DNA of 64,000 nucleotides from Thermodesulfobacterium sp. TA1. GTDB lineage: Bacteria; Desulfobacterota; Thermodesulfobacteria; Thermodesulfobacteriales; Thermodesulfobacteriaceae. Shown piece by piece: positions 1 to 64,000 of the stretch. Position numbers and translations under genes: made by a program. The DNA is taken from the NCBI RefSeq assembly GCF_008630935.1, contig NZ_CP043908.1, positions 1,240,001 through 1,304,000 on the forward strand, written 5' to 3'. The notes under the pieces were generated by a model, which saw only the letters and a list, made by a program, of their open reading frames with translations, had not been told where the DNA came from and made no database searches. Position 1 is the first letter of the stretch. The number at the start of each line of letters is the position of its first letter.

Positions 1-257
1 GCAGCCACGTTTTTTAATTTTACCTGTTCCTTAGGGACTAAAATACCAAACCTTTCAAGCATGTTTACTATGGACTGCACGGTAAACTTGGTCTGGTCTC
101 CGTCTCCGGTCTGTTTAAGACCAACCACTAACCCATAACCTACCAAAAAATTACCTCTTACCCCTTCTACTTCACTTATGTCTTTTAGCCTTACAGAAAA
201 GGCCTGTTCTACCAAGAAAAGAATTAATAAGATTAAAAAACAGCATATCTTCTTCAT
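1..257 (-). CDS. flgI: Flagellar P-ring protein FlgI (N-terminal part, cut by window edge)
   Basis: This is the first 85 codons of FlgI, the protein that forms the periplasmic P-ring around the flagellar rod. The start ATG is preceded by a strong AGGAGG ribosome site. A hydrophobic signal peptide covers roughly residues 1-20, as expected for Sec export. The mature part shows the FlgI opening signature (RLKDI, then GYGLVVGL, then QTGDGDQTKFT). It is the last visible gene of the flgF-flgG-flgA-flgH-flgI run and lies 9 bases after flgH. The rest lies outside the window. Identity is secure from the N-terminal motif and the gene order. Confidence 0.93.
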   Translation of the reverse strand, partial: MKKICCFLILLILFLVEQAFSVRLKDISEVEGVRGNFLVGYGLVVGLKQTGDGDQTKFTVQSIVNMLERFGILVPKEQVKLKNVA

Positions 258-266
258 ACTTCCTCC

Positions 267-971
267 TTAGAACAGCCAGAAAAGTTGTAAAAGTCTGGTG
301 ATAATACCTGGTCCGCTTGCAGCTTCGCTATTGGGTCCTTTACCGCTATACTCTATGTAAGCGTCTGAAATCTGGGTAGAAAGAACCGAATTATCTGCGG
401 CTATATCTTCTGGTCTTACTATTCCTGTAAGGGTTATATACTCAAGGTCTCTATTTCTTTTAATCGTCCTTACCCCTTGAATTACTAAGTTGCCGTTAGG
501 TAAAACCTTAACCACCCTTGCGCTTAAAGTAGCCACAATCTTACTTTGCCTTGCAGTTTGACCTTGACCAGAAGTGGAAGAGCTCATTTCCCCTTTAAAC
601 AAAGTCCCTAAATCTGCAGCATTAGGCAAAAACCTGCTTTTTATCTCGTTTTCATACCCTAAAATGTTTGAAATACCTGCTGAAGCAGAACTACTTTTTC
701 CGCTTTTTTGACTTACTGTATTAGAACTCTGATAGGTCTCCACGATTTTAACGGTTAAAATATCCCCTACGAACCTTGCCCTTTTGTCAGCATAGGCGTA
801 CAAGTCTCTTCCTTCTTTATAAAGAGAACCCTTACTTAAATATCTTCCTTCTTCTACTTGAACGCTTACCTCAGGCGGTGGAGGAGGGGTCGGAGGGGTC
901 TTAGGATCAAACTCCCAACACCCCCATAAAAAGAATAGACATCCCAAAAGCCAAATTTTTGAGATTTTCAT
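267..971 (-). CDS. flgH: Flagellar L-ring lipoprotein FlgH
   Basis: FlgH forms the outer-membrane L-ring of the flagellar basal body. The 234-residue length is normal. Residues 1-18 make a lipoprotein signal ending in the lipobox LWGC, so Cys18 should be lipidated. A short proline-rich stretch follows, then the conserved core with the GDILTVKI strand and the C-terminal IRPEDI-like segment (here VRPEDIAADNSV). Its ATG overlaps the flgA stop (ATGA), so the two are probably translationally coupled. An L-ring gene implies an outer membrane. Confidence 0.95.
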   Translation of the reverse strand: MKISKIWLLGCLFFLWGCWEFDPKTPPTPPPPPEVSVQVEEGRYLSKGSLYKEGRDLYAYADKRARFVGDILTVKIVETYQSSNTVSQKSGKSSSASAGISNILGYENEIKSRFLPNAADLGTLFKGEMSSSTSGQGQTARQSKIVATLSARVVKVLPNGNLVIQGVRTIKRNRDLEYITLTGIVRPEDIAADNSVLSTQISDAYIEYSGKGPNSEAASGPGIITRLLQLFWLF

Positions 972-1669
972 CAGAGCACCACCTCTATCTCTTTTGATGA
1001 AACTACCTTTCCTAAGACCTCTTTATTACTGCTCAGGTTTTTTACCTTAATCATCTCTTCTTTTCTTCCGTCTTGTAAGGCCTTCCCTTTAGCCTGCACC
1101 AAAAATCCCTTGCCTCTGGCTGTAATCACCACCACTTGTCCTCTCTTTATTAAAAGGGCTTCGGCTAAAAAGGACTTTCTTAAGACCACATTAGGTTTAA
1201 GGCTAGTCCTCAATTCTTTACCTAAAACCTCTTCTTTTTGTAAAATCACATCTTGGGGAAGTTTAGAAAGGGGCTTTTTCTCAAAGACCACATGTTCTTC
1301 TCTGATTACCTCTCCTTTTTCTAAAGGCTTGGTTAAAACCAAAACAGGGACATAAGCCTCCACATAACCCCAAACTCTAATCCTTAGGGCTTCTTTTCCC
1401 TCTTTAAAAAACACCAAAACTAAAGTATTAGACCCAAGCCCAGCCCTTCCTAAAAAATTAGCTTTATACGGGATGTTTTTTTCTACTTTGACATTCCTTG
1501 GTTCTACACTAAACCTTTCTAAGCTTAAATTAGGATAAACTTTACCTAACCTTGCCTCTATTTCTTTTAAAAAGATTTTTTTATAGTCTTCTGGTGTATA
1601 AAAATCTTCTGCCCTTAAAGAACTAAAGAAAAAAACTACTAAAACCCAAACCAAACCAAACCTTCTCAT
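971..1669 (-). CDS. flgA: Flagellar P-ring assembly chaperone FlgA
   Basis: FlgA is the periplasmic chaperone needed for P-ring (FlgI) assembly. Residues 1-20 form a Sec signal peptide ending SSLRA. The C-terminal half carries the SAF-type domain (LTKPLEKGEVIREEHV, then VLGKELRTSLKPN, then VVITARGKGFLVQAKGKAL), which is the diagnostic part of the family. The length of 232 residues is typical. It lies 6 bases after flgG and overlaps flgH by the ATGA arrangement. Confidence 0.93.
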   Translation of the reverse strand: MRRFGLVWVLVVFFFSSLRAEDFYTPEDYKKIFLKEIEARLGKVYPNLSLERFSVEPRNVKVEKNIPYKANFLGRAGLGSNTLVLVFFKEGKEALRIRVWGYVEAYVPVLVLTKPLEKGEVIREEHVVFEKKPLSKLPQDVILQKEEVLGKELRTSLKPNVVLRKSFLAEALLIKRGQVVVITARGKGFLVQAKGKALQDGRKEEMIKVKNLSSNKEVLGKVVSSKEIEVVL

Positions 1670-1675
1670 CTAACC

Positions 1676-2458
1676 TTACCTCTTAAGGTTATTGGCTATC
1701 TCTAAAAGTTGGTCTGCGGTTAAAACCCCTTTGGAGTTAGACTCATAAGCCCTCTGCGTAATGATCATTTTTACCATCTCTTCTACTATATCTACGTTAG
1801 ACATCTCAAGATATCCCTGGGCTATTGTTCCAAACCCGTTTTGTCCAGGATTTCCTTCTATCACATCTCCAGCAGCATCGGTTGGTTTAAAAAGATTTCT
1901 TCCAACCGCATAAAGACCTGCAGGGTTGGTAAAGTCGTAAATGGTAAGTTGTGCCTGGGCTAAGGTCTCTCCTCTTGGTCCAAGAGCAGTAATAACTCCG
2001 TCAGGGGTAATCTCAATCCTTGCCGTGCCTTGAGGAACAGCAAATTCAGGTTGTAGCCTTGCACCATCAGGGGTGACGATATAACCATCGCGGTCAAGCT
2101 TAAAATTTCCTGCCCTGGTATAATATTCCTCTCCCCCCATGATTACCCTAAAAAAACCCCTTCCCTCTATAGCCCAATCAAGCTCTTGGTTGGTTAGCTG
2201 ATATTCGCCTTGAGTAAAAAGTTTGGGGACTGCTACAGGCCTTACCCCAAGACCTATCTGCATTCCTACAGGAACCTGGGTTCCGTCAGCTGTCAAAGCA
2301 CCGGCAAGCTTTAAATTTTGATAAAATAAATCCTCAAAATCGACCCTACTTTTTTTGAACCCCACGGTATTTACATTAGCAAGGTTGTTAGCTATCACAT
2401 CAAGCTGTAACTGCTGTCCTTGCATCCCTGTTGCAGCACTCCAAAGTCCTCTTATCAT
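1676..2458 (-). CDS. flgG: Flagellar distal rod protein FlgG
   Basis: FlgG builds the distal rod of the flagellum. The 260-residue protein has the N-terminal rod motif ANNLANVNTVGFKKS and the C-terminal helix SNVDIVEEMVKMIITQRAYE that mark the rod/hook family, and the start MIRGLWSAATGM is close to the FlgG consensus. No signal peptide is seen, as expected for a type III export substrate. It follows flgF by 20 bases, and the pair together with flgA, flgH and flgI is the usual order. Confidence 0.95.
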   Translation of the reverse strand: MIRGLWSAATGMQGQQLQLDVIANNLANVNTVGFKKSRVDFEDLFYQNLKLAGALTADGTQVPVGMQIGLGVRPVAVPKLFTQGEYQLTNQELDWAIEGRGFFRVIMGGEEYYTRAGNFKLDRDGYIVTPDGARLQPEFAVPQGTARIEITPDGVITALGPRGETLAQAQLTIYDFTNPAGLYAVGRNLFKPTDAAGDVIEGNPGQNGFGTIAQGYLEMSNVDIVEEMVKMIITQRAYESNSKGVLTADQLLEIANNLKR

Positions 2459-2478
2459 CCTTTATCCCCCTTTTAAAA

Positions 2479-3240
2479 CTATCTATTTAAACCCAAAAGT
2501 TTTTCCGTAGCCTCATCCCAGCCTTGGATAGTCTTTTGGACTGCCTGAAAGGTTCTTTGTATCTCTATCAAACCTACCATCTCCCTTACAGGATTAACAT
2601 TAGATTTTTCTAAAAAGCCTTGTCTCACCTCAAAATTATTAGCCGGAGTTTCTTCTGTCCCCTCTGCTATGTATAGGTTTTCTCCTACCTTTTTAAGTTT
2701 GGTTGGGTCTTGAAAGGTAACCACATCAAACCTTCCTAACTCGGTTCCATCTATAGACAAAATTCCGTCAGGAGATACCTGAAGTCTGTAATCATCCATC
2801 GTGATAAGCCCACCTTTTGCCATTCCAGGGTCAACCACCAGGGGCGCACCGTTTACCAAAACCGGATAACCTTCTGGGGTAACCAACCTTCTCTGAGTAT
2901 CTAACGTAAAATTTCCTGCTCTAGTATAGGCTATTCCATTAGGGGTTTGAACCTTAAAAAAACCTTCTCCTACGATGGCAAAATGCAAAGGATTTTGAGT
3001 ATGTTCTAAAATCCCCTGTTCTTTGTTTAAATAAGGAACAGTTTCTTTAAAAGCCCTTCTTCCCTTGGGACCGATTTTTTTCATCAAAACCTCTTGAAAA
3101 CTCAACCTGTCTTCTTTATAACCTGGAGTATCAACATTAGCCAAATTGTTGGTAGTAACCGTTAGCCTTCTGTCAAGCAGTTGAGCCGCTTCTAACGCCT
3201 CAAGTAAACCAAGCTGAGGATTAATCTGAATTCCCTTCAT
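2479..3240 (-). CDS. flgF: Flagellar proximal rod protein FlgF
   Basis: This 253-residue rod protein is assigned to FlgF, part of the proximal rod. It has the family N-terminal motif TNNLANVDTPGYKEDRLSF and a C-terminal helix SNVNPVREMVGLIEIQRTFQ. It resembles FlgG but sits directly upstream of it, which is the usual FlgF position. An SD-like GAGGGGG stretch precedes the ATG. As the first gene of the minus-strand flagellar run, its promoter should lie within 3241-3594. It could be annotated simply as a flagellar hook-basal body protein. Confidence 0.9.
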   Translation of the reverse strand: MKGIQINPQLGLLEALEAAQLLDRRLTVTTNNLANVDTPGYKEDRLSFQEVLMKKIGPKGRRAFKETVPYLNKEQGILEHTQNPLHFAIVGEGFFKVQTPNGIAYTRAGNFTLDTQRRLVTPEGYPVLVNGAPLVVDPGMAKGGLITMDDYRLQVSPDGILSIDGTELGRFDVVTFQDPTKLKKVGENLYIAEGTEETPANNFEVRQGFLEKSNVNPVREMVGLIEIQRTFQAVQKTIQGWDEATEKLLGLNR

Positions 3241-3536
3241 ACCCCCCTCTTATCTAAATCCTTAAAACTCTTTTTTATTTTATAAACAAAAATCATGCCT
3301 ATTCTTGCAAACCTCAAAATCTCTTAAAATGCTGGGTTAAAAAAAGAAAAAAGAAAAACTTTTCCTACTTCGGGGAAATTTTTTCTTTCTCAAAAATAAG
3401 AAGGAAAACTTTTTCTGTTTATACTACTTTGATCAAGGTATTTTTTATACCTTTCAATTATAAGACCCTTTATCAAAGAGAATATCCATCTAAAAGATGT
3501 AAACCAGTTAGTCCCCTTAAAAAAGGTTTGGCTGAC

Positions 3537-3551
3537 TATACTTGAAGTATA
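3537..3551. promoter_or_regulatory. 15-base perfect palindrome with overlapping weak promoter
   Basis: TATACTT-G-AAGTATA is a perfect inverted repeat around one central base. On the minus strand it overlaps a possible -10 (TATACT) lying 15 bases after a TTGACA hexamer at the 3' side of bamA. It could be an operator or simply A/T-rich chance. Function is inferred only. Confidence 0.3.
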
Positions 3552-3570
3552 AAGATTAAAAGCTTATGTC

Positions 3571-3589
3571 AAAAAATTGACTTTGTCAA
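3571..3589 (-). terminator. Candidate rho-independent terminator after bamA
   Basis: On the minus strand the bamA stop codon is followed at once by TTGAC-AAA-GTCAA and a run of six T. The stem is only 5 base pairs and A/T-rich, so termination may be partial. Confidence 0.45.
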
Positions 3590-3594
3590 AAATT

Positions 3595-6264
3595 TTAAAA
3601 GTTTCCGCCGATGCTAAAGTTAAAATTACTTGAATCTTCGCGAGGCTTTTTATCTATGTTATAACCCCATTCTAACCTTAAAGGTCCAAAGGGAGAAAGC
3701 CATCGCAACCCTACTCCTACGCTTTTTCTAAGGTCTGAAAACTGAAATTCCGTATTTTTATCCCACACGTTTCCCATGTCATAAAAAACCACTCCGTTTA
3801 GGTTTATATGTTTGATCAGAGGAAAAATAAACTCTAACTGAGTATAAAGCTTTCTAGTACCTCCTATTTTGTCGTCTGTATCAGGGTCCCGAGGAGAAAT
3901 GTCACCATACTTATATCCTCTTACAGAGTTTATTCCACCTAAGAAAAATCTCTCATAAACCGGAATTTTCCTTGCTCCTCCTTCGGTTAAATAACCATAA
4001 CCAAGGGCTGCATGAAAGGTAAACTTATAAAAAGGAACATAAACCTGATGTTCTCCTTCTATCTTAATGTAGTTGCTATCCCCGCCTAACCATTTTTCTG
4101 CTACCTCAAAGTCTAAACCATGATACCACCCTTTAGTAGGCATAAAATACCTGTTTCTTGAGTCATAGCTCACACCAAACTGAAAAGCACTGGTAAATTT
4201 AATATCCTTAGACTCTAAGATGATTTTAGCTACATTACTTGAAAGGTCTTCTAATTGGGTATAATCTAATCTATATCCGACGTAAGCTGAAAGCTTAGAA
4301 GTAAGATTATAACCTATTTTTAGAGATGCCCCTTTACTATCTTTAGTAAAATCGTCGTACTCTATCTCATAGTTATAAAGAGACCATCCAAGAGAATATC
4401 TGGTATCTCTAAAGTAAGGGTCGTAAAAATTGATAGAATAACGGCTGGATTTAGTACCAAGTCTTGCAGATACGTTTAACCTTTGGCCTTTACCTAAGAA
4501 GTTTCTTTCGGTTACATCTAACATCAGCATAAACTTATCATAGGAACTATAACCACCACCAATACCAAAAGACCCGGTAAGCATCTCTTTTACTTTTACT
4601 TTAAGATTGACTTCCTCTTCCTTAGCAGCCTTTTCTTTTTCTATTTTTATGTCCTCAAAAAACCCTAACCTTCTTATCCTTACCTCGCTTTCTTCTATCC
4701 TCTTTTCGCTGTAAGGCCAACCTTCGGCTATCGCAACTTGTCTTCTAATAACCTTGTCCCTGGTTTTAGTGTTTCCTTCTATCTCGATCCTATTAACATA
4801 AACCACTGGACCTTTATCTACTTTAAAACTTATGTTAATAACCTTAGCCTTAGGGTCTTTGTCAAAATCAGTGGTTACCTTAGTATAGGCATATCCATAA
4901 TCTGCAAAAAGATGGGTAAGAATGCTTTCATCTTGTTTTAGGTTTTCTAAACTAAAAACCTTGCCAGGCAAGGTTTTTAACTTCTGATAAATTTTATCCT
5001 CTGGGAAAAGGTCCTGTTTTATCTCAACCTTTCCTACCTTATACTGTTCTCCTTCCTCTATAGGAATTTTGATCACTACCCCGTCTTCCTCTTCTTTAAT
5101 AATAGGCTCTCCCACCTTTACGTCAATAAAACCACGATTTTTATAAAAACTTTCTATTTTTCCTAAATCTCGATAAAGAAAAGCTAAATTATAGACCCCT
5201 GGTTCAGCTAAGGGTTCAGGGGTAGTTAAGGTTCTTAAATACTGAGTTGCCTTTTTGATAGGAGAAAACACCGATTTTTCGGATACAGAAAGGAAGCCTT
5301 TTAACTCCTTTTCCGCAATAGCTTTGTTTCCAACAAAATCTATCTTTTTAATATACTTTTTCTTGCCCTCTTTTACCTCAACTATCAGTTTTACTTGGGC
5401 TTGAGAAACCTTTTCTAAATTTAGGTTTACTTCTGTTCCGCTGTAGCCTAACTGCTCATAATAAGCCTTAACGGTTTCGATAACTTTATCTAAATCTTTG
5501 GAGGTAAGCACCTGGCCTTCTTTAAAGTCAATAATCTTTAAAAGGTCTTCTGTTTTTATCTGTTTATTTCCTTTAAACACCATCTCTTTGAGAGAGGGAT
5601 TTTCTTTAAACTCAAAAATCACTATTACACCCTTTATCCCTTTTTCTAACTTAATTTCTATGTTTTCAAAATAGCCCATTTTATATAGATTTCTAAGGTC
5701 TGTGTTTAATTTTTTATAATCTAAGATATCTCCGGGTTTGGTAGCAATGTTAGGATAAAGCAGGTCTTCCTTAATTCTCATATTCCCGATTAATCTTATT
5801 TCTTCTATCAATTCTTTTTTCTCAAAAATGCTCTTTAGATAGATAATCGTTTGGGAGATAAGGTGCTCTAAGTTCCCAACCTCACCTACTACGTTAAAAT
5901 ATTGTCTTTTCTCACCTGGCAAAAGAAGCTTCCATTCCAAACTTACATTATTTCCTATTAAAAAGCATTTAATCTCAGCTATTCCTTCATAAATACCTGT
6001 TTTTAAAAAGGCTTTAGCTTCTTTTTCGTAAAGGGACTTTTTTTCTAAAAGAAACCCTTCTTCTTGTAAAGCCTCTTTTAGGTCTTTAAGGTAAGCTTCC
6101 AAAACCTGACTGCTATTAGGTTCTCCTAAGGATTTGGTTGAATAAATAAGGAAGTTAGTTTGAGCACAAAGCAGTGGGGTTATCCACCATCCAAATAATA
6201 AAATAAAAAGCAAAAGCGTCTTTTTCAAAGCCTCAAGCCTTTTTAAAAAGTTCCTCTTTCCCAT
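3595..6264 (-). CDS. bamA: Outer membrane protein assembly factor BamA (Omp85)
   Basis: BamA is the core of the machine that folds beta-barrel proteins into the outer membrane. The 889-residue protein has an N-terminal signal-like hydrophobic segment (about residues 15-34), a series of POTRA repeats (roughly 155-535, for example the FKGNKQIKTEDLL and IEGNTKTRDKVIRRQ units), and a C-terminal barrel (about 560-889). The barrel holds the conserved GGINSVRGYKYG segment, equivalent to the VRGY/VRGF loop-6 motif, and ends in an aromatic residue (GGNF). It is somewhat longer than the E. coli protein, with an extra N-terminal region of about 120 residues before the first POTRA. Its start overlaps the lolD end by 22 bases, placing it in the lysS-lolC-lolD-bamA run. 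Confidence 0.95.
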   Translation of the reverse strand: MGKRNFLKRLEALKKTLLLFILLFGWWITPLLCAQTNFLIYSTKSLGEPNSSQVLEAYLKDLKEALQEEGFLLEKKSLYEKEAKAFLKTGIYEGIAEIKCFLIGNNVSLEWKLLLPGEKRQYFNVVGEVGNLEHLISQTIIYLKSIFEKKELIEEIRLIGNMRIKEDLLYPNIATKPGDILDYKKLNTDLRNLYKMGYFENIEIKLEKGIKGVIVIFEFKENPSLKEMVFKGNKQIKTEDLLKIIDFKEGQVLTSKDLDKVIETVKAYYEQLGYSGTEVNLNLEKVSQAQVKLIVEVKEGKKKYIKKIDFVGNKAIAEKELKGFLSVSEKSVFSPIKKATQYLRTLTTPEPLAEPGVYNLAFLYRDLGKIESFYKNRGFIDVKVGEPIIKEEEDGVVIKIPIEEGEQYKVGKVEIKQDLFPEDKIYQKLKTLPGKVFSLENLKQDESILTHLFADYGYAYTKVTTDFDKDPKAKVINISFKVDKGPVVYVNRIEIEGNTKTRDKVIRRQVAIAEGWPYSEKRIEESEVRIRRLGFFEDIKIEKEKAAKEEEVNLKVKVKEMLTGSFGIGGGYSSYDKFMLMLDVTERNFLGKGQRLNVSARLGTKSSRYSINFYDPYFRDTRYSLGWSLYNYEIEYDDFTKDSKGASLKIGYNLTSKLSAYVGYRLDYTQLEDLSSNVAKIILESKDIKFTSAFQFGVSYDSRNRYFMPTKGWYHGLDFEVAEKWLGGDSNYIKIEGEHQVYVPFYKFTFHAALGYGYLTEGGARKIPVYERFFLGGINSVRGYKYGDISPRDPDTDDKIGGTRKLYTQLEFIFPLIKHINLNGVVFYDMGNVWDKNTEFQFSDLRKSVGVGLRWLSPFGPLRLEWGYNIDKKPREDSSNFNFSIGGNF

Positions 6265-6938
6265 TTTACCAGAAAACCGTTTTTTAGCAAAAAGATTTTT
6301 TTCATCCTTTTAGCAAGCTCCCAGTTATGGGTCACCATTACTACTGCGGTATTAAACTCTTGATTAAGGGTTAGAAAAGCATTTATTACCTCTTCTGAAC
6401 TTACCGGGTCAAGGTTACCGGTAGGTTCATCTGCCAGCACCACTACAGGGTTTAAAAAAAGAGCTCTTGCAATAGCCGTCCTTTGTCTTTCTCCTCCAGA
6501 AAGGGTAGAAGGTTTATGGTCTTTTCTATGAAAAATTCCCAATTTTTTTAAAAGGTTTTCTGCTTTGGTTTTGCATTCCTCTTTTTTTAAATTAGCGATT
6601 AACCCAGGAAGAATAACGTTTTCAAGAACCGTAAACTCTGGTAAAAGATGGTGTAGTTGAAAAACAAATCCGATCTTTTTTCTTATCTGGAGAAGGGCAT
6701 CTTCTTGACTATAATCTATTTTTTTCCCTAAAAAATATATCTCTCCACCAGTAGGTTGATCAAGGGTTCCCATAAGGTTTAATAAAGTTGTCTTTCCTAC
6801 TCCAGAAGGTCCTACTACCGCGATAAGGTCTCCTTGGTAAACCTCTAAGTCTATTTTTTTTAAAATTTCAATCTCCTCGTTTATATACTTATATTTTTTA
6901 GAAACCGATTTTAAGGCTAAAACCAGAAGGTTATCCAT
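6243..6938 (-). CDS. lolD: Lipoprotein-releasing ABC transporter, ATPase LolD
   Basis: LolD is the ATPase of the inner-membrane complex that releases outer-membrane lipoproteins. It has Walker A GPSGVGKTT (residues 43-51), the ABC signature LSGGERQR (about 145-152), Walker B VVLADEPTGNLD and the switch histidine in VMVTHNWELA. The 231-residue length fits. The sequence alone belongs to the broad LolD/MacB/FtsE class. The overlap with a LolC-like permease and with bamA supports LolD. Confidence 0.9.
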   Translation of the reverse strand: MDNLLVLALKSVSKKYKYINEEIEILKKIDLEVYQGDLIAVVGPSGVGKTTLLNLMGTLDQPTGGEIYFLGKKIDYSQEDALLQIRKKIGFVFQLHHLLPEFTVLENVILPGLIANLKKEECKTKAENLLKKLGIFHRKDHKPSTLSGGERQRTAIARALFLNPVVVLADEPTGNLDPVSSEEVINAFLTLNQEFNTAVVMVTHNWELAKRMKKIFLLKNGFLVKWERGTF

Positions 6939-8163
6939 GACGTAAGACCTCTGCAGGCATGATTTCAGAAGCCTTTTTGGCAGGATAAAGGCAGGCTACC
7001 AAACTTATAAACATAGAAACAAAAACGATGACTACTATGTCAAAAAATTTTAGAGAAACAGGCATATATTCTACCGGGTAAACATCACTCGGTAGTTTAA
7101 CCACAGGGTATTTAGAAAGCAGTATACAAAGGCTACTTCCTAAAACTAATCCCAAAACCACACCTATAAAGGCAAACAAAAATCCGCTATAAAAAAACAA
7201 GGTCATCACATCCTTCGAAGAAGCGCCAAGTGCTCTTAAAATGGCTATATCCATCTTTTTTTCAGAAACAAGCATAACCATCGCGGCGATTATCGTAAAA
7301 AGGGAAACGGCAATCATAAGGCTTAATACCACAAAAAGACCAAGTTTTTCCATCTTAAGGGCAGCAAAAAGATTTCTGTTCCATTCCTGCCAATCAAGGA
7401 TTTGAGCCTCAAAACCTAAAGAAGCAACCAATCTTTCTTTATATATTTGTGATTTAAAAGGGTCTTTTAGTTTAACCTCTAAAGACCTATTAACAGGGTT
7501 TAAGTAAGCAAAAAAGACCTCAGAAGGAGCAAATACTAAGCTTAAGTCAAAGTCATAGACCCCGGTTTCAAACCACCCTACTATCTTAAGGTTTATTATT
7601 TTGGGGACAAAACCAAAGGGGGTAAACATACCCTCAGCACTCATAAAATTTAAAACGTCACCCACTTCCAATCCCAGACGATCTTTTAGTTTTTTACCCA
7701 CCACTATCGGAAGGCTTCCTTGGGGTATCTGACTGTTTAAAAGTTTTTTTTCTACATAGAAAACTTTAAAACCTCTTTCTCTTTGTAAACCACTAAAATT
7801 AGAGGCTTTAAGAACTACCCCTATGGGATGGGAACGAGCAATAATCAATCCCTGAACAGAAGAGGTTTCCTGAAGGCTTATCAGTTCATTTTTAGGTATT
7901 TCTTTTTCTACTAAAGTTTTAATTTTTAAGGCCAGGTCTGGGTTCCAAAAGGTGATGGTAATATGAGGGTTTAGGCTTAAAATCTTTTCAGCTACCGCTT
8001 CTTTAAACCCGGTTATCACCGCGTTTACTACGGTTAAAGCACCAACGCTAAGGGCTACTCCTAAAATCGAAATAATCGCTATGATACCTGTAAAACGTTC
8101 TCTTTTCCGAGAAAAAACATATTTAAAAGCTAACCACACCCTCCAGTTATTAGAAAACCTCAT
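6931..8163 (-). CDS. lolC: Lipoprotein-releasing ABC transporter, permease LolC/LolE
   Basis: This is the transmembrane partner of LolD. It has a first membrane segment near residues 23-48 (IIAIISILGVALSVGALTVV), a large periplasmic domain (about 50-270), and three C-terminal membrane segments containing the FtsX-type permease core (MDIAILRALGASSKDV). The 410-residue length is normal for LolC/E. Only one permease gene is present, so the complex may be built from two copies of this subunit. It overlaps lolD by 8 bases. LolC and LolE cannot be told apart from this alone. Confidence 0.9.
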   Translation of the reverse strand: MRFSNNWRVWLAFKYVFSRKRERFTGIIAIISILGVALSVGALTVVNAVITGFKEAVAEKILSLNPHITITFWNPDLALKIKTLVEKEIPKNELISLQETSSVQGLIIARSHPIGVVLKASNFSGLQRERGFKVFYVEKKLLNSQIPQGSLPIVVGKKLKDRLGLEVGDVLNFMSAEGMFTPFGFVPKIINLKIVGWFETGVYDFDLSLVFAPSEVFFAYLNPVNRSLEVKLKDPFKSQIYKERLVASLGFEAQILDWQEWNRNLFAALKMEKLGLFVVLSLMIAVSLFTIIAAMVMLVSEKKMDIAILRALGASSKDVMTLFFYSGFLFAFIGVVLGLVLGSSLCILLSKYPVVKLPSDVYPVEYMPVSLKFFDIVVIVFVSMFISLVACLYPAKKASEIMPAEVLRHG

Positions 8164-8173
8164 TCGAAGCTCT

Positions 8174-9667
8174 CTAAAGGTCTTCTTTACGCCTAAGATG
8201 AGGGAAAAGAATAACCTCTCTTATCGAAGGGCTGTCGGTAAAAAGCATCACCACTCGGTCTATCCCAATACCTTCTCCTGCACATGGTGGCATACCATAC
8301 TCCAGCGCCCGAATAAAATCTTCGTCTATCTCTGGCGGTATTTCTTCATCTATGTCTTTTAATTTTAGCTGTTCTTCAAACCTCTTTCTTTGATCTCTGG
8401 GGTCGTTTAACTCTGAAAAGGCGTTAGCTACTTCTTTTCCTGCAATGTAAAGTTCAAACCTTTCTGCAAAATCAGGATTTTCATCACTTCTTCTGGCTAA
8501 AGGAGAAACCTCTACAGGAAACTTGACCACAAAGGTAGGCTGAATAAGTTTAGGCTCTACCAACTCTTCAAAAAGCTTAGTCCACCATTTGCCTATACGT
8601 GGGTCCTTTAGGTTCAACTCTATACCTTTTTCTTTAGCAAACTTGATAAGCTTTTCTCTGTCAAAAAGTACTTCTTCAGGGACTCCTCCTAACTCTATAA
8701 GTGATTTCAAAAATTCAATCCTTTGCCATGGAGGAGTAAAATCTATTTCTTGTCCTTGATAAACAATTTTAGAACTACCCTTTATGTCTAAAGCCAGTCC
8801 ATAAAACAATTCTTCAGTCCTTTTCATAAGGTCTTCATAGGTGGCATAGGCCTCGTAAAACTCAAGCATGGTAAATTCAGGATTGTGTCTACTTGACACC
8901 CCTTCATTTCTAAAATTTCTGTTAAGCTCAAAAACCTTGTTAAAACCACCTACGACAAGCCTTTTAAGATAAAGCTCAGGGGCTATCCTGAGATAAAGGT
9001 TCATGTCCAGGGCATTATGGTAGGTAATAAAAGGTTTAGCTGCCGCTCCTCCTGCAATAGGATGCATCATCGGGGTTTCTACCTCTAAAAACCCCTGAGA
9101 AATAAAATAGTCTCTTATATAATGTATAACTTGAGTTCTTGTCCTAAAAATCTCTCTGACCTTAGGGTTCATGATAAGGTCTACATATCTCATACGGTAC
9201 CTTAATTCAGTATCTTTAAGCCCATGATATTTTTCAGGTAAAGGCCTAAGAGCCTTGGTTAAAAGCTTGAAATTTTTTACTAAGATGGTAATTTCACCAG
9301 TCTTGGTTTTGAGAATCCTTCCTCTAACACCGATGATATCGCCTATGTCTATAAACTTTTTAAAAAACTCAAAATCTTCTTGAGGAAGCTCATTTTTAGC
9401 GATTAAAATTTGAATTTTATCTGTATCATCCTGTAGATGGGCAAAAACAAGTTTCCCCATCTCTCTTCTTGCCATTATTCTTCCTGCTACTACAAATTCT
9501 TGGGTCTTTTTTTCTATTTCTTCAGGACTTAACCCTTCGTAAATTTCTTTTATATATTTTGCCTTATCCTTCGGACGAAAATCGTTAGGATAAGCCTTTA
9601 TTCCCATAGACTCAAGTTTCTCCAGTTTTTCAAACCTAACCTTAATAACCTGACTTTCCTCTAACAT
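8174..9667 (-). CDS. lysS: Lysyl-tRNA synthetase (class II)
   Basis: LysS charges tRNA-Lys. The 497-residue protein has an N-terminal OB-fold anticodon-binding domain (about 55-150) and the class II catalytic domain with motif 1 (FLEVETPMMHPIAGGAAA), motif 2 (RNFRNEGVSSRHNPEFTMLE) and motif 3 (GIGIDRVVML). An SD-like GGGAGG precedes the ATG. It is the first gene of the run that continues to bamA. Immediately upstream lies a decayed transposase, so the promoter may have been affected by that insertion. Confidence 0.96.
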   Translation of the reverse strand: MLEESQVIKVRFEKLEKLESMGIKAYPNDFRPKDKAKYIKEIYEGLSPEEIEKKTQEFVVAGRIMARREMGKLVFAHLQDDTDKIQILIAKNELPQEDFEFFKKFIDIGDIIGVRGRILKTKTGEITILVKNFKLLTKALRPLPEKYHGLKDTELRYRMRYVDLIMNPKVREIFRTRTQVIHYIRDYFISQGFLEVETPMMHPIAGGAAAKPFITYHNALDMNLYLRIAPELYLKRLVVGGFNKVFELNRNFRNEGVSSRHNPEFTMLEFYEAYATYEDLMKRTEELFYGLALDIKGSSKIVYQGQEIDFTPPWQRIEFLKSLIELGGVPEEVLFDREKLIKFAKEKGIELNLKDPRIGKWWTKLFEELVEPKLIQPTFVVKFPVEVSPLARRSDENPDFAERFELYIAGKEVANAFSELNDPRDQRKRFEEQLKLKDIDEEIPPEIDEDFIRALEYGMPPCAGEGIGIDRVVMLFTDSPSIREVILFPHLRRKEDL

Positions 9668-9697
9668 TTATTTTCCCTCCCTTTGTAAACTTCAGCA

Positions 9698-10260
9698 CTA
9701 TTTTATTACGAATTTTACTTTTTCCAACCTATCTAAACTTTTAGGTATTAAAAACTTCTCACCCTTTACTTTGAAACCAAACCTTTTAGTATGCAAAGAC
9801 CAAATTTTAAAACCCTCAATTTGGCTGTCATTACTAATGTCAATGTCATAATTTCTTCCCAGTTTAAAACGTCAAAGTTTTATAGTCTTCCTCCAAGGAT
9901 GATCTTTTGATGTTCTCCATCTCTCTTTTTCACCTTCCTTCTTCTCAAAACATATCCTTCAGCATCATCTATCATGACAACTAACACCAAGGTTCATGAA
10001 TGTTTTTAATCCATCTATATTGAAAAGAGTCCAGTCTCTTCAAACATACCATCCTTCGGCATCCTTCTACATCTCCTATAAACCTTCCGCTTCCTTCTCT
10101 GCTAATAAAGCCCTTCTTTTATTAGTCTCTGATGTAAATTTTCATAGCTAAGCTTAAAACCGCCGTGTATATCTCTAAGTTTATCCATACTCTTTTCATT
10201 TCTTATTTTTTAATAATTTCTTCTGGAGGATATTTTACCAATGTGACATTTCAAAATAGT
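9698..10260 (-). pseudogene. Decayed DDE transposase (ISNCY/IS1202-like), several stops and an internal deletion
   Basis: Most of the gap between lysS and lysA can be read on the minus strand as one broken transposase. From an ATG at 10188 one frame gives MDKLRDIHGG, then GFKLSYENLHQRLIKEGLY, a stop, then QRRKRKVYRRCRRMPKDGMF, further stops, then TLVLVVMIDDAEGYVL, ending at 9880. That order (helix-turn-helix LHQRLIKEGL, basic RRKRK segment, catalytic IDDA-G strand) matches the plan of ISNCY-type transposases. After a frame change a segment runs to a stop at 9698-9700 and includes FGFKVKGEKFLIPKSLDRL, resembling the C-terminal barrel of the same proteins. The part of the catalytic core between these pieces is missing. 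A short inverted pair (ACTATTTT at 9697-9704, AAAATAGT at 10253-10260) may be what is left of the ends. The family call comes from memory of motif order, not a search. Confidence 0.5.
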
Positions 10261-10277
10261 AACCACATAGTAACCAC
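10256..10277. repeat. 11-base tandem repeat upstream of the lysA promoter
   Basis: The unit ATAGTAACCAC occurs twice in perfect tandem, one helical turn apart, starting at the edge of the transposase remnant and ending 7 bases before the -35 box of lysA. It could be a protein-binding site or a trace of the insertion event. Confidence 0.6.
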
Positions 10278-10284
10278 AAAAAGA

Positions 10285-10313
10285 TTGACAAACAACCAGG
10301 GTTTATGTATATT
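10285..10313 (+). promoter_or_regulatory. Sigma-70-type promoter for lysA-queA
   Basis: TTGACA (10285-10290), a 17-base spacer, then TATATT (10308-10313) gives a near-consensus housekeeping promoter. Transcription should start near 10320, about 30 bases before the lysA ATG, with an AGAGGTT ribosome site between. Confidence 0.8.
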
Positions 10314-10351
10314 TAAAAAAATTTTAAAAAATTTTAAAAGAGGTTAGAATC

Positions 10352-11611
10352 ATGCATTATTTTGGGTATAAAAATGGGGAGCTATTTTGTGAAGAGGTGC
10401 CTATCAAAAAAATTGTAGAAGAAGTAGGAACCCCGGTTTATATTTATTCTGCTCAAACGATAAAAAGACATTTTAAGGTTTTTGAAAATTCTTTTCTTTC
10501 GGTAGATCATATTATCTGTTATTCAGTGAAAGCCAATTCTAACTTAGCTATCCTTTCTCTATTAAGAAGCTTAGGCTCAGGGGCTGATATAGTTTCTGGC
10601 GGAGAACTTCAAAGGGCCTTAAAGGCAGGAATTCCTCCTCAGAAGATAGTTTTTTCAGGGGTAGGAAAGACCGAAAAAGAAATGGAGATGGCTCTTTCTG
10701 CAGGCATACTTATGTTTAATGTAGAAAGTTTAGAGGAGCTTGAGGTCTTAGGAGAGGTTGCTAAAAAACTTGGCAAACCAGCTCCTTTTGCCTTAAGGGT
10801 AAACCCTGATGTGGACCCACAAACCCACCCTTATATCTCAACAGGGCTTAAAAAAAATAAATTTGGTATACCTGAAGAAATGGTAGTAGAAGCTTACAAA
10901 AAGGCTAAAGACCATCCCTTTTTAAATCCGATAGGGCTTGATGCCCACATAGGGTCTCAGATAACTTCTATCGCTCCTTTTAAAGATGCTCTGTATCGTC
11001 TTAAAAAAATTTGGGAAGAAATTACCTCCTTAGGAATAGAGCTTAAATACTTAGATTTAGGAGGAGGTCTTGGCATTATCTATAACAACGAAGAACCTCC
11101 CTTACCAGAAGAATACGCTGAAGCTATCATAAAAGAAGCCAAAGACCTTAAAGCAACCCTTATTTTAGAACCTGGAAGGGTAATCGTTGGTAATGCAGGA
11201 ATATTGGTTACCAAAGTCCTTTACAACAAAGAAAACATAGAGAAAAAGTTTGTTATCGTAGATGCCGGAATGAACGACCTAATAAGACCTGCTTTTTATC
11301 AAGCCTATCATAAAATAGTGCCGTTAGAAGAAAAAAAAGATGTAGAAGAGGTGGTAGTAGACATCGTAGGTCCAATATGTGAAAGCAGCGACTTTTTTGC
11401 TAAAGATAGAAAGATGCCAAAACTTAGAAGAGGAGATTTGCTTGCTATCATGAGTGCTGGAGCTTATGGATTTGTGATGAGTTCTAACTATAACTCTCGT
11501 CTTAGAGTACCTGAAGTTTTGGTAGATGGGGATAGATTCTTTATCACAAGAAGAAGAGAAACCATAGAAGACTTGTTAGCCCCTGAGAGTGTTCCTGCGA
11601 TCTATCTTTAA
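10352..11611 (+). CDS. lysA: Diaminopimelate decarboxylase
   Basis: LysA makes L-lysine from meso-diaminopimelate using pyridoxal phosphate. The 419-residue protein has the cofactor lysine in YSVKAN (Lys60), the HIGSQI histidine motif, the phosphate-binding glycine run LDLGGGLGI, the EPGR motif, and the CESSDFF motif near the C-terminus that supplies the cysteine of the second active site. It sits behind the strong promoter at 10285 and is followed 39 bases later by queA. Confidence 0.96.
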   Translation: MHYFGYKNGELFCEEVPIKKIVEEVGTPVYIYSAQTIKRHFKVFENSFLSVDHIICYSVKANSNLAILSLLRSLGSGADIVSGGELQRALKAGIPPQKIVFSGVGKTEKEMEMALSAGILMFNVESLEELEVLGEVAKKLGKPAPFALRVNPDVDPQTHPYISTGLKKNKFGIPEEMVVEAYKKAKDHPFLNPIGLDAHIGSQITSIAPFKDALYRLKKIWEEITSLGIELKYLDLGGGLGIIYNNEEPPLPEEYAEAIIKEAKDLKATLILEPGRVIVGNAGILVTKVLYNKENIEKKFVIVDAGMNDLIRPAFYQAYHKIVPLEEKKDVEEVVVDIVGPICESSDFFAKDRKMPKLRRGDLLAIMSAGAYGFVMSSNYNSRLRVPEVLVDGDRFFITRRRETIEDLLAPESVPAIYL

Positions 11612-11650
11612 TTAGGCTCTACAGTCTAAAGTTTTTGGTATAAAAATAAT

Positions 11651-12694
11651 ATGGGGTTTATTCCTGAGGAGTTTAGGTTAGATTATTACGATTATCCTCT
11701 TCCTGAGGAGTTAATAGCCTATTTTCCTTCAGAAGACCGAAAAAGTTCTCGTCTATTAGTTATAGACAGGAAGAACCAAAAGTTTTTTTTCCATCAAACT
11801 TTCGCTGAGATAGAAAAATATTTTAAAAAGGGAGACCTTTTAATACTTAATAACACAAAGGTATTCCCTGCCAGGCTTAAAGGTATAAAACCTACAGGGG
11901 GGGAGGCTGAGGTTCTTCTTTTTGAAAAACCTCAAGGGCTCTCTTTTCAAACTTTAGCCCTCATCAAAGGGAAACGAATAAGAAAAGGAACGCAAATCAC
12001 GGCTCAAGAAATTATCATAAAAGTAATAGAACCTTTAGAAGGTGGAAGGTTTTTGGTTGAGCTCAAAGCAGACAAGCCTTTAGAAACCCTAATCTATAAA
12101 TATGGAAAAGCTCCTTTACCTCCCTACATTAAAAGAGACCCTACAGATTTAGACTTATTAAGATACCAAACTGTTTATGCCCAAAAAGAGGGGGCTATTG
12201 CAGCACCTACCGCAGGGTTTCACTTTGATACCATCCTTCTAAACCAGCTTAAAGAAAAAGGGGTAAAAATAAACTTTATCACCCTGCATGTAGGCTATGG
12301 CACCTTTGCCCCAATAAAAGTCCAAGACATAAGAAAGCACCAAGTAGCACCTGAATATATAGAAGTAGAAGAAGAGGTAGTAGAAGAGATAAAAAAATCC
12401 TTAAAAGAAAAAAGAAGAATTTTTGCCGTAGGCACAACTACGGTTAGAACCTTAGAGTTTATCGCTCAAAAAGGATTAATTTCCTATAAAGGGTTATGCG
12501 ACCTTTACATCTGTCCAGGGTTTACCTTTCAAGTAGTTTCTGCCATGATTACTAATTTCCATCTTCCTAAATCTTCTTTACTTCTCTTGGTTTGTGCTTT
12601 TGCAGGAAGAGACCTCATCTTTAAAGCCTATCAGGAAGCCATCTCACGTAAATACCGTTTCTATTCTTATGGGGATGCAACCCTTATTCTTTAA
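11651..12694 (+). CDS. queA: S-adenosylmethionine:tRNA ribosyltransferase-isomerase
   Basis: QueA transfers and rearranges the ribosyl part of S-adenosylmethionine onto preQ1-modified tRNA, giving epoxyqueuosine. The 347-residue length is normal. Conserved segments are visible: [20 protein letters not shown] near the start, [36 protein letters not shown] and [15 protein letters not shown]. It probably shares the lysA transcript. Its stop codon overlaps the hemL stop of the opposite strand (TTAA), so the two genes end on each other without room for a terminator. Confidence 0.96.
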
Positions 12695-13983
12695 TCCTTT
12701 TTTAATTTTTTAAGCACCTTGTATACTGCCTCTACGGTATGTTCTATCTCTTTTTCTCCATGGGCTAAAGAAACAAACCAGGCTTCAAACTGAGAAGGAG
12801 GAAGATAAACGCCTTTTTCTAACATCTTTTGCCAAAAGACCGCAAAAAGCTCGGTATCACAATTAAGGGCTGTATTAAAATCGACGACCTCTTTTTCGGT
12901 AAAAAAGAGGGTAAGCATAGACCCAACCCTGTGTAAACGATAATTAAGTTCAAGGTCTTCTAAAGACTCTTTTATACCTTTTTCTAAGCGTTCTGCCATA
13001 AGATTAAGTCTTTCATAAGTCCCAGGTTTTAAAAGTTCTTTTAGGGTCGCAAGGCCTGCAGCCACAGCTATAGGATTACCAGAAAGGGTTCCGGCTTGAT
13101 AAACCGGTCCTTCAGGAGCCACCATACTCATGATTTCAGCCCTTCCTCCATAGGCACCTACAGGAAGGCCGCCTCCTATAATTTTTCCTAAACAGGTAAG
13201 GTCAGGGGTAATCTTGTAAACCTCTTGAGCCCCTCCAAGGGCTAACCTAAAACCAGTTATAACCTCATCAAAAATAAGTAAAGCTCCATATTGTTTAGTT
13301 ATATCTCTTAAAAACTTAAGAAAACCTTCTTTAGGAGGGATAACTCCCATGTTAGCAGGTACAGGCTCAACGATCACAGCGGCTATTTCTTCTCCAAACT
13401 TTTCAAAAGCCTCTTCTACCTTATCAAAGTGATTGAATGGTAGGTTTAGGGTATGAGAAGCAAGCTCTTCAGGGACTCCTGGACTTGCGGGGATACCAAA
13501 GGTAGCAAGCCCAGAACCAGCCTTTACTAACAGGGCGTCTACGTGGCCATGATAACAGCCTTCAAACTTAATGATTTTTTTCCTATTAGTATAGGCTCTG
13601 GCAAGCCTTATGGCACTCATCGTAGCCTCAGTGCCTGAATTAACCAAACGGATTTTTTCAATAGAAGGCACGACGTTTTTTATCAACTCAGCAAGCTCTA
13701 CTTCCTGCCAAGTTGGAGCCCCAAAGCTTGTTCCTCTTTTAGAAGCAAAATAAACCCCTGCGATTACCTCTGGATGGGAATGTCCTAAGATAAGAGGTCC
13801 CCAAGACCCTACATAGTCTATATATCTATTGCCATCAACATCTATCAGATAAGCCCCTTCTCCTCTTTCAAAAAAAACCGGGTCTGACTTTACAGCCTTA
13901 CAAGCCCTAACAGGACTGTTTACCCCTCCAGGGATAACCTCTAAAGCTCTTTGATAAAAGAGCTTAGACCTAATCCTTTCCAT
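12691..13983 (-). CDS. hemL: Glutamate-1-semialdehyde 2,1-aminomutase
   Basis: HemL converts glutamate-1-semialdehyde to 5-aminolevulinate, the entry to tetrapyrroles in organisms using the C5 pathway. The 430-residue protein has the pyridoxal phosphate lysine in [17 protein letters not shown] (about Lys266), the [10 protein letters not shown] motif, the MLTLFF segment, and [14 protein letters not shown]. It is the last gene of a three-gene run with an epimerase and an aldolase. Functionally it connects to the heme-route gene ahbB and the heme-rich nrfHA in this window. Confidence 0.96.
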
Positions 13984-13996
13984 AAAATCCTCCCTT

Positions 13997-14554
13997 TTAA
14001 CCTAAATTTTTAAAAAATTCAAACTTAGATAACTTTTCTAAAACTTCACACAAACTAACCGCTTCCTCTATCGTTTCTCCCCAAGCAACCACTCCGTGTC
14101 CTTCTAAAAGAAGGACTTTACTTGTCAATGAGGCCTCCCCTACCCTTTCCCAAAGTTCTTTAGAACCAGGAGATAGAAAGGGGACTTTAGCCATTTTTTT
14201 TAACAAAAGTTCCGCCTCTTTCAGACTAAAACCATAAAAATCAAATCCTTTTGCACTCATAATCAAGGTGTATAGAGAATGGGTATGTATAACCGCGTTG
14301 GCTTTAAAATTTTTTTGATAGATCAAATAATGCATCCCCCATTCAGAAGATGGGCATCCATTGATAAAACTTTGGTCCCAACCTACAAAAACCAAATCTT
14401 TTGGGGTTAAGTTTTGTTTTATCCTTCCAGAGGGGGTTATCCAAAACCCATATTTAGCTTTCACGGAAAAATTACCTTCAGACCCTACTACCAACCCTTT
14501 TTCTGCTAAAATTCTGGCATAAAAAATCAGGGCTTCACGACTATTCTGCCTCAA
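13997..14554 (-). CDS. Class II aldolase/adducin-family protein
   Basis: The protein belongs to the zinc-dependent class II aldolase fold (fuculose-1-phosphate aldolase, ribulose-phosphate epimerase, methylthioribulose-phosphate dehydratase). Visible are GSEGNFSVK near the start, TPSG for phosphate binding, the zinc histidines in VIHTHS (about residues 92-94) and the third histidine in [10 protein letters not shown]. At 185 residues it is short for the family. The start is TTG and overlaps the epimerase end by 14 bases. No ATG is available until the middle of the protein. The substrate cannot be decided from sequence. Confidence 0.8.
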
Positions 14555-15521
14555 GTTTTACCGCCTTTATAAGGTCTATGTTTTTAAGACTCCAATCAAC
14601 CGTCCTTCTCAGCCCTTCTTCTATAGAAATTTCAGGCTCCCACCCTAAAAGCCTCTTAGCCTTACCTATCTCTGCCCAGGTTACCTTCATATCTGCCTTA
14701 TGAAAGGAACGATATTCTATCTTGGCTTTTTTCCCTAATAAGCCTTCAAGCAACTCTATAATCTGATTTATAGAAATAGGATTTTTTCCCCCCCCTAAAT
14801 TGATTATTTCATAGCCTAAGGGTTTTAAAGCAAGAAGGGTTCCTTTAGCTATATCATCTATATAAGTAAAATCTCTTGCTTGAGTGCCGTCTCCATAAAC
14901 GACTATAGGTTTTTCTTCGTAAATCCATTTTATAAACCTAAAAATACTCATGTCAGGTCTTCCTGCTGGGCCATAAACCGTAAAATATCTGGTAACGGTA
15001 ATATCTAATCCATAAAGATGATGGTAAGTATAAGCTAAAAGCTCGGCAGAGCCTTTGGTTGCTGCATAAGGAGAAAGAGGTTTATTAACTTTTAATTCTT
15101 CATCAAAAGGTGGATTAAGCCCAGCATAAAGAGAAGAAGTAGAGGCTAACACCATCTTATTAACACCAAACTCCTTCATAGCCTCAAGAAGGTTTAAAGT
15201 GGCCTTAACGTTACTTTCTACATATACCCAAGGGTCGATTAAACTTGCCCTTACCCCTGCCCTTGCGGCTAAATGAATAACCCCTTTAATCGGATAGGTC
15301 TCAAAGAGTAATCTTACCGCCTCAAAGTTAGCCAGGTCAAGCCTGTGAAACCTAAACCCTTCAAAACTTTTTAACTGAGAAAGCCTCCATTCCTTTAACT
15401 TAACATCATAAGCCTGGTTTAAGTTATCTACCCCTAATACCTTTTCTCCATCCCTTAATAAAAACTCACTTACCCTCCATCCTATAAACCCTGCTGCACC
15501 TGTAACCAAATAATATCCCAT
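14541..15521 (-). CDS. NAD-dependent nucleotide-sugar epimerase (UDP-glucuronate 4-epimerase-like)
   Basis: This short-chain dehydrogenase of the extended type has the Rossmann motif GAAGFIG (8-14), the serine/threonine part STSSLYAG, the catalytic pair Tyr152 and Lys156 in YAATK, and the sugar-binding PLSPYAATKG and GRPDMSIFRFI segments. At 326 residues it resembles the UDP-glucuronate or UDP-glucose 4-epimerases that make surface sugars. The exact substrate is inferred. An SD-like AGGAGAAAAGG precedes the ATG. It leads the run with the aldolase and hemL. Confidence 0.82.
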   Translation of the reverse strand: MGYYLVTGAAGFIGWRVSEFLLRDGEKVLGVDNLNQAYDVKLKEWRLSQLKSFEGFRFHRLDLANFEAVRLLFETYPIKGVIHLAARAGVRASLIDPWVYVESNVKATLNLLEAMKEFGVNKMVLASTSSLYAGLNPPFDEELKVNKPLSPYAATKGSAELLAYTYHHLYGLDITVTRYFTVYGPAGRPDMSIFRFIKWIYEEKPIVVYGDGTQARDFTYIDDIAKGTLLALKPLGYEIINLGGGKNPISINQIIELLEGLLGKKAKIEYRSFHKADMKVTWAEIGKAKRLLGWEPEISIEEGLRRTVDWSLKNIDLIKAVKLEAE

Positions 15522-15838
15522 CCTTTTCTCCTCTAAAGATTTGATACCATTATTTTAACAAAACTTAAACAAAAACCAACCTATAAAAGAATTTCTAAAC
15601 AAAAAGACTATGCAAACGGTTTTTATACCAGAGATTTACTTTTCGTGCCTTCCTACTTCCTGAAAGATTATTATACTTGATCTTGAAAGAGATGAATGAG
15701 AGGATGAACTTAAGGAGGTTAATTAAGAGGATTTAATGAGATTGAATTTGTGAACTAACATACCTTTCCCGGTAAAATTTTTACGTAATAAAAGGGACAC
15801 TATGTTATATAACGAAACATTTTTGACCCCTTTTTTAG
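15522..15838. other. Gap upstream of the L,D-transpeptidase gene; no gene seen
   Basis: These bases separate two divergent genes. Several short frames with strong ribosome-site-like AAGGAGG at about 15711 lead only to peptides of 5-14 codons. A 10-base palindrome GTTATATAAC lies at 15804-15813, about 50 bases before the -10 of the next gene. I see no RNA gene or repeat. Confidence 0.4.
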
Positions 15839-15866
15839 TTGTTAAGTAGTTTTTTTATGCTATATT
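15839..15866 (+). promoter_or_regulatory. Candidate promoter for the L,D-transpeptidase gene
   Basis: TTGTTA (15839-15844), a 16-base spacer, and TATATT (15861-15866) preceded by TGC, which resembles an extended -10. It lies about 40 bases before the ATG at 15907. Confidence 0.5.
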
Positions 15867-15906
15867 TTAAATTTTTGAAAAATTTTTTAGGAAAGTTTTC
15901 ATTTAT

Positions 15907-17451
15907 ATGAAAAAGTTTCTATTTTTTATTTTTGGGTGTTTGTTTTATTTTACCGGAATAAACTATGCCCAAGAGTTCAGCCTTGAAAATATAAAGGCTT
16001 ATCAAGCTTCTCTTAATTATCCTTCTCAGATAATAAACCTCTACCAAAAGTTAGGTTTTAACCCTATTTGGAATGAAACCAACAAAAAGAAACTCGAAAA
16101 CTTAATCGTTAATTCTATGCGCGAAGGATTAAACCCCAAGGATTATCAGATAGACCTTTTAGAAAAAACAGAAAAATTTTCTATAGAACAAGAATTAAAA
16201 CTTACAGATACCTTGATTAAACTCGCCTATCATATCTATTATGGAAAAGTTAACCCTAATAAAGTTTTGGCTCTGGTTAGTTTTTCTAAGAAAAAAGATA
16301 TAGTAGTAGATACTTTAGTTACCCTTTTAAACGAAGATAAATTAGAAGACCTTTTTACAGCCTTAGCCCCTGAGTTTGAAGAATATCAAGTGTTAAAAGA
16401 CTATTTAAGACGGTATCAAGAAATTATAGAGGCAACCCAATCGGTAGAGCTTAAGCTCAATAAATCACTTACATTAGGAGAACAAAGTTCGTTGATTCCG
16501 GAGATAAGAAGAAGGCTTTATTTACTTGGATATTTAGATAGTTTTAATGAAAACGAAGTCTATGATCATGAACTTAAGGAAGCAGTAAAAAGGTTTCAAA
16601 GGGCGCAACAGCTAAAACCAAACGGGATAATAGACAGTAAAACCGTGAGGTTATTAACCCTTTTACCTAAGAAGCGGGTTGTTCAGATTAGTCTAAACTT
16701 AGAGAAATTTAGATGGTTACCTACGAAAAGACCAGAAACCGTATATGTTTGGGTAAACCTTCCTTCTTTTGACCTTTTTTTGGTAAACAACGGAAAGGTG
16801 GTGTTTTATAGTCCTGTTATCATAGGGAAAAGCAATTCCAAAGATTTCAGACCAACCCCGGTGCTTTATAGCCAAATAACCCATATGGTATTAAACCCTC
16901 CTTGGAATATTCCACCTAACGTATACAAAAAAGATTTTTTTCCTAAACTTACCAAAGACCCTGAGTTTCTTTTAAAACAAGGGATAAAAGTCTATGCTAA
17001 CGGAACAGAAATAGACCCTTTTCAAATAAAATGGGAAACCTTAAAACCTTCTAAATTACCTTTTCAATTGGTTCAACCTCCAGGAAATGGTAATGCTTTA
17101 GGAAAGGTTAAATTTCTATTTTCTAATCCATTTGATGTTTACCTTCACGACACCCCAAAAAAAAATCTTTTTAAATATTCAAAAAGAGACTTTAGCTCAG
17201 GTTGCGTAAGGGTTCAAAAAGCGGTTGAATTAGCCAATTTTTTGATATCAATGGGTTATGTAAAAGGATGGGACCAAAAGAGATTTATTAATGCCTTAAA
17301 AACCAACCAAACCATCTATATTTCTCTTAACCCTCCTATACCTGTTTATCTGGTCTATTTTACCGTCTCTGTTAAAAAACCTTATATCTATTACTTTGAA
17401 GACCTCTATGGATACGACCAAAAATTAGCCCAACTTCTAAATTCACATTAA
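15907..17451 (+). CDS. L,D-transpeptidase of the YcbB/LdtD type
   Basis: The enzyme cross-links peptidoglycan through 3-3 bonds in the periplasm. Residues 1-21 are a signal peptide ending NYAQ. An N-terminal scaffold domain follows, then a peptidoglycan-binding domain (about 195-255, LIPEIRRRLYLLGYL and AVKRFQRAQQLKPNG), and the YkuD catalytic domain with the histidine in LHDTP (about 414) and the catalytic cysteine in SSGCVRV (about 433). The 514-residue, three-part layout matches YcbB rather than the small L,D-transpeptidases. The next gene is another wall enzyme 7 bases away. Confidence 0.9.
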   Translation: MKKFLFFIFGCLFYFTGINYAQEFSLENIKAYQASLNYPSQIINLYQKLGFNPIWNETNKKKLENLIVNSMREGLNPKDYQIDLLEKTEKFSIEQELKLTDTLIKLAYHIYYGKVNPNKVLALVSFSKKKDIVVDTLVTLLNEDKLEDLFTALAPEFEEYQVLKDYLRRYQEIIEATQSVELKLNKSLTLGEQSSLIPEIRRRLYLLGYLDSFNENEVYDHELKEAVKRFQRAQQLKPNGIIDSKTVRLLTLLPKKRVVQISLNLEKFRWLPTKRPETVYVWVNLPSFDLFLVNNGKVVFYSPVIIGKSNSKDFRPTPVLYSQITHMVLNPPWNIPPNVYKKDFFPKLTKDPEFLLKQGIKVYANGTEIDPFQIKWETLKPSKLPFQLVQPPGNGNALGKVKFLFSNPFDVYLHDTPKKNLFKYSKRDFSSGCVRVQKAVELANFLISMGYVKGWDQKRFINALKTNQTIYISLNPPIPVYLVYFTVSVKKPYIYYFEDLYGYDQKLAQLLNSH

Positions 17452-17458
17452 ACCTCAA

Positions 17459-17989
17459 ATGTTTACTAGAAGGACTTTTCTTAAAACTTTAGGATTGTTT
17501 TTAGTAAAACCTGTCTTATCTTTTGGGGATCTTTGGCTGTTTCCGGAAAGAACTCTTAAGGTTTACAATATACATACTAAAGAAGCGATTGAAGCCACTT
17601 ACTGGATTAACGGAGATTATCGGGGAAAAGAGGTCTCGCTTCTTTTTTATATTTTTAGGGATCACCGGACCGGAGAGGTTTATCCTATAGACATAAAGCT
17701 TTTTGACCTTTTGTTTTTAATAACTCAAAACCTTGAGATTGATACTCCCATATGTTTAGTTTCAGGCTATAGGGCTCCCGAAACCAACGAATTTTTAAGA
17801 AAAACCACTTCAGGGGTGGTTCAGAACAGCCTACATACGGTAGGAAAAGCGGTGGACTGCTTTCTACCGGAGATACCTTTAGAAAATATAGTAAAGGTTG
17901 CTTTAAACCTGGGGTTAGGAGGGGTAGGATATTATCCTGGAAGGTTTGTCCATTTAGACATAGGAAGACCAAGATTTTGGATAGGATAG
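17459..17989 (+). CDS. DUF882/YcbK-type peptidase (M15 family), Tat-exported
   Basis: The 176-residue protein begins MFTRRTFLKTLGL, a twin-arginine signal. The mature part matches the YcbK/DUF882 family of M15-like peptidases, with the zinc residues visible in SLHTVGKAVD (His and Asp) and the last histidine in VHLDIG. Substrate-side motif GYRAPETNE is present. It follows the L,D-transpeptidase by 7 bases, the same pairing as ycbB-ycbK in enterobacteria, which supports a role in peptidoglycan. Enzyme activity is inferred. Confidence 0.88.
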   Translation: MFTRRTFLKTLGLFLVKPVLSFGDLWLFPERTLKVYNIHTKEAIEATYWINGDYRGKEVSLLFYIFRDHRTGEVYPIDIKLFDLLFLITQNLEIDTPICLVSGYRAPETNEFLRKTTSGVVQNSLHTVGKAVDCFLPEIPLENIVKVALNLGLGGVGYYPGRFVHLDIGRPRFWIG

Positions 17990-17995
17990 AAGCCG

Positions 17996-18023
17996 TTGAC
18001 CTAAAGGAAATAATGATTAAACT
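17996..18023 (+). promoter_or_regulatory. Weak candidate promoter before ffh
   Basis: TTGACC, 16 bases, then TAAACT, about 40 bases before the ffh ATG. The -10 is poor. It is offered because the following five-gene run needs a start nearby. Confidence 0.35.
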
Positions 18024-18066
18024 TTAAAAACATATCAAAACATTGTTAAAAAAAGAGGGGTAGAAG

Positions 18067-19395
18067 ATGCTTGAAGGATTAAGTCAAAGGTTGGAAGAGG
18101 CTTTAAATAAGTTTAAAGATAAAGGAAAACTTAGTCCTGATGAGATAAAAAAAGGATTGAGAGAAATACGTCTGGCTTTGCTTGAGGCAGACGTTAATTA
18201 TAAGGTAGTAAAAGATTTTATAGGAAGGGTTGAGGCAAGGTGTCTTTCTTCTGAGGTAACCGAAAGTCTTACCCCCTTTCAGCAAGTGGTAAAAATCGTT
18301 TATGAAGAACTGGTTAAAACCCTTGGAGAAGAGGCCAAAGGGCTTGACCTTGGCGGACCTAAGCCAGCCAGAATTTTACTGGCTGGTCTTCAAGGTTCTG
18401 GAAAAACTACCACCGCGGCTAAACTAGCAAGATATTTAAAAAAGAAAGGCCATCACCCTTTACTTGTGTCTGCTGACATTTATCGTCCTGCAGCTATAGA
18501 GCAACTTAAGGTCCTTTCTCAAAAGATAGAAGTACCTTTTTATGAAGCCAAACCTGGGGAAACACCTATAGAAATCGTCAAAAATGCCATAGAAATGGCT
18601 AAAAAAGAAGGAAGAGATGTAGTCATTATAGATACGGCTGGTAGATTGCATATAGACGAAAGATTGATGGAAGAGTTGATCGAGCTTAAAAAAGCCTTTA
18701 ATCCTTCAGAGGTGCTATTGGTAGCTGACGCTATGATGGGACAAGATGCGGTAAACGTTGCTAAAACTTTTCAAGAAAAGGTAGGGGTAACAGGTATTAT
18801 TCTTACCAAGATGGAAGGAGACGCAAGAGGTGGTGCTGCTCTTTCTATAAAGGAAATAACCGGTTGTCCTATCAAATTTTTGGGAGTAGGAGAAAAAGTA
18901 GATGCCTTAGAGGTCTTTCATCCTGAAAGGCTTGCAGGTAGGATCCTTGGAATGGGAGATGTTCTAACCTTAATAGAAAAAGCTCAGGAAACCTTTGACC
19001 TTAAGAAGGCTAAGGAGCTTGAAAAGAAAATTAAAAAACTTGAGTTTGATTTAGAAGACCTAAGAGAACAACTTAGGCAGATTAAAAAATTAGGCTCTGT
19101 GAGAGATATCCTTGGCTTTTTACCAGGGGTTGGTAAAAAATTAAACCAGCTTGAGTTTGACGAAAAAGAGATTTTAAGGATGGAAGCCATCATCAACTCT
19201 ATGACTAAACAAGAAAGAAAAAATCCTAAAATTATCAATGCAAGCAGAAAAAGAAGAATAGCCAAAGGTAGTGGAACCACCGTCCAAGACGTAAACAAAC
19301 TGCTAAGAAGTTATGAAGAAATGCTTAAACTTTTAAAACAAATGAAAACACCAGGAAGATTGCAGCAAGTCTTTAGAAGAATGTTTGGGGCTTAA
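18067..19395 (+). CDS. ffh: Signal recognition particle protein Ffh
   Basis: Ffh binds SRP RNA and signal sequences to bring membrane proteins to the translocon. The N domain covers about residues 1-95, and the GTPase domain has GLQGSGKTTTAAKLARYLKK (from about 107), DTAGRLHID and TKMEGDARGGAA. The methionine-rich M domain follows with the RNA-binding segment near SMTKQERKNP and RKRRIAKGSGTTVQDVN. Length (442) is standard. It heads ffh-rpsP-khpA-rimM-trmD, a common arrangement. No SRP RNA gene is visible nearby. Confidence 0.97.
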   Translation: MLEGLSQRLEEALNKFKDKGKLSPDEIKKGLREIRLALLEADVNYKVVKDFIGRVEARCLSSEVTESLTPFQQVVKIVYEELVKTLGEEAKGLDLGGPKPARILLAGLQGSGKTTTAAKLARYLKKKGHHPLLVSADIYRPAAIEQLKVLSQKIEVPFYEAKPGETPIEIVKNAIEMAKKEGRDVVIIDTAGRLHIDERLMEELIELKKAFNPSEVLLVADAMMGQDAVNVAKTFQEKVGVTGIILTKMEGDARGGAALSIKEITGCPIKFLGVGEKVDALEVFHPERLAGRILGMGDVLTLIEKAQETFDLKKAKELEKKIKKLEFDLEDLREQLRQIKKLGSVRDILGFLPGVGKKLNQLEFDEKEILRMEAIINSMTKQERKNPKIINASRKRRIAKGSGTTVQDVNKLLRSYEEMLKLLKQMKTPGRLQQVFRRMFGA

Positions 19396-19400
19396 AACAA

Positions 19401-19428
19401 TTGTAAAAAATAAAATAGGTGTTAAAAT
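19401..19428 (+). promoter_or_regulatory. Candidate promoter before rpsP
   Basis: TTGTAA (19401-19406), 16 bases, TAAAAT (19423-19428) lies in the 70-base gap after ffh and could give extra transcription of the ribosomal and tRNA-modification genes. Confidence 0.45.
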
Positions 19429-19465
19429 ATTAAAGCTAAAAATTTTTTAAGGAGGTAGGGGAAAA

Positions 19466-19717
19466 GTGCCAGTCAGGATAAGACTTATGAGATTTGGAAG
19501 AAAAAAGAAGCCTTTTTATAGGGTAGTGGCAGCAGACTCTCGTTCTCCCAGAGACGGAAAGTTTTTAGACATCTTGGGATATTATGACCCTTTAAAACAA
19601 CCTTATGAGTTTAAAATAAACGAAGAAAAGGTTAAAACTTGGCTTGAAAGAGGAGCTGAACCTACAGAGACGGTAAGAGCCCTTCTGAAGAGGATAGGGA
19701 TAAAGGTAGACAAATAA
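19466..19717 (+). CDS. rpsP: 30S ribosomal protein S16
   Basis: S16 is a small-subunit protein needed for 30S assembly. The GTG start is set by a strong AAGGAGGT ribosome site 9 bases upstream and by the universal opening MPVRIRLMRFGRKKKPFYRVV. The RSPRDGKFLDILGYYDP segment is also typical. The length is 83 residues. khpA follows 39 bases later. Confidence 0.97.
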   Translation: MPVRIRLMRFGRKKKPFYRVVAADSRSPRDGKFLDILGYYDPLKQPYEFKINEEKVKTWLERGAEPTETVRALLKRIGIKVDK

Positions 19718-19756
19718 CGCGCAAATCCAAACTGCTAGGAGATAGGAGGGTAGAAG

Positions 19757-19996
19757 ATGAGCAAACTCAAAGATTTAGTGGAGAACATCGCTAAAGTGCT
19801 GGTTGATAAGCCAGAGTCAGTTCAGATTAACGAAATAGAAGGGGAACAAACCTCTGTTATTGAATTAAGGGTTGCCAAAGAAGACCTTGGTAAAATCATA
19901 GGCAAAGAGGGTCGCACTGCTAAAGCTATTAGAACCATCTTAGGGGCTGCAGGCAGTAAACTTCGTAAAAGAGTTGTGTTAGAAATCATCGAATAG
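19757..19996 (+). CDS. khpA: KH-domain RNA-binding protein KhpA (YlqC)
   Basis: A single KH domain of 79 residues with the RNA-binding GxxG loop in [16 protein letters not shown]. The KhpA family acts with KhpB on small RNAs and cell elongation in Firmicutes, and its role here is inferred. The position between rpsP and rimM is the conserved one. The stop TAG shares a base with the rimM GTG start. Confidence 0.93.
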
Positions 19997-20511
19997 TGAA
20001 AGTCCCCTTTGCTAAAATCTTAAACACCCATGGACTTAAGGGAGAGGTAAAAGTCTCTCCCTTGGTCTTATCTTCTGAGCTTATTTTTCAAATTGAAAAA
20101 TTCTATTTATCTGAAGCTTCTTATGAAGAACTATGGGTCGAATCTATTAAAAAAGGTCCTGGTTTTAATGTTTTTATAGTAAAGTTTAAAGACATAGACT
20201 ATGAAAAAGCAAAAACCCTTACCAACCAAAAGCTTTATGTAAGTTTAGAAGACTTGCCTCAACCTTTAGAAGACGAATTTTATTATTATCAGATTGAAGG
20301 TTTTTCAGTAAAAGATCTTTCAGGTAAGGTTTGGGGTAAAGTAAAAGAAGTTATGCCGATGGGAGAATATGACCTTTTGTTGGTCAAAACTAAAGAAGGT
20401 TTTGAATTTTATGTGCCTCTGGTGGGAGAATATGTAATAGAACTAGACTTTTCTAACCAAAGTATCTTGGTGCAAAACATAGAAGATTTGGTAGAAGCTC
20501 AAAAACCTTAG
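19996..20511 (+). CDS. rimM: 16S rRNA processing protein RimM
   Basis: RimM binds S19 and helps mature the 30S head. The 171-residue protein has the N-terminal barrel opening FAKILNTHGLKGEVKV and a PRC-barrel C-terminal half (DEFYYYQIEGFSV, then VPLVGEYV). The GTG start overlaps the khpA stop by one base, so the two are probably translated together. Its order between khpA and trmD is standard. Confidence 0.95.
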   Translation: MKVPFAKILNTHGLKGEVKVSPLVLSSELIFQIEKFYLSEASYEELWVESIKKGPGFNVFIVKFKDIDYEKAKTLTNQKLYVSLEDLPQPLEDEFYYYQIEGFSVKDLSGKVWGKVKEVMPMGEYDLLLVKTKEGFEFYVPLVGEYVIELDFSNQSILVQNIEDLVEAQKP

Positions 20512-20526
20512 TTTTTAATAATAATC

Positions 20527-21834
20527 ATGAGAATAGACATCATTACCATCTTTCCCGAATATTTTGAAAGCCCTTTAAAAGTTGGTCTTTTAGGAAAGGC
20601 TTTAAAAAAAGGACTTTTAGAGGTTAACCTGTTTAACTTACGAGATTTTTGTCAAGACAAACATCGTGTGGTTGACGACGAACCCTTTGGTGGTGGAGAG
20701 GGAATGGTTTTTAAACCAGAGCCTCTTTACCGAGCTATAAATTTTCTTAAAGAAAAAAGTCCTAATCCTTGGGTGATTTATCTCTCTCCACAAGGAGAAT
20801 TGTTAAACCAAAAAATAGCCGAAGACCTTGCTCGGAAAAAACATTTAATACTTGTTTGTGGAAGGTATGAAGGGATAGATGAAAGGATAAAAGACTGCTT
20901 GGTAGACCAAGAAATCTCTATAGGAGATTATGTGGTTTTTGGCGGTGAAGTAGCAAGTTTAGTCTTAATTGAATGTGTAGCCAGGCTAATACCGGGAGTG
21001 GTAGGGAAAAAAGACTCGGTAGAAAGAGAATCTTTTTCTTCTGGACTTTTAAAATATCCCTGTTATACCAGGCCAAGTGAGTTTATGGGGTTAAAGGTCC
21101 CAGAAGTACTTCTAAGCGGAAACCATGCAGCCATAGAAGCCTATAGAAGACAAAAATCTTTAGAATTGACCCTTAAAAAAAGACCTCAGCTTTTAAAAGA
21201 GGCTCAACTTTCAAAAGAAGACTTGCAATTTCTGGCTGAGCTTTTAAAAAAACAAAGGGTATATCTCTTTCTTCTTCATTATCCTGTTTATAATAAAAGA
21301 AAAGAAGTTGTAGCCTCAGCTGTCGCTAACATTGACCTTCACGATTTAGCAAGACTTGGAAGAACCTATGGATTAAGGGGAATTTACTTAGTCCAACCCC
21401 TTGAAGACCAAAGACAATTAGCTCAAGAGCTTTTAACTTTTTGGCTTGAAGGTGGAGGTGCTAACTATAACCCTCTACGCAAAGAGGCTTTAAAACTATT
21501 AAAAATTTTTTCAACCTTCGAAGAAGCTTTGACTAACGTCCAAGAAATAGAAGGAGAAAAACCTTTATTAGTAGGAACTGATGCTTCACCTAAAAGGAAC
21601 CCCATCTCGTTTGAAGAACTAAGAAATTTTTTATGGGAAAAACCGATAATTATCGTTTTAGGAACAGCCTGGGGCCTCACAGAGGAATTTTTAGAAAAAT
21701 GTGATTATTTCTTAGAACCTATTTGGGGTAGACTTGACCCTTACAACCATCTTTCTGTACGTTCTGCAGCCTCTATCATCATCGATCGCATGTTGGGTTA
21801 TTATAGCTTTTATAGAAAATTTTTATCAAAATGA
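20527..21834 (+). CDS. trmD: tRNA (guanine-37-N1)-methyltransferase TrmD fused to a second RNA-methyltransferase-like domain
   Basis: Residues 1 to about 235 are TrmD, which methylates G37 of tRNAs to prevent frameshifting. The trefoil-knot motifs VVDDEPFGGGEGMV, LVCGRYEGIDERI and SIGDYVVFGGEVA are intact. The protein does not end there: residues about 245-435 form another domain (VYLFLLHYPVYNKRKEVV, then AVANIDLHDLARLGRTYG, then FLEPIWGRLDPYNHLSVRSA) that resembles the SAM-dependent RNA methyltransferase family PF09936. That fusion is known in some deltaproteobacteria and as a separate protein in Thermotoga. The second domain's target is unknown to me. rplS, the usual next gene, is absent here. 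Confidence 0.92.
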   Translation: MRIDIITIFPEYFESPLKVGLLGKALKKGLLEVNLFNLRDFCQDKHRVVDDEPFGGGEGMVFKPEPLYRAINFLKEKSPNPWVIYLSPQGELLNQKIAEDLARKKHLILVCGRYEGIDERIKDCLVDQEISIGDYVVFGGEVASLVLIECVARLIPGVVGKKDSVERESFSSGLLKYPCYTRPSEFMGLKVPEVLLSGNHAAIEAYRRQKSLELTLKKRPQLLKEAQLSKEDLQFLAELLKKQRVYLFLLHYPVYNKRKEVVASAVANIDLHDLARLGRTYGLRGIYLVQPLEDQRQLAQELLTFWLEGGGANYNPLRKEALKLLKIFSTFEEALTNVQEIEGEKPLLVGTDASPKRNPISFEELRNFLWEKPIIIVLGTAWGLTEEFLEKCDYFLEPIWGRLDPYNHLSVRSAASIIIDRMLGYYSFYRKFLSK

Positions 21835-21931
21835 TTGATTTTTACCAAAAATAGATTATTTGTTTTTATTGAATTTTTTTTAAGAATGATGATGTCAATT
21901 ATAAACTTTAAAAATTATCTAGGAGGGACTT

Positions 21932-23386
21932 ATGAGAAAGATCAATAAAGTGTTGATAGCCAACCGGGGAGTTCCTGCAGTAAGGGTGATGAATACCTGC
22001 AGAGATAAAAAGATTAAAACTGTTGCTATCTATAGTACGCCTGACAGACTGGCCTACCATGTATTTTTAGCTGATGAAGCGGTACATATTGGAGAGGCAC
22101 CTCCTCATGATTCTTATTTAAACATGGAAAAAATTATAAAAGTTGCCTTAGAAACGAAATGTGATGCAATACATCCTGGATGGGGCTTTTTAGCAGAAAA
22201 CGCTGACTTTGCCGAACTGGTAGAACAGGCTGGCCTTGTATGGATAGGCCCTCCTCCTGAGGTCATAAGGCTTATGGGAGATAAAATCAGGGCAAAGAAG
22301 ATAGCCCAAAGGGCAAACGTGCCTACCATTCCCGGACTTTTAAACGTAAAAACAGTAGAAGACATTTTAAAATGGATGCAAGAAGACGAAGTAGATTTTC
22401 CCATCATGATAAAAGCCGCCTCTGGTGGTGGCGGAAAAGGAATGGTAAGGGTTGAAAGCGCAGAAGAATTACCTATAGCCCTTGAAAAGGCAAAATCGGA
22501 AGCTAAAAAAGCCTTTGGAGATGAGACCCTTTTAGTAGAAAAGTATATTAAAAGCGGTAGACATATAGAGGTCCAAGTTTGTGCCGACAAGCACGGACAT
22601 GTAGTACATCTTTTTGAAAGAGAATGCACCTTGCAAAGAAGAAATCAAAAAATCTTAGAAGAAGCACCTTCCCCAAGCATCTCCGATGACTTAAGACAAG
22701 AAATATGTTTTACAGCCGTAAGGTTGATGAGAGAAATAGGTTATCACTCAGTAGGAACGGTAGAATTTCTGTTAGACCCTAAAACCAACAAATTTTATTT
22801 TCTTGAGGTTAACACTAGGCTTCAAGTAGAGCATGGTGTTACTGAATTAATTACCGGACTTGATTTAGTAAGCCTGATGTTCTCTATCGCTGAAGGTCAT
22901 CCCCTTCCATTTGAACAAGACGACATACATCCTAACCGTCATGCCATAGAAGTAAGAATTAACGCCGAAGACCCTAAAACCTTTAATCCTTCTTTTGGTA
23001 CCATCACCAGACTTGAAATTCCTCAAGGTCCAGGGATAAGGGTTGCCTCTGGAGTTTATGAAGGAGCAGATGTTCCTCCCTATTACGACTCGCTTATCAT
23101 GTTGGTTATGTCAGCCGGGGCAGACAGAACAGAAGCTATCAGAGTAATGGACAGAGCTTTAAGCCGAGGATTAAGGGTAGAGGGAATAAAAACCATCGCC
23201 CCGTTGCTTTTAAGCATCATCAGACATCCTGACTTCATAGAAGGTAAATTTTCTACCAGGTTTATAGAGGAAAGGCACGAAGAGCTTCTTTCTATGGTAA
23301 AAGAAAAAACAGCAGACGATGAAGTTTTAAAAATTGCTAGGTATGTAGCAGAAATTTCAGCCTTAGGGCCTCAAGATTGGATGTAA
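21932..23386 (+). CDS. Biotin carboxylase subunit (PycA/AccC type)
   Basis: The enzyme carboxylates biotin with ATP and bicarbonate. The 484-residue ATP-grasp protein has KAASGGGGKGMV, ERECTLQRRNQKILEEAPS, FLEVNTRLQVEHGVTELITG and the Lys/Arg residues expected for catalysis. One departure is seen at the start: the usual IANRGEIA is IANRGVPA, so the conserved glutamate is replaced. The gene is 28 bases before the carboxyltransferase subunit, so the pair is taken as a two-subunit 2-oxoacid carboxylase, most simply pyruvate carboxylase. A strong AGGAGGG ribosome site precedes the ATG. Confidence 0.88.
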   Translation: MRKINKVLIANRGVPAVRVMNTCRDKKIKTVAIYSTPDRLAYHVFLADEAVHIGEAPPHDSYLNMEKIIKVALETKCDAIHPGWGFLAENADFAELVEQAGLVWIGPPPEVIRLMGDKIRAKKIAQRANVPTIPGLLNVKTVEDILKWMQEDEVDFPIMIKAASGGGGKGMVRVESAEELPIALEKAKSEAKKAFGDETLLVEKYIKSGRHIEVQVCADKHGHVVHLFERECTLQRRNQKILEEAPSPSISDDLRQEICFTAVRLMREIGYHSVGTVEFLLDPKTNKFYFLEVNTRLQVEHGVTELITGLDLVSLMFSIAEGHPLPFEQDDIHPNRHAIEVRINAEDPKTFNPSFGTITRLEIPQGPGIRVASGVYEGADVPPYYDSLIMLVMSAGADRTEAIRVMDRALSRGLRVEGIKTIAPLLLSIIRHPDFIEGKFSTRFIEERHEELLSMVKEKTADDEVLKIARYVAEISALGPQDWM

Positions 23387-23414
23387 AATTACATTCCACA
23401 CATGGGGGTAAAAA

Positions 23415-25484
23415 ATGGATTACGTGTTTGTAAAACCGGGGATGAGCCCAAGAGAGATAGTTCAAAAAGTAAGAGAATTGCCTGGAGTATGTTTTGTTTC
23501 TGTAGGAATGAGAGATGCAGGACAGTCTGACTATAAAAACAGATTAAGGATATATGACTTAAAAACTCTTGCTCCTTACTATAATGAAATGGGACTTTTT
23601 GCGGCAGAATGCCATGGAGGGGCAAGATGGCATGTAGGTATTATGAATAGAAGAGAAAGCCCTTTTGAAGAGATAGCCATTCTAAGAGAACTTATGCCTA
23701 ACGTCCTCTTACAAACCCTTATAAGAGAAACCAACATGTGGGGTTATAGACCTTATCCTAAAAACATCATAGAATATGTAGTAGAAGTAGTAGATATAGA
23801 TGTATGGAGGTGTTTTTCCTTCTTAAACGATATAAGAAACATGCGTCCTGTAGCTGAAGTGGTGATGAAAAGAGGGAGGCTCTTTGAACCTGCCATTTCC
23901 TACACAGTAGCCCCTTGGTTTGATACCAAGTATTACCTTAAGGTAGTAGATGAGATAGTAGACCTCTGCGGTGGGGTAGATGAAATAGTATTATGTATTA
24001 AAGACATGGCTGGAGTAGGAACAGTCTCTTCGATTACCGAGCTTATAGATGCCATAAAACAAAAATACCCTGATTTGGTAATCAACTACCATCGTCATAT
24101 CACCGACGGTCTTGCTATTCCTGTGCTTTTAGCCGCTGCTAAAGCAGGAGCTAAGATCATAGATGTAGAAGAGGATACTTTGGTAAGGTTTTACGGCCAT
24201 TCTCCTATCTTAGCGGTTGAGGCTATTTTCAGAGAAGAAGGTATTCCTGTCAACCTTAACAGAAAGGCTTCAGAACAAGCTGTAGAAAAAGTAAGAGAAT
24301 GGATAAGAGATTATGAATGGGCTGAATCTCCTTTCAAAGGTTTTGACCACATGGTCACCAGACATAAGATGCCAGGAGGAGCCTTCCCAAGCTCCTTTGA
24401 ACAGGCAGAAAAAGGGGGATTCCTAAACCTCATGCCTTATATCCTTCAAGTCATGTCCCTTTACAACCAAATAGTAAAATATTTTGATGTTACTCCAGGG
24501 TCACAAATCACTTGGGTAACCTGTAGCGGTATCGTTAACAGATACGCTAAAGAAATGGGAGAAGAAGGGGTTAAACACGTAATAAAACTTCTTAAAAAAT
24601 TTGTAGAAGAAAAGAACCAAGATTTTTCAGCGATGGAACCTTGGGAACAAGAAGAACTTTTACAATTGTTTAAACACGCTCCAGGAGACTTCAAAAATCT
24701 TATCCTTGGTCATTACGGAAGGATGCCCGTAGGTTGGCCTGCTGACTGGGTGTATAAAAGTACCTTTGGAGATGATTGGGAAAACAAAATAAAAGAGAGA
24801 AAAGAAACCTCACCTGTGGAGGCTATTCCTGACGAAGACATAGAAGCTTTAAGAAAAAATTTAGAAAATGAACTTGGGAGAAAGGCTACTGAAGAAGAGT
24901 TTATCCTATATCTGATGCACCCTAAAGATGCTTTAGATTTTATAAGATTTAGAGAAAAATACGGAGATGCTCCTTTAGTTCTTCCTACCAGAGTATGGAG
25001 AGAAGGGCTCAAAAAACCAGGAGATAAAGTTGAATTTATCTATGAAGGAAAACCCTATTGCATAGAATTAGTCTCTATAGGTGTCGAAAACGACGGTGTA
25101 ATACATGTAGTCTTAAAGGTAAACAATAAAACCAGGGTGTTTGAGGTGAAAACCCCAAGAGCTAAAAAAGAAGAGGTCAAAAAGGCAGTAAGACCTGATG
25201 AAATAGGAGCACCTATCAGCGGAACAGTTTGGAGGATAGGTAATCCAAAAAGAGGAACGCTTAAGGTAGGAGACATCGTCCATAAAGGAGAAGAAATCGC
25301 TAACTTAGAATCGATGAAAATGGAAAACCCTGTTTTAGCACCCTTTGACGCCCAAATCGTAGAAATTTGTGTGAAACTTAATCAAATGGTAGAAGAAGGG
25401 CAACTACTCTTTGTGCTTAAGCCCTTAGAAAACACTAATTCAGGAAATACAGGAGAGACCAACATAGAAAAATTGCCCCATTAG
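23415..25484 (+). CDS. Carboxyltransferase subunit with C-terminal biotin domain (PycB/OadA-like, divergent)
   Basis: The 689-residue protein has a TIM-barrel carboxyltransferase domain (about 20-300), a linker/PYC-OADA region, and a biotinyl domain with the biotin site ESMKMEN (Lys635). Expected metal ligands are present: Asp34 in RDAGQS, Lys196 in CIKDMAG (carbamylated in relatives), and His226/His228 in YHRH. Other landmarks differ from the usual pyruvate carboxylase/oxaloacetate decarboxylase pattern: ECHGGARWHV instead of E-WGGATFD, YHRHITDG instead of HTHDTSG, and FYGHSP where relatives have a catalytic threonine in G-TS-PP (His262 here). Pyruvate is the likeliest substrate, but another 2-oxoacid is possible. 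Confidence 0.8.
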   Translation: MDYVFVKPGMSPREIVQKVRELPGVCFVSVGMRDAGQSDYKNRLRIYDLKTLAPYYNEMGLFAAECHGGARWHVGIMNRRESPFEEIAILRELMPNVLLQTLIRETNMWGYRPYPKNIIEYVVEVVDIDVWRCFSFLNDIRNMRPVAEVVMKRGRLFEPAISYTVAPWFDTKYYLKVVDEIVDLCGGVDEIVLCIKDMAGVGTVSSITELIDAIKQKYPDLVINYHRHITDGLAIPVLLAAAKAGAKIIDVEEDTLVRFYGHSPILAVEAIFREEGIPVNLNRKASEQAVEKVREWIRDYEWAESPFKGFDHMVTRHKMPGGAFPSSFEQAEKGGFLNLMPYILQVMSLYNQIVKYFDVTPGSQITWVTCSGIVNRYAKEMGEEGVKHVIKLLKKFVEEKNQDFSAMEPWEQEELLQLFKHAPGDFKNLILGHYGRMPVGWPADWVYKSTFGDDWENKIKERKETSPVEAIPDEDIEALRKNLENELGRKATEEEFILYLMHPKDALDFIRFREKYGDAPLVLPTRVWREGLKKPGDKVEFIYEGKPYCIELVSIGVENDGVIHVVLKVNNKTRVFEVKTPRAKKEEVKKAVRPDEIGAPISGTVWRIGNPKRGTLKVGDIVHKGEEIANLESMKMENPVLAPFDAQIVEICVKLNQMVEEGQLLFVLKPLENTNSGNTGETNIEKLPH

Positions 25485-25487
25485 CCC

Positions 25488-25515
25488 TTGATTTTTAAGA
25501 CAAAAGTTTTATAAA
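25488..25515 (+). promoter_or_regulatory. Candidate promoter for the HIT gene
   Basis: TTGATT (25488-25493), 16 bases, TATAAA (25510-25515), followed about 25 bases later by an AGAGGGAGGG ribosome site. Confidence 0.45.
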
Positions 25516-25550
25516 TTTTTTTAAAAAACCCTTGTTTAGAGGGAGGGAAT

Positions 25551-25892
25551 ATGAGTTGTATTTTCTGTAAAATAGCTACTCAAGAGATACCTGCTAAGGT
25601 GGTGTATGAAGACGAAAAGGTGATAGCCTTTCATGACATCAACCCTCAAGCCCCTTATCATATATTAGTAATTCCAAAAAAACATCTTTCTACTTTGTTA
25701 GAACTCACCGAAGAGGATAAAGAACTGATAGGGCACATATATCTGGTTATCAATCAAATCGCTAAGGATTTAGGGTTTGCTGAAAGGGGATACAGGGTAG
25801 TAGTAAACTGTAAAGAAGAGGCAGGACAGACGGTGTTTCATCTGCATTTTCATGTGCTTGCCGGTAGAGGTATGGGTTGGCCTCCAGGATAA
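25551..25892 (+). CDS. HIT-family nucleotide-binding protein (HinT-like)
   Basis: Small hydrolase-fold protein of 113 residues with the histidine triad HLHFHVLAG near the C-terminus and the family start CIFCKIATQEIPAKVVYED. HinT relatives remove AMP from nucleoside phosphoramidates. Its cellular role here is unknown. A very strong AGAGGGAGGG ribosome site precedes the ATG. It ends 10 bases from the stop of metG on the other strand. Confidence 0.94.
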   Translation: MSCIFCKIATQEIPAKVVYEDEKVIAFHDINPQAPYHILVIPKKHLSTLLELTEEDKELIGHIYLVINQIAKDLGFAERGYRVVVNCKEEAGQTVFHLHFHVLAGRGMGWPPG

Positions 25893-25902
25893 TTTTAAAA
25901 AT

Positions 25903-27786
25903 TTAACTTACTTTAGCCCCTGGGGCTATTTCTTTCTCAGGGGCAACCAAGCATAGCCCTTTATCATCCTTAGCTGCAAGGAGCATTCCTTCAGAAAGAA
26001 CTCCTTTTATTTTAGATGGCTTTAGGTTGGCTATAATGACTACTTCTTTTCCTATCAACTCTTCTGGTTTATAATATTGAGCTATTCCTGAAACGATCTG
26101 TCTTTTTTCTGGGCAGAGAACCTCCAATTTTAAAAGCTTATCTGTATTAGGAATTTTTTCTGCAGCCACTATTTTTCCTACCCTTAAGTCAAGTTTTTTG
26201 AACTCCTCTATGGAAATAAAACTCTTCTCTTCGGTTTTTTGCTCTGACACCGTTTCCTCCTTTGGCTTTTCTTCTATTCTTGGAAAAAGAGGACTACCTT
26301 TTTTAGCTTCTGTCCCTTCTTTTAATCCCTTAAAGTTAAAAACCTCTTCCCAAGTTAAGGGGCCTTTATAAGAAAGGTTTTGGAGTAAAACCGATGAAGT
26401 TTCAGGCATTATCGGAGAAAGGGCTATAGCAAAACTTTTAATAACCTCAAGCAAAATCCTAAGCACCGTTCCTGCCCTGTTTAGTTCTCCTTTTTTAATA
26501 AGACTCCACGGGGCCTGTCTGTCTATGTAAACGTTTCCTTCTCTGATTGCCTCCCACAACCTTTCTAAAGCGCGATGAAACTGAAGCTCAGCAAAAAGTT
26601 GGTGATATTCCTCTAAAGCTCTTTTTACTAAGTCTAAGTAGGCTTGGTCTTCCTCTTTAATCTCACTTAAAGGAGGAATTTGAGATTTAAAGTATTTTTC
26701 CGTTAGGTTTAAGGTACGGTAAATAAGGTTTCCGTAATCATTAGCAAGGTCCGCGTTTATCCTGGTTATAAAGGATTCCAAACTAAACTCTGCGTCATAA
26801 CCAAAGGCCATTTCTCTAAACAAAAAATATCTTAGTCGGTCTTTACCATAGGTTTTACTTAAAGTAATCGGGTCTACGATGTTTCCCAATGACTTAGACA
26901 TCTTTAGCTTATCAACCAACCAATAGCCATGCACCAAAAGTTTTTTGTATACCGGTAGGCCTAAAGCTTTTAACATAATAGGCCAATAAACCGCATGAGG
27001 TTTCAAGATGTCTTTAGCTATAAAATGATGGGCCTCTTTCCACCAACCCTCCCATTTTGGGTCTTCTGGATACCCTATTCCTGTTAAATAGTTTAAAAGG
27101 GCATCAAACCATACATAGGTTACATAATCTTTATCAAAAGGAAGTTCAATACCCCACTCAAGCCTTTTTTTGGGACGAGAGATACAAAGCGGAGGTAGCT
27201 CTTCCTCTAACATGTTAAGCACTTCTTCTCGATAAAATTGAGGATAAATAAGCTCATTTTGCAGAATATACTCTTTTAGCCAGGTGCGATATTTTTCTAA
27301 ATTAAAAAAGTAGTTTTTTTCTCTAATCAATTCAGGGGTTTTTTGATGGTCCCTACACCTTCCTTGTTCGTCAAGTTCTTTAGCGGTTAAAAATCTTTCA
27401 CAACCTACGCAATAAAGTCCTTCATATTCGTCTTGATAGATTTCTCCTTTTTCGTAAAGCTGCTGAAGGACTGCTTGCACTACCTTTTTATGTTTTTCTT
27501 CGGTAGTTCTAATAAACCGATTATAAGAAACCCCAAAATAATCCCAAGTTGTTTTAAAAATTTGGCTTATTTCATCTACTAAAGCCTGAGGGGAAAGACC
27601 TTTATCTTTTGCGGTTTTTTGAATTTTGTCTCCGTGCTCATCTGTTCCTGTAAGGAAAAAAACCTGCCAATTTTTAAGTCTGTAAAACCTGGCAAACCCA
27701 TCTACTAACAAGGTGGTATAAGCATGACCTAAATGGGGAAAGGAGTTTACATAATAAATCGGGGTAGTAAGATAGATAAGCATCAA
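25903..27786 (-). CDS. metG: Methionyl-tRNA synthetase with C-terminal tRNA-binding domain
   Basis: MetG charges both initiator and elongator tRNA-Met. The 627-residue protein has the HIGH-type motif in FPHLGHAYTT, the KMSKS motif in KLKMSKSLGN, one zinc-binding knuckle (CVGCERF with CRDH, a C-x2-C / C-x2-H form like that of Thermus), and a C-terminal EMAP-like tRNA-binding domain from about residue 525 (FKKLDLRVGKIVAAEKIPN). Its start overlaps the ricT stop by 4 bases. It ends the long minus-strand run that begins at the initiator tRNA. Confidence 0.96.
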   Translation of the reverse strand: MMLIYLTTPIYYVNSFPHLGHAYTTLLVDGFARFYRLKNWQVFFLTGTDEHGDKIQKTAKDKGLSPQALVDEISQIFKTTWDYFGVSYNRFIRTTEEKHKKVVQAVLQQLYEKGEIYQDEYEGLYCVGCERFLTAKELDEQGRCRDHQKTPELIREKNYFFNLEKYRTWLKEYILQNELIYPQFYREEVLNMLEEELPPLCISRPKKRLEWGIELPFDKDYVTYVWFDALLNYLTGIGYPEDPKWEGWWKEAHHFIAKDILKPHAVYWPIMLKALGLPVYKKLLVHGYWLVDKLKMSKSLGNIVDPITLSKTYGKDRLRYFLFREMAFGYDAEFSLESFITRINADLANDYGNLIYRTLNLTEKYFKSQIPPLSEIKEEDQAYLDLVKRALEEYHQLFAELQFHRALERLWEAIREGNVYIDRQAPWSLIKKGELNRAGTVLRILLEVIKSFAIALSPIMPETSSVLLQNLSYKGPLTWEEVFNFKGLKEGTEAKKGSPLFPRIEEKPKEETVSEQKTEEKSFISIEEFKKLDLRVGKIVAAEKIPNTDKLLKLEVLCPEKRQIVSGIAQYYKPEELIGKEVVIIANLKPSKIKGVLSEGMLLAAKDDKGLCLVAPEKEIAPGAKVS

Positions 27787-28658
27787 GCCTCCTCCTCTTC
27801 AAGGGTCTTAAGTTGACCTTCAGGGATAAAATCTTCGGTATGCTCGACAATATAAGACTTTAAATCTTCAACCGGCACAGTAATCAGTTGTCCATCTTTT
27901 GTTTCTAAATAAACCAACTTTTGAAAAAGATGGTACTTTACTACACGATAGGATTCCTCGTTAATCTTGATTTTACTTCCCAATTTAGGAAGGTTATCTA
28001 AAAATTCCCGATAAACTTCCATCTCATAACTAAGACAACATAATAACCTTCCACAAGGACCAGATATCTTGTTAGGGTCAAGGATAAGACCTTGTTCTTT
28101 GGCAAACTTGATAGAAAGGGGTACAAAGGATTTTAAAAACTTAGCACAACAAAACTCCTTTCCACAATATCCTATACCTCCCAAAAGGGCGGTTTCATTT
28201 CTTACCCCTATCTGCCTCATTTCTATTCTCATCCTTAAAGCTCTGGCTAACTCCTTTACCAACTGTCTAAAATCAATCCTCCCATCTGCGGTATAAAAAA
28301 ATATGATTTTGCTTCGGTCAAAAAAACAATCTACCCTAACCAACTTCATCTCAAGTCCAAGTTCCTTAGCAAACTGAAGACAAAACTCCCTACCCTTTTC
28401 TTCTATTTCTAATTTTTTTTCAAACTCCCTGATTTCTTTTAAAGTAGCCTTTCGCAAAACCACAGGTATTCCTTCTACATCAAAAGGAATCTTGTAAGAA
28501 ACTTCGGTAAGTAGCAAAACTTCGTTTCTTCCGTCGGGCATCTCTGCCAGCACATAGGTACCTTTAGAAAGGGGCTTAGTAAGTTTTACTGCCATATCAG
28601 GATATCCCTGTTTTAAAGTCCCAGCACTCAACCAAACTTGAACTTCTTTATTTTCCAT
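27783..28658 (-). CDS. ricT: PSP1-domain protein RicT (YaaT family)
   Basis: The 291-residue protein has the PSP1 core with conserved cysteines in GGIGYCGKEFCCAKFL and GPCGRLLCCLSYE, which hold iron-sulfur clusters with RicA and RicF in Bacillus. In Firmicutes the complex affects RNase Y and sporulation. The role in this lineage is not established. Its position next to metG matches the conserved ricT-metG neighbourhood, although moaA rather than holB lies upstream here. Confidence 0.9.
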   Translation of the reverse strand: MENKEVQVWLSAGTLKQGYPDMAVKLTKPLSKGTYVLAEMPDGRNEVLLLTEVSYKIPFDVEGIPVVLRKATLKEIREFEKKLEIEEKGREFCLQFAKELGLEMKLVRVDCFFDRSKIIFFYTADGRIDFRQLVKELARALRMRIEMRQIGVRNETALLGGIGYCGKEFCCAKFLKSFVPLSIKFAKEQGLILDPNKISGPCGRLLCCLSYEMEVYREFLDNLPKLGSKIKINEESYRVVKYHLFQKLVYLETKDGQLITVPVEDLKSYIVEHTEDFIPEGQLKTLEEEEA

Positions 28659-29618
28659 CTAACCTCCGATAGCTCTCATAGGTTTTAAAGTAGAGTTTAG
28701 ATTATGCCTTTCAGGCTTTACCTTTAGAGCTTGAATAAAAAGCTCCTCTAATGAAACCTTTTTTTCCCTTAAAGCGGTTTTTAAGTTTATCTCAAAGTCT
28801 GAAAAAAGACAAGTCCTTAACCTACCATCAGCCGTAATCCTAAATCGGTTGCATCTATGACAAAAATGCTCAGAAATTGGTGAAATAAGTCCTATTTTCC
28901 CTTTAGCACCCTTCCATCTAAAAACCTTTGCAGGCCCCCCTCCTACCGAATTAGCAGGTAAAAGTGGTTGGTATGCCTCTAAAATCTTTTTAATCTCTAC
29001 CACCTCTACTATATGGCTCTCATCCCAAAGAGAATTTCCACCTATAGGCATAAATTCAATAAACCTTACCTCTATGGGCTTTTCTATGGTTAGCTTAGCT
29101 AAGTCTAAAACCTCTTCGTCGTTGAATCCTCTTATAACCACCACGTTAACCTTAACCGGTGAAAAACCAAGTTCTAAAGCTAAGTCTAAACTTCTTATCA
29201 CCTTTTCAAAACCATCAACCCCTGTAATTTTTCGAAACTTTTCTGGATTAAGGGTATCTAAACTAAGGTTTAACCTTTTTAAACCTGCTTTTTTAAGCTT
29301 TTCTCCTAACTCCTCAAGAAAATATCCGTTTGTCGTAAGGCTTAAATCTTCTATCCCGGTTATAGAAGCAATCCTTTCTACTAAAACTTCTATGTTTTTT
29401 CTAATCAAAGGTTCTCCCCCAGTAAGTCTTACCCTTTTAACCCCAAGCTTAGCCCCTACCCTTACCACCTCTTCTATCTCTTCCAACCTAAGTATTTCCT
29501 GATGGGGTAACCATTTCCAATTTTTATGAGTAAAGCAATAGATACACCTGAAATTACATTTGTCGGTTACCGATATCCTAAGGTATTCTATCTTTCTTCC
29601 AAAAGGGTCTATCAACAT
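28659..29618 (-). CDS. moaA: GTP 3',8-cyclase MoaA (molybdenum cofactor biosynthesis)
   Basis: MoaA is the radical-SAM enzyme that starts molybdopterin synthesis from GTP. The N-terminal cluster cysteines are 21, 25 and 28 (CNFRCIYC), followed by RLTGGEPLIRKN. The C-terminal cluster is in CHRCNRFRITADGRLRTC, and the protein ends in the characteristic Gly-Gly (AIGG). At 319 residues it is normal. It overlaps the upstream DUF4416 gene by 7 bases and abuts ricT. No other moa or moe gene is in the window. Confidence 0.95.
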   Translation of the reverse strand: MLIDPFGRKIEYLRISVTDKCNFRCIYCFTHKNWKWLPHQEILRLEEIEEVVRVGAKLGVKRVRLTGGEPLIRKNIEVLVERIASITGIEDLSLTTNGYFLEELGEKLKKAGLKRLNLSLDTLNPEKFRKITGVDGFEKVIRSLDLALELGFSPVKVNVVVIRGFNDEEVLDLAKLTIEKPIEVRFIEFMPIGGNSLWDESHIVEVVEIKKILEAYQPLLPANSVGGGPAKVFRWKGAKGKIGLISPISEHFCHRCNRFRITADGRLRTCLFSDFEINLKTALREKKVSLEELFIQALKVKPERHNLNSTLKPMRAIGG

Positions 29619-30145
29619 CCTTTTCTCTTTCTTAACTCCTTATAAACATCTCTTGCCTGGTTAAAAACCGGGATAAAAGCCTGATAATCTGGATAGGTCC
29701 AAGGAAGAGGCACGAAACTTTTATCTCTATAAATCAACGTCACCTCAGCAAAAACACTTCGACCTAAGTAAACCCTATGGGCATAGTCTTTAAAGGTTGA
29801 AAGCACTACCTTAGAAAGCTCTATATACCCTGGGTCAAGGTTTATACTCCTTTTCCCAGACTCAGTAGTATAACTAAGCTCTATTTGATAACAAAGGTGT
29901 TTTAAATCTACCAAAAAATCAGGGCTTTTTAGGTTTTCAAAAAAATAAAATCTTTTTTTCAAGTCTTTTCCCATCTCTTTTTCGTAATAAGAGGTAAAAG
30001 AAGAAAAATCAAAGGGTTCAGAAGAAAAAAACATCGGTCCCAGATGCGAGGTCAAATGAGTAAGAGCTTGTTCTCCCAAAAAAAGGTCTTGAGTGGTTAA
30101 AGCTATAAAAAAACAAACAGGAGCAGGTTGTCTTGGATGACTCAT
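29612..30145 (-). CDS. DUF4416 family protein
   Basis: A 177-residue soluble protein of the DUF4416 family, recognised from the GPMFFSSEPFDFSSFTSYYEKEMG segment and the INLDPGYIELSKVVLSTFKDYAHRVYLG segment. No biochemical role is known to me. The family is widespread in thermophilic and sulfate-reducing deltaproteobacteria and Aquificae-like lineages. It lies between a Trm112 gene (1 base away) and moaA (7-base overlap). Confidence 0.85.
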   Translation of the reverse strand: MSHPRQPAPVCFFIALTTQDLFLGEQALTHLTSHLGPMFFSSEPFDFSSFTSYYEKEMGKDLKKRFYFFENLKSPDFLVDLKHLCYQIELSYTTESGKRSINLDPGYIELSKVVLSTFKDYAHRVYLGRSVFAEVTLIYRDKSFVPLPWTYPDYQAFIPVFNQARDVYKELRKRKGC

Positions 30146-30146
30146 G

Positions 30147-30341
30147 TCAAGAGGTTAAGTTTTCTATTTTTAAAGCCTCTTCAACCAACATCACCGGAAT
30201 GTCCTCTATTACCGGATAAAAAAGCTTGCAAACCTTACAATAAAACCCTTCTTTGTCTTTAAAGTTTAAAAACTCTAAATCGCCTTTGCACTTAGGGCAA
30301 GCAAGCACTTCTAAATAAACTTTAATTCTTTCTTGGTCCAT
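30147..30341 (-). CDS. Trm112 family zinc-binding protein
   Basis: The 64-residue protein has two zinc-binding pairs, Cys15/Cys18 (CPKC) and Cys35/Cys38 (CKVC), and ends with the family segment [17 protein letters not shown]. Trm112 proteins activate methyltransferases in eukaryotes and archaea, while bacterial copies (YcaR/YbaR) have less clear roles. DUF4416 follows immediately. Confidence 0.9.
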
Positions 30342-30354
30342 GTCTTATATAATA

Positions 30355-32241
30355 TCATGTTTCAATTTTTACGCAATTTTTCCCTGACCTTTTAGCCAAA
30401 TAAAGGGCTGAGTCTGCCCTTTTAATTAGTTCTGAAACCTCTTCGGTTAAAAGGTACTCACTTACCCCTAAGCTTATGGTAACTTTAATCTTATTAACCC
30501 CTATCTCTAATTCTTCTACCGCGGTTCTTAATTTTTCTGCTACCATCACGGCGTTTTTCAGGTCTGTTTCTGGTAAAACTACGATAAACTCTTCTCCCCC
30601 CCAACGGCCAACTACATCTTGTTCCCTAAGGTTATTTTTAAAAGTCTCAGCCAAAGCTTTTAAAACCTCATCCCCTACATCATGACCATAGATGTCGTTT
30701 ACCCTCTTAAAATTGTCTATGTCTATCATTATCACAGAAAAAGGTTGTTTGGTTTCCTCAGCTTTTTGTTTAAGACTTTCTAACACAGTAGACACAAACC
30801 TTCGATTAAACAACTTGGTAAGTGGGTCGGTAATAGATTCTAAATAAAGTGCGTCTTCCAACTTTTTCCTTAAAGTTATATCCCAAAAACAAACGATAGA
30901 CTCTATAACCTTTCCTGATTCATCTTTTACCTGAGACACCTTAACGTTGGCTATCAAATAACTACCGTCCTTCCTCTTCAAAACCAAATCACCTTCCCAG
31001 TCCTCTCCCTTAGCTATAGCCTCACATATCAAACATTTATGTTCTAACAGCTCTACAAAAACCTCATGGTCCCTTTTCCCTATCAACTCCTTTTCCGAAT
31101 AACCTAAAAGTTTAAGAAGTTTAGGATTAACCAGGGTAATTTTAAAATCCTTTACCGTATAAACCGAGATTTCCATAAAATTAAGAACCACGTTTAATCT
31201 TTTTCTTTCTAAGAATACCTCCCTTGCCTTCTTATTGGTATAAAAAGAAACAAGCAGTATCAAAATCAATAAAAAGGTATACCCCCAGAAGTTTTTATAA
31301 AAATCTTTATATAAGGCTTCAAGCTCTTTTGCTTGCCTTATATTCAACAAAAACCCTACCGTATCCCCCTTAAAGTCCGTAATAGGAATAAGAACTACCT
31401 CATAAACCTCTCCCTTTTTAGGCCTAAACTCAAAAACCTGATTTTTTTCTAAATACAAAGCCTTTTTAAAAGCCGGTTCTTGAGATAACTTTTTTAGAAT
31501 ATCTTTATAAAAGATTTCATTTTTTGAACTTGCTTGGTATTCTACCCAATCCTCCCCTAAAAAACTTAGAGAAAACTGCTTTTTATAAGGTTCTAAAAGT
31601 TTGTCTACCGTTTCTTTTTTCTTAAAAATAAACCTACAACATAGGTCTGGACTCAGTTCTTTGACCAACCTTTCAAAATGGCCAACCGAAACCACAAAAT
31701 CTGCACTTCCTAAATATTCTTCCTTCTCATCCATCAAAGGCACGGTGTATCTAAACCCACTTAAAACCTTTCCTGATGCAAACCCAAAAACCGGTCTTTT
31801 ATGTTTCATCACATATCTTAAATCCTCTCTCTCCCTCGTAAGGTCGTCTCCATAAACAGAAGGATTATAGATCCTTAAAAGACTTCTTCCATCAGAGGTG
31901 TGAAAATGCAAGTCTAACCCTAAATCAGGAAATTTCTGAATAAAAGGTAAAAGAAACTGGTAAAGCCTATTTCTTAAGACTTCTTCATCTCCTTTATAAC
32001 TTTTAAAAAGGTTTTGTATACTTTGAGACGCTACTATCCCTGTAACATAAAGTTGGGTTAGCCTTTTTATAGAATTAATCGTAGAATTATACATGACAAT
32101 ACGGTCGTTTAAATTGTTTTCAAGAATAGTCTGTTTTTGTGATGAAAAGTTATTATAAAGAACCCCTATCCCTAAAATCCAACCCCAAAAAATCAACCCT
32201 AAAATAACACCATAAGACTTATAAAATAATAATTTTTTCAT
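30355..32241 (-). CDS. Membrane diguanylate cyclase with periplasmic sensor, PAS and GGDEF domains
   Basis: The protein makes cyclic-di-GMP. From the ATG at 32241 it has 628 residues: a membrane segment (about 12-33), a large periplasmic Cache-like sensor domain (about 45-305), a second membrane segment (about 320-340), a PAS domain (about 355-470) and a C-terminal GGDEF domain with the active site GGEEF (about 548) and an intact inhibitory RxxD site five residues before it (REQD). A longer frame begins at a TTG at 32289, but the extra residues carry no ribosome site and the ATG gives a normal membrane start. The ligand sensed is unknown. It follows two small unknown genes. Confidence 0.9.
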   Translation of the reverse strand: MKKLLFYKSYGVILGLIFWGWILGIGVLYNNFSSQKQTILENNLNDRIVMYNSTINSIKRLTQLYVTGIVASQSIQNLFKSYKGDEEVLRNRLYQFLLPFIQKFPDLGLDLHFHTSDGRSLLRIYNPSVYGDDLTREREDLRYVMKHKRPVFGFASGKVLSGFRYTVPLMDEKEEYLGSADFVVSVGHFERLVKELSPDLCCRFIFKKKETVDKLLEPYKKQFSLSFLGEDWVEYQASSKNEIFYKDILKKLSQEPAFKKALYLEKNQVFEFRPKKGEVYEVVLIPITDFKGDTVGFLLNIRQAKELEALYKDFYKNFWGYTFLLILILLVSFYTNKKAREVFLERKRLNVVLNFMEISVYTVKDFKITLVNPKLLKLLGYSEKELIGKRDHEVFVELLEHKCLICEAIAKGEDWEGDLVLKRKDGSYLIANVKVSQVKDESGKVIESIVCFWDITLRKKLEDALYLESITDPLTKLFNRRFVSTVLESLKQKAEETKQPFSVIMIDIDNFKRVNDIYGHDVGDEVLKALAETFKNNLREQDVVGRWGGEEFIVVLPETDLKNAVMVAEKLRTAVEELEIGVNKIKVTISLGVSEYLLTEEVSELIKRADSALYLAKRSGKNCVKIET

Positions 32242-32296
32242 ACATGAATTAATAATACATAACCACCAAAAAACAAGATAAAAATACAAAACCTGA

Positions 32297-32647
32297 CTAA
32301 AGGATGGGTTTTAGGGTTTTTTGGATGACTGAAGAAAAGTTTTTTAAGGTGTTAAAAACTTCGTCTATTTCTTTATCTTCGGAAAAGACTATCTTTTTAG
32401 CCTCTAAAAGCACCTCTTGGTCTTCAGGATCGACTGATTCTAAGGCCTTTTGCCAAATTTCTTGAAAAGAGGGTGGATGGTCTGGAGGGGTTATTTGAGA
32501 GAGGGACCAGAGGGCTTTAAGCCCTGTTTGGAAGATTTCTCGAGCCTTTTTTCTAAACTCCTCTGGTTTGGTTTTATAAAGATGTAAGTCTTTTAAAAGG
32601 TCTTGGACATACTTAAAATAGCTTCTTGCCCTGATAAAATAAACCAT
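32297..32647 (-). CDS. Unknown helical protein, 116 residues
   Basis: I do not recognise this gene. The protein looks fully helical and soluble, with an aromatic start (MVYFIRARSYFKYVQDLLK) and alternating charged and hydrophobic residues, and no signal peptide or cysteines. It lies 3 bases after another small gene and ends about 55 bases before the diguanylate cyclase start, in the run bpsA-efp-small-small-cyclase. Codon choice looks like that of its neighbours, which supports a real gene. Confidence 0.7.
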   Translation of the reverse strand: MVYFIRARSYFKYVQDLLKDLHLYKTKPEEFRKKAREIFQTGLKALWSLSQITPPDHPPSFQEIWQKALESVDPEDQEVLLEAKKIVFSEDKEIDEVFNTLKNFSSVIQKTLKPIL

Positions 32648-32650
32648 TCT

Positions 32651-32863
32651 TTATTCAGAAGTTTTTTTGAAAACCTCTTCTCCCCATTTTCTGTAAAAAT
32701 GTTTGGTGATAACCTCGTCTGCTATCTCACAAATTTGAAAAATAGTCTCTATCATATCTAACATCTCTTCTTGGCCATCCTTAGGCCGCATTTCAAAATC
32801 TTCTATAAAGGCACCACTTTCTAAATATTCCTTAAACTGTTGCAATTTTTTAAGGGTAACCAA
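32651..32863 (-). CDS. Unknown small protein, 70 residues
   Basis: I do not recognise this gene. It encodes a short acidic helical protein (MVTLKKLQQFKEYL, then ESGAFIEDFEMRPKDGQEEM). The start is TTG, placed 1 base after the efp stop, so translation probably depends on ribosomes finishing efp. It has no membrane segment or cysteine pair apart from one Cys. The tight link to efp could mean a shared role, but this is only inferred from position. Confidence 0.65.
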   Translation of the reverse strand: MVTLKKLQQFKEYLESGAFIEDFEMRPKDGQEEMLDMIETIFQICEIADEVITKHFYRKWGEEVFKKTSE

Positions 32864-32864
32864 C

Positions 32865-33428
32865 TTAACCAGCCCTCTCGAGGTATTCTCCTGTTCTAGT
32901 ATCTACTTTAATCCGGTCTCCTTTATTAATAAAAAGTGGCACCTGTATGACTGCCCCGGTCTCAAGGGTAGCTGGTTTAGTAGCAGAACCTACGGTGTCT
33001 CCTCTAACCCCTGGCTCGGTTTCCACTACCTCTAACTCCACGATGTTAGGAAGGTCTATCCCTATAACCTTTCCACGGTAATAGATGATGTAAACGGTTA
33101 AATTTTCCTTTAAAAACTTGCCTGCTTCTCCTACTTCTTCTTCTCTAACATAAACTTGGTCGTAATCTTCTAAATCCATAAATACATACTGTCCCTTTTC
33201 TTTATACAAAAACTGCATCTCTTTTTCTTGAAGGTCAGGTTTTTCAAACTTTTCTCCTGCACGAAAGTTAACCTCAAAAACCCTACCGGTGGTTAAATCT
33301 TTTAATCTGGTTCTAACCGTAGGCTGATTTTTAGAAACCTTTACATGCTGAAACTCTAAAATTTCATATGGCTTTCCATCCCACTCTATTTTTAAACCTC
33401 TCTTAAAGTCTGATGTGCTGTAAGCCAT
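32865..33428 (-). CDS. efp: Translation elongation factor P
   Basis: EF-P relieves ribosome stalling at proline runs. The 187-residue protein has the usual three barrel domains and the C-terminal signature (KPATLETGAVIQVPLFINKGD, then IKVDTRTGEYLERA). The functional loop of domain I reads HVKVSKNQPT, with Lys33 at the tip, in place of the more usual KPGKGQA. The lysine is kept, but the flanking Pro-Gly and Gly are not. It is 4 bases after bpsA and 1 base before the 70-residue gene. Confidence 0.95.
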   Translation of the reverse strand: MAYSTSDFKRGLKIEWDGKPYEILEFQHVKVSKNQPTVRTRLKDLTTGRVFEVNFRAGEKFEKPDLQEKEMQFLYKEKGQYVFMDLEDYDQVYVREEEVGEAGKFLKENLTVYIIYYRGKVIGIDLPNIVELEVVETEPGVRGDTVGSATKPATLETGAVIQVPLFINKGDRIKVDTRTGEYLERAG

Positions 33429-33432
33429 GGCC

Positions 33433-34482
33433 TTATCCCTCTTTGATGTTTTTTTCTAAATAAGAAGGTAAAGGTGTAGCCCAAGATTCATCGTCAAAAT
33501 AAAGCTCTTCAACGTTGGAAGGAACTTCTATGTTTAAAACCTTAGGTTTCTCTACCGCCTCAAACCTGATAAAACAAGATTTATACCAGTCCACATCAGG
33601 CATCGACAGATCAAACTCTTTCATAATCCTATAGGTTCTATAAAAATCTTCCCATTGATTTTCCTCTTCAGGATAAGTAGTAAAATCCCTTAGAATATCG
33701 GTTAACACAAACCCTGAATCTAAAATAAACCTCTGAAAATCATACCACTTATTCAAAGAGGCCTCTCGGTGAGTAAAACCTATATAACCAGCAGATCCCT
33801 CCCCTTTTAAGGCCTGAATACATCTGTAAACAAAGAGCTTTAAACCTTTTTGGGTTTCTACTGGATCAGTAACAAAAACATCAAACTTTTGATAAAGCTC
33901 CGAAGGGAGCTTTTCTATCACGTTGTAACTGTAAACTTCTATGTTTGAATAACCGATAAGTTGAGCCTTTTCTTTAATAAATTGATTAATCCTTTCGTCT
34001 ATTTCTACTACCACTATTTTTTTTGGTAATTTAGTAAGAGCCATACTTAAAGATATCAAGTCGTCATCCCCTAAAATAAAAACCTCAGCACCTTCAAGGT
34101 CTCCCCTTTCATATATAAAAGCAGTCCTTTTAACCGTATCTTTTGGGAAAATAAACCCTTGATCAAAGTCGCTTGTCGGTAAAGGACGGTCTTTAGTGAT
34201 CTCTATAAACCTTTCTAAAATTTGTTTCCAAAAAGGATTTTGTTCAAAAGGAGAGCAAAAAAGACATCCTGGACTTTGATAAGGTAAAATTTGTAAACTA
34301 CCTACTGCAAGATAAAAATAAGGTTTTTCATACTTTATTGTTCCGTCTTCAAGAAGTTGCTTTATCGCCTCTAAAAAATCTACCAAATGGGCATCTTGAT
34401 AATTTACCAACTCCCAAAAAGAAGCCTTATCTTTAGCCAAGGTTCTTAAGATTTGCCTTTTAATACGCTCTAAGTTTTTCAC
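33433..34482 (-). CDS. bpsA: N4-bis(aminopropyl)spermidine synthase BpsA (branched polyamine synthase)
   Basis: BpsA adds aminopropyl groups to spermidine to make branched polyamines, which thermophiles use to stabilise nucleic acids. The 349-residue protein has an N-terminal winged-helix-like domain, the GCLFCSPF segment, the active-site acidic cluster GDDD (138-141), a Rossmann part with VVEIDERI, and DVFVTDPVETQKG. These match the BpsA (formerly DUF43) family of Thermus and Thermococcus. The start is GTG behind an AGAGG site. It lies about 90 bases after tRNA-fMet and 4 before efp. Confidence 0.9.
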   Translation of the reverse strand: MKNLERIKRQILRTLAKDKASFWELVNYQDAHLVDFLEAIKQLLEDGTIKYEKPYFYLAVGSLQILPYQSPGCLFCSPFEQNPFWKQILERFIEITKDRPLPTSDFDQGFIFPKDTVKRTAFIYERGDLEGAEVFILGDDDLISLSMALTKLPKKIVVVEIDERINQFIKEKAQLIGYSNIEVYSYNVIEKLPSELYQKFDVFVTDPVETQKGLKLFVYRCIQALKGEGSAGYIGFTHREASLNKWYDFQRFILDSGFVLTDILRDFTTYPEEENQWEDFYRTYRIMKEFDLSMPDVDWYKSCFIRFEAVEKPKVLNIEVPSNVEELYFDDESWATPLPSYLEKNIKEG

Positions 34483-34573
34483 TTTTTAATCCTCTTAAAA
34501 AGTTTACTCCCGAAAGAGATTTTATGTAAGGCTTTTAACCTCAAAAAAGATTATTTAAGATAGAGAAGCAAAT

Positions 34574-34650
<77 letters not shown>

Positions 34651-34669
34651 ATCTTATCAATTGATTTAT

Positions 34670-34697
34670 AATATAATAACAAATTTAAAGATGTCAA
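34670..34697 (-). promoter_or_regulatory. Promoter for tRNA-fMet
   Basis: On the minus strand TTGACA (34692-34697), a 16-base spacer and TATATT (34670-34675) place the start about 12 bases before the tRNA. No terminator is evident after the tRNA, so bpsA and efp may be read from here as well. Confidence 0.7.
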
Positions 34698-34700
34698 GCC

Positions 34701-35107
34701 AGGAATTTACAAAAATTTCTACTCAAGCCCGAGAAAACTTCTGTCTCAACCCTTCTTCTGCATCATCTCCCATAGCAACTAACCCAAAAATCTTGTTATT
34801 CTCATTGATTAAGTCCTTCTATTTTTCTGATTTATAAAACTCTTCTTTTCCTAAAAACTTAACATACCCCCTCATAACTAAGATTATCTTCAATGCCTAT
34901 CGCTTAGTTTATTCTTAAACTTAAAAGGGTTATGGGCCTCAAGGCATCACTATAACTTAGACCAAGAGCTTAAAAGGTAGTCTAAGGCCTCCTTTCAGAT
35001 TAGGGATCTAAACATGACCTTTTAAACTTGTAAACACCCTATATAAGGCTCTGGTTGAAAAATTGTAGTTAGATGCTATCTTAAAAAACAAAAAAGGTAT
35101 TTTTCCT
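34701..35107. other. Gap between tRNA-fMet and ahbB; possible gene remnant, nothing else seen
   Basis: No intact gene is seen. On the minus strand one frame from about 34870 to the stop at 34723 reads MRGYVKFLGKEEFYKSEK, a stop, then KDLINENNKIFGLVAMGDDA and on to the end. This is protein-like but broken, and I do not recognise it. The remainder shows no RNA fold, repeat or strong promoter, except that an AAGGT element lies 8 bases before the ahbB TTG start. Confidence 0.3.
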
Positions 35108-35593
35108 TTGAAAAAAGAAGTTTTGTCTGAAAAAGAATGGCTGGTTTTAAAAGATTTAATAAAAGGGCTTCCTTTTTGTGAGAAACCCTTTTTAGAAATA
35201 GCTAAAAAACACCATCTTTCTCAAGAAGAGGTCCTTGAGGTAATAAAAAGCCTTTTTAAAAAGAAAGTTATCACCAGGCTTGGCATAACCTTAAGACACA
35301 ACCTTGCAGGCATAGAAGGGAATGCGATGGTTGCCTGGAAGGTAGATGAAGAAAAGGCAGAAGAGATAGGAAAACTTTTGGCTCAAAGGCCTTATATATC
35401 CCACTGCTACCTACGTAAAACCTATCCAGACTGGCCATACAATCTATATACCATGGTCCACGGAAAATCAAGAGAAGAGGTTTTGTCTATGATTAAAGGT
35501 ATTGCAGAAGAGTTTGAGATTAAGGACTACGAAGTCCTTTTTACTCAAAAAGAAATCGTAAGAAAACATGCCCGATATGATTTAGACCTATGA
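35108..35593 (+). CDS. ahbB: Siroheme decarboxylase subunit, AhbB-like
   Basis: AhbA and AhbB decarboxylate siroheme to didecarboxysiroheme in the alternative heme pathway of sulfate reducers and archaea. The 161-residue protein has an N-terminal winged-helix part and the Lrp/AsnC-like ligand domain. Diagnostic segments are RLGITLRHNLAGIEGNAMVAWKV and YPDWPYNLYTMVHG. The latter favours AhbB over AhbA. The start is TTG with only a weak AAGGT site. No second subunit or AhbC/AhbD lies nearby. A plain Lrp-type regulator is the alternative but fits the motifs less well. Confidence 0.8.
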   Translation: MKKEVLSEKEWLVLKDLIKGLPFCEKPFLEIAKKHHLSQEEVLEVIKSLFKKKVITRLGITLRHNLAGIEGNAMVAWKVDEEKAEEIGKLLAQRPYISHCYLRKTYPDWPYNLYTMVHGKSREEVLSMIKGIAEEFEIKDYEVLFTQKEIVRKHARYDLDL

Positions 35594-36138
35594 AAAAACT
35601 TTGCTTAAGCCTTTTTTTGTTTTTTCTCTTTTTTAGTTCTTCTCTGGCTTTAGAGATAAAACAAGCCAAAATATACCGATCCCACAGTCAACTTATTCTA
35701 AGTCTTTTTTTTAAAAATTTTCCAGTTCAAGAAATAGTTCTTGCTTTAAAAGAGCAAAAACATCCTGTTTACCTGAACTTTTCCTTTGAGTTTTTCAAAA
35801 AACGTTTTCTTTTAAGTGATGTGCTTATCCATAAAGAATTATACACGCAAAAACTTTATTATGACCCAGAAGTAAACCTTTATTTTTTAGAAGACAACTT
35901 TGGACTGAAAAGTTTTGAAAGCCCAGAGGAACTTGTCCTTCAAATCCTTTCTTTAGACTCCTATCCTCTAAGGTTTCAGGTTAAAAACAACCTTTCAACC
36001 CTTTATCTCAAAACTAATTTAGAGATTAGCTATCAAACCCACCTTTCTAAAGACCTAAGATTTACAAAAAAAGAACGAAAAATACGTCTAAAAGCAGAAA
36101 AAATCTTTTCTCTCGATGAGATTAGTAACCAAAATTAA
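35590..36138 (+). CDS. DUF4390 secreted protein
   Basis: The 182-residue protein starts with a clear signal peptide (KLCLSLFLFFLFFSSSLA). The mature part matches DUF4390 by the opening EIKQAKIYRSHSQLILSLFF and the later RFLLSDVLIHKELYTQKLYYD. The family is usually encoded just before an NtrY-like kinase, as here, so it may be a periplasmic accessory of that sensor. It overlaps ahbB by 4 bases and the kinase by 23 bases. Confidence 0.8.
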   Translation: MKKLCLSLFLFFLFFSSSLALEIKQAKIYRSHSQLILSLFFKNFPVQEIVLALKEQKHPVYLNFSFEFFKKRFLLSDVLIHKELYTQKLYYDPEVNLYFLEDNFGLKSFESPEELVLQILSLDSYPLRFQVKNNLSTLYLKTNLEISYQTHLSKDLRFTKKERKIRLKAEKIFSLDEISNQN

Positions 36139-38233
36139 AGATTTTTTAAAAAAACATAAGATATTTATAGGACTTTTAGTCGGGCTATTTTTTTCCTTAT
36201 GGATTGAGTTTAATCTCTTTGACTTTTCCTTTTTTACCCTTACTCAAAAGAACCTTATTCTTTTTCTTCTGTTTCAAATAAACCTCATATTAATCCTTCT
36301 TCTCCTCTACTTCATTTTTCGGTATATCATCAAAATTTTTTATGAAATCCGAATAAAAAAAATTTCTAAAAGCTTAAAAATAAAACTCTTTCTTATCTAT
36401 TTCATTTCGATTGTATTTCCCTCTTTGGTGTTGGTGCTTGGTAGTTTCTTTTTCTTTAAGAAAACCTTAGATTACTGGCTTAAAGAATTCTTAGAAGAAA
36501 AGGTTTTAACCGTTATCTTAAAACCTGAAGACTATATTAAAGACATCGAAAGAGACCTTCTTTCTAAAGGACAAAAAATTATCCAAGAATATCTTACCCA
36601 AACCGAAGAAATCAAAAGTTCGGTCTTAAGAGAAAGGTATCGTTATTTTATGCGGGTAGACTCAATAGAGGTTTTTGACTGGAAAGGCACCCTGGTAAAA
36701 AAAACCTATTCCTCTGAGATTTCCCAAAAAATCGGTATCGCCCCTTCTTTTTTAGAGAAACTAAAAGCCTCTCAAGGTCCTCTTTCTGAAGTCTCCTTGG
36801 TTAATTCAAACCCTTATCTAAGGGTCTTTATACCTTTTTATGACCAAACAGGCAAACCCCTTTTATTAGCCATCGGTAAATTTTTAAAAATAGAAGACTT
36901 TACAGGAGAAAAAGAAATAGTAGAAAAAAGATATTTTAAAACTTTTAAACAATTTTTGATGGCTGCAGGAACACTGGTCCTTCTTTTGGTAGTGTTTGTA
37001 GGAGTATGGGTAGGAAGTAAAATAGGAAGGAACCTAACAGAACCTTTGCAAAACTTGGTGGTGGCTGCTCAAAAAATTTCTAAAAAAGATTTTAATCTTG
37101 AAGAGATTAAAGTCAACGCCCCTTCAGACGATGAAGTCGGAAGGCTTATAAAAGCCTTTAATGAAATGACTAAAAAAATTAAAGAATATGAAGAGGAGGT
37201 ACAAAATTACAACCGTTATCTACTCTCTGTGCTTGACCATTTACCTGTAGGGATTTTAGTCCTTACCCCTGACCTAAAAGTCAAATTTTCCAACCAAAAC
37301 CTTAAAAGGTTAATAGAAATCTATGGTTTCTCAACCCTCGAAGAACTAATAGAAAGACTTAACCTTCCTACCCTTTTATCCCAAATAGACCTTACTAAAC
37401 CTTTTTACACCACCCTTTCTTGGTCTAAAGAAGAAAAAGAAGTTAGCTTAGGGATTACCCTTCTTAAGCTGGAGTTTCTAAAAAACCTTGAATATCTATT
37501 AATCTTTGAAAACTTAGAAGAAAAGGAGCGTCTAAAAAGGCTTTCTTTCTGGAAAGAGGTAGCCTTAAGGGTATCCCATGAGATAAAAAATCCTTTAACC
37601 CCTATTAAACTTTCGGTAGAAAGATTAAAAAGACAGCTTGAAAAAACTTTAGAAGGAGAAAAAAAAGAGGTTTTGCTGCGCACCACCAACATCATAGAAA
37701 AGTACATAGAAGAACTACGCAAACTGGCTACGGATTTTCATTATTTTACCAAAAATCCTGTACTTAACTTAGAGAAGGGTACTATTTTAGAAAGCATCTT
37801 AGAGGTGGTTTCTCTTTATGAAATCGCCTATCCTGAAGTAAAATTTCATCTTAAAGTAGAGGACGAGGGACAGTGCCTTTTTGACCATTTTCAGTTAAAA
37901 CGCGTTTGGGTTAATCTCTTAGATAACTCCATCAAGGCTATGCATGAAAAAGGAGAAATCTTTGTTTCTATCAACCGAGAAAAAGACTGGATACTTATTA
38001 AAATAGAAGACACCGGAGAAGGTGTACCTTGGGAAATTACAGAGAAGATAAACCAAGGAGACCTTTTAAGTTTAAAAGACTTAGGTACAGGTCTTATCAT
38101 GGTATATTCTATCATCAACCTACATAAAGGATACATCAACCTCTGCAAAAAAGAAGAAAAGGGCACCTCGATTATCATCAAACTGCCTGTTCAAAGAAAT
38201 GCTTTAGAAGAAAAGGAGAGACAACCACTCTAA
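36116..38233 (+). CDS. NtrY-like membrane sensor histidine kinase
   Basis: The 705-residue kinase has three closely spaced membrane segments in the first 115 residues, an extracytoplasmic domain (about 120-275), a fourth membrane segment (about 280-305), HAMP (about 305-355), a PAS-like domain (about 370-470), the phospho-accepting histidine in VSHEIKNPLTPIKLS (about His488) and an ATPase domain with DNSIKAM and DTGEGVP. The layout is that of NtrY kinases, which sense nitrogen or envelope state. No response regulator is next to it. Its last 30 bases overlap the 3' end of pilD on the other strand. Confidence 0.9.
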   Translation: MRLVTKIKDFLKKHKIFIGLLVGLFFSLWIEFNLFDFSFFTLTQKNLILFLLFQINLILILLLLYFIFRYIIKIFYEIRIKKISKSLKIKLFLIYFISIVFPSLVLVLGSFFFFKKTLDYWLKEFLEEKVLTVILKPEDYIKDIERDLLSKGQKIIQEYLTQTEEIKSSVLRERYRYFMRVDSIEVFDWKGTLVKKTYSSEISQKIGIAPSFLEKLKASQGPLSEVSLVNSNPYLRVFIPFYDQTGKPLLLAIGKFLKIEDFTGEKEIVEKRYFKTFKQFLMAAGTLVLLLVVFVGVWVGSKIGRNLTEPLQNLVVAAQKISKKDFNLEEIKVNAPSDDEVGRLIKAFNEMTKKIKEYEEEVQNYNRYLLSVLDHLPVGILVLTPDLKVKFSNQNLKRLIEIYGFSTLEELIERLNLPTLLSQIDLTKPFYTTLSWSKEEKEVSLGITLLKLEFLKNLEYLLIFENLEEKERLKRLSFWKEVALRVSHEIKNPLTPIKLSVERLKRQLEKTLEGEKKEVLLRTTNIIEKYIEELRKLATDFHYFTKNPVLNLEKGTILESILEVVSLYEIAYPEVKFHLKVEDEGQCLFDHFQLKRVWVNLLDNSIKAMHEKGEIFVSINREKDWILIKIEDTGEGVPWEITEKINQGDLLSLKDLGTGLIMVYSIINLHKGYINLCKKEEKGTSIIIKLPVQRNALEEKERQPL

Positions 38234-39007
38234 GAAAAAGGTATAAAAAGCAGCCCCAAAGGCTAAAAAGGGCCCAAACGGAATCTCTGTTTTTAGGTCT
38301 AAATCCTTATAAACCCCTTTGAACCTATACCAAAAAACCACTAACAAGAAAATTAGTATCCCTGAGAAAGAAGCTATCAAAAGTACCCAGTAAAAACTTT
38401 TATAACCTAAAAAGGCACCTATACCACCCATCAGCTTAAAATCACCCATACCAAGGCCGTCTCGCTTAGCCAAATGATAATAAACTTCGTTGATCAAAAA
38501 AAGAAGCCCTATCCCAGCCAACATAGATACTAAACTTTCTTCGAACCCAACCCAAGGATTTAACCCTAACAAAGAGGCTACCACCCCTATTAACATCAAC
38601 CCCAAACTAAGCCGGTCTGGTATTTCTTTAATCCTTAAGTCTATAAAGCTTATTACCAAAAGCATACACAAAAAAAACCAAAAAACCCAAAAGGTTGCCC
38701 ACCCATAAACAGGCTTAAACTTAAAATAAATAGTTATCCCTATAAGGGCGGTTAATAGCTCTACCAAAGGATATCTTAAAGAGATAGGGGTTTTACAGTA
38801 AGCACATCTTCCTTTTAAAAAAACATAAGACAAAATCGGAATGTTGTAGTACCACTTAAGCTCGGTTTTACAAACAGGGCAATAGGACCTAATAGGACTT
38901 ATTATGGACAAACCTTCAGACCAGCGATAGATAACCACATTAAAAAAACTACCTAAAACTAAACCAAAAATCCCTAAGACTACAACCACCCAAAAGGACG
39001 ACATCAA
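38204..39007 (-). CDS. pilD: Prepilin peptidase / N-methyltransferase PilD
   Basis: PilD cuts and methylates type IV pilins and type II secretion pseudopilins at the inner membrane. The 267-residue protein has the N-terminal cytoplasmic zinc loop with two CxxC pairs (CPVC and CAYC), multiple membrane segments, and the two aspartates of the aspartyl protease site, in FIDLRIKEIPD and GMGDFKLMGG. It overlaps the PilZ gene by 4 bases. No pilin gene is in the window. Confidence 0.94.
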   Translation of the reverse strand: MMSSFWVVVVLGIFGLVLGSFFNVVIYRWSEGLSIISPIRSYCPVCKTELKWYYNIPILSYVFLKGRCAYCKTPISLRYPLVELLTALIGITIYFKFKPVYGWATFWVFWFFLCMLLVISFIDLRIKEIPDRLSLGLMLIGVVASLLGLNPWVGFEESLVSMLAGIGLLFLINEVYYHLAKRDGLGMGDFKLMGGIGAFLGYKSFYWVLLIASFSGILIFLLVVFWYRFKGVYKDLDLKTEIPFGPFLAFGAAFYTFFLEWLSLLFF

Positions 39008-39390
39008 TCCTTCTCAGAAGAATTTTCCTGGAGTTCTTTAGCGGTTTCTAAGTATTTCTGATAAACCTTTTTGGCTTCTTCTATGTTTAAAAGCGCCTTA
39101 AGATAGTAATTCCAAACAGGCAGGAGTTGTCTTTCTATCTCTAATATCTCTATACCCAAACCTGGCTCTTTTTCAGTGCCATGATGAACCACCAACCCAT
39201 ATACAGGAATTACCCCTATTTCTGGGATTTCTATCTCGAAGAAAACCATCTTCCTTACAGAAATGTTTTTTTTCCCACGAACAAAACAACCTTTGTAAGA
39301 AATGTTAACTACCTCATAAACATCTTCATCCCCAGGAAAATAAGCTTTAAGCCTGGTAGGACACCGTGGAAACCTTCTAAGGTCTATCAT
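39004..39390 (-). CDS. PilZ-domain protein (cyclic-di-GMP binding)
   Basis: A 128-residue PilZ protein. The expected c-di-GMP motif RxxxR is present as RRFPRCPTR near residues 5-13, and the second motif D/NxSxxG is NISYKGCFVRG. It would read the c-di-GMP made by cyclases such as the one at 30355. It sits between nnrDE (14-base overlap) and pilD, suggesting a role with pili or surface behaviour. Confidence 0.85.
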   Translation of the reverse strand: MIDLRRFPRCPTRLKAYFPGDEDVYEVVNISYKGCFVRGKKNISVRKMVFFEIEIPEIGVIPVYGLVVHHGTEKEPGLGIEILEIERQLLPVWNYYLKALLNIEEAKKVYQKYLETAKELQENSSEKD

Positions 39391-40945
39391 AACTTATCTC
39401 CTTTAAAACTTCTGGAATTTTGTGAGCTACCTCTGAAGCTAAATAACCAAAAGGTCCTTTCTCAGAAGAAAGTCTATTTCCTGCCCATCCGTGTAAAAAC
39501 ACCCCTAAGCAAGCTGCCTCAAAAATTTCATACCTCTGGGCAAGCAATGCCCCTATCAACCCAGAAAGCACATCTCCAGTGCCTCCCTGAGAAAGACCAG
39601 GAACATCAACTACTGAAATACCTTCCCTTCCGTCTGGGGAGGAAATTACCGTATGAGGACCTTTTAGCACCACCACCGCTCCTGTTATTTCAGAAAGCCT
39701 CTTAGCCGAAGAAAGGGGGTCTCTTAAGATTTCCTTTTTAGATACCTTAAGCAGCCTTTCTGCCTCACCAGGATGAGGAGTAAGTATCTTTGGACAAGAA
39801 ATCTCTTTAAGTCTTTCTGGGTTTTCAGAAGCTATGGTTAGACCGTCTGCATCTATCACCACAGGAACCACGACCTTCTCTAATAATCCCCAAAAAAGCT
39901 TTTTTACCTCTTCACTTAACCCAAGTCCAGGACCGATTACTAATGCAGTTTTATTTTCGCAAAGACTGACTAAATACTCAAGGTTTGTATAGCTAACCTC
40001 TCCTCTTTGGTTTTCCTCAAGACCTGAGGTTAGGACCTCAGGCAACATAGATGCATATACCGGTTGAAGACTTTTAGTAGAGGCTAAGGTTACCAGCCCA
40101 GCCCCGCCTCTTAAAGCTCCTATCGCAGAAAGTAATCCAGCCCCGCTTTTTCCCTTGCTTCCTGCTAAGACAAGCAGATGGCCAAAAAGCCCTTTATGGG
40201 TATAGCCCTTTCTTGGTTTAAAAACTTTTTTAGCCCAGTTTAAATCGATAAGATACCTTTTTGGTCCTTTTTTTTCTAACAATGGTTTAAAAAAACCTAT
40301 AGGACAAACTTTAAGGATGCCTACATGCTCCTTACCCGGATAGACAAACTGCCCTACCTTGGGAAGCTCAAAGGTAACCGTAAGGTCGGCCTTAACCGCT
40401 GTTCCCAGCACTTGACCTGTATCAGCACAAACTCCAGAAGGCATGTCTACCGCTACTACCTTACATCCTCTATTCTTCCTATAAAAATTGATCTCTTCTA
40501 CCATGATAGCTAAGTTGCCTTCGATAGGCCTTTTTAGTCCTGTCCCAAAAATAGCGTCTACTATTATTTCAGGAGAAAAATCATAAAGAATCTTTCTAAA
40601 CTCAACGATATAACCTACCTCTTCAGGCATAAAACCTAAATTCTCAAGTACCTTAAGGTTGGTCAAGGCCTCTCCCTGATAGGTTTCTTTTCCTGAAACC
40701 AAGACCACCTCTACTTCATATCCAAAGTTAGCAAGATATCTTGCACATACCATTCCATCTCCGCCATTATTTCCAGGTCCACAAACCACTAAAACATGGG
40801 AAAAGTTATCAACCGGGTAGGCTTCTTGAATGGCTTCAGCCACAGCCAACCCTGCTCTTTCCATCAAAACCTCGGCAGGAAGCCCTACCTCCTGGATAAA
40901 CCATCTATCGAGTTCCTTCATCTCAGAGGCCTTTACTACCTGCAT
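39377..40945 (-). CDS. nnrDE: Bifunctional NAD(P)H-hydrate epimerase / ADP- or ATP-dependent dehydratase
   Basis: The protein repairs hydrated NAD(P)H, damage that is faster at high temperature. The N-terminal YjeF epimerase domain (about 1-215) has VVCGPGNNGGDGMVCARYL and VDMPSGVCADTG. The C-terminal kinase-fold dehydratase (about 240-510) has AGSKGKSGAGLLSAIGALRGG, LTPHPGEAERL and GLSQGGTGDVLSG. Length is 522. It overlaps acpS by 10 bases, a common pairing. Confidence 0.95.
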   Translation of the reverse strand: MQVVKASEMKELDRWFIQEVGLPAEVLMERAGLAVAEAIQEAYPVDNFSHVLVVCGPGNNGGDGMVCARYLANFGYEVEVVLVSGKETYQGEALTNLKVLENLGFMPEEVGYIVEFRKILYDFSPEIIVDAIFGTGLKRPIEGNLAIMVEEINFYRKNRGCKVVAVDMPSGVCADTGQVLGTAVKADLTVTFELPKVGQFVYPGKEHVGILKVCPIGFFKPLLEKKGPKRYLIDLNWAKKVFKPRKGYTHKGLFGHLLVLAGSKGKSGAGLLSAIGALRGGAGLVTLASTKSLQPVYASMLPEVLTSGLEENQRGEVSYTNLEYLVSLCENKTALVIGPGLGLSEEVKKLFWGLLEKVVVPVVIDADGLTIASENPERLKEISCPKILTPHPGEAERLLKVSKKEILRDPLSSAKRLSEITGAVVVLKGPHTVISSPDGREGISVVDVPGLSQGGTGDVLSGLIGALLAQRYEIFEAACLGVFLHGWAGNRLSSEKGPFGYLASEVAHKIPEVLKEISYDRP

Positions 40946-41337
40946 ACCAACTCCTCCTCACATCCGGTTATTACCAACATGCATACCACATAATCCTTTT
41001 CATGAGAAAGGCTAACCCAACATTCCTTTCCTCCTCTTTTTTTAAACACCTCTAAAGCCCTACCTTCTATTTCTATCAAAGGTTTTCCTGAGTTTAGGTC
41101 TCTAAGTAGACTTATTTCCTTCCAGATAAAAGGTTGATAACCCCCTAAAGCCTTATAAAAGGCCTCTTTGGCAGCAAAAGAAGAAGCTAAATAGACAGAG
41201 GGTTCTTTGCGTTTTAGGGCAAGAGAAACCTCTTTAGGATGAAAAACTTTAACTAAAAACCGGTTTTGATAAATAGAATAAATTCTTTTAATTTTAGGTA
41301 AATATACTAAATCTACTCCTATACCAATTACATTCAT
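40936..41337 (-). CDS. acpS: Holo-[acyl-carrier-protein] synthase AcpS
   Basis: AcpS attaches 4'-phosphopantetheine to the serine of ACP, whose gene lies in the same run. The 133-residue protein has the magnesium and substrate motifs GIGVDLVYLPKI and ASSFAAKEAFYKALG, and WVSLSHEKDYVVCMLV near the end. It overlaps nnrDE by 10 bases and rpiB by 4. Confidence 0.94.
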   Translation of the reverse strand: MNVIGIGVDLVYLPKIKRIYSIYQNRFLVKVFHPKEVSLALKRKEPSVYLASSFAAKEAFYKALGGYQPFIWKEISLLRDLNSGKPLIEIEGRALEVFKKRGGKECWVSLSHEKDYVVCMLVITGCEEELVCR

Positions 41338-41777
41338 CTAAAGTTTTTAAGTTTTTCTATTAGTTCGAGCCTACGCTCGTGCCTCCCTCCTTCAAAAGGT
41401 GTTTCCAGAAAGGTTTTAACTATCTCTACCGCCATCCCGTCTCCGATCATCCTTCCGCCAAGCACAAGTACGTTGGCGTTGTTATGAAGTCTTGCCATCT
41501 TAGCTGAAAAAGGCTCATGACATAGAGCCGCTCTTATTCCTGCAAATCTATTAGCTACGATACTCATCCCTATCCCTGTACCACAGATAAGAATACCTCT
41601 TTCTACGTCTCCTTGTAAAATCTTTTCTACAGCCTTAACCCCATATTCAGGATAATCAACCGCTACGTGAGAATAACAACCTACATCTACTATCTCATAC
41701 CCCTCTTTGACCAAAAAATCCTTTATTTTTTCTTTAAGAAAATATCCTGCATGGTCTGAAGCTATCACAATTTTCAT
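41334..41777 (-). CDS. rpiB: Ribose-5-phosphate isomerase B
   Basis: RpiB interconverts ribose- and ribulose-5-phosphate. The 147-residue protein starts IASDHAGYFLKEKIK, has the active-site cysteine in ILICGTGIGMSIVANR (about Cys66), and the HNNANVLVLGGRMIG segment. Gene spacing is 3 bases from fabF and a 4-base overlap with acpS. Confidence 0.95.
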   Translation of the reverse strand: MKIVIASDHAGYFLKEKIKDFLVKEGYEIVDVGCYSHVAVDYPEYGVKAVEKILQGDVERGILICGTGIGMSIVANRFAGIRAALCHEPFSAKMARLHNNANVLVLGGRMIGDGMAVEIVKTFLETPFEGGRHERRLELIEKLKNFR

Positions 41778-41780
41778 AAA

Positions 41781-43022
41781 TTATTTGCCCTCCCATTTTT
41801 TAAACACCAACGTAGCGTTGGTGCCTCCAAAACCAAAGGCGTTTGACATGGCTATCTTGATGTCTACCTTTCTTGCCTGATTGGGCACATAATCGAGGTC
41901 GCATTCTGGGTCTGGGGTCTCTAAATTTATCGTAGGAGGTACCACACCATCATAGATGGCCATAACTGTTAAAACCGCTTCAAGCCCACCAGCACCACCA
42001 AGAAGATGTCCGGTCATAGACTTGGTAGAAGACACCATCAACTTATACGCATGCTCCCCAAAAACTGTCTTAATGGCTTTAGTCTCTGCCACATCGTTAA
42101 GAGGGGTGCTTGTGCCATGGGCGTTGATATAATCAACCTCTTGAGGAGAAATCCCTGCATCTTTTAACGCAAGTTCCATACACCTTGCCGCTCCTTCTCC
42201 GTCTGGAGCAGGTGCGGTCATATGATAGGCATCTGCATTAAAACCGTAGCCTATCAACTCTGCATATATTTTAGCCCCTCTTTTTAAGGCATGTTCAAGT
42301 TCTTCAAGAATCAAAATGCCACATCCTTCTGCTATCACAAACCCGTCTCTTTTCTCATCAAAAGGACGAGAAGCCTTTTCAGGTTCGTCGTTTCTGGTAG
42401 AAAGCGCCTTTATAACCGAAAAACCGGCTATGGTTAAAGGTGTTATCATACTTTCTGTTCCACCGCAGATCATGATGTTTGCAAGTCCTTCTCTTATCAA
42501 TCGATAGGCCTCTCCTATAGCATGATTACCTGCCGCACAAGCCGTGCATACCGCAAGATTGGGACCTTTGGCCCCAAAGTTGATGGCTATCTGCCCTGCT
42601 GCCATGTTGGGAATAATCATCGGAATAAAAAAAGGACTTACCCTCTTATAACCTTTTTCATCAAAAATCTTAGTATAATATTCAACCTGTCCTACACCAC
42701 CCATCCCAACCCCAACCACTGAGCCAACTTCAGGACCCAAGTCCTGCAAAGGAAGGCCTGCGTCTTCCAAAGCCATCTTAGCTGAAGCTAAGGCATACTG
42801 AATAAAAGTATCTATACGAGATATCAACTTTGAAGACATAAACTCTTCTGGTTTAAAATTCTTGACCTCTCCTGCTATCTGGCTTGGAAGGGAAGAAGGG
42901 TCAAACTTAGTAATCCTTCCGATACCAGATTTGCCTGCCTTGATGTTTTTCCAGGTTTCTTCAACCCCTATGCCAAGAGGATTAACCGTCCCCAGACCAG
43001 TAACCACTACTCGTCTTTTCAC
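41781..43022 (-). CDS. fabF: 3-oxoacyl-[acyl-carrier-protein] synthase II
   Basis: FabF extends fatty acids on ACP. The 413-residue thiolase-fold enzyme has the nucleophile in AVCTACAAGNHAIG (Cys about 163), the histidines in NAHGTSTPLND and STKSMTGHLLGGAGG, and the glycine-rich end SNAFGFGGTNATLVF. It lies 18 bases after acpP. No start or motif anomalies are seen. Confidence 0.96.
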   Translation of the reverse strand: MKRRVVVTGLGTVNPLGIGVEETWKNIKAGKSGIGRITKFDPSSLPSQIAGEVKNFKPEEFMSSKLISRIDTFIQYALASAKMALEDAGLPLQDLGPEVGSVVGVGMGGVGQVEYYTKIFDEKGYKRVSPFFIPMIIPNMAAGQIAINFGAKGPNLAVCTACAAGNHAIGEAYRLIREGLANIMICGGTESMITPLTIAGFSVIKALSTRNDEPEKASRPFDEKRDGFVIAEGCGILILEELEHALKRGAKIYAELIGYGFNADAYHMTAPAPDGEGAARCMELALKDAGISPQEVDYINAHGTSTPLNDVAETKAIKTVFGEHAYKLMVSSTKSMTGHLLGGAGGLEAVLTVMAIYDGVVPPTINLETPDPECDLDYVPNQARKVDIKIAMSNAFGFGGTNATLVFKKWEGK

Positions 43023-43040
43023 GACAAAACCTCTATCCCC

Positions 43041-43277
43041 TTAGTTTCCTACTTTAGACTTTACATAGTCTATAACATCTTGGACGGTTCTTAATTTTTC
43101 TGCGTCTTCGTCAGGCACTTCCATCCCAAAGGCTTCTTCCATAGCCATAACCAACTCTACTAAGTCTAAAGAATCAGCACCAAGGTCTTCAATAAAAGAC
43201 GCCTCTGGCTTGACCTGATCCTTAGAAAGATTAAGTTTTTGAGCGATGATGTCGATAACCTTTTCTTCTACAGACAT
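43041..43277 (-). CDS. acpP: Acyl carrier protein
   Basis: The 78-residue acidic ACP carries the phosphopantetheine serine in [16 protein letters not shown] (Ser36). It is the substrate of AcpS and partner of FabF, both in the same run. A strong GGGGG-containing leader precedes the ATG, and lptG ends 27 bases upstream. Confidence 0.97.
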
Positions 43278-43304
43278 AAAAACCCCCTATTACCAAGATT
43301 TTCT

Positions 43305-44408
43305 CTAATTTTTACCAGATTTTTTAAAAAAAACAAGATAACCTTGCCAAAAATACCAGATTATCATCCCTATCCCCCAGGCTGCAAGTGCAGGGATACC
43401 AACCATAAAACCTTTTCTTAAAAGGGTTTGAAAAAACAAAAAATACATCAAGTTTACAAAAAAAATTCCTACACTAAAAAGAGCACCTTTTTTCCAATCG
43501 TTAGGCACATAAAACCTTAAAAAAACAAAAACCGGTAAAATAGCAAGTAAAAAAGGTAGCAAAAGATAAAGCCCCTTAAGAAACAACTCAGAGATAACCT
43601 CTTCAAAAGGACTGTTGACTTTAGCTAAAAACCTTGCTCTTTCTATCAATTCAGGAATAGAAAGAAAATAGATCGGCTTTTTTACTATAGTTAAGGTATC
43701 AGGCTCAAAAGAAAACCGGTAAGAAACCTTAGATAAAAACTCTGGGGCAAAGTCTTTTTCCCTTTTTTGTCGCACAACCTCCTTAAGCTCCCAGGTTCCT
43801 TTAACATAATGCCCACTTTCTGCCCACACCACCTCAGAAACCTTTCTATCCTTATCATACACCACCACCGTAATCTCTCCTAAGTATTCCCCTTTTTGCT
43901 CAAGAGGCTTAGCTACCAAATAACAGTCTTCTCCTGCCAAAAAAATCTGGTCTCCAAAAACTACTTGTTGTTTCTTTTTTCCTACAATCTTGTATTCCCA
44001 GGTATAAAGAGATTTAAACGTAGCCGTAGGAAGGACCAAATTAAGGACCACCCCACCTAAAACCCCAAAAAACAAAAGAGCCTTCCCTATTTCACAAAGT
44101 AATACCCCTTTAGCTAATCCTAAAGAAAGAAAACCAAGCAGTTCGTTAGTCTTCGCCCAAAAAAACAAGGTCAATACCCCAGAAAGCCCTAATACAAACG
44201 GGAAAATCTCGTAAAAATTAATCCAATTTTTCCAAAAAATATAGGTTAGAAATAGATAAAAAGACTTACCGAACTTTAAAAAATCTCCTAATTTCTCAAA
44301 AAAATCTATCACCAGATAAAACCCAACAAAAACAAACGATAGAACCAACGAAACCTTTAAAAACTCCTGCCAAATATAGATTTGATAAATTTTAGGCTTA
44401 AGTCTCAT
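43305..44408 (-). CDS. lptG: Lipopolysaccharide export permease LptG
   Basis: LptF and LptG form the inner-membrane channel that, with LptB, extracts LPS for transport to the outer membrane. The 367-residue protein has three N-terminal and three C-terminal membrane segments around a periplasmic jellyroll domain (about 125-260). The opening YIWQEFLKVSLVLSFVFVGFYLVIDFFEKL is typical of LptG. It overlaps lptF by 4 bases. Confidence 0.9.
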   Translation of the reverse strand: MRLKPKIYQIYIWQEFLKVSLVLSFVFVGFYLVIDFFEKLGDFLKFGKSFYLFLTYIFWKNWINFYEIFPFVLGLSGVLTLFFWAKTNELLGFLSLGLAKGVLLCEIGKALLFFGVLGGVVLNLVLPTATFKSLYTWEYKIVGKKKQQVVFGDQIFLAGEDCYLVAKPLEQKGEYLGEITVVVYDKDRKVSEVVWAESGHYVKGTWELKEVVRQKREKDFAPEFLSKVSYRFSFEPDTLTIVKKPIYFLSIPELIERARFLAKVNSPFEEVISELFLKGLYLLLPFLLAILPVFVFLRFYVPNDWKKGALFSVGIFFVNLMYFLFFQTLLRKGFMVGIPALAAWGIGMIIWYFWQGYLVFFKKSGKN

Positions 44409-45505
44409 AGATAAATTCTATAATGTCTCTTTTTAAACAAAAACCAAGTCTCTATCAGCAATAAAACACCCACGGAAACATAAAAAAGCCCAAAATTTAA
44501 CGGAGGATAAACCTTTCCGTTTTCCGCTAAAGATTGACAAAACTGATACCCTACATAAAATACCACATAAAGGGCAACAGCCGTAAGAAATAAAAAAATC
44601 CGGTTATGCGATTTTATAAAAAGTGCGGTTAAAAAACCTTGAAAAACCACCAGAAATACGCTTAACGGATAAAAAACTCTATCCCAGTACTCGGTAAGAT
44701 ACCTAAACCATTGTCCACGATTTGTTTTAACCTCCTTTAGCTTGTCCTTAAGTTCTACAAAACTAAGCTCTCCTCTACCAAATTCAAGGGCTTGAGAAAC
44801 CCCCTTTATAACCAAAGCAAACTGATACTCCCCAAACTTTAAAACCTCAACGCTTTTGTCCTTAGACAAGGAAAAACCTTCTCCTTGATATAGGGTAAAT
44901 ATCCCCTCCTTAGGGTATAACCTTCCCTTTTCTGCCAAAAAAACCTGTTTTTTCTCAAGACCCTTTTCCAACAAAACAACCCTTTCAAACTCCTGAACAT
45001 CTTTCTCTTTTTTAGTCTTTTCTACATAGATGACGTAACTTTCTCCTATAGGAACCGCTTTTTTTTCTGTCAAAGGCTCTTCAAACTGCCTTTTGGTAAG
45101 CTCAAACTTCATAATTTTTTGTAGTTTTTTAACATAAGGGACCATATAAAAATAGGATAAAAAAAGCAATAAAAAAACAAAACAAATAAAAAAAAGAAGT
45201 GGCTTTAAAAAATCTTTAACCCTAAAACCAAGACTAAAAAATCCCAAGAGTTCTCGTTCTTCCTTAAACCTATGAACGGCAAACATCACCCCCAAAAAAG
45301 CTGCAAGAGGCAGAGTAAAAGAAATTAATTGAAGAAAAAGGAGCCCAAAATATAGAAAAACCTCTTTTAAAGACGGGTTAAGTTCAAAAAGTTTTTGAAG
45401 ACCAAAAATCCCTTTAACCAGGGTGATAATAAAACTAAAGAGCAAAAAAAATAAAGTTGTATAAAAAAGATATTCCTTTACCTGATAACGAAAAAAAGTC
45501 TTCAT
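44405..45505 (-). CDS. lptF: Lipopolysaccharide export permease LptF
   Basis: The partner of LptG: 366 residues with the same six-segment plan (LptF/LptG family) and a periplasmic domain around residues 130-270. The first-gene position before lptG supports the LptF label, since the two are distant paralogues. It heads the nine-gene minus-strand run lptF-lptG-acpP-fabF-rpiB-acpS-nnrDE-pilZ-pilD and is divergent from the DJ-1 gene. Confidence 0.88.
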   Translation of the reverse strand: MKTFFRYQVKEYLFYTTLFFLLFSFIITLVKGIFGLQKLFELNPSLKEVFLYFGLLFLQLISFTLPLAAFLGVMFAVHRFKEERELLGFFSLGFRVKDFLKPLLFFICFVFLLLFLSYFYMVPYVKKLQKIMKFELTKRQFEEPLTEKKAVPIGESYVIYVEKTKKEKDVQEFERVVLLEKGLEKKQVFLAEKGRLYPKEGIFTLYQGEGFSLSKDKSVEVLKFGEYQFALVIKGVSQALEFGRGELSFVELKDKLKEVKTNRGQWFRYLTEYWDRVFYPLSVFLVVFQGFLTALFIKSHNRIFLFLTAVALYVVFYVGYQFCQSLAENGKVYPPLNFGLFYVSVGVLLLIETWFLFKKRHYRIYL

Positions 45506-45640
45506 CTTTTATATTTTATAACCTTTTTGCGATTTTTAAAATAGGAAATGGGTTTAAAGTTAGAAGGTGTTTATACAAAGACCTTGAAAAAGTTTTTTCT
45601 AAATTTATTTTTGTTTAAAAATCCCTTAGGAGGTCAGACC

Positions 45641-46228
45641 ATGGGTGTAAAAAAAATTCTTATGTTGGTTGGAGATTTTGTAGAGGATTATGAAGCCATG
45701 GTGCCTTTCCAAATGCTTCAGATGGTAGGACATCAGGTAGACGCTGTTTGTCCTGGGAAAAAACCAGGAGATGTGGTAAAAACAGCTGTCCATGATTTTG
45801 AGGGTGACCAAACATACGTAGAAAGAAGAGGGCACAACTTTAGGATAACCTCTGACTTTGATCAGATAAACCCCGAAGATTATGATGGTCTGGTCATCCC
45901 TGGAGGAAGGGCTCCTGAATACTTAAGGTTAAACGAAAAGGTTATTCAGATAGTTAAACATTTTGCCGAAAAAAATAAACCCATCGCGGCTATATGCCAT
46001 GGACCACAACTTCTTACCGCTGCCGACGTAATAAGAGGGAAGAAACTTACCGCTTATCCAGCGGTCAAAGCTGAGATAATACTGGCAGGTGGTATCTGGT
46101 GCGAAGTAAACGAAACGTTTACTAACGTTTGTGTAGATGGGAATATAGTAACCGCTCCTGCTTGGACAGCCCATCCCTGGTGGATGGCTAAATTTCTCGA
46201 ACTCTTAGGAACAAAGATAGAACCTTAA
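45641..46228 (+). CDS. DJ-1/PfpI family protein
   Basis: A 195-residue glutamine-amidotransferase-fold protein. The nucleophile elbow is AAICHGPQLL and an upstream acidic residue is in GDFVEDYE, as in PfpI proteases and related deglycases/chaperones. The start is placed at 45641 because a strong TAGGAGGT ribosome site lies 7 bases upstream. An ATG at 45548 would extend the frame but has no such site and adds a non-conserved stretch. Its biochemical role is not decided by sequence. Confidence 0.9.
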   Translation: MGVKKILMLVGDFVEDYEAMVPFQMLQMVGHQVDAVCPGKKPGDVVKTAVHDFEGDQTYVERRGHNFRITSDFDQINPEDYDGLVIPGGRAPEYLRLNEKVIQIVKHFAEKNKPIAAICHGPQLLTAADVIRGKKLTAYPAVKAEIILAGGIWCEVNETFTNVCVDGNIVTAPAWTAHPWWMAKFLELLGTKIEP

Positions 46229-46239
46229 ACCATATAATA

Positions 46240-46263
46240 ACAGGAGGGGGCTCCCCCTCCTGT
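46240..46263. terminator. Bidirectional hairpin terminator between DJ-1 and nrfA
   Basis: A perfect 11-base stem (ACAGGAGGGGG / CCCCCTCCTGT) around CT lies between two genes that end toward each other. The minus-strand side is followed by TTATTAT, so it is best suited to end nrfHA, while the plus side lacks a T run. Confidence 0.75.
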
Positions 46264-46270
46264 CTCAAAC

Positions 46271-47749
46271 TTAAAGCATCCCTTCAAAAAGTTGCTGAAT
46301 CCCAAAGGGGTCTTTAAACTCTTGTTCTGGCTTAAAATTAAGCTTTTTCTCTCCTCTGTTGTTTAGGTATTTATTAAGTTCAAGGTCTATCTTGGTAGGC
46401 ACTTCTATCCCTGCTTTTGCAAGGGCGGTTCGCAAAAGAGCCTCAGATTTAGAAGCAAAAGCTAAAGCGTCTGTTAAAATCCTCATAGACTCGGTAGGAT
46501 TGTGAAAACCAACCGAGTTTTCTGCCCCTAAAAAAATTACCCTATATATAGCCTCAAGATAAAGGTCCTTAGCTTTATTGTAAAGGGTCTGGTCTATGGT
46601 TTTACCTTGTGATTGGGCTAAATGGACCTTTTCAAACAGTTTGGCTACTACCGCGGTTTGATATCCAGCCCTTAGATAAGCAGAAATGGTTCTGTCTTGA
46701 ATGGCTATAACCTGCTGTTTTAACCATTCAGCACTTTGTGGATGGCACTGTTTACAAGACCTCATGTTATCTTTAAGAGGACTCATTACCCTATGCTCAC
46801 TTACCTTATAGCTTCCCTCTCTTTTATATGGCATATGGCAATCAGCACAAGAAACCCCTGCGTTCCAGTGGACTGAATTTCTTGAATAAAGTTCAAACTC
46901 AGGATGTCTGATAAAAGCTAATTTAAAACCTGTAACCGCCTGCTTCCATTCTGCATAAGCTGGATTACTTTTTAAAACCTTGATTATGTTTTCTATGCTA
47001 ATATCTCCCCATTTACTTCCTTGCCAAGGGAAAAAGATTCCTGTAGGTTTCATGTCTTGGTCTCTTGGGACAACATAGGTAACATGGCATTGGGCACAAA
47101 CTAAACTTCTCATCTGCTGATGGGTTAAACCTTTTTCTTCTACCCCGATATCTTTTAAAGCCTTACCTAAAGTAAAAGACCTTCTTATATGAAGGTCCAT
47201 CGTTTTAGGTTCATGACAATCTATACAAACTACCCCAAGATTTCTGTGCTTTTCTGGTATCCAACCTAAGGCTTCTTTAAAAGGTGTATGATAATATTTA
47301 GGACCATATTGTTTTTCAAGGTCAGTAGCATAAGGAGTCTTACAGGTTAAACAAACCCCTCCGGGTTTAGTCCTTGATGGGTCGATTTCTTGAAGATCTA
47401 TCATCATATAATAATGACCTCTCGGCTCATTGTACTCTATACCAAACCCCCATCCGTTATAAAGCACACCTAAAAACGGAAATTCAGAAAGTTTATCGTA
47501 GACCACCTTATCTGTGTCCCACCCCTTTTTATATTTACTTAACCCTACAGGGGTGGGTTCAGACTGTCTTTTCCACATTTCATAGTGCAGGGGGAAGGCC
47601 TTTCCCCAAACCTCTGGGTCTATCTCATTTTCAGCTATTTTAAAAGCCTCCTGACGAAAGGCTTTGGTTTTTTCAGGAGGTTTACACCCGACTATCAAAG
47701 ATACTAAACTTAAAACGGCTACCCCGACCCATAAAGACTTTACTTTCAT
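46271..47749 (-). CDS. nrfA: Cytochrome c552, ammonia-forming nitrite reductase NrfA
   Basis: NrfA reduces nitrite to ammonia with six electrons in the periplasm. The 492-residue protein starts with a lipoprotein-type signal (VGCKPPEK), followed by five heme sites: CLTCK, the catalytic heme with lysine ligand (about 132-136), CIDCH (about 174), CAQCH (about 213), CADCH (about 295) and CKQCH (about 330). The CxxCK site is diagnostic. nrfH lies 16 bases upstream in the same transcript. Confidence 0.96.
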   Translation of the reverse strand: MKVKSLWVGVAVLSLVSLIVGCKPPEKTKAFRQEAFKIAENEIDPEVWGKAFPLHYEMWKRQSEPTPVGLSKYKKGWDTDKVVYDKLSEFPFLGVLYNGWGFGIEYNEPRGHYYMMIDLQEIDPSRTKPGGVCLTCKTPYATDLEKQYGPKYYHTPFKEALGWIPEKHRNLGVVCIDCHEPKTMDLHIRRSFTLGKALKDIGVEEKGLTHQQMRSLVCAQCHVTYVVPRDQDMKPTGIFFPWQGSKWGDISIENIIKVLKSNPAYAEWKQAVTGFKLAFIRHPEFELYSRNSVHWNAGVSCADCHMPYKREGSYKVSEHRVMSPLKDNMRSCKQCHPQSAEWLKQQVIAIQDRTISAYLRAGYQTAVVAKLFEKVHLAQSQGKTIDQTLYNKAKDLYLEAIYRVIFLGAENSVGFHNPTESMRILTDALAFASKSEALLRTALAKAGIEVPTKIDLELNKYLNNRGEKKLNFKPEQEFKDPFGIQQLFEGML

Positions 47750-47765
47750 CCTTGCCTCCCCTCTT

Positions 47766-48218
47766 TTATTTTTCTAAAGTTTCTAAACTTGCACTGGTTT
47801 TGTGTCTTACTTTAACGTGACACTCCCAACAATATCTATCCTTCACATTTATCATGGAAACCATGTCTTGATGACACCTTATACAGTTTTCTTGGACAAT
47901 TTTTTTACCATGAGAAGAAATGGTTATTTCTTCTGGCACTAAATTAAAATGAAACTTTACCAAATCCTTGGTTCCATCAACCCCTTTCCAAAAATAATGC
48001 CTAATTTTGTTATCCTGAGGAAGATGACAGTCTACACAGTTAAGTTGATTGTGTATTCCAGCTTTTCTTAAAGAAACATACTGGTCTTCCATTACATGAC
48101 AACTTGCACAATAAGTGTTTTTACTAGTATAGGCCACCAGTTTAGGCATACCTAAAAATAAAACTAACAACAAAATCCCACCCAAAATCAAAGACATTCC
48201 CAAAAACCTAACTTTCAT
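47766..48218 (-). CDS. nrfH: Tetraheme quinol dehydrogenase NrfH
   Basis: NrfH (NapC/NirT family) takes electrons from menaquinol and passes them to NrfA. There is one N-terminal membrane anchor (residues about 5-27) and four heme sites: CASCH, CVDCH, CIRCH and CWECH. The start at 48218 is chosen because GGGAGG lies 4 bases before it. An ATG 24 bases further upstream has no such site. The protein is then 150 residues. It follows the FNR-type promoter at 48246-48293. Confidence 0.93.
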   Translation of the reverse strand: MKVRFLGMSLILGGILLLVLFLGMPKLVAYTSKNTYCASCHVMEDQYVSLRKAGIHNQLNCVDCHLPQDNKIRHYFWKGVDGTKDLVKFHFNLVPEEITISSHGKKIVQENCIRCHQDMVSMINVKDRYCWECHVKVRHKTSASLETLEK

Positions 48219-48245
48219 AAAACCTCCCAAGGAGATTTCCACTTA

Positions 48246-48293
48246 CAAAAATTTTATAATAAACTCCACCCTAAATTCCTTGATCTAAATCAA
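48246..48293 (-). promoter_or_regulatory. FNR/CRP-type operator and promoter of nrfHA
   Basis: TTGAT-CTAA-ATCAA at 48280-48293 is a perfect FNR consensus palindrome. On the minus strand TATAAA (48253-48258) would place transcription about 40-41 bases from the box centre, the class II spacing for FNR activation. The site lies right upstream of nrfH. The regulator gene is not in this window. Confidence 0.75.
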
Positions 48294-48299
48294 GAAAAA

Positions 48300-49196
48300 T
48301 TAGTCTTTTTTAGCACGAGGATGGGCCTTAAGATAAACCCTAAGTAGATGTTCGTAGTTAACCTTGGTGTAGATTTCTGTAGTAAGAAGGGAGGCATGTC
48401 CTAAAAGTTCTTGGATGGTCCTTAGGTCAGCCCCTGCGTTTAAAAGATGAGTAGCAAAAGAATGTCTTAAGGTATGAGGATGGAGATACTCCATACCATA
48501 GGTTTTTCCCAAATTTTTAAGTAGATATCTAACCCCACGGTCGGTCAGTCTGTCGCCTTTAGCATTTATAAGAACAAATTCATGGTTTTTACCTAAGCCT
48601 AAAAGCACCCTTTCCCTTACCTTTAGATAAACCTCTAAAAGATGTTTGGCCTTTTCCCCAAAGGGAACTATCCTTTCCTTGTTTCCTTTTCCTAACACCC
48701 TTAAAAACTTAAGCTCAAGGTTTAGGTTCTTAATCGTTAGGCTGGTAAGTTCTCCTACCCTTAAACCGCAACCATACCCAAGTTCTAAAATTACCTTGTT
48801 TCTAAGGGTTAAAAATTTTTCTCCTTTTAACCCGTCTATTAGACGGTTTATCTCCTCTTCTGTGGGAACGCGGGGAATTTTTTTTGACACCCGAGGGGTG
48901 GACAGATAAAGAGCCAAGTTTTTAGTTATTACTCCTTTTTGATAAAGGAACTTAAAAAAACTTCTTAAAGAGCTTACCTTTCTTGCAAGAGTTGCAGGTT
49001 CTTTTTTTAGGTTTTTAAGGGTTGCTAAATAGGTTCTTAGATGAAAGGGTTGTAAATCCTTAGGATTTTCTATGTTTAAATGCTTGCAGTGGTTTAAAAA
49101 TCCTTCTAAATCTTTTTTATAGGCCTTTATGGTCTGTAAGGAATAGTTTTTAGCAACTGTTAGATGTCTTAAAAACTCTTCTAACCATAGGTTCAT
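48300..49196 (-). CDS. xerC: Tyrosine recombinase XerC/XerD
   Basis: The 298-residue integrase has an N-terminal SAM-like core-binding domain (about 1-90) and a catalytic domain with the R-H-R-H-Y set visible in GCGLRVGELTSL, HTLRHSFATHLL, LGHASLLTTEIYTKV. It resolves chromosome dimers at dif. Assignment to XerC or XerD is not firm. The start ATG overlaps the stop of the hybrid kinase (ATGA). Confidence 0.9.
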   Translation of the reverse strand: MNLWLEEFLRHLTVAKNYSLQTIKAYKKDLEGFLNHCKHLNIENPKDLQPFHLRTYLATLKNLKKEPATLARKVSSLRSFFKFLYQKGVITKNLALYLSTPRVSKKIPRVPTEEEINRLIDGLKGEKFLTLRNKVILELGYGCGLRVGELTSLTIKNLNLELKFLRVLGKGNKERIVPFGEKAKHLLEVYLKVRERVLLGLGKNHEFVLINAKGDRLTDRGVRYLLKNLGKTYGMEYLHPHTLRHSFATHLLNAGADLRTIQELLGHASLLTTEIYTKVNYEHLLRVYLKAHPRAKKD

Positions 49197-50638
49197 AACA
49201 TTATTTCTTTAAGTTTAGACAACAACTCTTCTGCAGTAAAAGGCTTTAACAGCAGATTAAAATTAGGCAGTTCTGCCAGGTTTAATAAATCCCCCGTCAA
49301 AAACAACACCTTTAGTTCAGGAAACCTCTGTTTTAAAATCTGATAAACCTCAAAACCTTTTATCCCTGGCATATAATAGTCAGTGATAAGAAGGTCAGGC
49401 GAATAGACCTCATCAAGCTTTTGTTCTAATTCTTCGTAGTTGGGAAAGGCCCAGACTTGATGTCCTTCTCTCTCTAATATCTCTTGTAAACTTGCCCTTA
49501 CTTCAGGTTCATCCTCTAAAAGGATAATCCTAAGTCTTTTTGTCTCTACCTTTTTAGATGGAGTTAAAAGGTTTGCACTTAAAACCGGAACAAAAACTTT
49601 AAAGGTAGTCCCTAAGTTTACCTTGCTTTCTACCTCTATTTTTCCACCTAAACTAACGATATGATTTTTTACCAAAAAAAGACCTAAACCACTGCTTTCT
49701 TTTTTAGTGGTAAAAAACGGCTGAAAAATCTTTTCTAAGTTTTCTTCAGGTATTCCACAACCGGTGTCCCTGATCTTGATAACTAAGTATCTTTTGTCTA
49801 TGGTTTTTAAGGAAAGACTTATTTCTATCGTTCCTTCGTCTTTAATAGCCTCTTTAGCATTACTGATAAAGTTTAAAAAAATATATCTCCAAAAGGTTTC
49901 TTCCCCAGGGACAAAAACTTTAGATAAGCAGCCTAAGGATAGTTGAACCTGAATTTTAGGACCGGCGATTATCTGAAAAATATCTAAGTTGTTTTTCAAA
50001 AAAGAAACCATTTCTACTTGAGAAGAAACTATATCTTTTATTCCTTTGGTATAGTCTATAAGAAGCCTGTTAAGGTCAATCCACGACTTTAAAGTTTTTT
50101 CGGCTAAAAATTTATACCTCTTTACTTCTTCTGGTTTATCTATATTTTCTTCAATGCTTTTTAGATATTTCAAGGTGTTTTGAAGGATGTTATTAAAATC
50201 ATGCACCAAGCTTCTTAAAAACTCGGTAAAGCTTTGGTTTTTGTAAAGATTTTCTACTTTTTCTTTTATTTCTACCAACTCTTCTGTATCTTTGCCTATC
50301 ATCAAAACGATACTTTCCTCTTGGTCTAAGTCCAGCTTATAGAAATGAGCCTCCAAGTTAATAATCTTACCTTGTTGGTTTAAAAACTTAACCATCGTTT
50401 TAAACTTATGTTTTTTTAACAAGTTAGTCTTAAGCTCGGATAACAGTTCAGGTGAAGAAAACAACAAGAAACTTATCCCTTTACCTAAAACCTCTTCCTT
50501 AGGATAACCAAGCTTTTCTTCTGCTACCTTGTTTAGGTAGACGACCTTATCTTGAGAAAGTGCAAGCACATAAAGACCTAAATCTTGTACACATTCCACA
50601 ATATTTATTCTTTCTAAAATCTTATCAACCTCTAACAT
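49193..50638 (-). CDS. Soluble hybrid histidine kinase: PAS, kinase, receiver
   Basis: The 481-residue protein has no membrane segment. It has a PAS domain (about 10-125), a phospho-accepting region SLVHDFNNILQNTLKYL (His about 144), an ATPase domain (KIRDTGCGIPEENLEKIF and SSGLGLFLVKNH), and a C-terminal receiver from about 366 with LLEDEPE, the acceptor aspartate in LLITDYYMPG, threonine in LFLTGD and lysine in LLLKPF. No DNA-binding output domain is attached or adjacent, so signals probably pass to another protein. It lies between an MFS gene and xerC. Confidence 0.9.
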   Translation of the reverse strand: MLEVDKILERINIVECVQDLGLYVLALSQDKVVYLNKVAEEKLGYPKEEVLGKGISFLLFSSPELLSELKTNLLKKHKFKTMVKFLNQQGKIINLEAHFYKLDLDQEESIVLMIGKDTEELVEIKEKVENLYKNQSFTEFLRSLVHDFNNILQNTLKYLKSIEENIDKPEEVKRYKFLAEKTLKSWIDLNRLLIDYTKGIKDIVSSQVEMVSFLKNNLDIFQIIAGPKIQVQLSLGCLSKVFVPGEETFWRYIFLNFISNAKEAIKDEGTIEISLSLKTIDKRYLVIKIRDTGCGIPEENLEKIFQPFFTTKKESSGLGLFLVKNHIVSLGGKIEVESKVNLGTTFKVFVPVLSANLLTPSKKVETKRLRIILLEDEPEVRASLQEILEREGHQVWAFPNYEELEQKLDEVYSPDLLITDYYMPGIKGFEVYQILKQRFPELKVLFLTGDLLNLAELPNFNLLLKPFTAEELLSKLKEIML

Positions 50639-50676
50639 AACAACCTCTTTTTGTAGCTTTTGATCTAAAAATTAAT

Positions 50677-51915
50677 CTATTTTCTTAATTTAGCAATGTT
50701 AATAAGTAAAAAATTACCTAAAACCAAAAAGACCATATAACTGCATACTAACCAACCCAGCCCTATCTTTTCTGTCAAAATCCCTGCTAAAAAACTACCT
50801 AAGGGATGGACCCCTAAAAAAGAAAAAGTAAAAAAGCTAACCACCCTACCTCTTATCTCTGAAGGGGTATTTTCCTGAATATAAGAGTTAGCTATCGGAT
50901 AAAAGTTGGTAAAGGCAAAACCTAACATTAGACAGCAAAAAAGGGTTAACCACCAAACTTTAGACCACACCACCCCTAAGGCACCTAAGGCAAACACACA
51001 GGTTGAAACCCAAAGTTTATTAAGTTTATCTTTTACCTTTCCCAAAATGACATAGAAAGAACCCAGGATGGCTCCTATACCCACCATAGAAGAAAGATGT
51101 CCGAACTCTTTTCCTCCTCCCCCAAAAATTTTATCTACGATTACCGGAAAAAGGATGATGATAGAAGCCCCAAAAAAAGTAAAACTAAAGACAGTGCCTA
51201 AGACCGCAGGGATGTTTGGGTTTTGTCTAAAAAAGAAAAAAACCTCTTTAAACTCCCCAATCAGTCCTCTTCCTTCTATCGGTTCTCTTGGGTAAGTTTC
51301 TTCATATTTAATAAAAAACAAAAGAAAAACTAAAAAGGGTAAGTAAGACAAGGCATTCAAGTAGAAACATTGATAAAGCTTTCCGTAAGAAATGATAAGT
51401 CCGGCTAAAAGTGGACCTATCATACGTGCCGTGTTAAATGAAAGGGCTTGAAAAGAGATAGCTTTGGTAAGATAATTGGTAGGAACTATTTCACTGATAA
51501 AAACCTGCCTTAAAGGTGTATCAACCGCCGAAAGACTTACCGCTATCATGTTAATCGCCACTACTAACCAAAAGGTTAATCTTCCCTCCTGAGCCACAAA
51601 CCCTAACAGAAAAGAAGGCAAAATACCTAAAAAAATAACCAAAGTTAAAAGTTTTCTGCGGTTAAACCGGTCTATGATTAAACCTGCTAAAAGACTAAAA
51701 AGGAAAATAGGTAAAGAGTTAAACAAACTAAAGATACCTAAATAAAACGAAGAACGAGTAAGCTCATAGACCAGCCAAATGATAGCCGTATTATAAGCCC
51801 ATGACCCAGTAAAAGAAATAAAATGACCTAAGATAAAATACCTAAAATTTTTTATTCTAATCGGATTTTCCGAAAGGTCTAAAAAATTAAACAAAGACTT
51901 AAACCGAAGTTCCAT
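50677..51915 (-). CDS. MFS transporter (EntS-like efflux family)
   Basis: A 412-residue protein with about 12 membrane segments and the loop signature GLIIDRFNRRKLL between segments 2 and 3. The overall plan and MIGPLLAGLIISYGK fit the PF05977/EntS-like group, often linked to drug or siderophore export. The substrate is not inferable. The hybrid kinase follows 38 bases downstream. Confidence 0.85.
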   Translation of the reverse strand: MELRFKSLFNFLDLSENPIRIKNFRYFILGHFISFTGSWAYNTAIIWLVYELTRSSFYLGIFSLFNSLPIFLFSLLAGLIIDRFNRRKLLTLVIFLGILPSFLLGFVAQEGRLTFWLVVAINMIAVSLSAVDTPLRQVFISEIVPTNYLTKAISFQALSFNTARMIGPLLAGLIISYGKLYQCFYLNALSYLPFLVFLLFFIKYEETYPREPIEGRGLIGEFKEVFFFFRQNPNIPAVLGTVFSFTFFGASIIILFPVIVDKIFGGGGKEFGHLSSMVGIGAILGSFYVILGKVKDKLNKLWVSTCVFALGALGVVWSKVWWLTLFCCLMLGFAFTNFYPIANSYIQENTPSEIRGRVVSFFTFSFLGVHPLGSFLAGILTEKIGLGWLVCSYMVFLVLGNFLLINIAKLRK

Positions 51916-52056
51916 TTATTTTATTTTAATCTTTTGGAAAAAATTAGCAATCTTATCCTTACCAAAAACCTTTAGCAACCTCCAAAAGTAAAACAAAATA
52001 CCTTTTATACTTGTGATTTTTTGTGATAGCAGCAGCAGCAAAGTGCTTTCATCCAT
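51889..52056 (-). CDS. Possible small protein upstream of the MFS gene (55 residues)
   Basis: An ATG at 52056 opens a frame with no stop for 55 codons, ending inside the MFS start region and overlapping that gene by 27 bases. The peptide begins MDESTLLLLLSQKITSIKG and continues with ILFYFWRLLKVFGKDK, hydrophobic then basic. There is only a weak AAAAG site before the ATG. I do not recognise it. It may be chance in A/T-rich sequence. Confidence 0.2.
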
Positions 52057-52143
52057 TTTTCTTTTAAATTTAGCAATTTTTAAGTATTTTTAAAAATTTT
52101 TAAAATTTTAAAATTTACCCCTTTACAAATGAATTTTTTGAGG

Positions 52144-52171
52144 TTAAGTTTCTTTCATAAGAAAAACTTAA
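52144..52171 (+). promoter_or_regulatory. Leader hairpin directly before the cold-shock gene ribosome site
   Basis: TTAAGTTT-CTT pairs with AAG-AA-AAACTTAA around a TCAT loop. The 3' arm touches the AAAGGAGG ribosome site that sets the start at 52188. The stem is A/T-rich and should be loose at high temperature and tighter in the cold. Confidence 0.5.
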
Positions 52172-52187
52172 AGGAGGTTTAAGTAAC

Positions 52188-52424
52188 ATGTTTAGAGGTA
52201 AGGTTAAGTGGTTTGATGAGAAGAAGGGTTATGGTTTCATTTCCAAGGATGATGGCGGAGATGTATTTGTTCACTACTCTGCCATCGACATGTCCGGGTT
52301 TAAAACCCTTAAAGAAGGTCAGATCGTTGAGTTTGAAGTAGTGCAAGGTCCAAAAGGCGAACAGGCTTCAAAAGTAAAGGTCATTAACGGAGGAAATCCA
52401 GGAAGATCACCTAAAAGCGAATAA
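52188..52424 (+). CDS. Cold-shock domain protein (CspA family)
   Basis: A single OB-fold RNA/DNA-binding domain of 78 residues. The RNP1-like KGYGFISK and RNP2-like DVFVHYSAI motifs are intact, and the opening [15 protein letters not shown] is standard. A strong AAAGGAGG site precedes the ATG, with a hairpin just before it. A clear terminator follows at 52451. It probably acts as an RNA chaperone. Confidence 0.95.
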
Positions 52425-52450
52425 ACCATAAGTTTAGTTTTAAACCACTA

Positions 52451-52475
52451 AAAGGGAGGTCCCCCCTCCCTTTTT
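52451..52475 (+). terminator. Rho-independent terminator after the cold-shock gene
   Basis: A 9-base stem AAAGGGAGG / CCTCCCTTT around TCCCC, followed by T's. It ends 5 bases before the start codon of the next gene. Confidence 0.85.
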
Positions 52476-52479
52476 AAAC

Positions 52480-52710
52480 ATGCGTAGTGCGTATTTTCTT
52501 TTTAAAATCAATCCTTGTAAAATTGCCTTTTTCAAGTTTATCCTTGAAGGATATGACCATTTAGCAAGTCTTACCATCTTAGATGCAAAAGCCGGGTTGG
52601 TTAAAATTTATTTTCACCCTAAAAATCTGGTCTTTATTCAGGACCTTTTTGAGGTTCTTAAAGAGGACCTTAGTCTTGAAATATTAGAAACCTCTGTTAG
52701 TCTTGTTTAA
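52480..52710 (+). CDS. DUF4911 family protein
   Basis: A 76-residue soluble protein of the DUF4911 family, recognised from INPCKIAFFKFILEGYDHLASL. No function is known to me. The ATG lies 5 bases after the T run of the terminator, so no ribosome site can be seen in a transcript that starts after the hairpin. Translation would have to be leaderless, or depend on read-through. The PEP carboxylase gene follows by 26 bases. Confidence 0.8.
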   Translation: MRSAYFLFKINPCKIAFFKFILEGYDHLASLTILDAKAGLVKIYFHPKNLVFIQDLFEVLKEDLSLEILETSVSLV

Positions 52711-52736
52711 CTAAACTCCTTTAGAACGGGGGTTTT

Positions 52737-54218
52737 ATGAAAATTCCAAGGGTTATGTCTACCCAACATCCTGACAATGTTTCCATGCCTTTTTTTGCAG
52801 AACATCCTGACATGTCAGGTGAAGACGAAATCCAAGAGGCTTACTACGCCTTTTCTCACTTAGGTTGTGATGAACAGATGTGGGACAGTGAAGGAAAAGA
52901 GGTAGACGACTTTGTCGTAAAAAAACTCTACAGTAAATACCCAACCTTTTTTAAGAAACACCTATTAGGAAGAGACTGCTTTATCACCCTGAGGGTTCCC
53001 AATCCAACCGTAGAAAAAGACGAAGCTAAAATCTTGGTTGAGGCCTTAGAAAGCATCCCTCGATCTATGGATGCAGCTCGGGTGTTTTTAAAAGACCATC
53101 CCCCTCCTATTTTTGAAGTCATCCTTCCGATGACCACCTCTGCCAAAGAGCTTAATCGGATTTATTATTACTATAAAAATTTTATTGCAGGACTGCAACA
53201 TCATCCTATCTATCCAGGAGACATTACCATAGCCGAATGGGTAGGAGAGTTTTTACCGGAAACCATCAACGTTATCCCCCTTTTTGAAAACATAGAATCC
53301 TTTTTCGGGGTCGACCAAATTTTAGAAGAATACTTAAAAGATAAAAATTTTAATTATCTTAGGGTATTTTTAGCCCGTTCTGACCCAGCTTTAAACTATG
53401 GACTGGTAAGTGCGGTGTTAGGGGTAAAGGTAGCCTTAAAAAAGCTGGAAAAACTTTCTCTTAACCGCGAGGTAGAAATTTATCCTATCTTAGGGGTAGG
53501 AACTCCTGTTTTTAGAGGTAATTTTTCTCCTTATACCGTTGAGAAGGTACTTTCTGAATATTCTTCGGTAGAGACCTTTACCGTTCAGTCTGCCTTTAAG
53601 TACGACTTTCCGGTAGAAGATGTCATCGCAGCGGTTAAGAAAGTAAAGACCTTTATAAGGCATCCTATCCCAGAAATAGATGTAGCTTTTTGTGAAAGGC
53701 TCATCCAAAAGATTTCAGAAGAGTATAGGGCTACCATAGCACCTCTTGCCCCTGCAATAAACGAGATAGCTAAATATGTACCTAAACGGAGGATGAGAAA
53801 GCTTCACATAGGACTTTTTGGTTATTCCAGAAGTCTGCATGGGATAGTCCTTCCCAGGGTTATAAGCTTTTGTGCTGCCTGCTACTCTATAGGCCTTCCT
53901 CCTGAAATTTTTGGTTTAAGTGCTTTAACCAAAGAGGAATTACAGGAGCTTAAAAATTATTATCAAAACTTAGAATTCGACCTGTCTAAGGCCCTACAAT
54001 ACTTTAACCCTAAATGTTTAGACCTTATGCCTGAAGACGTAAAAACTAAACTCATAAAAACATTAAACCTGCTAAACACTTTAAGCCTTAACTACGACTC
54101 TAACGAAGAGCATAAAGAGGTAACCTCTGCCATGTTAAAAAACTTAAAAGCTGGGCTTTCTTCTCAAACCACCAACCTGATAATAGAAGCTGGTTATTTA
54201 CGAAAATTTTTAGGTTAA
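52737..54218 (+). CDS. ppcA: Phosphoenolpyruvate carboxylase, archaeal type
   Basis: The enzyme makes oxaloacetate from PEP and bicarbonate. At 493 residues it is about half the size of ordinary bacterial PEP carboxylase and matches the archaeal-type family: the opening IPRVMSTQHPDNVSMPFF, then EIQEAYYAFSHLGCDEQMWD, GVGTPVFRGNFSP, and GLFGYSRSLHGIVLPRVISF. Such genes are scattered in a few bacteria and are thought to have come from archaea. It lies after DUF4911 and ends 6 bases from aroC on the other strand. A second C4-forming enzyme is encoded at 21932-25484. Confidence 0.93.
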   Translation: MKIPRVMSTQHPDNVSMPFFAEHPDMSGEDEIQEAYYAFSHLGCDEQMWDSEGKEVDDFVVKKLYSKYPTFFKKHLLGRDCFITLRVPNPTVEKDEAKILVEALESIPRSMDAARVFLKDHPPPIFEVILPMTTSAKELNRIYYYYKNFIAGLQHHPIYPGDITIAEWVGEFLPETINVIPLFENIESFFGVDQILEEYLKDKNFNYLRVFLARSDPALNYGLVSAVLGVKVALKKLEKLSLNREVEIYPILGVGTPVFRGNFSPYTVEKVLSEYSSVETFTVQSAFKYDFPVEDVIAAVKKVKTFIRHPIPEIDVAFCERLIQKISEEYRATIAPLAPAINEIAKYVPKRRMRKLHIGLFGYSRSLHGIVLPRVISFCAACYSIGLPPEIFGLSALTKEELQELKNYYQNLEFDLSKALQYFNPKCLDLMPEDVKTKLIKTLNLLNTLSLNYDSNEEHKEVTSAMLKNLKAGLSSQTTNLIIEAGYLRKFLG

Positions 54219-54224
54219 AACTGA

Positions 54225-55319
54225 CTACTCAAAAAACTTAGGGAAAGGCAATCTTTGTTGAAAAGCAAGATAGGCAAGCTGTCTTAAAAGATGGTCGGCA
54301 AGGACTATTCTTACCATAGCCTCTACTACAGGCACAATCCTTGGTATAGCAGAAACATCATGTCTTCCTTCTATGATAAGGTCTACCTCTTCCTTTTGAA
54401 GGTTGATCGTTTTTTGAGGTTTTCTTATACTGGGTATAGGCTTGACAGCTACCCTAAAGATAATATCCTGTCCAGAGGAAATCCCCCCTAAAATCCCTCC
54501 TGCATCGTTTTTTAAAAAACCTTGGGAAGAAATGGGGTCGTTATTTTCTGAGCCTTTAAGTCCTGCAGCCTTAAAGCCTGCCCCAACCTCTACCCCCTTT
54601 ACCGCACCTATACTCATCAATCCCTTAGCCAAATCTGCCTCAAGTTTGTCAAACACAGGTTCTCCAAGACCTGAAGGCACTCCCTTGGCTAAAACCTCTA
54701 CCACCCCTCCTAAGGAATCCCCCTCTTTAAGCGCCTCTTCTATCTTTTCACACATCTTAACATAAGCCTCTTCATCAGGACAATAAAGATGGTTTTGGTA
54801 TACCACAGAAAGGTCTCTTTTTTCAGCCACTACCCCACCTAAGGCTATCGTATAAGCTATCACAGAAATTCCATATTCTTCAAGCATCCTTTTAGCTATC
54901 GCTCCAGCAGCCACTCGCGCTACCGTTTCTCTCCCACTACTTCTTCCTCCTCCTCGGTAATCTCTAAAGCCTCCATATTTCATATGGTAGGTAAAATCTG
55001 CATGCCCTGGTCTAAAAACCTCCCTTAGGTTTTGATAGGCTGAGGACTTAACGTCGGCGTTATAGACTATCAGGGCTATAGGGGTGCCTGTAGTATATCC
55101 CTCAAAAACCCCAGATAGTATCTCTACCCGGTCTTTTTCTTTTCTTGGGGTTTGTCCGATAAACTCTTTCGACCGTCTTTTGTCTAACTCTTGTTGGATG
55201 TATTCCTCTGTAAGGGTTAAACCTGGTGGACAACCCTCTACGATCGCCCCTAAAGCCCTTCCGTGAGATTCCCCAAAAGTGGTCACCCTAAAAAAAACTC
55301 CAAAACTATTACCTGCCAT
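54225..55319 (-). CDS. aroC: Chorismate synthase
   Basis: AroC makes chorismate from EPSP with reduced FMN. The 364-residue protein has GESHGRALGAIVEGCPPG, the GGRSSGRETVARVAAGAIA segment, and the C-terminal RHDVSAIPRIVPVVEAMV motif. No other aromatic-pathway gene is nearby. It is divergent from ispD and shares with it a short A/T-rich control region containing an ATTATAAT that can serve as -10 on either strand. Confidence 0.96.
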   Translation of the reverse strand: MAGNSFGVFFRVTTFGESHGRALGAIVEGCPPGLTLTEEYIQQELDKRRSKEFIGQTPRKEKDRVEILSGVFEGYTTGTPIALIVYNADVKSSAYQNLREVFRPGHADFTYHMKYGGFRDYRGGGRSSGRETVARVAAGAIAKRMLEEYGISVIAYTIALGGVVAEKRDLSVVYQNHLYCPDEEAYVKMCEKIEEALKEGDSLGGVVEVLAKGVPSGLGEPVFDKLEADLAKGLMSIGAVKGVEVGAGFKAAGLKGSENNDPISSQGFLKNDAGGILGGISSGQDIIFRVAVKPIPSIRKPQKTINLQKEEVDLIIEGRHDVSAIPRIVPVVEAMVRIVLADHLLRQLAYLAFQQRLPFPKFFE

Positions 55320-55392
55320 CTTTTTCCCCTTTATTTTCTCTTTTTGTCTATTATAATTCTAACCCTAAAAAGAAAAAAACTAAAGAAGGCTT
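55320..55392. promoter_or_regulatory. Shared divergent control region aroC/ispD
   Basis: The palindromic ATTATAAT (55350-55357) reads TATAAT on both strands, about 35 bases from either start codon. No good -35 box is seen on either side, so the promoters are tentative. Confidence 0.4.
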
Positions 55393-56085
55393 ATGATAAT
55401 TGCAGTCATACCTGCTGCAGGTAAAGGAGAAAGGCTTGGAGAGGCCTTACCTAAACAGTTTTTAGACATAAAAGAGGTACCCCTTTTAATCAGGACCCTT
55501 TTAACCTTTGAAAAGTGTTCCCATGTAGATGGAATAATCATAGCTACCCATCAGGCTTACTTAGACCATACTAAAAAGTTGATACAAAAATTTAACTTAA
55601 AAAAAGTTTTAAACGTTGTAGAAGGAGGAGAAACGAGACAAAAATCTGTATATAAGGCGGTTAAAGTTGCTCCTTTAGAAACTAAGGTTTTTCTTGTGCA
55701 TGATGCCGTAAGGCCCTTTGTCTCTGAATCTCTTATTTACGAAGTAATAAAAGCTACTCTTTCTTATGGTGCAGCCGTTCCTGCTATTCCTGTAAGAGAC
55801 ACCCTAAACTTGGTAGAAAACCGGTTGGTAAAAACCAACATCCCCAGAAAAAACCTTTTTCACATCCAAACCCCTCAAGGGATAAAGGCAGAACTTCTGT
55901 TAAACTGTTTAGAAAGGGCTTTAACCGAAGGGTTGGATTTTTCAGATGAAAGCTCCCTTCTAAACCATTTTGGCTATCCTGTCTATGTAGTAGAAGGGTC
56001 TTGGCTAAACCTTAAGATTACGTTTAAGGAAGACTTAATCCTTGCAGAAAAGTTAATCGATTGTAAAATAGAAACATTACGTTAA
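55393..56085 (+). CDS. ispD: 2-C-methyl-D-erythritol 4-phosphate cytidylyltransferase
   Basis: IspD performs the third step of the MEP isoprenoid pathway. The 230-residue nucleotidyltransferase has the CTP loop AAGKGERLGEALPKQFL, VHDAVRPFVS, and the DTLN and KITFKEDLILAE segments. An AAGAAGG site precedes the ATG. No ispF fusion or neighbour is present. Confidence 0.95.
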   Translation: MIIAVIPAAGKGERLGEALPKQFLDIKEVPLLIRTLLTFEKCSHVDGIIIATHQAYLDHTKKLIQKFNLKKVLNVVEGGETRQKSVYKAVKVAPLETKVFLVHDAVRPFVSESLIYEVIKATLSYGAAVPAIPVRDTLNLVENRLVKTNIPRKNLFHIQTPQGIKAELLLNCLERALTEGLDFSDESSLLNHFGYPVYVVEGSWLNLKITFKEDLILAEKLIDCKIETLR

Positions 56086-56116
56086 AAAAATCTCTATATA
56101 AGGCTGGTTTTTTCCG

Positions 56117-56794
56117 ATGAAGTTTAATTGGATAGGAAGTTTACCAGAGGAACCGAAAGAGTTTTTATTAACGGTAAAAAATCAGTTTAAACTGCCTTTA
56201 GAAGAAGCTTTTAAACTTTTTTATCTTACCTTAAGGGTGAAGGCTTCGAGCGATAGTCCTATCTATAAGTTCTTAGAGCGCACCCCTACAGGTATAAAGT
56301 TTGATGAAATCGGAAAAAGAGAGTTTTTACTTACCCTTTCTGGGTATACCCTAAGAGAGCTGATTTCTCAACACATAGACCTAAAATTGGTTAAAAATCT
56401 TTATCTGTTCCTCTCAAAAGAAATTCCTTCTGAATTTTTGAAAGACGTTTTGCCTAAACATTCTATCCTTGTTTCTCAAGACGTGTTGTTAGAAATTTTA
56501 ACCACAAAAGAAAAAGCCTATCTTCCTGCTTTTTTAAAGGCTAAACACATCCTGTTTACCGTAAAAATAGAAGGTGCCTGTGAAGACCTACTCAAAATCA
56601 CTCCTTTTCTTCCCAACTTTTTCTTTATTTTAGACCACCCTTCTACAGGCCTTTCTCTTTATACCTCCTTCTCTATTTCTGAATTTTTCCTTTTCTCATT
56701 AAAGATAGAAAGGTTTAAATCTATAAAAGACGAGGTAGAAAAAATCTTAGAAAGGCTTAAAGCCCTTTTTCCTGAATGTTTTGGAGAAATTTAA
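56117..56794 (+). CDS. Unknown protein, 225 residues
   Basis: I do not recognise this gene. The protein is soluble, without signal peptide, membrane segment or cysteine motif. It is rich in leucine, lysine and phenylalanine and looks mostly helical, with a middle part (KDVLPKHSILVSQDVLLEIL, then PAFLKAKHILFTVKIEG) that might form an alpha/beta unit and a helical C-terminus (EVEKILERLKALFPECFGEI). It lies between ispD (31 bases) and aconitase (33 bases). There is no obvious ribosome site before the ATG. Codon use looks like its neighbours. Confidence 0.75.
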   Translation: MKFNWIGSLPEEPKEFLLTVKNQFKLPLEEAFKLFYLTLRVKASSDSPIYKFLERTPTGIKFDEIGKREFLLTLSGYTLRELISQHIDLKLVKNLYLFLSKEIPSEFLKDVLPKHSILVSQDVLLEILTTKEKAYLPAFLKAKHILFTVKIEGACEDLLKITPFLPNFFFILDHPSTGLSLYTSFSISEFFLFSLKIERFKSIKDEVEKILERLKALFPECFGEI

Positions 56795-56827
56795 AAAACT
56801 TTTAGTAAAATCTCTTAGGAGGACAAG

Positions 56828-58768
56828 ATGGGAAAAACATTGGCTTACAAAATCTTAGAAAACCATCTGGTATCTGGGCGTCTAATCCCAGGGGAAGAAA
56901 TCGCTATTAAGATAGACCAAACCCTTACCCAAGACGCAACCGGTACGATGGCTTATCTTGAGTTTGAAGCCATAGGGATAGACCGGGTTAAAACCGAGCT
57001 TTCTGTTTCTTATGTAGACCACAACATTTTACAGAGCGATTTTAAAAACGCAGACGACCATAGGTTTCTACAAAGCATCGCCAAACGTTATGGTATCTGG
57101 TTTTCTAAGCCAGGAAACGGAATTTGTCATCAGGTCCACCTAGAACGTTTTACTAAGCCAGGTAAAACTTTGTTAGGCTCTGACAGCCATACCCCTACCG
57201 CAGGCGGATGCGGAATGATAGCGATAGGTGCCGGTGGTCTTGATGTAGCCATGGCTATGGCAGGGAAACCTTTTTATCTTAGAACCCCAAAAATCGTAGG
57301 GGTGTATTTAGAAGGAAAACTTCAGCCCTGGGTAACCGCAAGAGACATCGCCCTTTATCTCCTTTCTAAACTTACGGTTAAAGGAGGCTTAGGCAAGATT
57401 TTAGAATATTTTGGCCCTGGCATAAAACAGTTAACCGTTCCCGAAAGAGCTACCATCTGTAATTTAGGAACTGAAATGGGGGCAACTACCAGCATTTTTC
57501 CTTCAGATGAGGTCACCCTTAAATGGCTGATAGCCCAAGGAAGAGAACAAGACTTTGTAGAGCTTTTACCTGATGAAGACGCCCAATACGATGAGATTAT
57601 CGAAGTTGACCTTTCTAAATTAGAACCTCTTTGTGCCTGTCCTTCCTCTCCAGACAACGTAAAAAGAGTAGCCGACGAAGCAGGGAAACCGGTTGCTCAA
57701 GTAATCATCGGTTCTTGCGCCAACTCCTCACTAAAAGATCTACTCGTGGTAGCTAAGGTACTTGAAAAGCACAGGGTCCATCCTGACGTAAGTTTTGAGG
57801 TAAATCCTGGGTCCCTTCAGGTGCTTGAAAACTTGGTGGTGCTTTCTGGGTTAAAATCCTTGTTAGAAGGAGGAGCGAGGCTTCATCAAAGTGGATGTTT
57901 AGGCTGTATTGGAATGGGACAGGCCCCTCCGACCAACTCTATCTCCCTCAGAACCTTTACCAGAAACTTCCCAGGACGCTCAGGCACAAACCCTGATTTT
58001 GTTTATTTGGTCTCTCCTGAAACTGCGGTAGCTTCTGCCATCAAAGGAGTTATCACCGACCCTCGAGAATTAGGGGAATATCCAGAGGTAACCCTTCCTG
58101 AAAAATTCCTTATCAACGATACCTTATTGATACCTCCGCTACCAGAAGAAGAGGCTAAAAAGGTAGAAATCATAAGAGGACCAAACATAGCTCCTCTCCC
58201 GCCTTTTGACCCTCTTCCTGAAACCTTAGAAGGGGTTTTTGTGTTAAAGGTTGGAGACAACATTACTACCGACCACATCATGCCTGCCGGGGCTCAAATT
58301 CTGCCCTTGAGAAGCAACCTTCCTGCGATAAGTCAGTTTGTCTATAAAAACGTAGACCCAGAGTTTGCTAAGCAAGCCTTGGAATTAAAAGAAAAGGGAA
58401 AGGCTGTGGGGATCGTCGGAGGAGAAAACTACGGTCAAGGGTCCTCAAGAGAGCATGCAGCTTTAGCCCCAAGATATTTAGGAGTAAGAGTAAAGATAGC
58501 TAAAAGCTTTGCCAGGATCCACAGAAGCAACCTGATTAATTTTGGTATCCTTCCTTTAGTGTTTGAAAATCCAGCAGATTACGAAAAAATCTCCCAAGGG
58601 GATGTTTTTATCATAGAAAACATTAGAAACCTAATAGAAAAAGGAGAAAAAAGGATTAAAATAGTCATTAAAGGTAAAGGTGAGGTTTGGGCATTGGCCG
58701 AGCTTACAGAAAGGGAGAGAGAATGCATTTTAAAGGGCTCTTTACTCAATTTAGCCAAAGAAGGGTAG
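56828..58768 (+). CDS. Aconitate hydratase
   Basis: The enzyme isomerises citrate and isocitrate with a 4Fe-4S cluster. The 646-residue protein is a single-chain aconitase: it has GSDSHTPTAGGCGMIAIGAGG, the cluster cysteines in GSCANSS and SGCLGCIGMG, and the separate swivel domain with GGENYGQGSSREHAALAPRYLG. The length is that of the bacterial aconitase group found in deltaproteobacteria rather than the 890-residue AcnA. Homoaconitase or isopropylmalate isomerase use is less likely. It overlaps the next gene by 46 bases. Confidence 0.92.
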   Translation: MGKTLAYKILENHLVSGRLIPGEEIAIKIDQTLTQDATGTMAYLEFEAIGIDRVKTELSVSYVDHNILQSDFKNADDHRFLQSIAKRYGIWFSKPGNGICHQVHLERFTKPGKTLLGSDSHTPTAGGCGMIAIGAGGLDVAMAMAGKPFYLRTPKIVGVYLEGKLQPWVTARDIALYLLSKLTVKGGLGKILEYFGPGIKQLTVPERATICNLGTEMGATTSIFPSDEVTLKWLIAQGREQDFVELLPDEDAQYDEIIEVDLSKLEPLCACPSSPDNVKRVADEAGKPVAQVIIGSCANSSLKDLLVVAKVLEKHRVHPDVSFEVNPGSLQVLENLVVLSGLKSLLEGGARLHQSGCLGCIGMGQAPPTNSISLRTFTRNFPGRSGTNPDFVYLVSPETAVASAIKGVITDPRELGEYPEVTLPEKFLINDTLLIPPLPEEEAKKVEIIRGPNIAPLPPFDPLPETLEGVFVLKVGDNITTDHIMPAGAQILPLRSNLPAISQFVYKNVDPEFAKQALELKEKGKAVGIVGGENYGQGSSREHAALAPRYLGVRVKIAKSFARIHRSNLINFGILPLVFENPADYEKISQGDVFIIENIRNLIEKGEKRIKIVIKGKGEVWALAELTERERECILKGSLLNLAKEG

Positions 58769-59727
58769 TCTGGACCTTTTCTTTGCTTATCTTAGGTTTG
58801 GTTTTAGGACTTTTAGCTACCCTTTTTCATCCTGCCATAAAACCTGTGAAGGTTTTAGCTAATGACCCTTTGCTTAAACCCTATGTAGAGGACCTTAAAA
58901 ATAGGGTTAAAAACGACCTGAAAGGTAAGGTGCCTGAAGACTATATAGAAGAGGTTTTTTCCTCTCCTGAGCTTGCCTACTTGCCTAACCTGATGATCAA
59001 AAGACTTACTTGGAAAGAAACCAAACTTCCCTATCATCAATTCTTAGAAAACCAGAGGATTGAACGAGCAAGAAATTTTCTCCAAGAAAACCTTACCTTT
59101 TTAGAAGAGCTTGAAAAAATCTTTGGGGTTGACAAAGAGGTTATCGTAGGTATTTTTTTGGTTGAAACCAACCTAGGTCAAAACACCGGTAAGTTTCCTG
59201 TTTTTAACGTTTTCTTTAGCCTTACCCTTTCAGGAAACAAAGACCTGCTTAAAAATTTTGTGTATGACGAAAACCTTTCTCTTGACGACGAAAGAAATTC
59301 AAACATCATCGCCAAAAGAAGCAACTGGGCCTACAACGAACTTTTATACTTTCTTACCATATGTTATCAAAACAAATGGGACCCCTTTTCTATAAGAGGG
59401 TCTATTTTCGGAGCCTTTGGATATCCTCAGTTTGTTCCCAAAAGCTATGTAATCTATGGGTATGATTGGGATGGAGACGGCAAGGTAGACCTTTTTAAAA
59501 TGGAAGATGCCTTAGCCAGTATAGCCAACTATCTTAAAAAAGAAGGATACAACCTTAACGGAACTCTTGAACAGAAAAAATCGGTCATCATGAAATATAA
59601 CATTAGCGAACCATATGCTAACACCGTTTTGGCTATTGCCGAAAAGTTAAAAAAAACAGACCAAGAAGTTTCCAGTCAAACAGAACAAAAGGAACAAGAA
59701 AACAAAGATGAACCTAAAAATCGATGA
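58723..59727 (+). CDS. Lytic murein transglycosylase, MltB-like
   Basis: The enzyme cleaves the glycan of peptidoglycan to leave an anhydro end. From the ATG at 58723 there are 334 residues: an N-terminal membrane segment (about 14-35), then the lysozyme-like domain with the catalytic glutamate in GIFLVETNLGQNTG (about 147) and SIFGAFGYPQFVPKSYVIYGYDW. The start is set by a GGGAG site, and a longer TTG frame lacks support. The ends are polar ([15 protein letters not shown]). It overlaps the aconitase stop and the next start. Confidence 0.9.
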   Translation: MHFKGLFTQFSQRRVVWTFSLLILGLVLGLLATLFHPAIKPVKVLANDPLLKPYVEDLKNRVKNDLKGKVPEDYIEEVFSSPELAYLPNLMIKRLTWKETKLPYHQFLENQRIERARNFLQENLTFLEELEKIFGVDKEVIVGIFLVETNLGQNTGKFPVFNVFFSLTLSGNKDLLKNFVYDENLSLDDERNSNIIAKRSNWAYNELLYFLTICYQNKWDPFSIRGSIFGAFGYPQFVPKSYVIYGYDWDGDGKVDLFKMEDALASIANYLKKEGYNLNGTLEQKKSVIMKYNISEPYANTVLAIAEKLKKTDQEVSSQTEQKEQENKDEPKNR

Positions 59728-60880
59728 AGTAAAGGACCGCCTTCAAAGACTTCAAGCTTTACTTGCTAAAAACCAGATTGACTTAGCCCTAATCTCCAAC
59801 CCCATAAACCTCTTTTATTTTACCGGAACGTTGGTTAAAGGTTTTTTGTTGGTAAGTCTTAAGGAAGTTAAACTCTTAGTCAACCGGCCTTGGGAAAGGG
59901 CTAAAAAAGAGGCCTTGGTCCCTTGCGAACCATTAAAAACCTTAAAAGACCTTCCTCTACACATAACCGCTTTCTGTCTTAAAGGGAAAATAGGCATAGA
60001 AAAAGAGAAAATAAGCTTAAGAGATTTTCTAAGGTATCAAGAGTTACTTGGGGGATATACGTTTGTCGGTATAGACAGGTTTATTTTAGAAGTAAGGGCG
60101 GTGAAAAGTGCTTATGAGATAGAGTGTATCAAAAAGGCAGGCAAAATGCTTGATAAAGCCTTAAAAAGAGCTCTGCCTCAACTTAAACCAGGCATGAAAG
60201 AAATAGATGCCAGTGCTATCTTAGAAAAAGAGTTGAGGCTTTTAGGTCATCCTGGACTAACCAGGTCTTTAAATGGGTTTGAGCTTACCTATGGATATCT
60301 TATCTCTGGTAAAGAGGGGCTTGAGGCTACCCATTATTACACCGGAGAAGGAGGTAAGGGGGTTGAAGGTTTTCCAGGAGGTGCAACCTTAAAAAAACGT
60401 CTCAAACAAGATGAACCTATTTTGTTAGACTTTAGCGGTTATCATCAAGGATACTACATAGACCAAACCAGGATGGTTAGTTTTAAAAAACTTCCCTATG
60501 CCCAAGAAGTCTTTCAGGCAAGTCTTTTTATCCTAAACGAATTAAAGTTTTTTATCAAACCAGGGCTTAACGGGGAAGAGGTTTTTGCTAAAGCCAAGGA
60601 GTTGGCTGAAAAAACAGGGTTAGGCCATTATTTTATGAACTCTGACGGAGACCTTGGGTTTGTAGGTCATGGAGTTGGGCTACAGATAGATGAACCACCT
60701 GTTTTAGGAAAAAAACAAAAAATGGTTTTACAAGAAAACATGGTAATAGCCTTAGAACCTAAGTTTCATTTCCCTGGGCTTGGGGTTATAGGGGTAGAAG
60801 AAACCTTTTTAGTTACCAAAGAGGGGTTGCAAAGTTTAACCACTACCTCAACCAAATGGAAAATATTAAAAGGGGTGTAG
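59708..60880 (+). CDS. M24-family metallopeptidase (Xaa-Pro aminopeptidase type)
   Basis: The 390-residue protein has a creatinase-like N-terminal domain (about 1-130) and a pita-bread catalytic domain with the five metal ligands visible: two aspartates in [18 protein letters not shown], histidine in [14 protein letters not shown], and glutamates in [12 protein letters not shown] and GVEETFLV. It would remove the residue before proline in cytosolic peptides. It overlaps the preceding gene by 20 bases. Confidence 0.9.
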
Positions 60881-60885
60881 AAACT

Positions 60886-62559
60886 ATGAGAAAACCCAGA
60901 AACAGAATAAACGTGCATACCAAGTTTATCTTTATTACAGGAGGGGTGCTTTCTTCTTTGGGAAAGGGTCTTGCTGCTGCTGCCATAGGTGCCTTGCTTG
61001 AAGCCCGAGGGTTAAGGGTTACCTTTCAGAAACTTGACCCTTACATCAACGTAGACCCTGGCACGATGAACCCTTTTCAGCACGGAGAGGTTTACGTTAC
61101 TGAAGACGGTTCAGAAACAGACCTTGACCTTGGGCATTACGAGAGGTTTACCCAGGCTCAGATGGGAAGTAAAAACAACTACACCTCAGGTAAAATCTAC
61201 TATTCGGTCATCACCAAAGAAAGAAAAGGGGCCTACTTAGGTGGCACGGTTCAAATCATCCCTCATGTAACCGATGAAATCAAACAGGCTATCCTAAGTT
61301 TGGCTGAAGACAACGTAGACGTAGCGATAATAGAAATAGGTGGAACAGTAGGAGACATCGAAAGCCTTCCCTTTCTTGAGGCTATAAGACAGTTAGGTTA
61401 TGAACTTGGAAGAGACAACGCCCTTTTTATACATCTCACCTATGTGCCTTACATAAAAACCGCAGGAGAGTTAAAAACCAAACCTACCCAGCATAGCGTA
61501 AAAGAGCTTAGGGCCATAGGAATCCAGCCTGACATCCTTCTTTGTAGGACCGACCGGTTTTTACCTCCTGACATCAAAAAAAAGATAGCCCTTTTTTGTA
61601 ATGTAGAAGACGATGCGGTAATCACCGCCAAAGACGTAGACTGCATCTATGAAATACCTTTGGTATTTCATCAAGAAGGCCTTGATAAAAAAATCGTAGA
61701 ATATCTTAACATGTGGACCAGAGAACCAGACCTTTCTCTTTGGGAAAACATAGTAAACATCTACAAAAATCCAGAAGATGAGGTAACCATAGCGATAATT
61801 GGTAAATACGTAAATCTTAAGGATTCTTATAAATCCCTTAACGAAGCCTTAGTGCATGGAGGATTGGGTAATAGTTTAAAGGTAAACCTAAAGTTTGTAA
61901 ACTCTGACGAGCTTACCGAAGAAAACGTGGACTCATTCCTTAGAGATGTTGATGGTATCCTTGTGCCAGGGGGCTTTGGAGTAAGGGGAATTGAAGGCAA
62001 ACTTTTAGCCATAAAATATGCTCGAGAAAAGGGGGTTCCCTTTTTTGGAATTTGCTTAGGAATGCAGCTTTCGGTCATAGATTTTGCGAGAAACGTGTTA
62101 GGATGGAAAGAGGCTAACTCTACAGAGTTTGACCCCCAAACCCCTTATCCAGTGATCTATCTGATGAAAGAATGGTACAACTACCGCACAGGTAAGGTTG
62201 AGATAAGAGAGGAAGGGTGTGATTTGGGTGGGACGATGCGTCTTGGGGCTTATCCTTGTAAGCTCTTAAAAGGTTCTAAAGCCTGGGAGGCCTATCAACA
62301 AGAATTGGTCTTTGAAAGACATAGACATCGTTATGAGTTTAACAACCAGTATCGAGAGGCTTTAGAAAAAGCAGGCTTAAAGATAACAGGAACCTCTCCA
62401 GACGAACAATTGGTAGAGATAGTAGAAATAGCCGACCATCCATGGTTTGTAGGTGTACAGTTCCATCCTGAGTTTAAGTCTAAACCTATAGCCCCTCATC
62501 CTCTTTTTACGTCTTTTATCAAAGCTTCTTATGAATACAAGAAAAAAGAAAGGAGGTAG
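60886..62559 (+). CDS. pyrG: CTP synthase
   Basis: PyrG makes CTP from UTP and glutamine. The synthase domain starts with [20 protein letters not shown] and has [19 protein letters not shown]. The glutaminase domain has the nucleophile in [10 protein letters not shown] (about Cys390) and the His-Glu pair in [13 protein letters not shown]. The start at 60886 (557 residues) is chosen because AAGGGG lies about 11 bases upstream. An ATG 30 bases earlier would overlap the M24 gene and has no site. Confidence 0.95.
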
Positions 62560-62562
62560 ACC

Positions 62563-63408
62563 TTGGTTGACCTTCATACTCACTCTACCGCCTCTGACGG
62601 AACTTTATCCCCTAAGGAATTGGTATTGCTGGCTAAAAAAGAGGGATTACAAGCCTTAGCCCTTACAGACCACGACACTACCCAAGGACTGAAAGAAGCT
62701 TATCTTACCGCTAAAGAGGTAGACCTTCCCTTTATCTGCGGAGTAGAAATAAGCGTTAAGATTGAAGGACCAGGGAATTTTCATCTGTTAGGTTATTTTT
62801 TAGACCCTGAAGTGCCTGAAATACAAGCCACCTTAGAGGTTTTACAGCAAGCCCGAGAACAGCGCAACCAAAAGATGATAGAAAAACTCCAACAAGCAGG
62901 GATAGACATAACCTTAGAAGAATTAAAAACTATAAACCAAGGAGAATTAGGACGGCTTCACATCGCCAAACTTTTGATTAAAAAAGGGATAGTCCAAACC
63001 TTTGAAGAGGCCTTTCAAAAATACCTTAAAAAAGGGGCTTTAGCCTATGTCCCTAAGTCCTTACTTTCTCCTGAAGAAGCCATAACTAAAATCAAACAGG
63101 CCAGAGGTATCCCGGTTTTAGCCCATCCTTTTAGCCTCAACCTCTCCTATGCAGACCTCTATAACTATCTTAAATTTTTAAAAGATTTAGGTTTGATGGG
63201 AATTGAGGCTTACTATACCGAACATACCAAAGAGTTTACCCAGTTTTTGTTAGAAACCGCCCAGAAACTTGACCTTATCGTTACCGGAGGAAGCGACTTT
63301 CATGGAGCCAACAAACCTGACATTAAGCTGGGAAAAGGACGAAACAACCTTAATGTGCCTTTTTCCTGCTACGAAAACCTAAAAAACCTGCTTGAAAAAC
63401 AACGATAA
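62563..63408 (+). CDS. PHP-domain phosphoesterase (RNase AM/TrpH family)
   Basis: A 281-residue PHP-domain protein with metal motifs DLHTHSTASDGTLSP at the start, LTDHDTTQG, AHPF and GGSDFHGAN near the end. Relatives are 3',5'-nucleotide bisphosphate phosphatases or 5'-3' exonucleases acting on RNA ends. The start is TTG, fixed by a strong AAAGGAGGT site 5 bases upstream and by the conserved VDLHTHS. It lies 3 bases after pyrG. Confidence 0.88.
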   Translation: MVDLHTHSTASDGTLSPKELVLLAKKEGLQALALTDHDTTQGLKEAYLTAKEVDLPFICGVEISVKIEGPGNFHLLGYFLDPEVPEIQATLEVLQQAREQRNQKMIEKLQQAGIDITLEELKTINQGELGRLHIAKLLIKKGIVQTFEEAFQKYLKKGALAYVPKSLLSPEEAITKIKQARGIPVLAHPFSLNLSYADLYNYLKFLKDLGLMGIEAYYTEHTKEFTQFLLETAQKLDLIVTGGSDFHGANKPDIKLGKGRNNLNVPFSCYENLKNLLEKQR

Positions 63409-63459
63409 AACTATATATTTCTACTAAAAAATCTATGTTTAAACCCTTAGGAGGGGTGG

Positions 63460-64000
63460 ATGGAAAAACAAAAGCTCATAGAACGCATCTTGGAGTTAAA
63501 ACAAAAGAGAAAAGCTATCATCTTGGCCCATAACTATCAACCTCCTGAGATACAAGACATAGCAGACTTAAGGGGAGATTCTTTAGAGCTTAGCCTTAAA
63601 GCCAGTAAAACCGATGCCGAGGTTATCGTTTTTTGTGGGGTTTATTTTATGGCAGAGACCGCTAAGATAGTCTCCCCCCAAAAAAAGGTCCTTCTTCCTG
63701 TAGGAAGTGCCTGTTGTGAGATGGCAGACATGATAACCCCTCAAGACGTAATCAGGTTAAAAGAAACATATCCAGACGCACCGGTTGTCACCTATGTAAA
63801 CTCTACCGCAGAGGTAAAGGCTTTAAGTGATGTATGTTGCACCTCAGCCAACGCCGTAAAAGTAGTAGGTACCTTTCCCCAAAAACAAATCATCATGCTT
63901 CCTGACATGAACTTAGCCCAATACACCCAGAGGTTTTATCCAGATAAAGAAATCGTCTACTTTGAAGGCTTTTGCCCTTTTCATCATCTTCTCACCCCTG
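63460..64000 (+). CDS. nadA: Quinolinate synthase NadA (N-terminal part, cut by window edge)
   Basis: NadA makes quinolinate for NAD from iminoaspartate and DHAP with a 4Fe-4S cluster. The first 180 codons show the opening AIILAHNYQPPEIQDIADLRGDS, the cluster cysteine in VIVFCGVYFMAETAKI, and VNSTAEVKALSDVCCTSANA. A strong AGGAGGGG site precedes the ATG. The C-terminal two-fifths is outside the window. Confidence 0.95.
   Translation, partial: MEKQKLIERILELKQKRKAIILAHNYQPPEIQDIADLRGDSLELSLKASKTDAEVIVFCGVYFMAETAKIVSPQKKVLLPVGSACCEMADMITPQDVIRLKETYPDAPVVTYVNSTAEVKALSDVCCTSANAVKVVGTFPQKQIIMLPDMNLAQYTQRFYPDKEIVYFEGFCPFHHLLTP

Follow-up and report, generated by a model that had tools for sequence, protein, structure and literature searches.

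Pyruvate carboxylases (PC) are described both as single chains, as in R. etli, L. lactis and human, and as two subunits, as in M. flagellatus and P. aeruginosa. For the bacterial two-subunit form, a passage of PMC5059739 gives a beta subunit of 600–620 aa and an alpha subunit ending in a hydrophobic, mainly alanine helix. The carboxyltransferase (CT) chemistry turns on a threonine: according to an excerpt of PMC5895798, oxamate-induced oxaloacetate decarboxylation is wholly lost in Thr882Ala R. etli PC, and in L. lactis PC, as described in part of PMC9581989, the hydroxyl of the threonine (Thr867) touches both pyruvate and biotin, Ser870 interacts with biotin, and Arg606 is the counterpart from which the role of R. 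etli Arg621 is taken.

The window analyzed here, a stretch of 64,000 nucleotides from Thermodesulfobacterium sp. TA1, contains a pair of genes for a biotin-dependent carboxylase with unusual motifs in its CT subunit (table 1). We conclude, with a probability of roughly 0.8, that the pair encodes an ATP- and biotin-dependent PC of an old and divergent form, found in about a third of the sampled Thermodesulfobacteriota/Desulfobacterota genomes.

Table 1. Features of the gene pair and of a PEP carboxylase gene, in window coordinates (R. etli PC numbering in brackets)
Feature	Position	Strand	Details and basis
Biotin carboxylase (alpha) subunit	21932..23386	+	484 aa; Pfam Biotin_carb_N, CPSase_L_D2, Biotin_carb_C
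Carboxyltransferase + biotin-carrier (beta) subunit	23415..25484	+	689 aa, ATG start; ORF list, Pfam, NF009554 alignment
Asp34, metal ligand (Asp549)	23514..23516	+	alignment
His73 (Asp590)	23631..23633	+	Asp in five solved PC/OadA/5S rows; His in 73/73 distinct cores
Arg104 (Arg621, pyruvate/oxaloacetate contact)	23724..23726	+	alignment; role from part of PMC9581989
Tyr111 (Tyr628)	23745..23747	+	alignment
Lys196, expected carboxylated lysine ligand (Lys718)	24000..24002	+	alignment
His226-Arg-His228, metal ligands (His747, His749)	24090..24098	+	alignment
FYGHSP, residues 259–264, variable loop after barrel strand 8	24189..24206	+	alignments and model; not the catalytic-threonine site
Thr360 in VTPGSQ, intact catalytic threonine (Thr882)	24492..24494	+	three alignments
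Lys635, predicted biotinylation site, in ESMKMEN	25317..25319	+	within Biotin_lipoyl 596–668; nearly invariant
Archaeal-type PEP carboxylase	52737–54215	+	PF14010, 619 bits

Gene pair, family scores and fold

The alpha gene lies upstream of the beta gene with a gap of 28 bases, and biotin carboxylase (BC), CT and biotin-carrier (BCCP) parts are thus all present on adjacent genes, whose products we predict to form a complex. Pfam recognizes PYC_OADA and Biotin_lipoyl in the beta subunit, with a weak HMGL-like match (26.3 against a cut-off of 29). The host genome is a single contig of 1.83 Mb in which the beta subunit is the sole PYC_OADA match, and its nearest named relatives belong to Thermodesulfobacterium species (89–96% identity). 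These gene and domain assignments, like those of single residues below, come directly from sequence and model comparison.

Aligned to the 1147-position PC model NF009554, alpha covers positions 3–483 and beta 520–1146, so that the joined chain runs from 3 to 1146. Placed end to end the subunits score 1014.6 bits, above the cut-off of 965 (588.8 and 430.2 alone), and two natural single-chain relatives also exceed it (1254.5 and 1098), the family name in itself being no test of activity. TIGR01235 (cut-off 1114.45) is reached neither by the joined pair (777.7) nor by these two single chains (614.5 and 650.1).

An enzyme running mainly as an oxaloacetate decarboxylase or transcarboxylase would account for the likeness of FYGHSP to the loops of V. 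cholerae OadA-2 (TYGHP) and transcarboxylase 5S (GPGHNP). The BC gene 28 bases upstream argues for a carboxylase instead, as do scores far below the equivalog cut-offs for OadA (TIGR01108, 240.7 of 756.5) and 5S (160.1 of 827); nor was a decarboxylase membrane subunit recognized by eye among the ORFs at 18000–31000. We regard this alternative as very unlikely, and the specific identities of Na+-pumping decarboxylase and 5S subunit were rejected on the distance from those cut-offs.

The AlphaFold2 model of the beta subunit (mean pLDDT 88.5) ranks PCs first among solved folds. It superposes on L. lactis PC (5vyw_A) from its first residue on, with Z 51.5 and an rmsd of 2.1 over 537 residues. The match to the M. 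flagellatus beta subunit has Z 44.5 and an rmsd of 22.4 over 524, the latter suggesting a domain shift. Matches to 5S (Z 44.4) and OadA-2 (Z 42.9) exclude nothing.

Metal site and catalytic threonine

The first-pass annotation, made from the DNA alone, named Asp34, Lys196, His226 and His228 as metal ligands, and all four align with the R. etli ligands. The kept catalytic set comprises Arg33, Asp34, Gln37, Arg104, Tyr111, Lys196, His226, His228, Thr360 and Ser363, which includes, besides the metal site, the counterparts of Thr882, Ser885 and Arg621. To count residues across the subfamily, 102 pooled rows, query included, were reduced to 73 distinct CT cores, with L049 and all canonical and outgroup rows set aside; only totals are used, the automatic clade labels of this set being unreliable, with clade IV mixed into other groups. 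Gln552, Arg621, Tyr628, Lys718, His747 and Ser885 are each present in all 73 cores. Arg548 and Asp549 are found in 72/72, the remaining row starting past Arg33/Asp34, and His749 occurs in 70 of 73, with Cys in the other three.

Three motifs had been singled out as departures from the PC pattern: ECHGGARWHV (65–74), YHRHITDG (225–232) and FYGHSP (259–264, with His262). All three are present, and since they are identical or nearly so in close relatives (a comparison that passed over L001 and L002, the query itself, and to which L051 added no ORF match), they are not products of chance or sequencing error. What the annotation built on the third motif, namely that it stands where relatives carry the proton-shuttling threonine and that a catalytic residue has changed, does not survive alignment. 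Chain numbers in 2qf7_A run 11 ahead of the literature (Asp549 is 560, Lys718 is 729, His747 is 758, His749 is 760; the match begins at residue 537), so Thr882 is chain residue 893, in KVTPSSK. The query's VTPGSQ aligns with VTPSSK, and Thr360 and Ser363 therefore match Thr882 and Ser885, about 100 residues past the stretch used in the earlier reading. The three-residue spacing agrees with that of Thr867 and Ser870 in L. lactis, a separate profile–profile alignment (30 subfamily against eight canonical rows) also pairs Thr360 with Thr882, and the threonine is kept in 72 of the 73 cores, with Ser in one.

FYGHSP instead forms, in the model, a loop from barrel strand 8 (248–252) to the next helix (265–274), where Tyr260 aligns with the threonine of SGNTSQP, R. 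etli Thr781. Solved PC, oxaloacetate decarboxylase and transcarboxylase already differ in this stretch, which reads EGASLP in M. flagellatus PC, GTYGHP in V. cholerae OadA-2, to which the query's YGH is close, and LGPGHNP in P. shermanii 5S. The idea that His262 has replaced the catalytic threonine and altered proton transfer had a by-eye alignment in its favor; set against the pairing of Thr882 with Thr360 in three alignments and against the letters just quoted from solved enzymes, it is most improbable, and loss of the catalytic threonine was rejected on residue numbering and the same alignments. As the M. flagellatus PC, OadA-2 and 5S rows show, the letters at SGNTSQP cannot serve to diagnose a loss of catalysis, a point of use in annotation.

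His73 and the biotin pocket

Among residues mapped for pyruvate and biotin handling, only Asp590 is altered. Its replacement by His, with Tyr628 kept, holds in all 73 cores on both counts and is the clearest active-site signature of the subfamily. Two further positions differ: Ser752 is Asp (query Asp231) in 73/73 cores, against Ser, Ala or Thr in the five solved rows, and Thr781 is replaced by Tyr in 69/73 and by Phe in 4/73. For two of the three odd motifs, the five solved enzymes themselves differ from one another at the positions concerned; the alignment with these rows was made without L002, L049, L032, L027, L028 and the duplicates L138–L149.

Work by Lietzan and St Maurice (JBC, 2013) is said to have shown that Asp590 and Tyr628 stabilize a biotin pocket induced by pyruvate. 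That study is among the references of PMC5895798, and a structure of the Y628A variant, 4jx6, turned up in the comparison with solved folds. In outgroup rows L054–L056, positions 590 and 628 are occupied by Gln and Leu, and in the few groups seen the two positions appear to differ together, a pattern in the aligned sequences that is suggestive only. Searches of open-licence text found no paper on the subfamily's His at 590 and no match naming Asp590 or Tyr628 with pyruvate carboxylase; among the matches listed for D590 and the biotin binding pocket, nothing bears on His73.

The fixed Asp-to-His change, with the partner tyrosine retained, amounts to a test by nature of the pyruvate-induced biotin pocket that has been proposed. 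One may speculate further that this phylum-wide CT branch has rebuilt the biotin-pocket latch, from Asp590–Tyr628 to His–Tyr, and has gained an invariant Asp231 next to the metal histidines, so altering the admission of carboxybiotin or the 2-oxoacid accepted; a non-pyruvate acceptor could then follow in Thermodesulfobacterium, where PEP carboxylase is able to supply oxaloacetate. We hold this to be rather unlikely.

Phylogeny and distribution

The suggestion of a distinct subfamily, also made in the first-pass annotation, is borne out both by the His at position 590 throughout and by the maximum-likelihood tree, calculated from 51 of 61 rows after 10 near-copies of clade I were dropped. Clades I (with the window's protein), Ib, II (single-chain) and III (about 640 aa) form one deep clade (100/99), and 13 canonical PC, OadA and 5S rows form a separate one (98/96), with the query outside it; the long subfamily stem measures 1.52 changes per column, and a warning was issued by the program that long branches meet.

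A fourth branch, L186–L195 (for example L187:6894–8567, L190:6464–8122 and L194:6195–7829), consists of carboxyltransferases of 545–565 aa that lack a C-terminal biotin domain and are accompanied, at all 10 loci, by a BC gene in the same stretch. The second metal histidine is Cys in three of them, and in one the catalytic Thr is replaced by Ser.

With at most three candidates scored per genome, a subfamily profile matches 127 of 395 sampled genomes of the phylum at a limit of 1e-80, about a third. There was no match in two complete genomes, G309 of the same family and G248 of the same order. At 1e-10 the query itself matches 122 of 148 phylum genomes, many of them lower-scoring at about 24–33% identity. 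Should our reading hold, the PC lineage carried by about one in three of the sampled phylum genomes would have diverged early from the enzymes of solved mechanism. Clade I proteins with 68–76% identity also occur in metagenome bins labeled Nitrospinota, Nitrospirae and Syntrophomonadaceae (L044, L045 and L047), through either gene transfer or misbinning.

Predicted reaction and metabolic context

By analogy with the known PC mechanism, we infer the reaction, the substrate and the following steps. Biotin, attached to Lys635 of the beta subunit, would be carboxylated by the 484-aa alpha subunit from bicarbonate with the use of ATP and would then swing into the barrel. There its carboxyl group would pass to a pyruvate bound through the metal site, Arg104 and Gln37. 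Thr360 would accept and give back the biotin proton, with oxaloacetate as the product, and His73 together with the kept Tyr111 may act as a His–Tyr version of the reported pyruvate-triggered latch.

The first-pass annotation raised the possibility of another 2-oxoacid as substrate, for which we found no positive support. The alternative retains the architecture and changes the acceptor, for example to 2-oxoglutarate as in the two-step reductive TCA cycle of Aquificaceae (Hydrogenobacter); 2-oxoglutarate carboxylase is thought, according to a passage of PMC5441870, to derive from pyruvate carboxylase via gene duplication. The depth of the subfamily and the changed residues around the site would fit. 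We consider it unlikely, given that the mapped pyruvate-handling residues are kept apart from Asp590 and that the joined pair passes the PC equivalog NF009554, and the metabolic setting contributes evidence on both sides.

That setting was surveyed in 25 chosen, non-random subfamily genomes, of which 22, including that of the window, have the subfamily gene as their sole PYC_OADA match. Common PEP carboxylase (PEPC) was found in none of the 25. The archaeal type occurs in eight, the window genome among them (over cut-off in 2/14 controls), Malic_M is above cut-off in 15, and PEP carboxykinase (PEPCK) is above it in six for the ATP type and one for the GTP type, G067 having both. Five genomes (G128, G129, G101, G107 and G004) gave no match to either type of PEPC, to either type of PEPCK or to Malic_M; the subfamily enzyme is the sole C3-carboxylating candidate found there, which favors pyruvate over another acceptor. 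This argument does not apply directly to the window genome, which has PEPC and malic enzyme and whose oxaloacetate supply need not depend on the PC-like pair. That these enzymes may already cover oxaloacetate speaks for another acceptor, and the idea that the pair is this genome's sole source of oxaloacetate was rejected for the same reason. The ATP-citrate lyase citrate-binding domain is present in 4/25 subfamily genomes (G107 included) and 0/14 controls and was not found in the window genome, a further point against that alternative.

The malic enzyme (L137:3465–4874, + strand) has about 95 extra N-terminal residues without a Pfam match at E 0.001.

Elsewhere in the genome (L136:2695–6992, − strand; genome C1 about 895694–899991) lies a divergent acetyl-CoA carboxylase-like set. 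Its members are a BC-like protein of 463 aa (54.5 bits for Biotin_carb_C against a cut-off of 32.4), one of 738 aa matched by both ACCA and Carboxyl_trans, and one of 219 aa whose biotin domain is weak. With this separate set the pair is not needed as the cell's acetyl-CoA carboxylase, and that role was rejected.

In the literature searched, no member of the window's own clade was found to have been assayed, and the passage matched for Thermodesulfobacterium and pyruvate carboxylase deals with ANME archaea.

Comparison with known carboxylases

OadA alpha and 5S share with the query the barrel, the metal site, the catalytic threonine and the loop letters YGH and PGH. They differ in keeping Asp590, in belonging to a separate clade and in equivalog cut-offs that the query falls far short of.

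The clade II single chains belong to the query's own subfamily, with equivalents of His73, Asp231 and Tyr260 and with Thr882 kept. They differ in being one chain, of 1233–1260 aa as called, and in their loops ENGGGAHFHV and VRSYGQGD. At two of the four listed clade II loci (L138 and L139) a PEP synthase-like protein of 1207–1216 aa adjoins the gene, and no such neighbor was seen at L140 and L141. In a table of the proteomics study PMC10920352, seen in part, D. vulgaris DVU_1834 appears as pyruvate carboxylase by annotation, and the numerical neighbors DVU_1833 and DVU_1834 have values of 132.6 and 136.3, taken as kDa; a labeling figure in an excerpt of PMC7547702 is drawn with an anaplerotic PC for D. 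desulfuricans, and an assay of the enzyme appears in neither excerpt. From gene order and size at those two loci, rather than from the sequence of DVU1834, clade II is probably the Desulfovibrio-type PC (DVU1834).

Like the two-subunit PCs of M. flagellatus and P. aeruginosa, the pair has BC and CT–BCCP on separate chains and keeps the catalytic threonine. Unlike them, its beta subunit has 689 aa, and the alpha C-terminal tail, EVLKIARYVAEISALGPQDWM, is by eye not alanine-rich and is like the helix after the BC domain in single-chain PC; M. flagellatus, moreover, keeps Asp590.

The single-chain PCs of R. etli, L. lactis and human share the catalytic residues, the order BC–CT–linker–BCCP and the fold, with Z up to 51.5. 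They have one gene where there are two here, are only about 24–29% identical, belong to the canonical clade outside which the query falls, and carry Asp590, Ser752 and Thr781 where the query has His, Asp and Tyr. Judging from the chain lengths, the coverage of the model and the alpha tail, the simplest view of the chain division is that of a single-chain PC divided at the junction of BC and CT, as opposed to the Pseudomonas/Methylobacillus two-subunit type.
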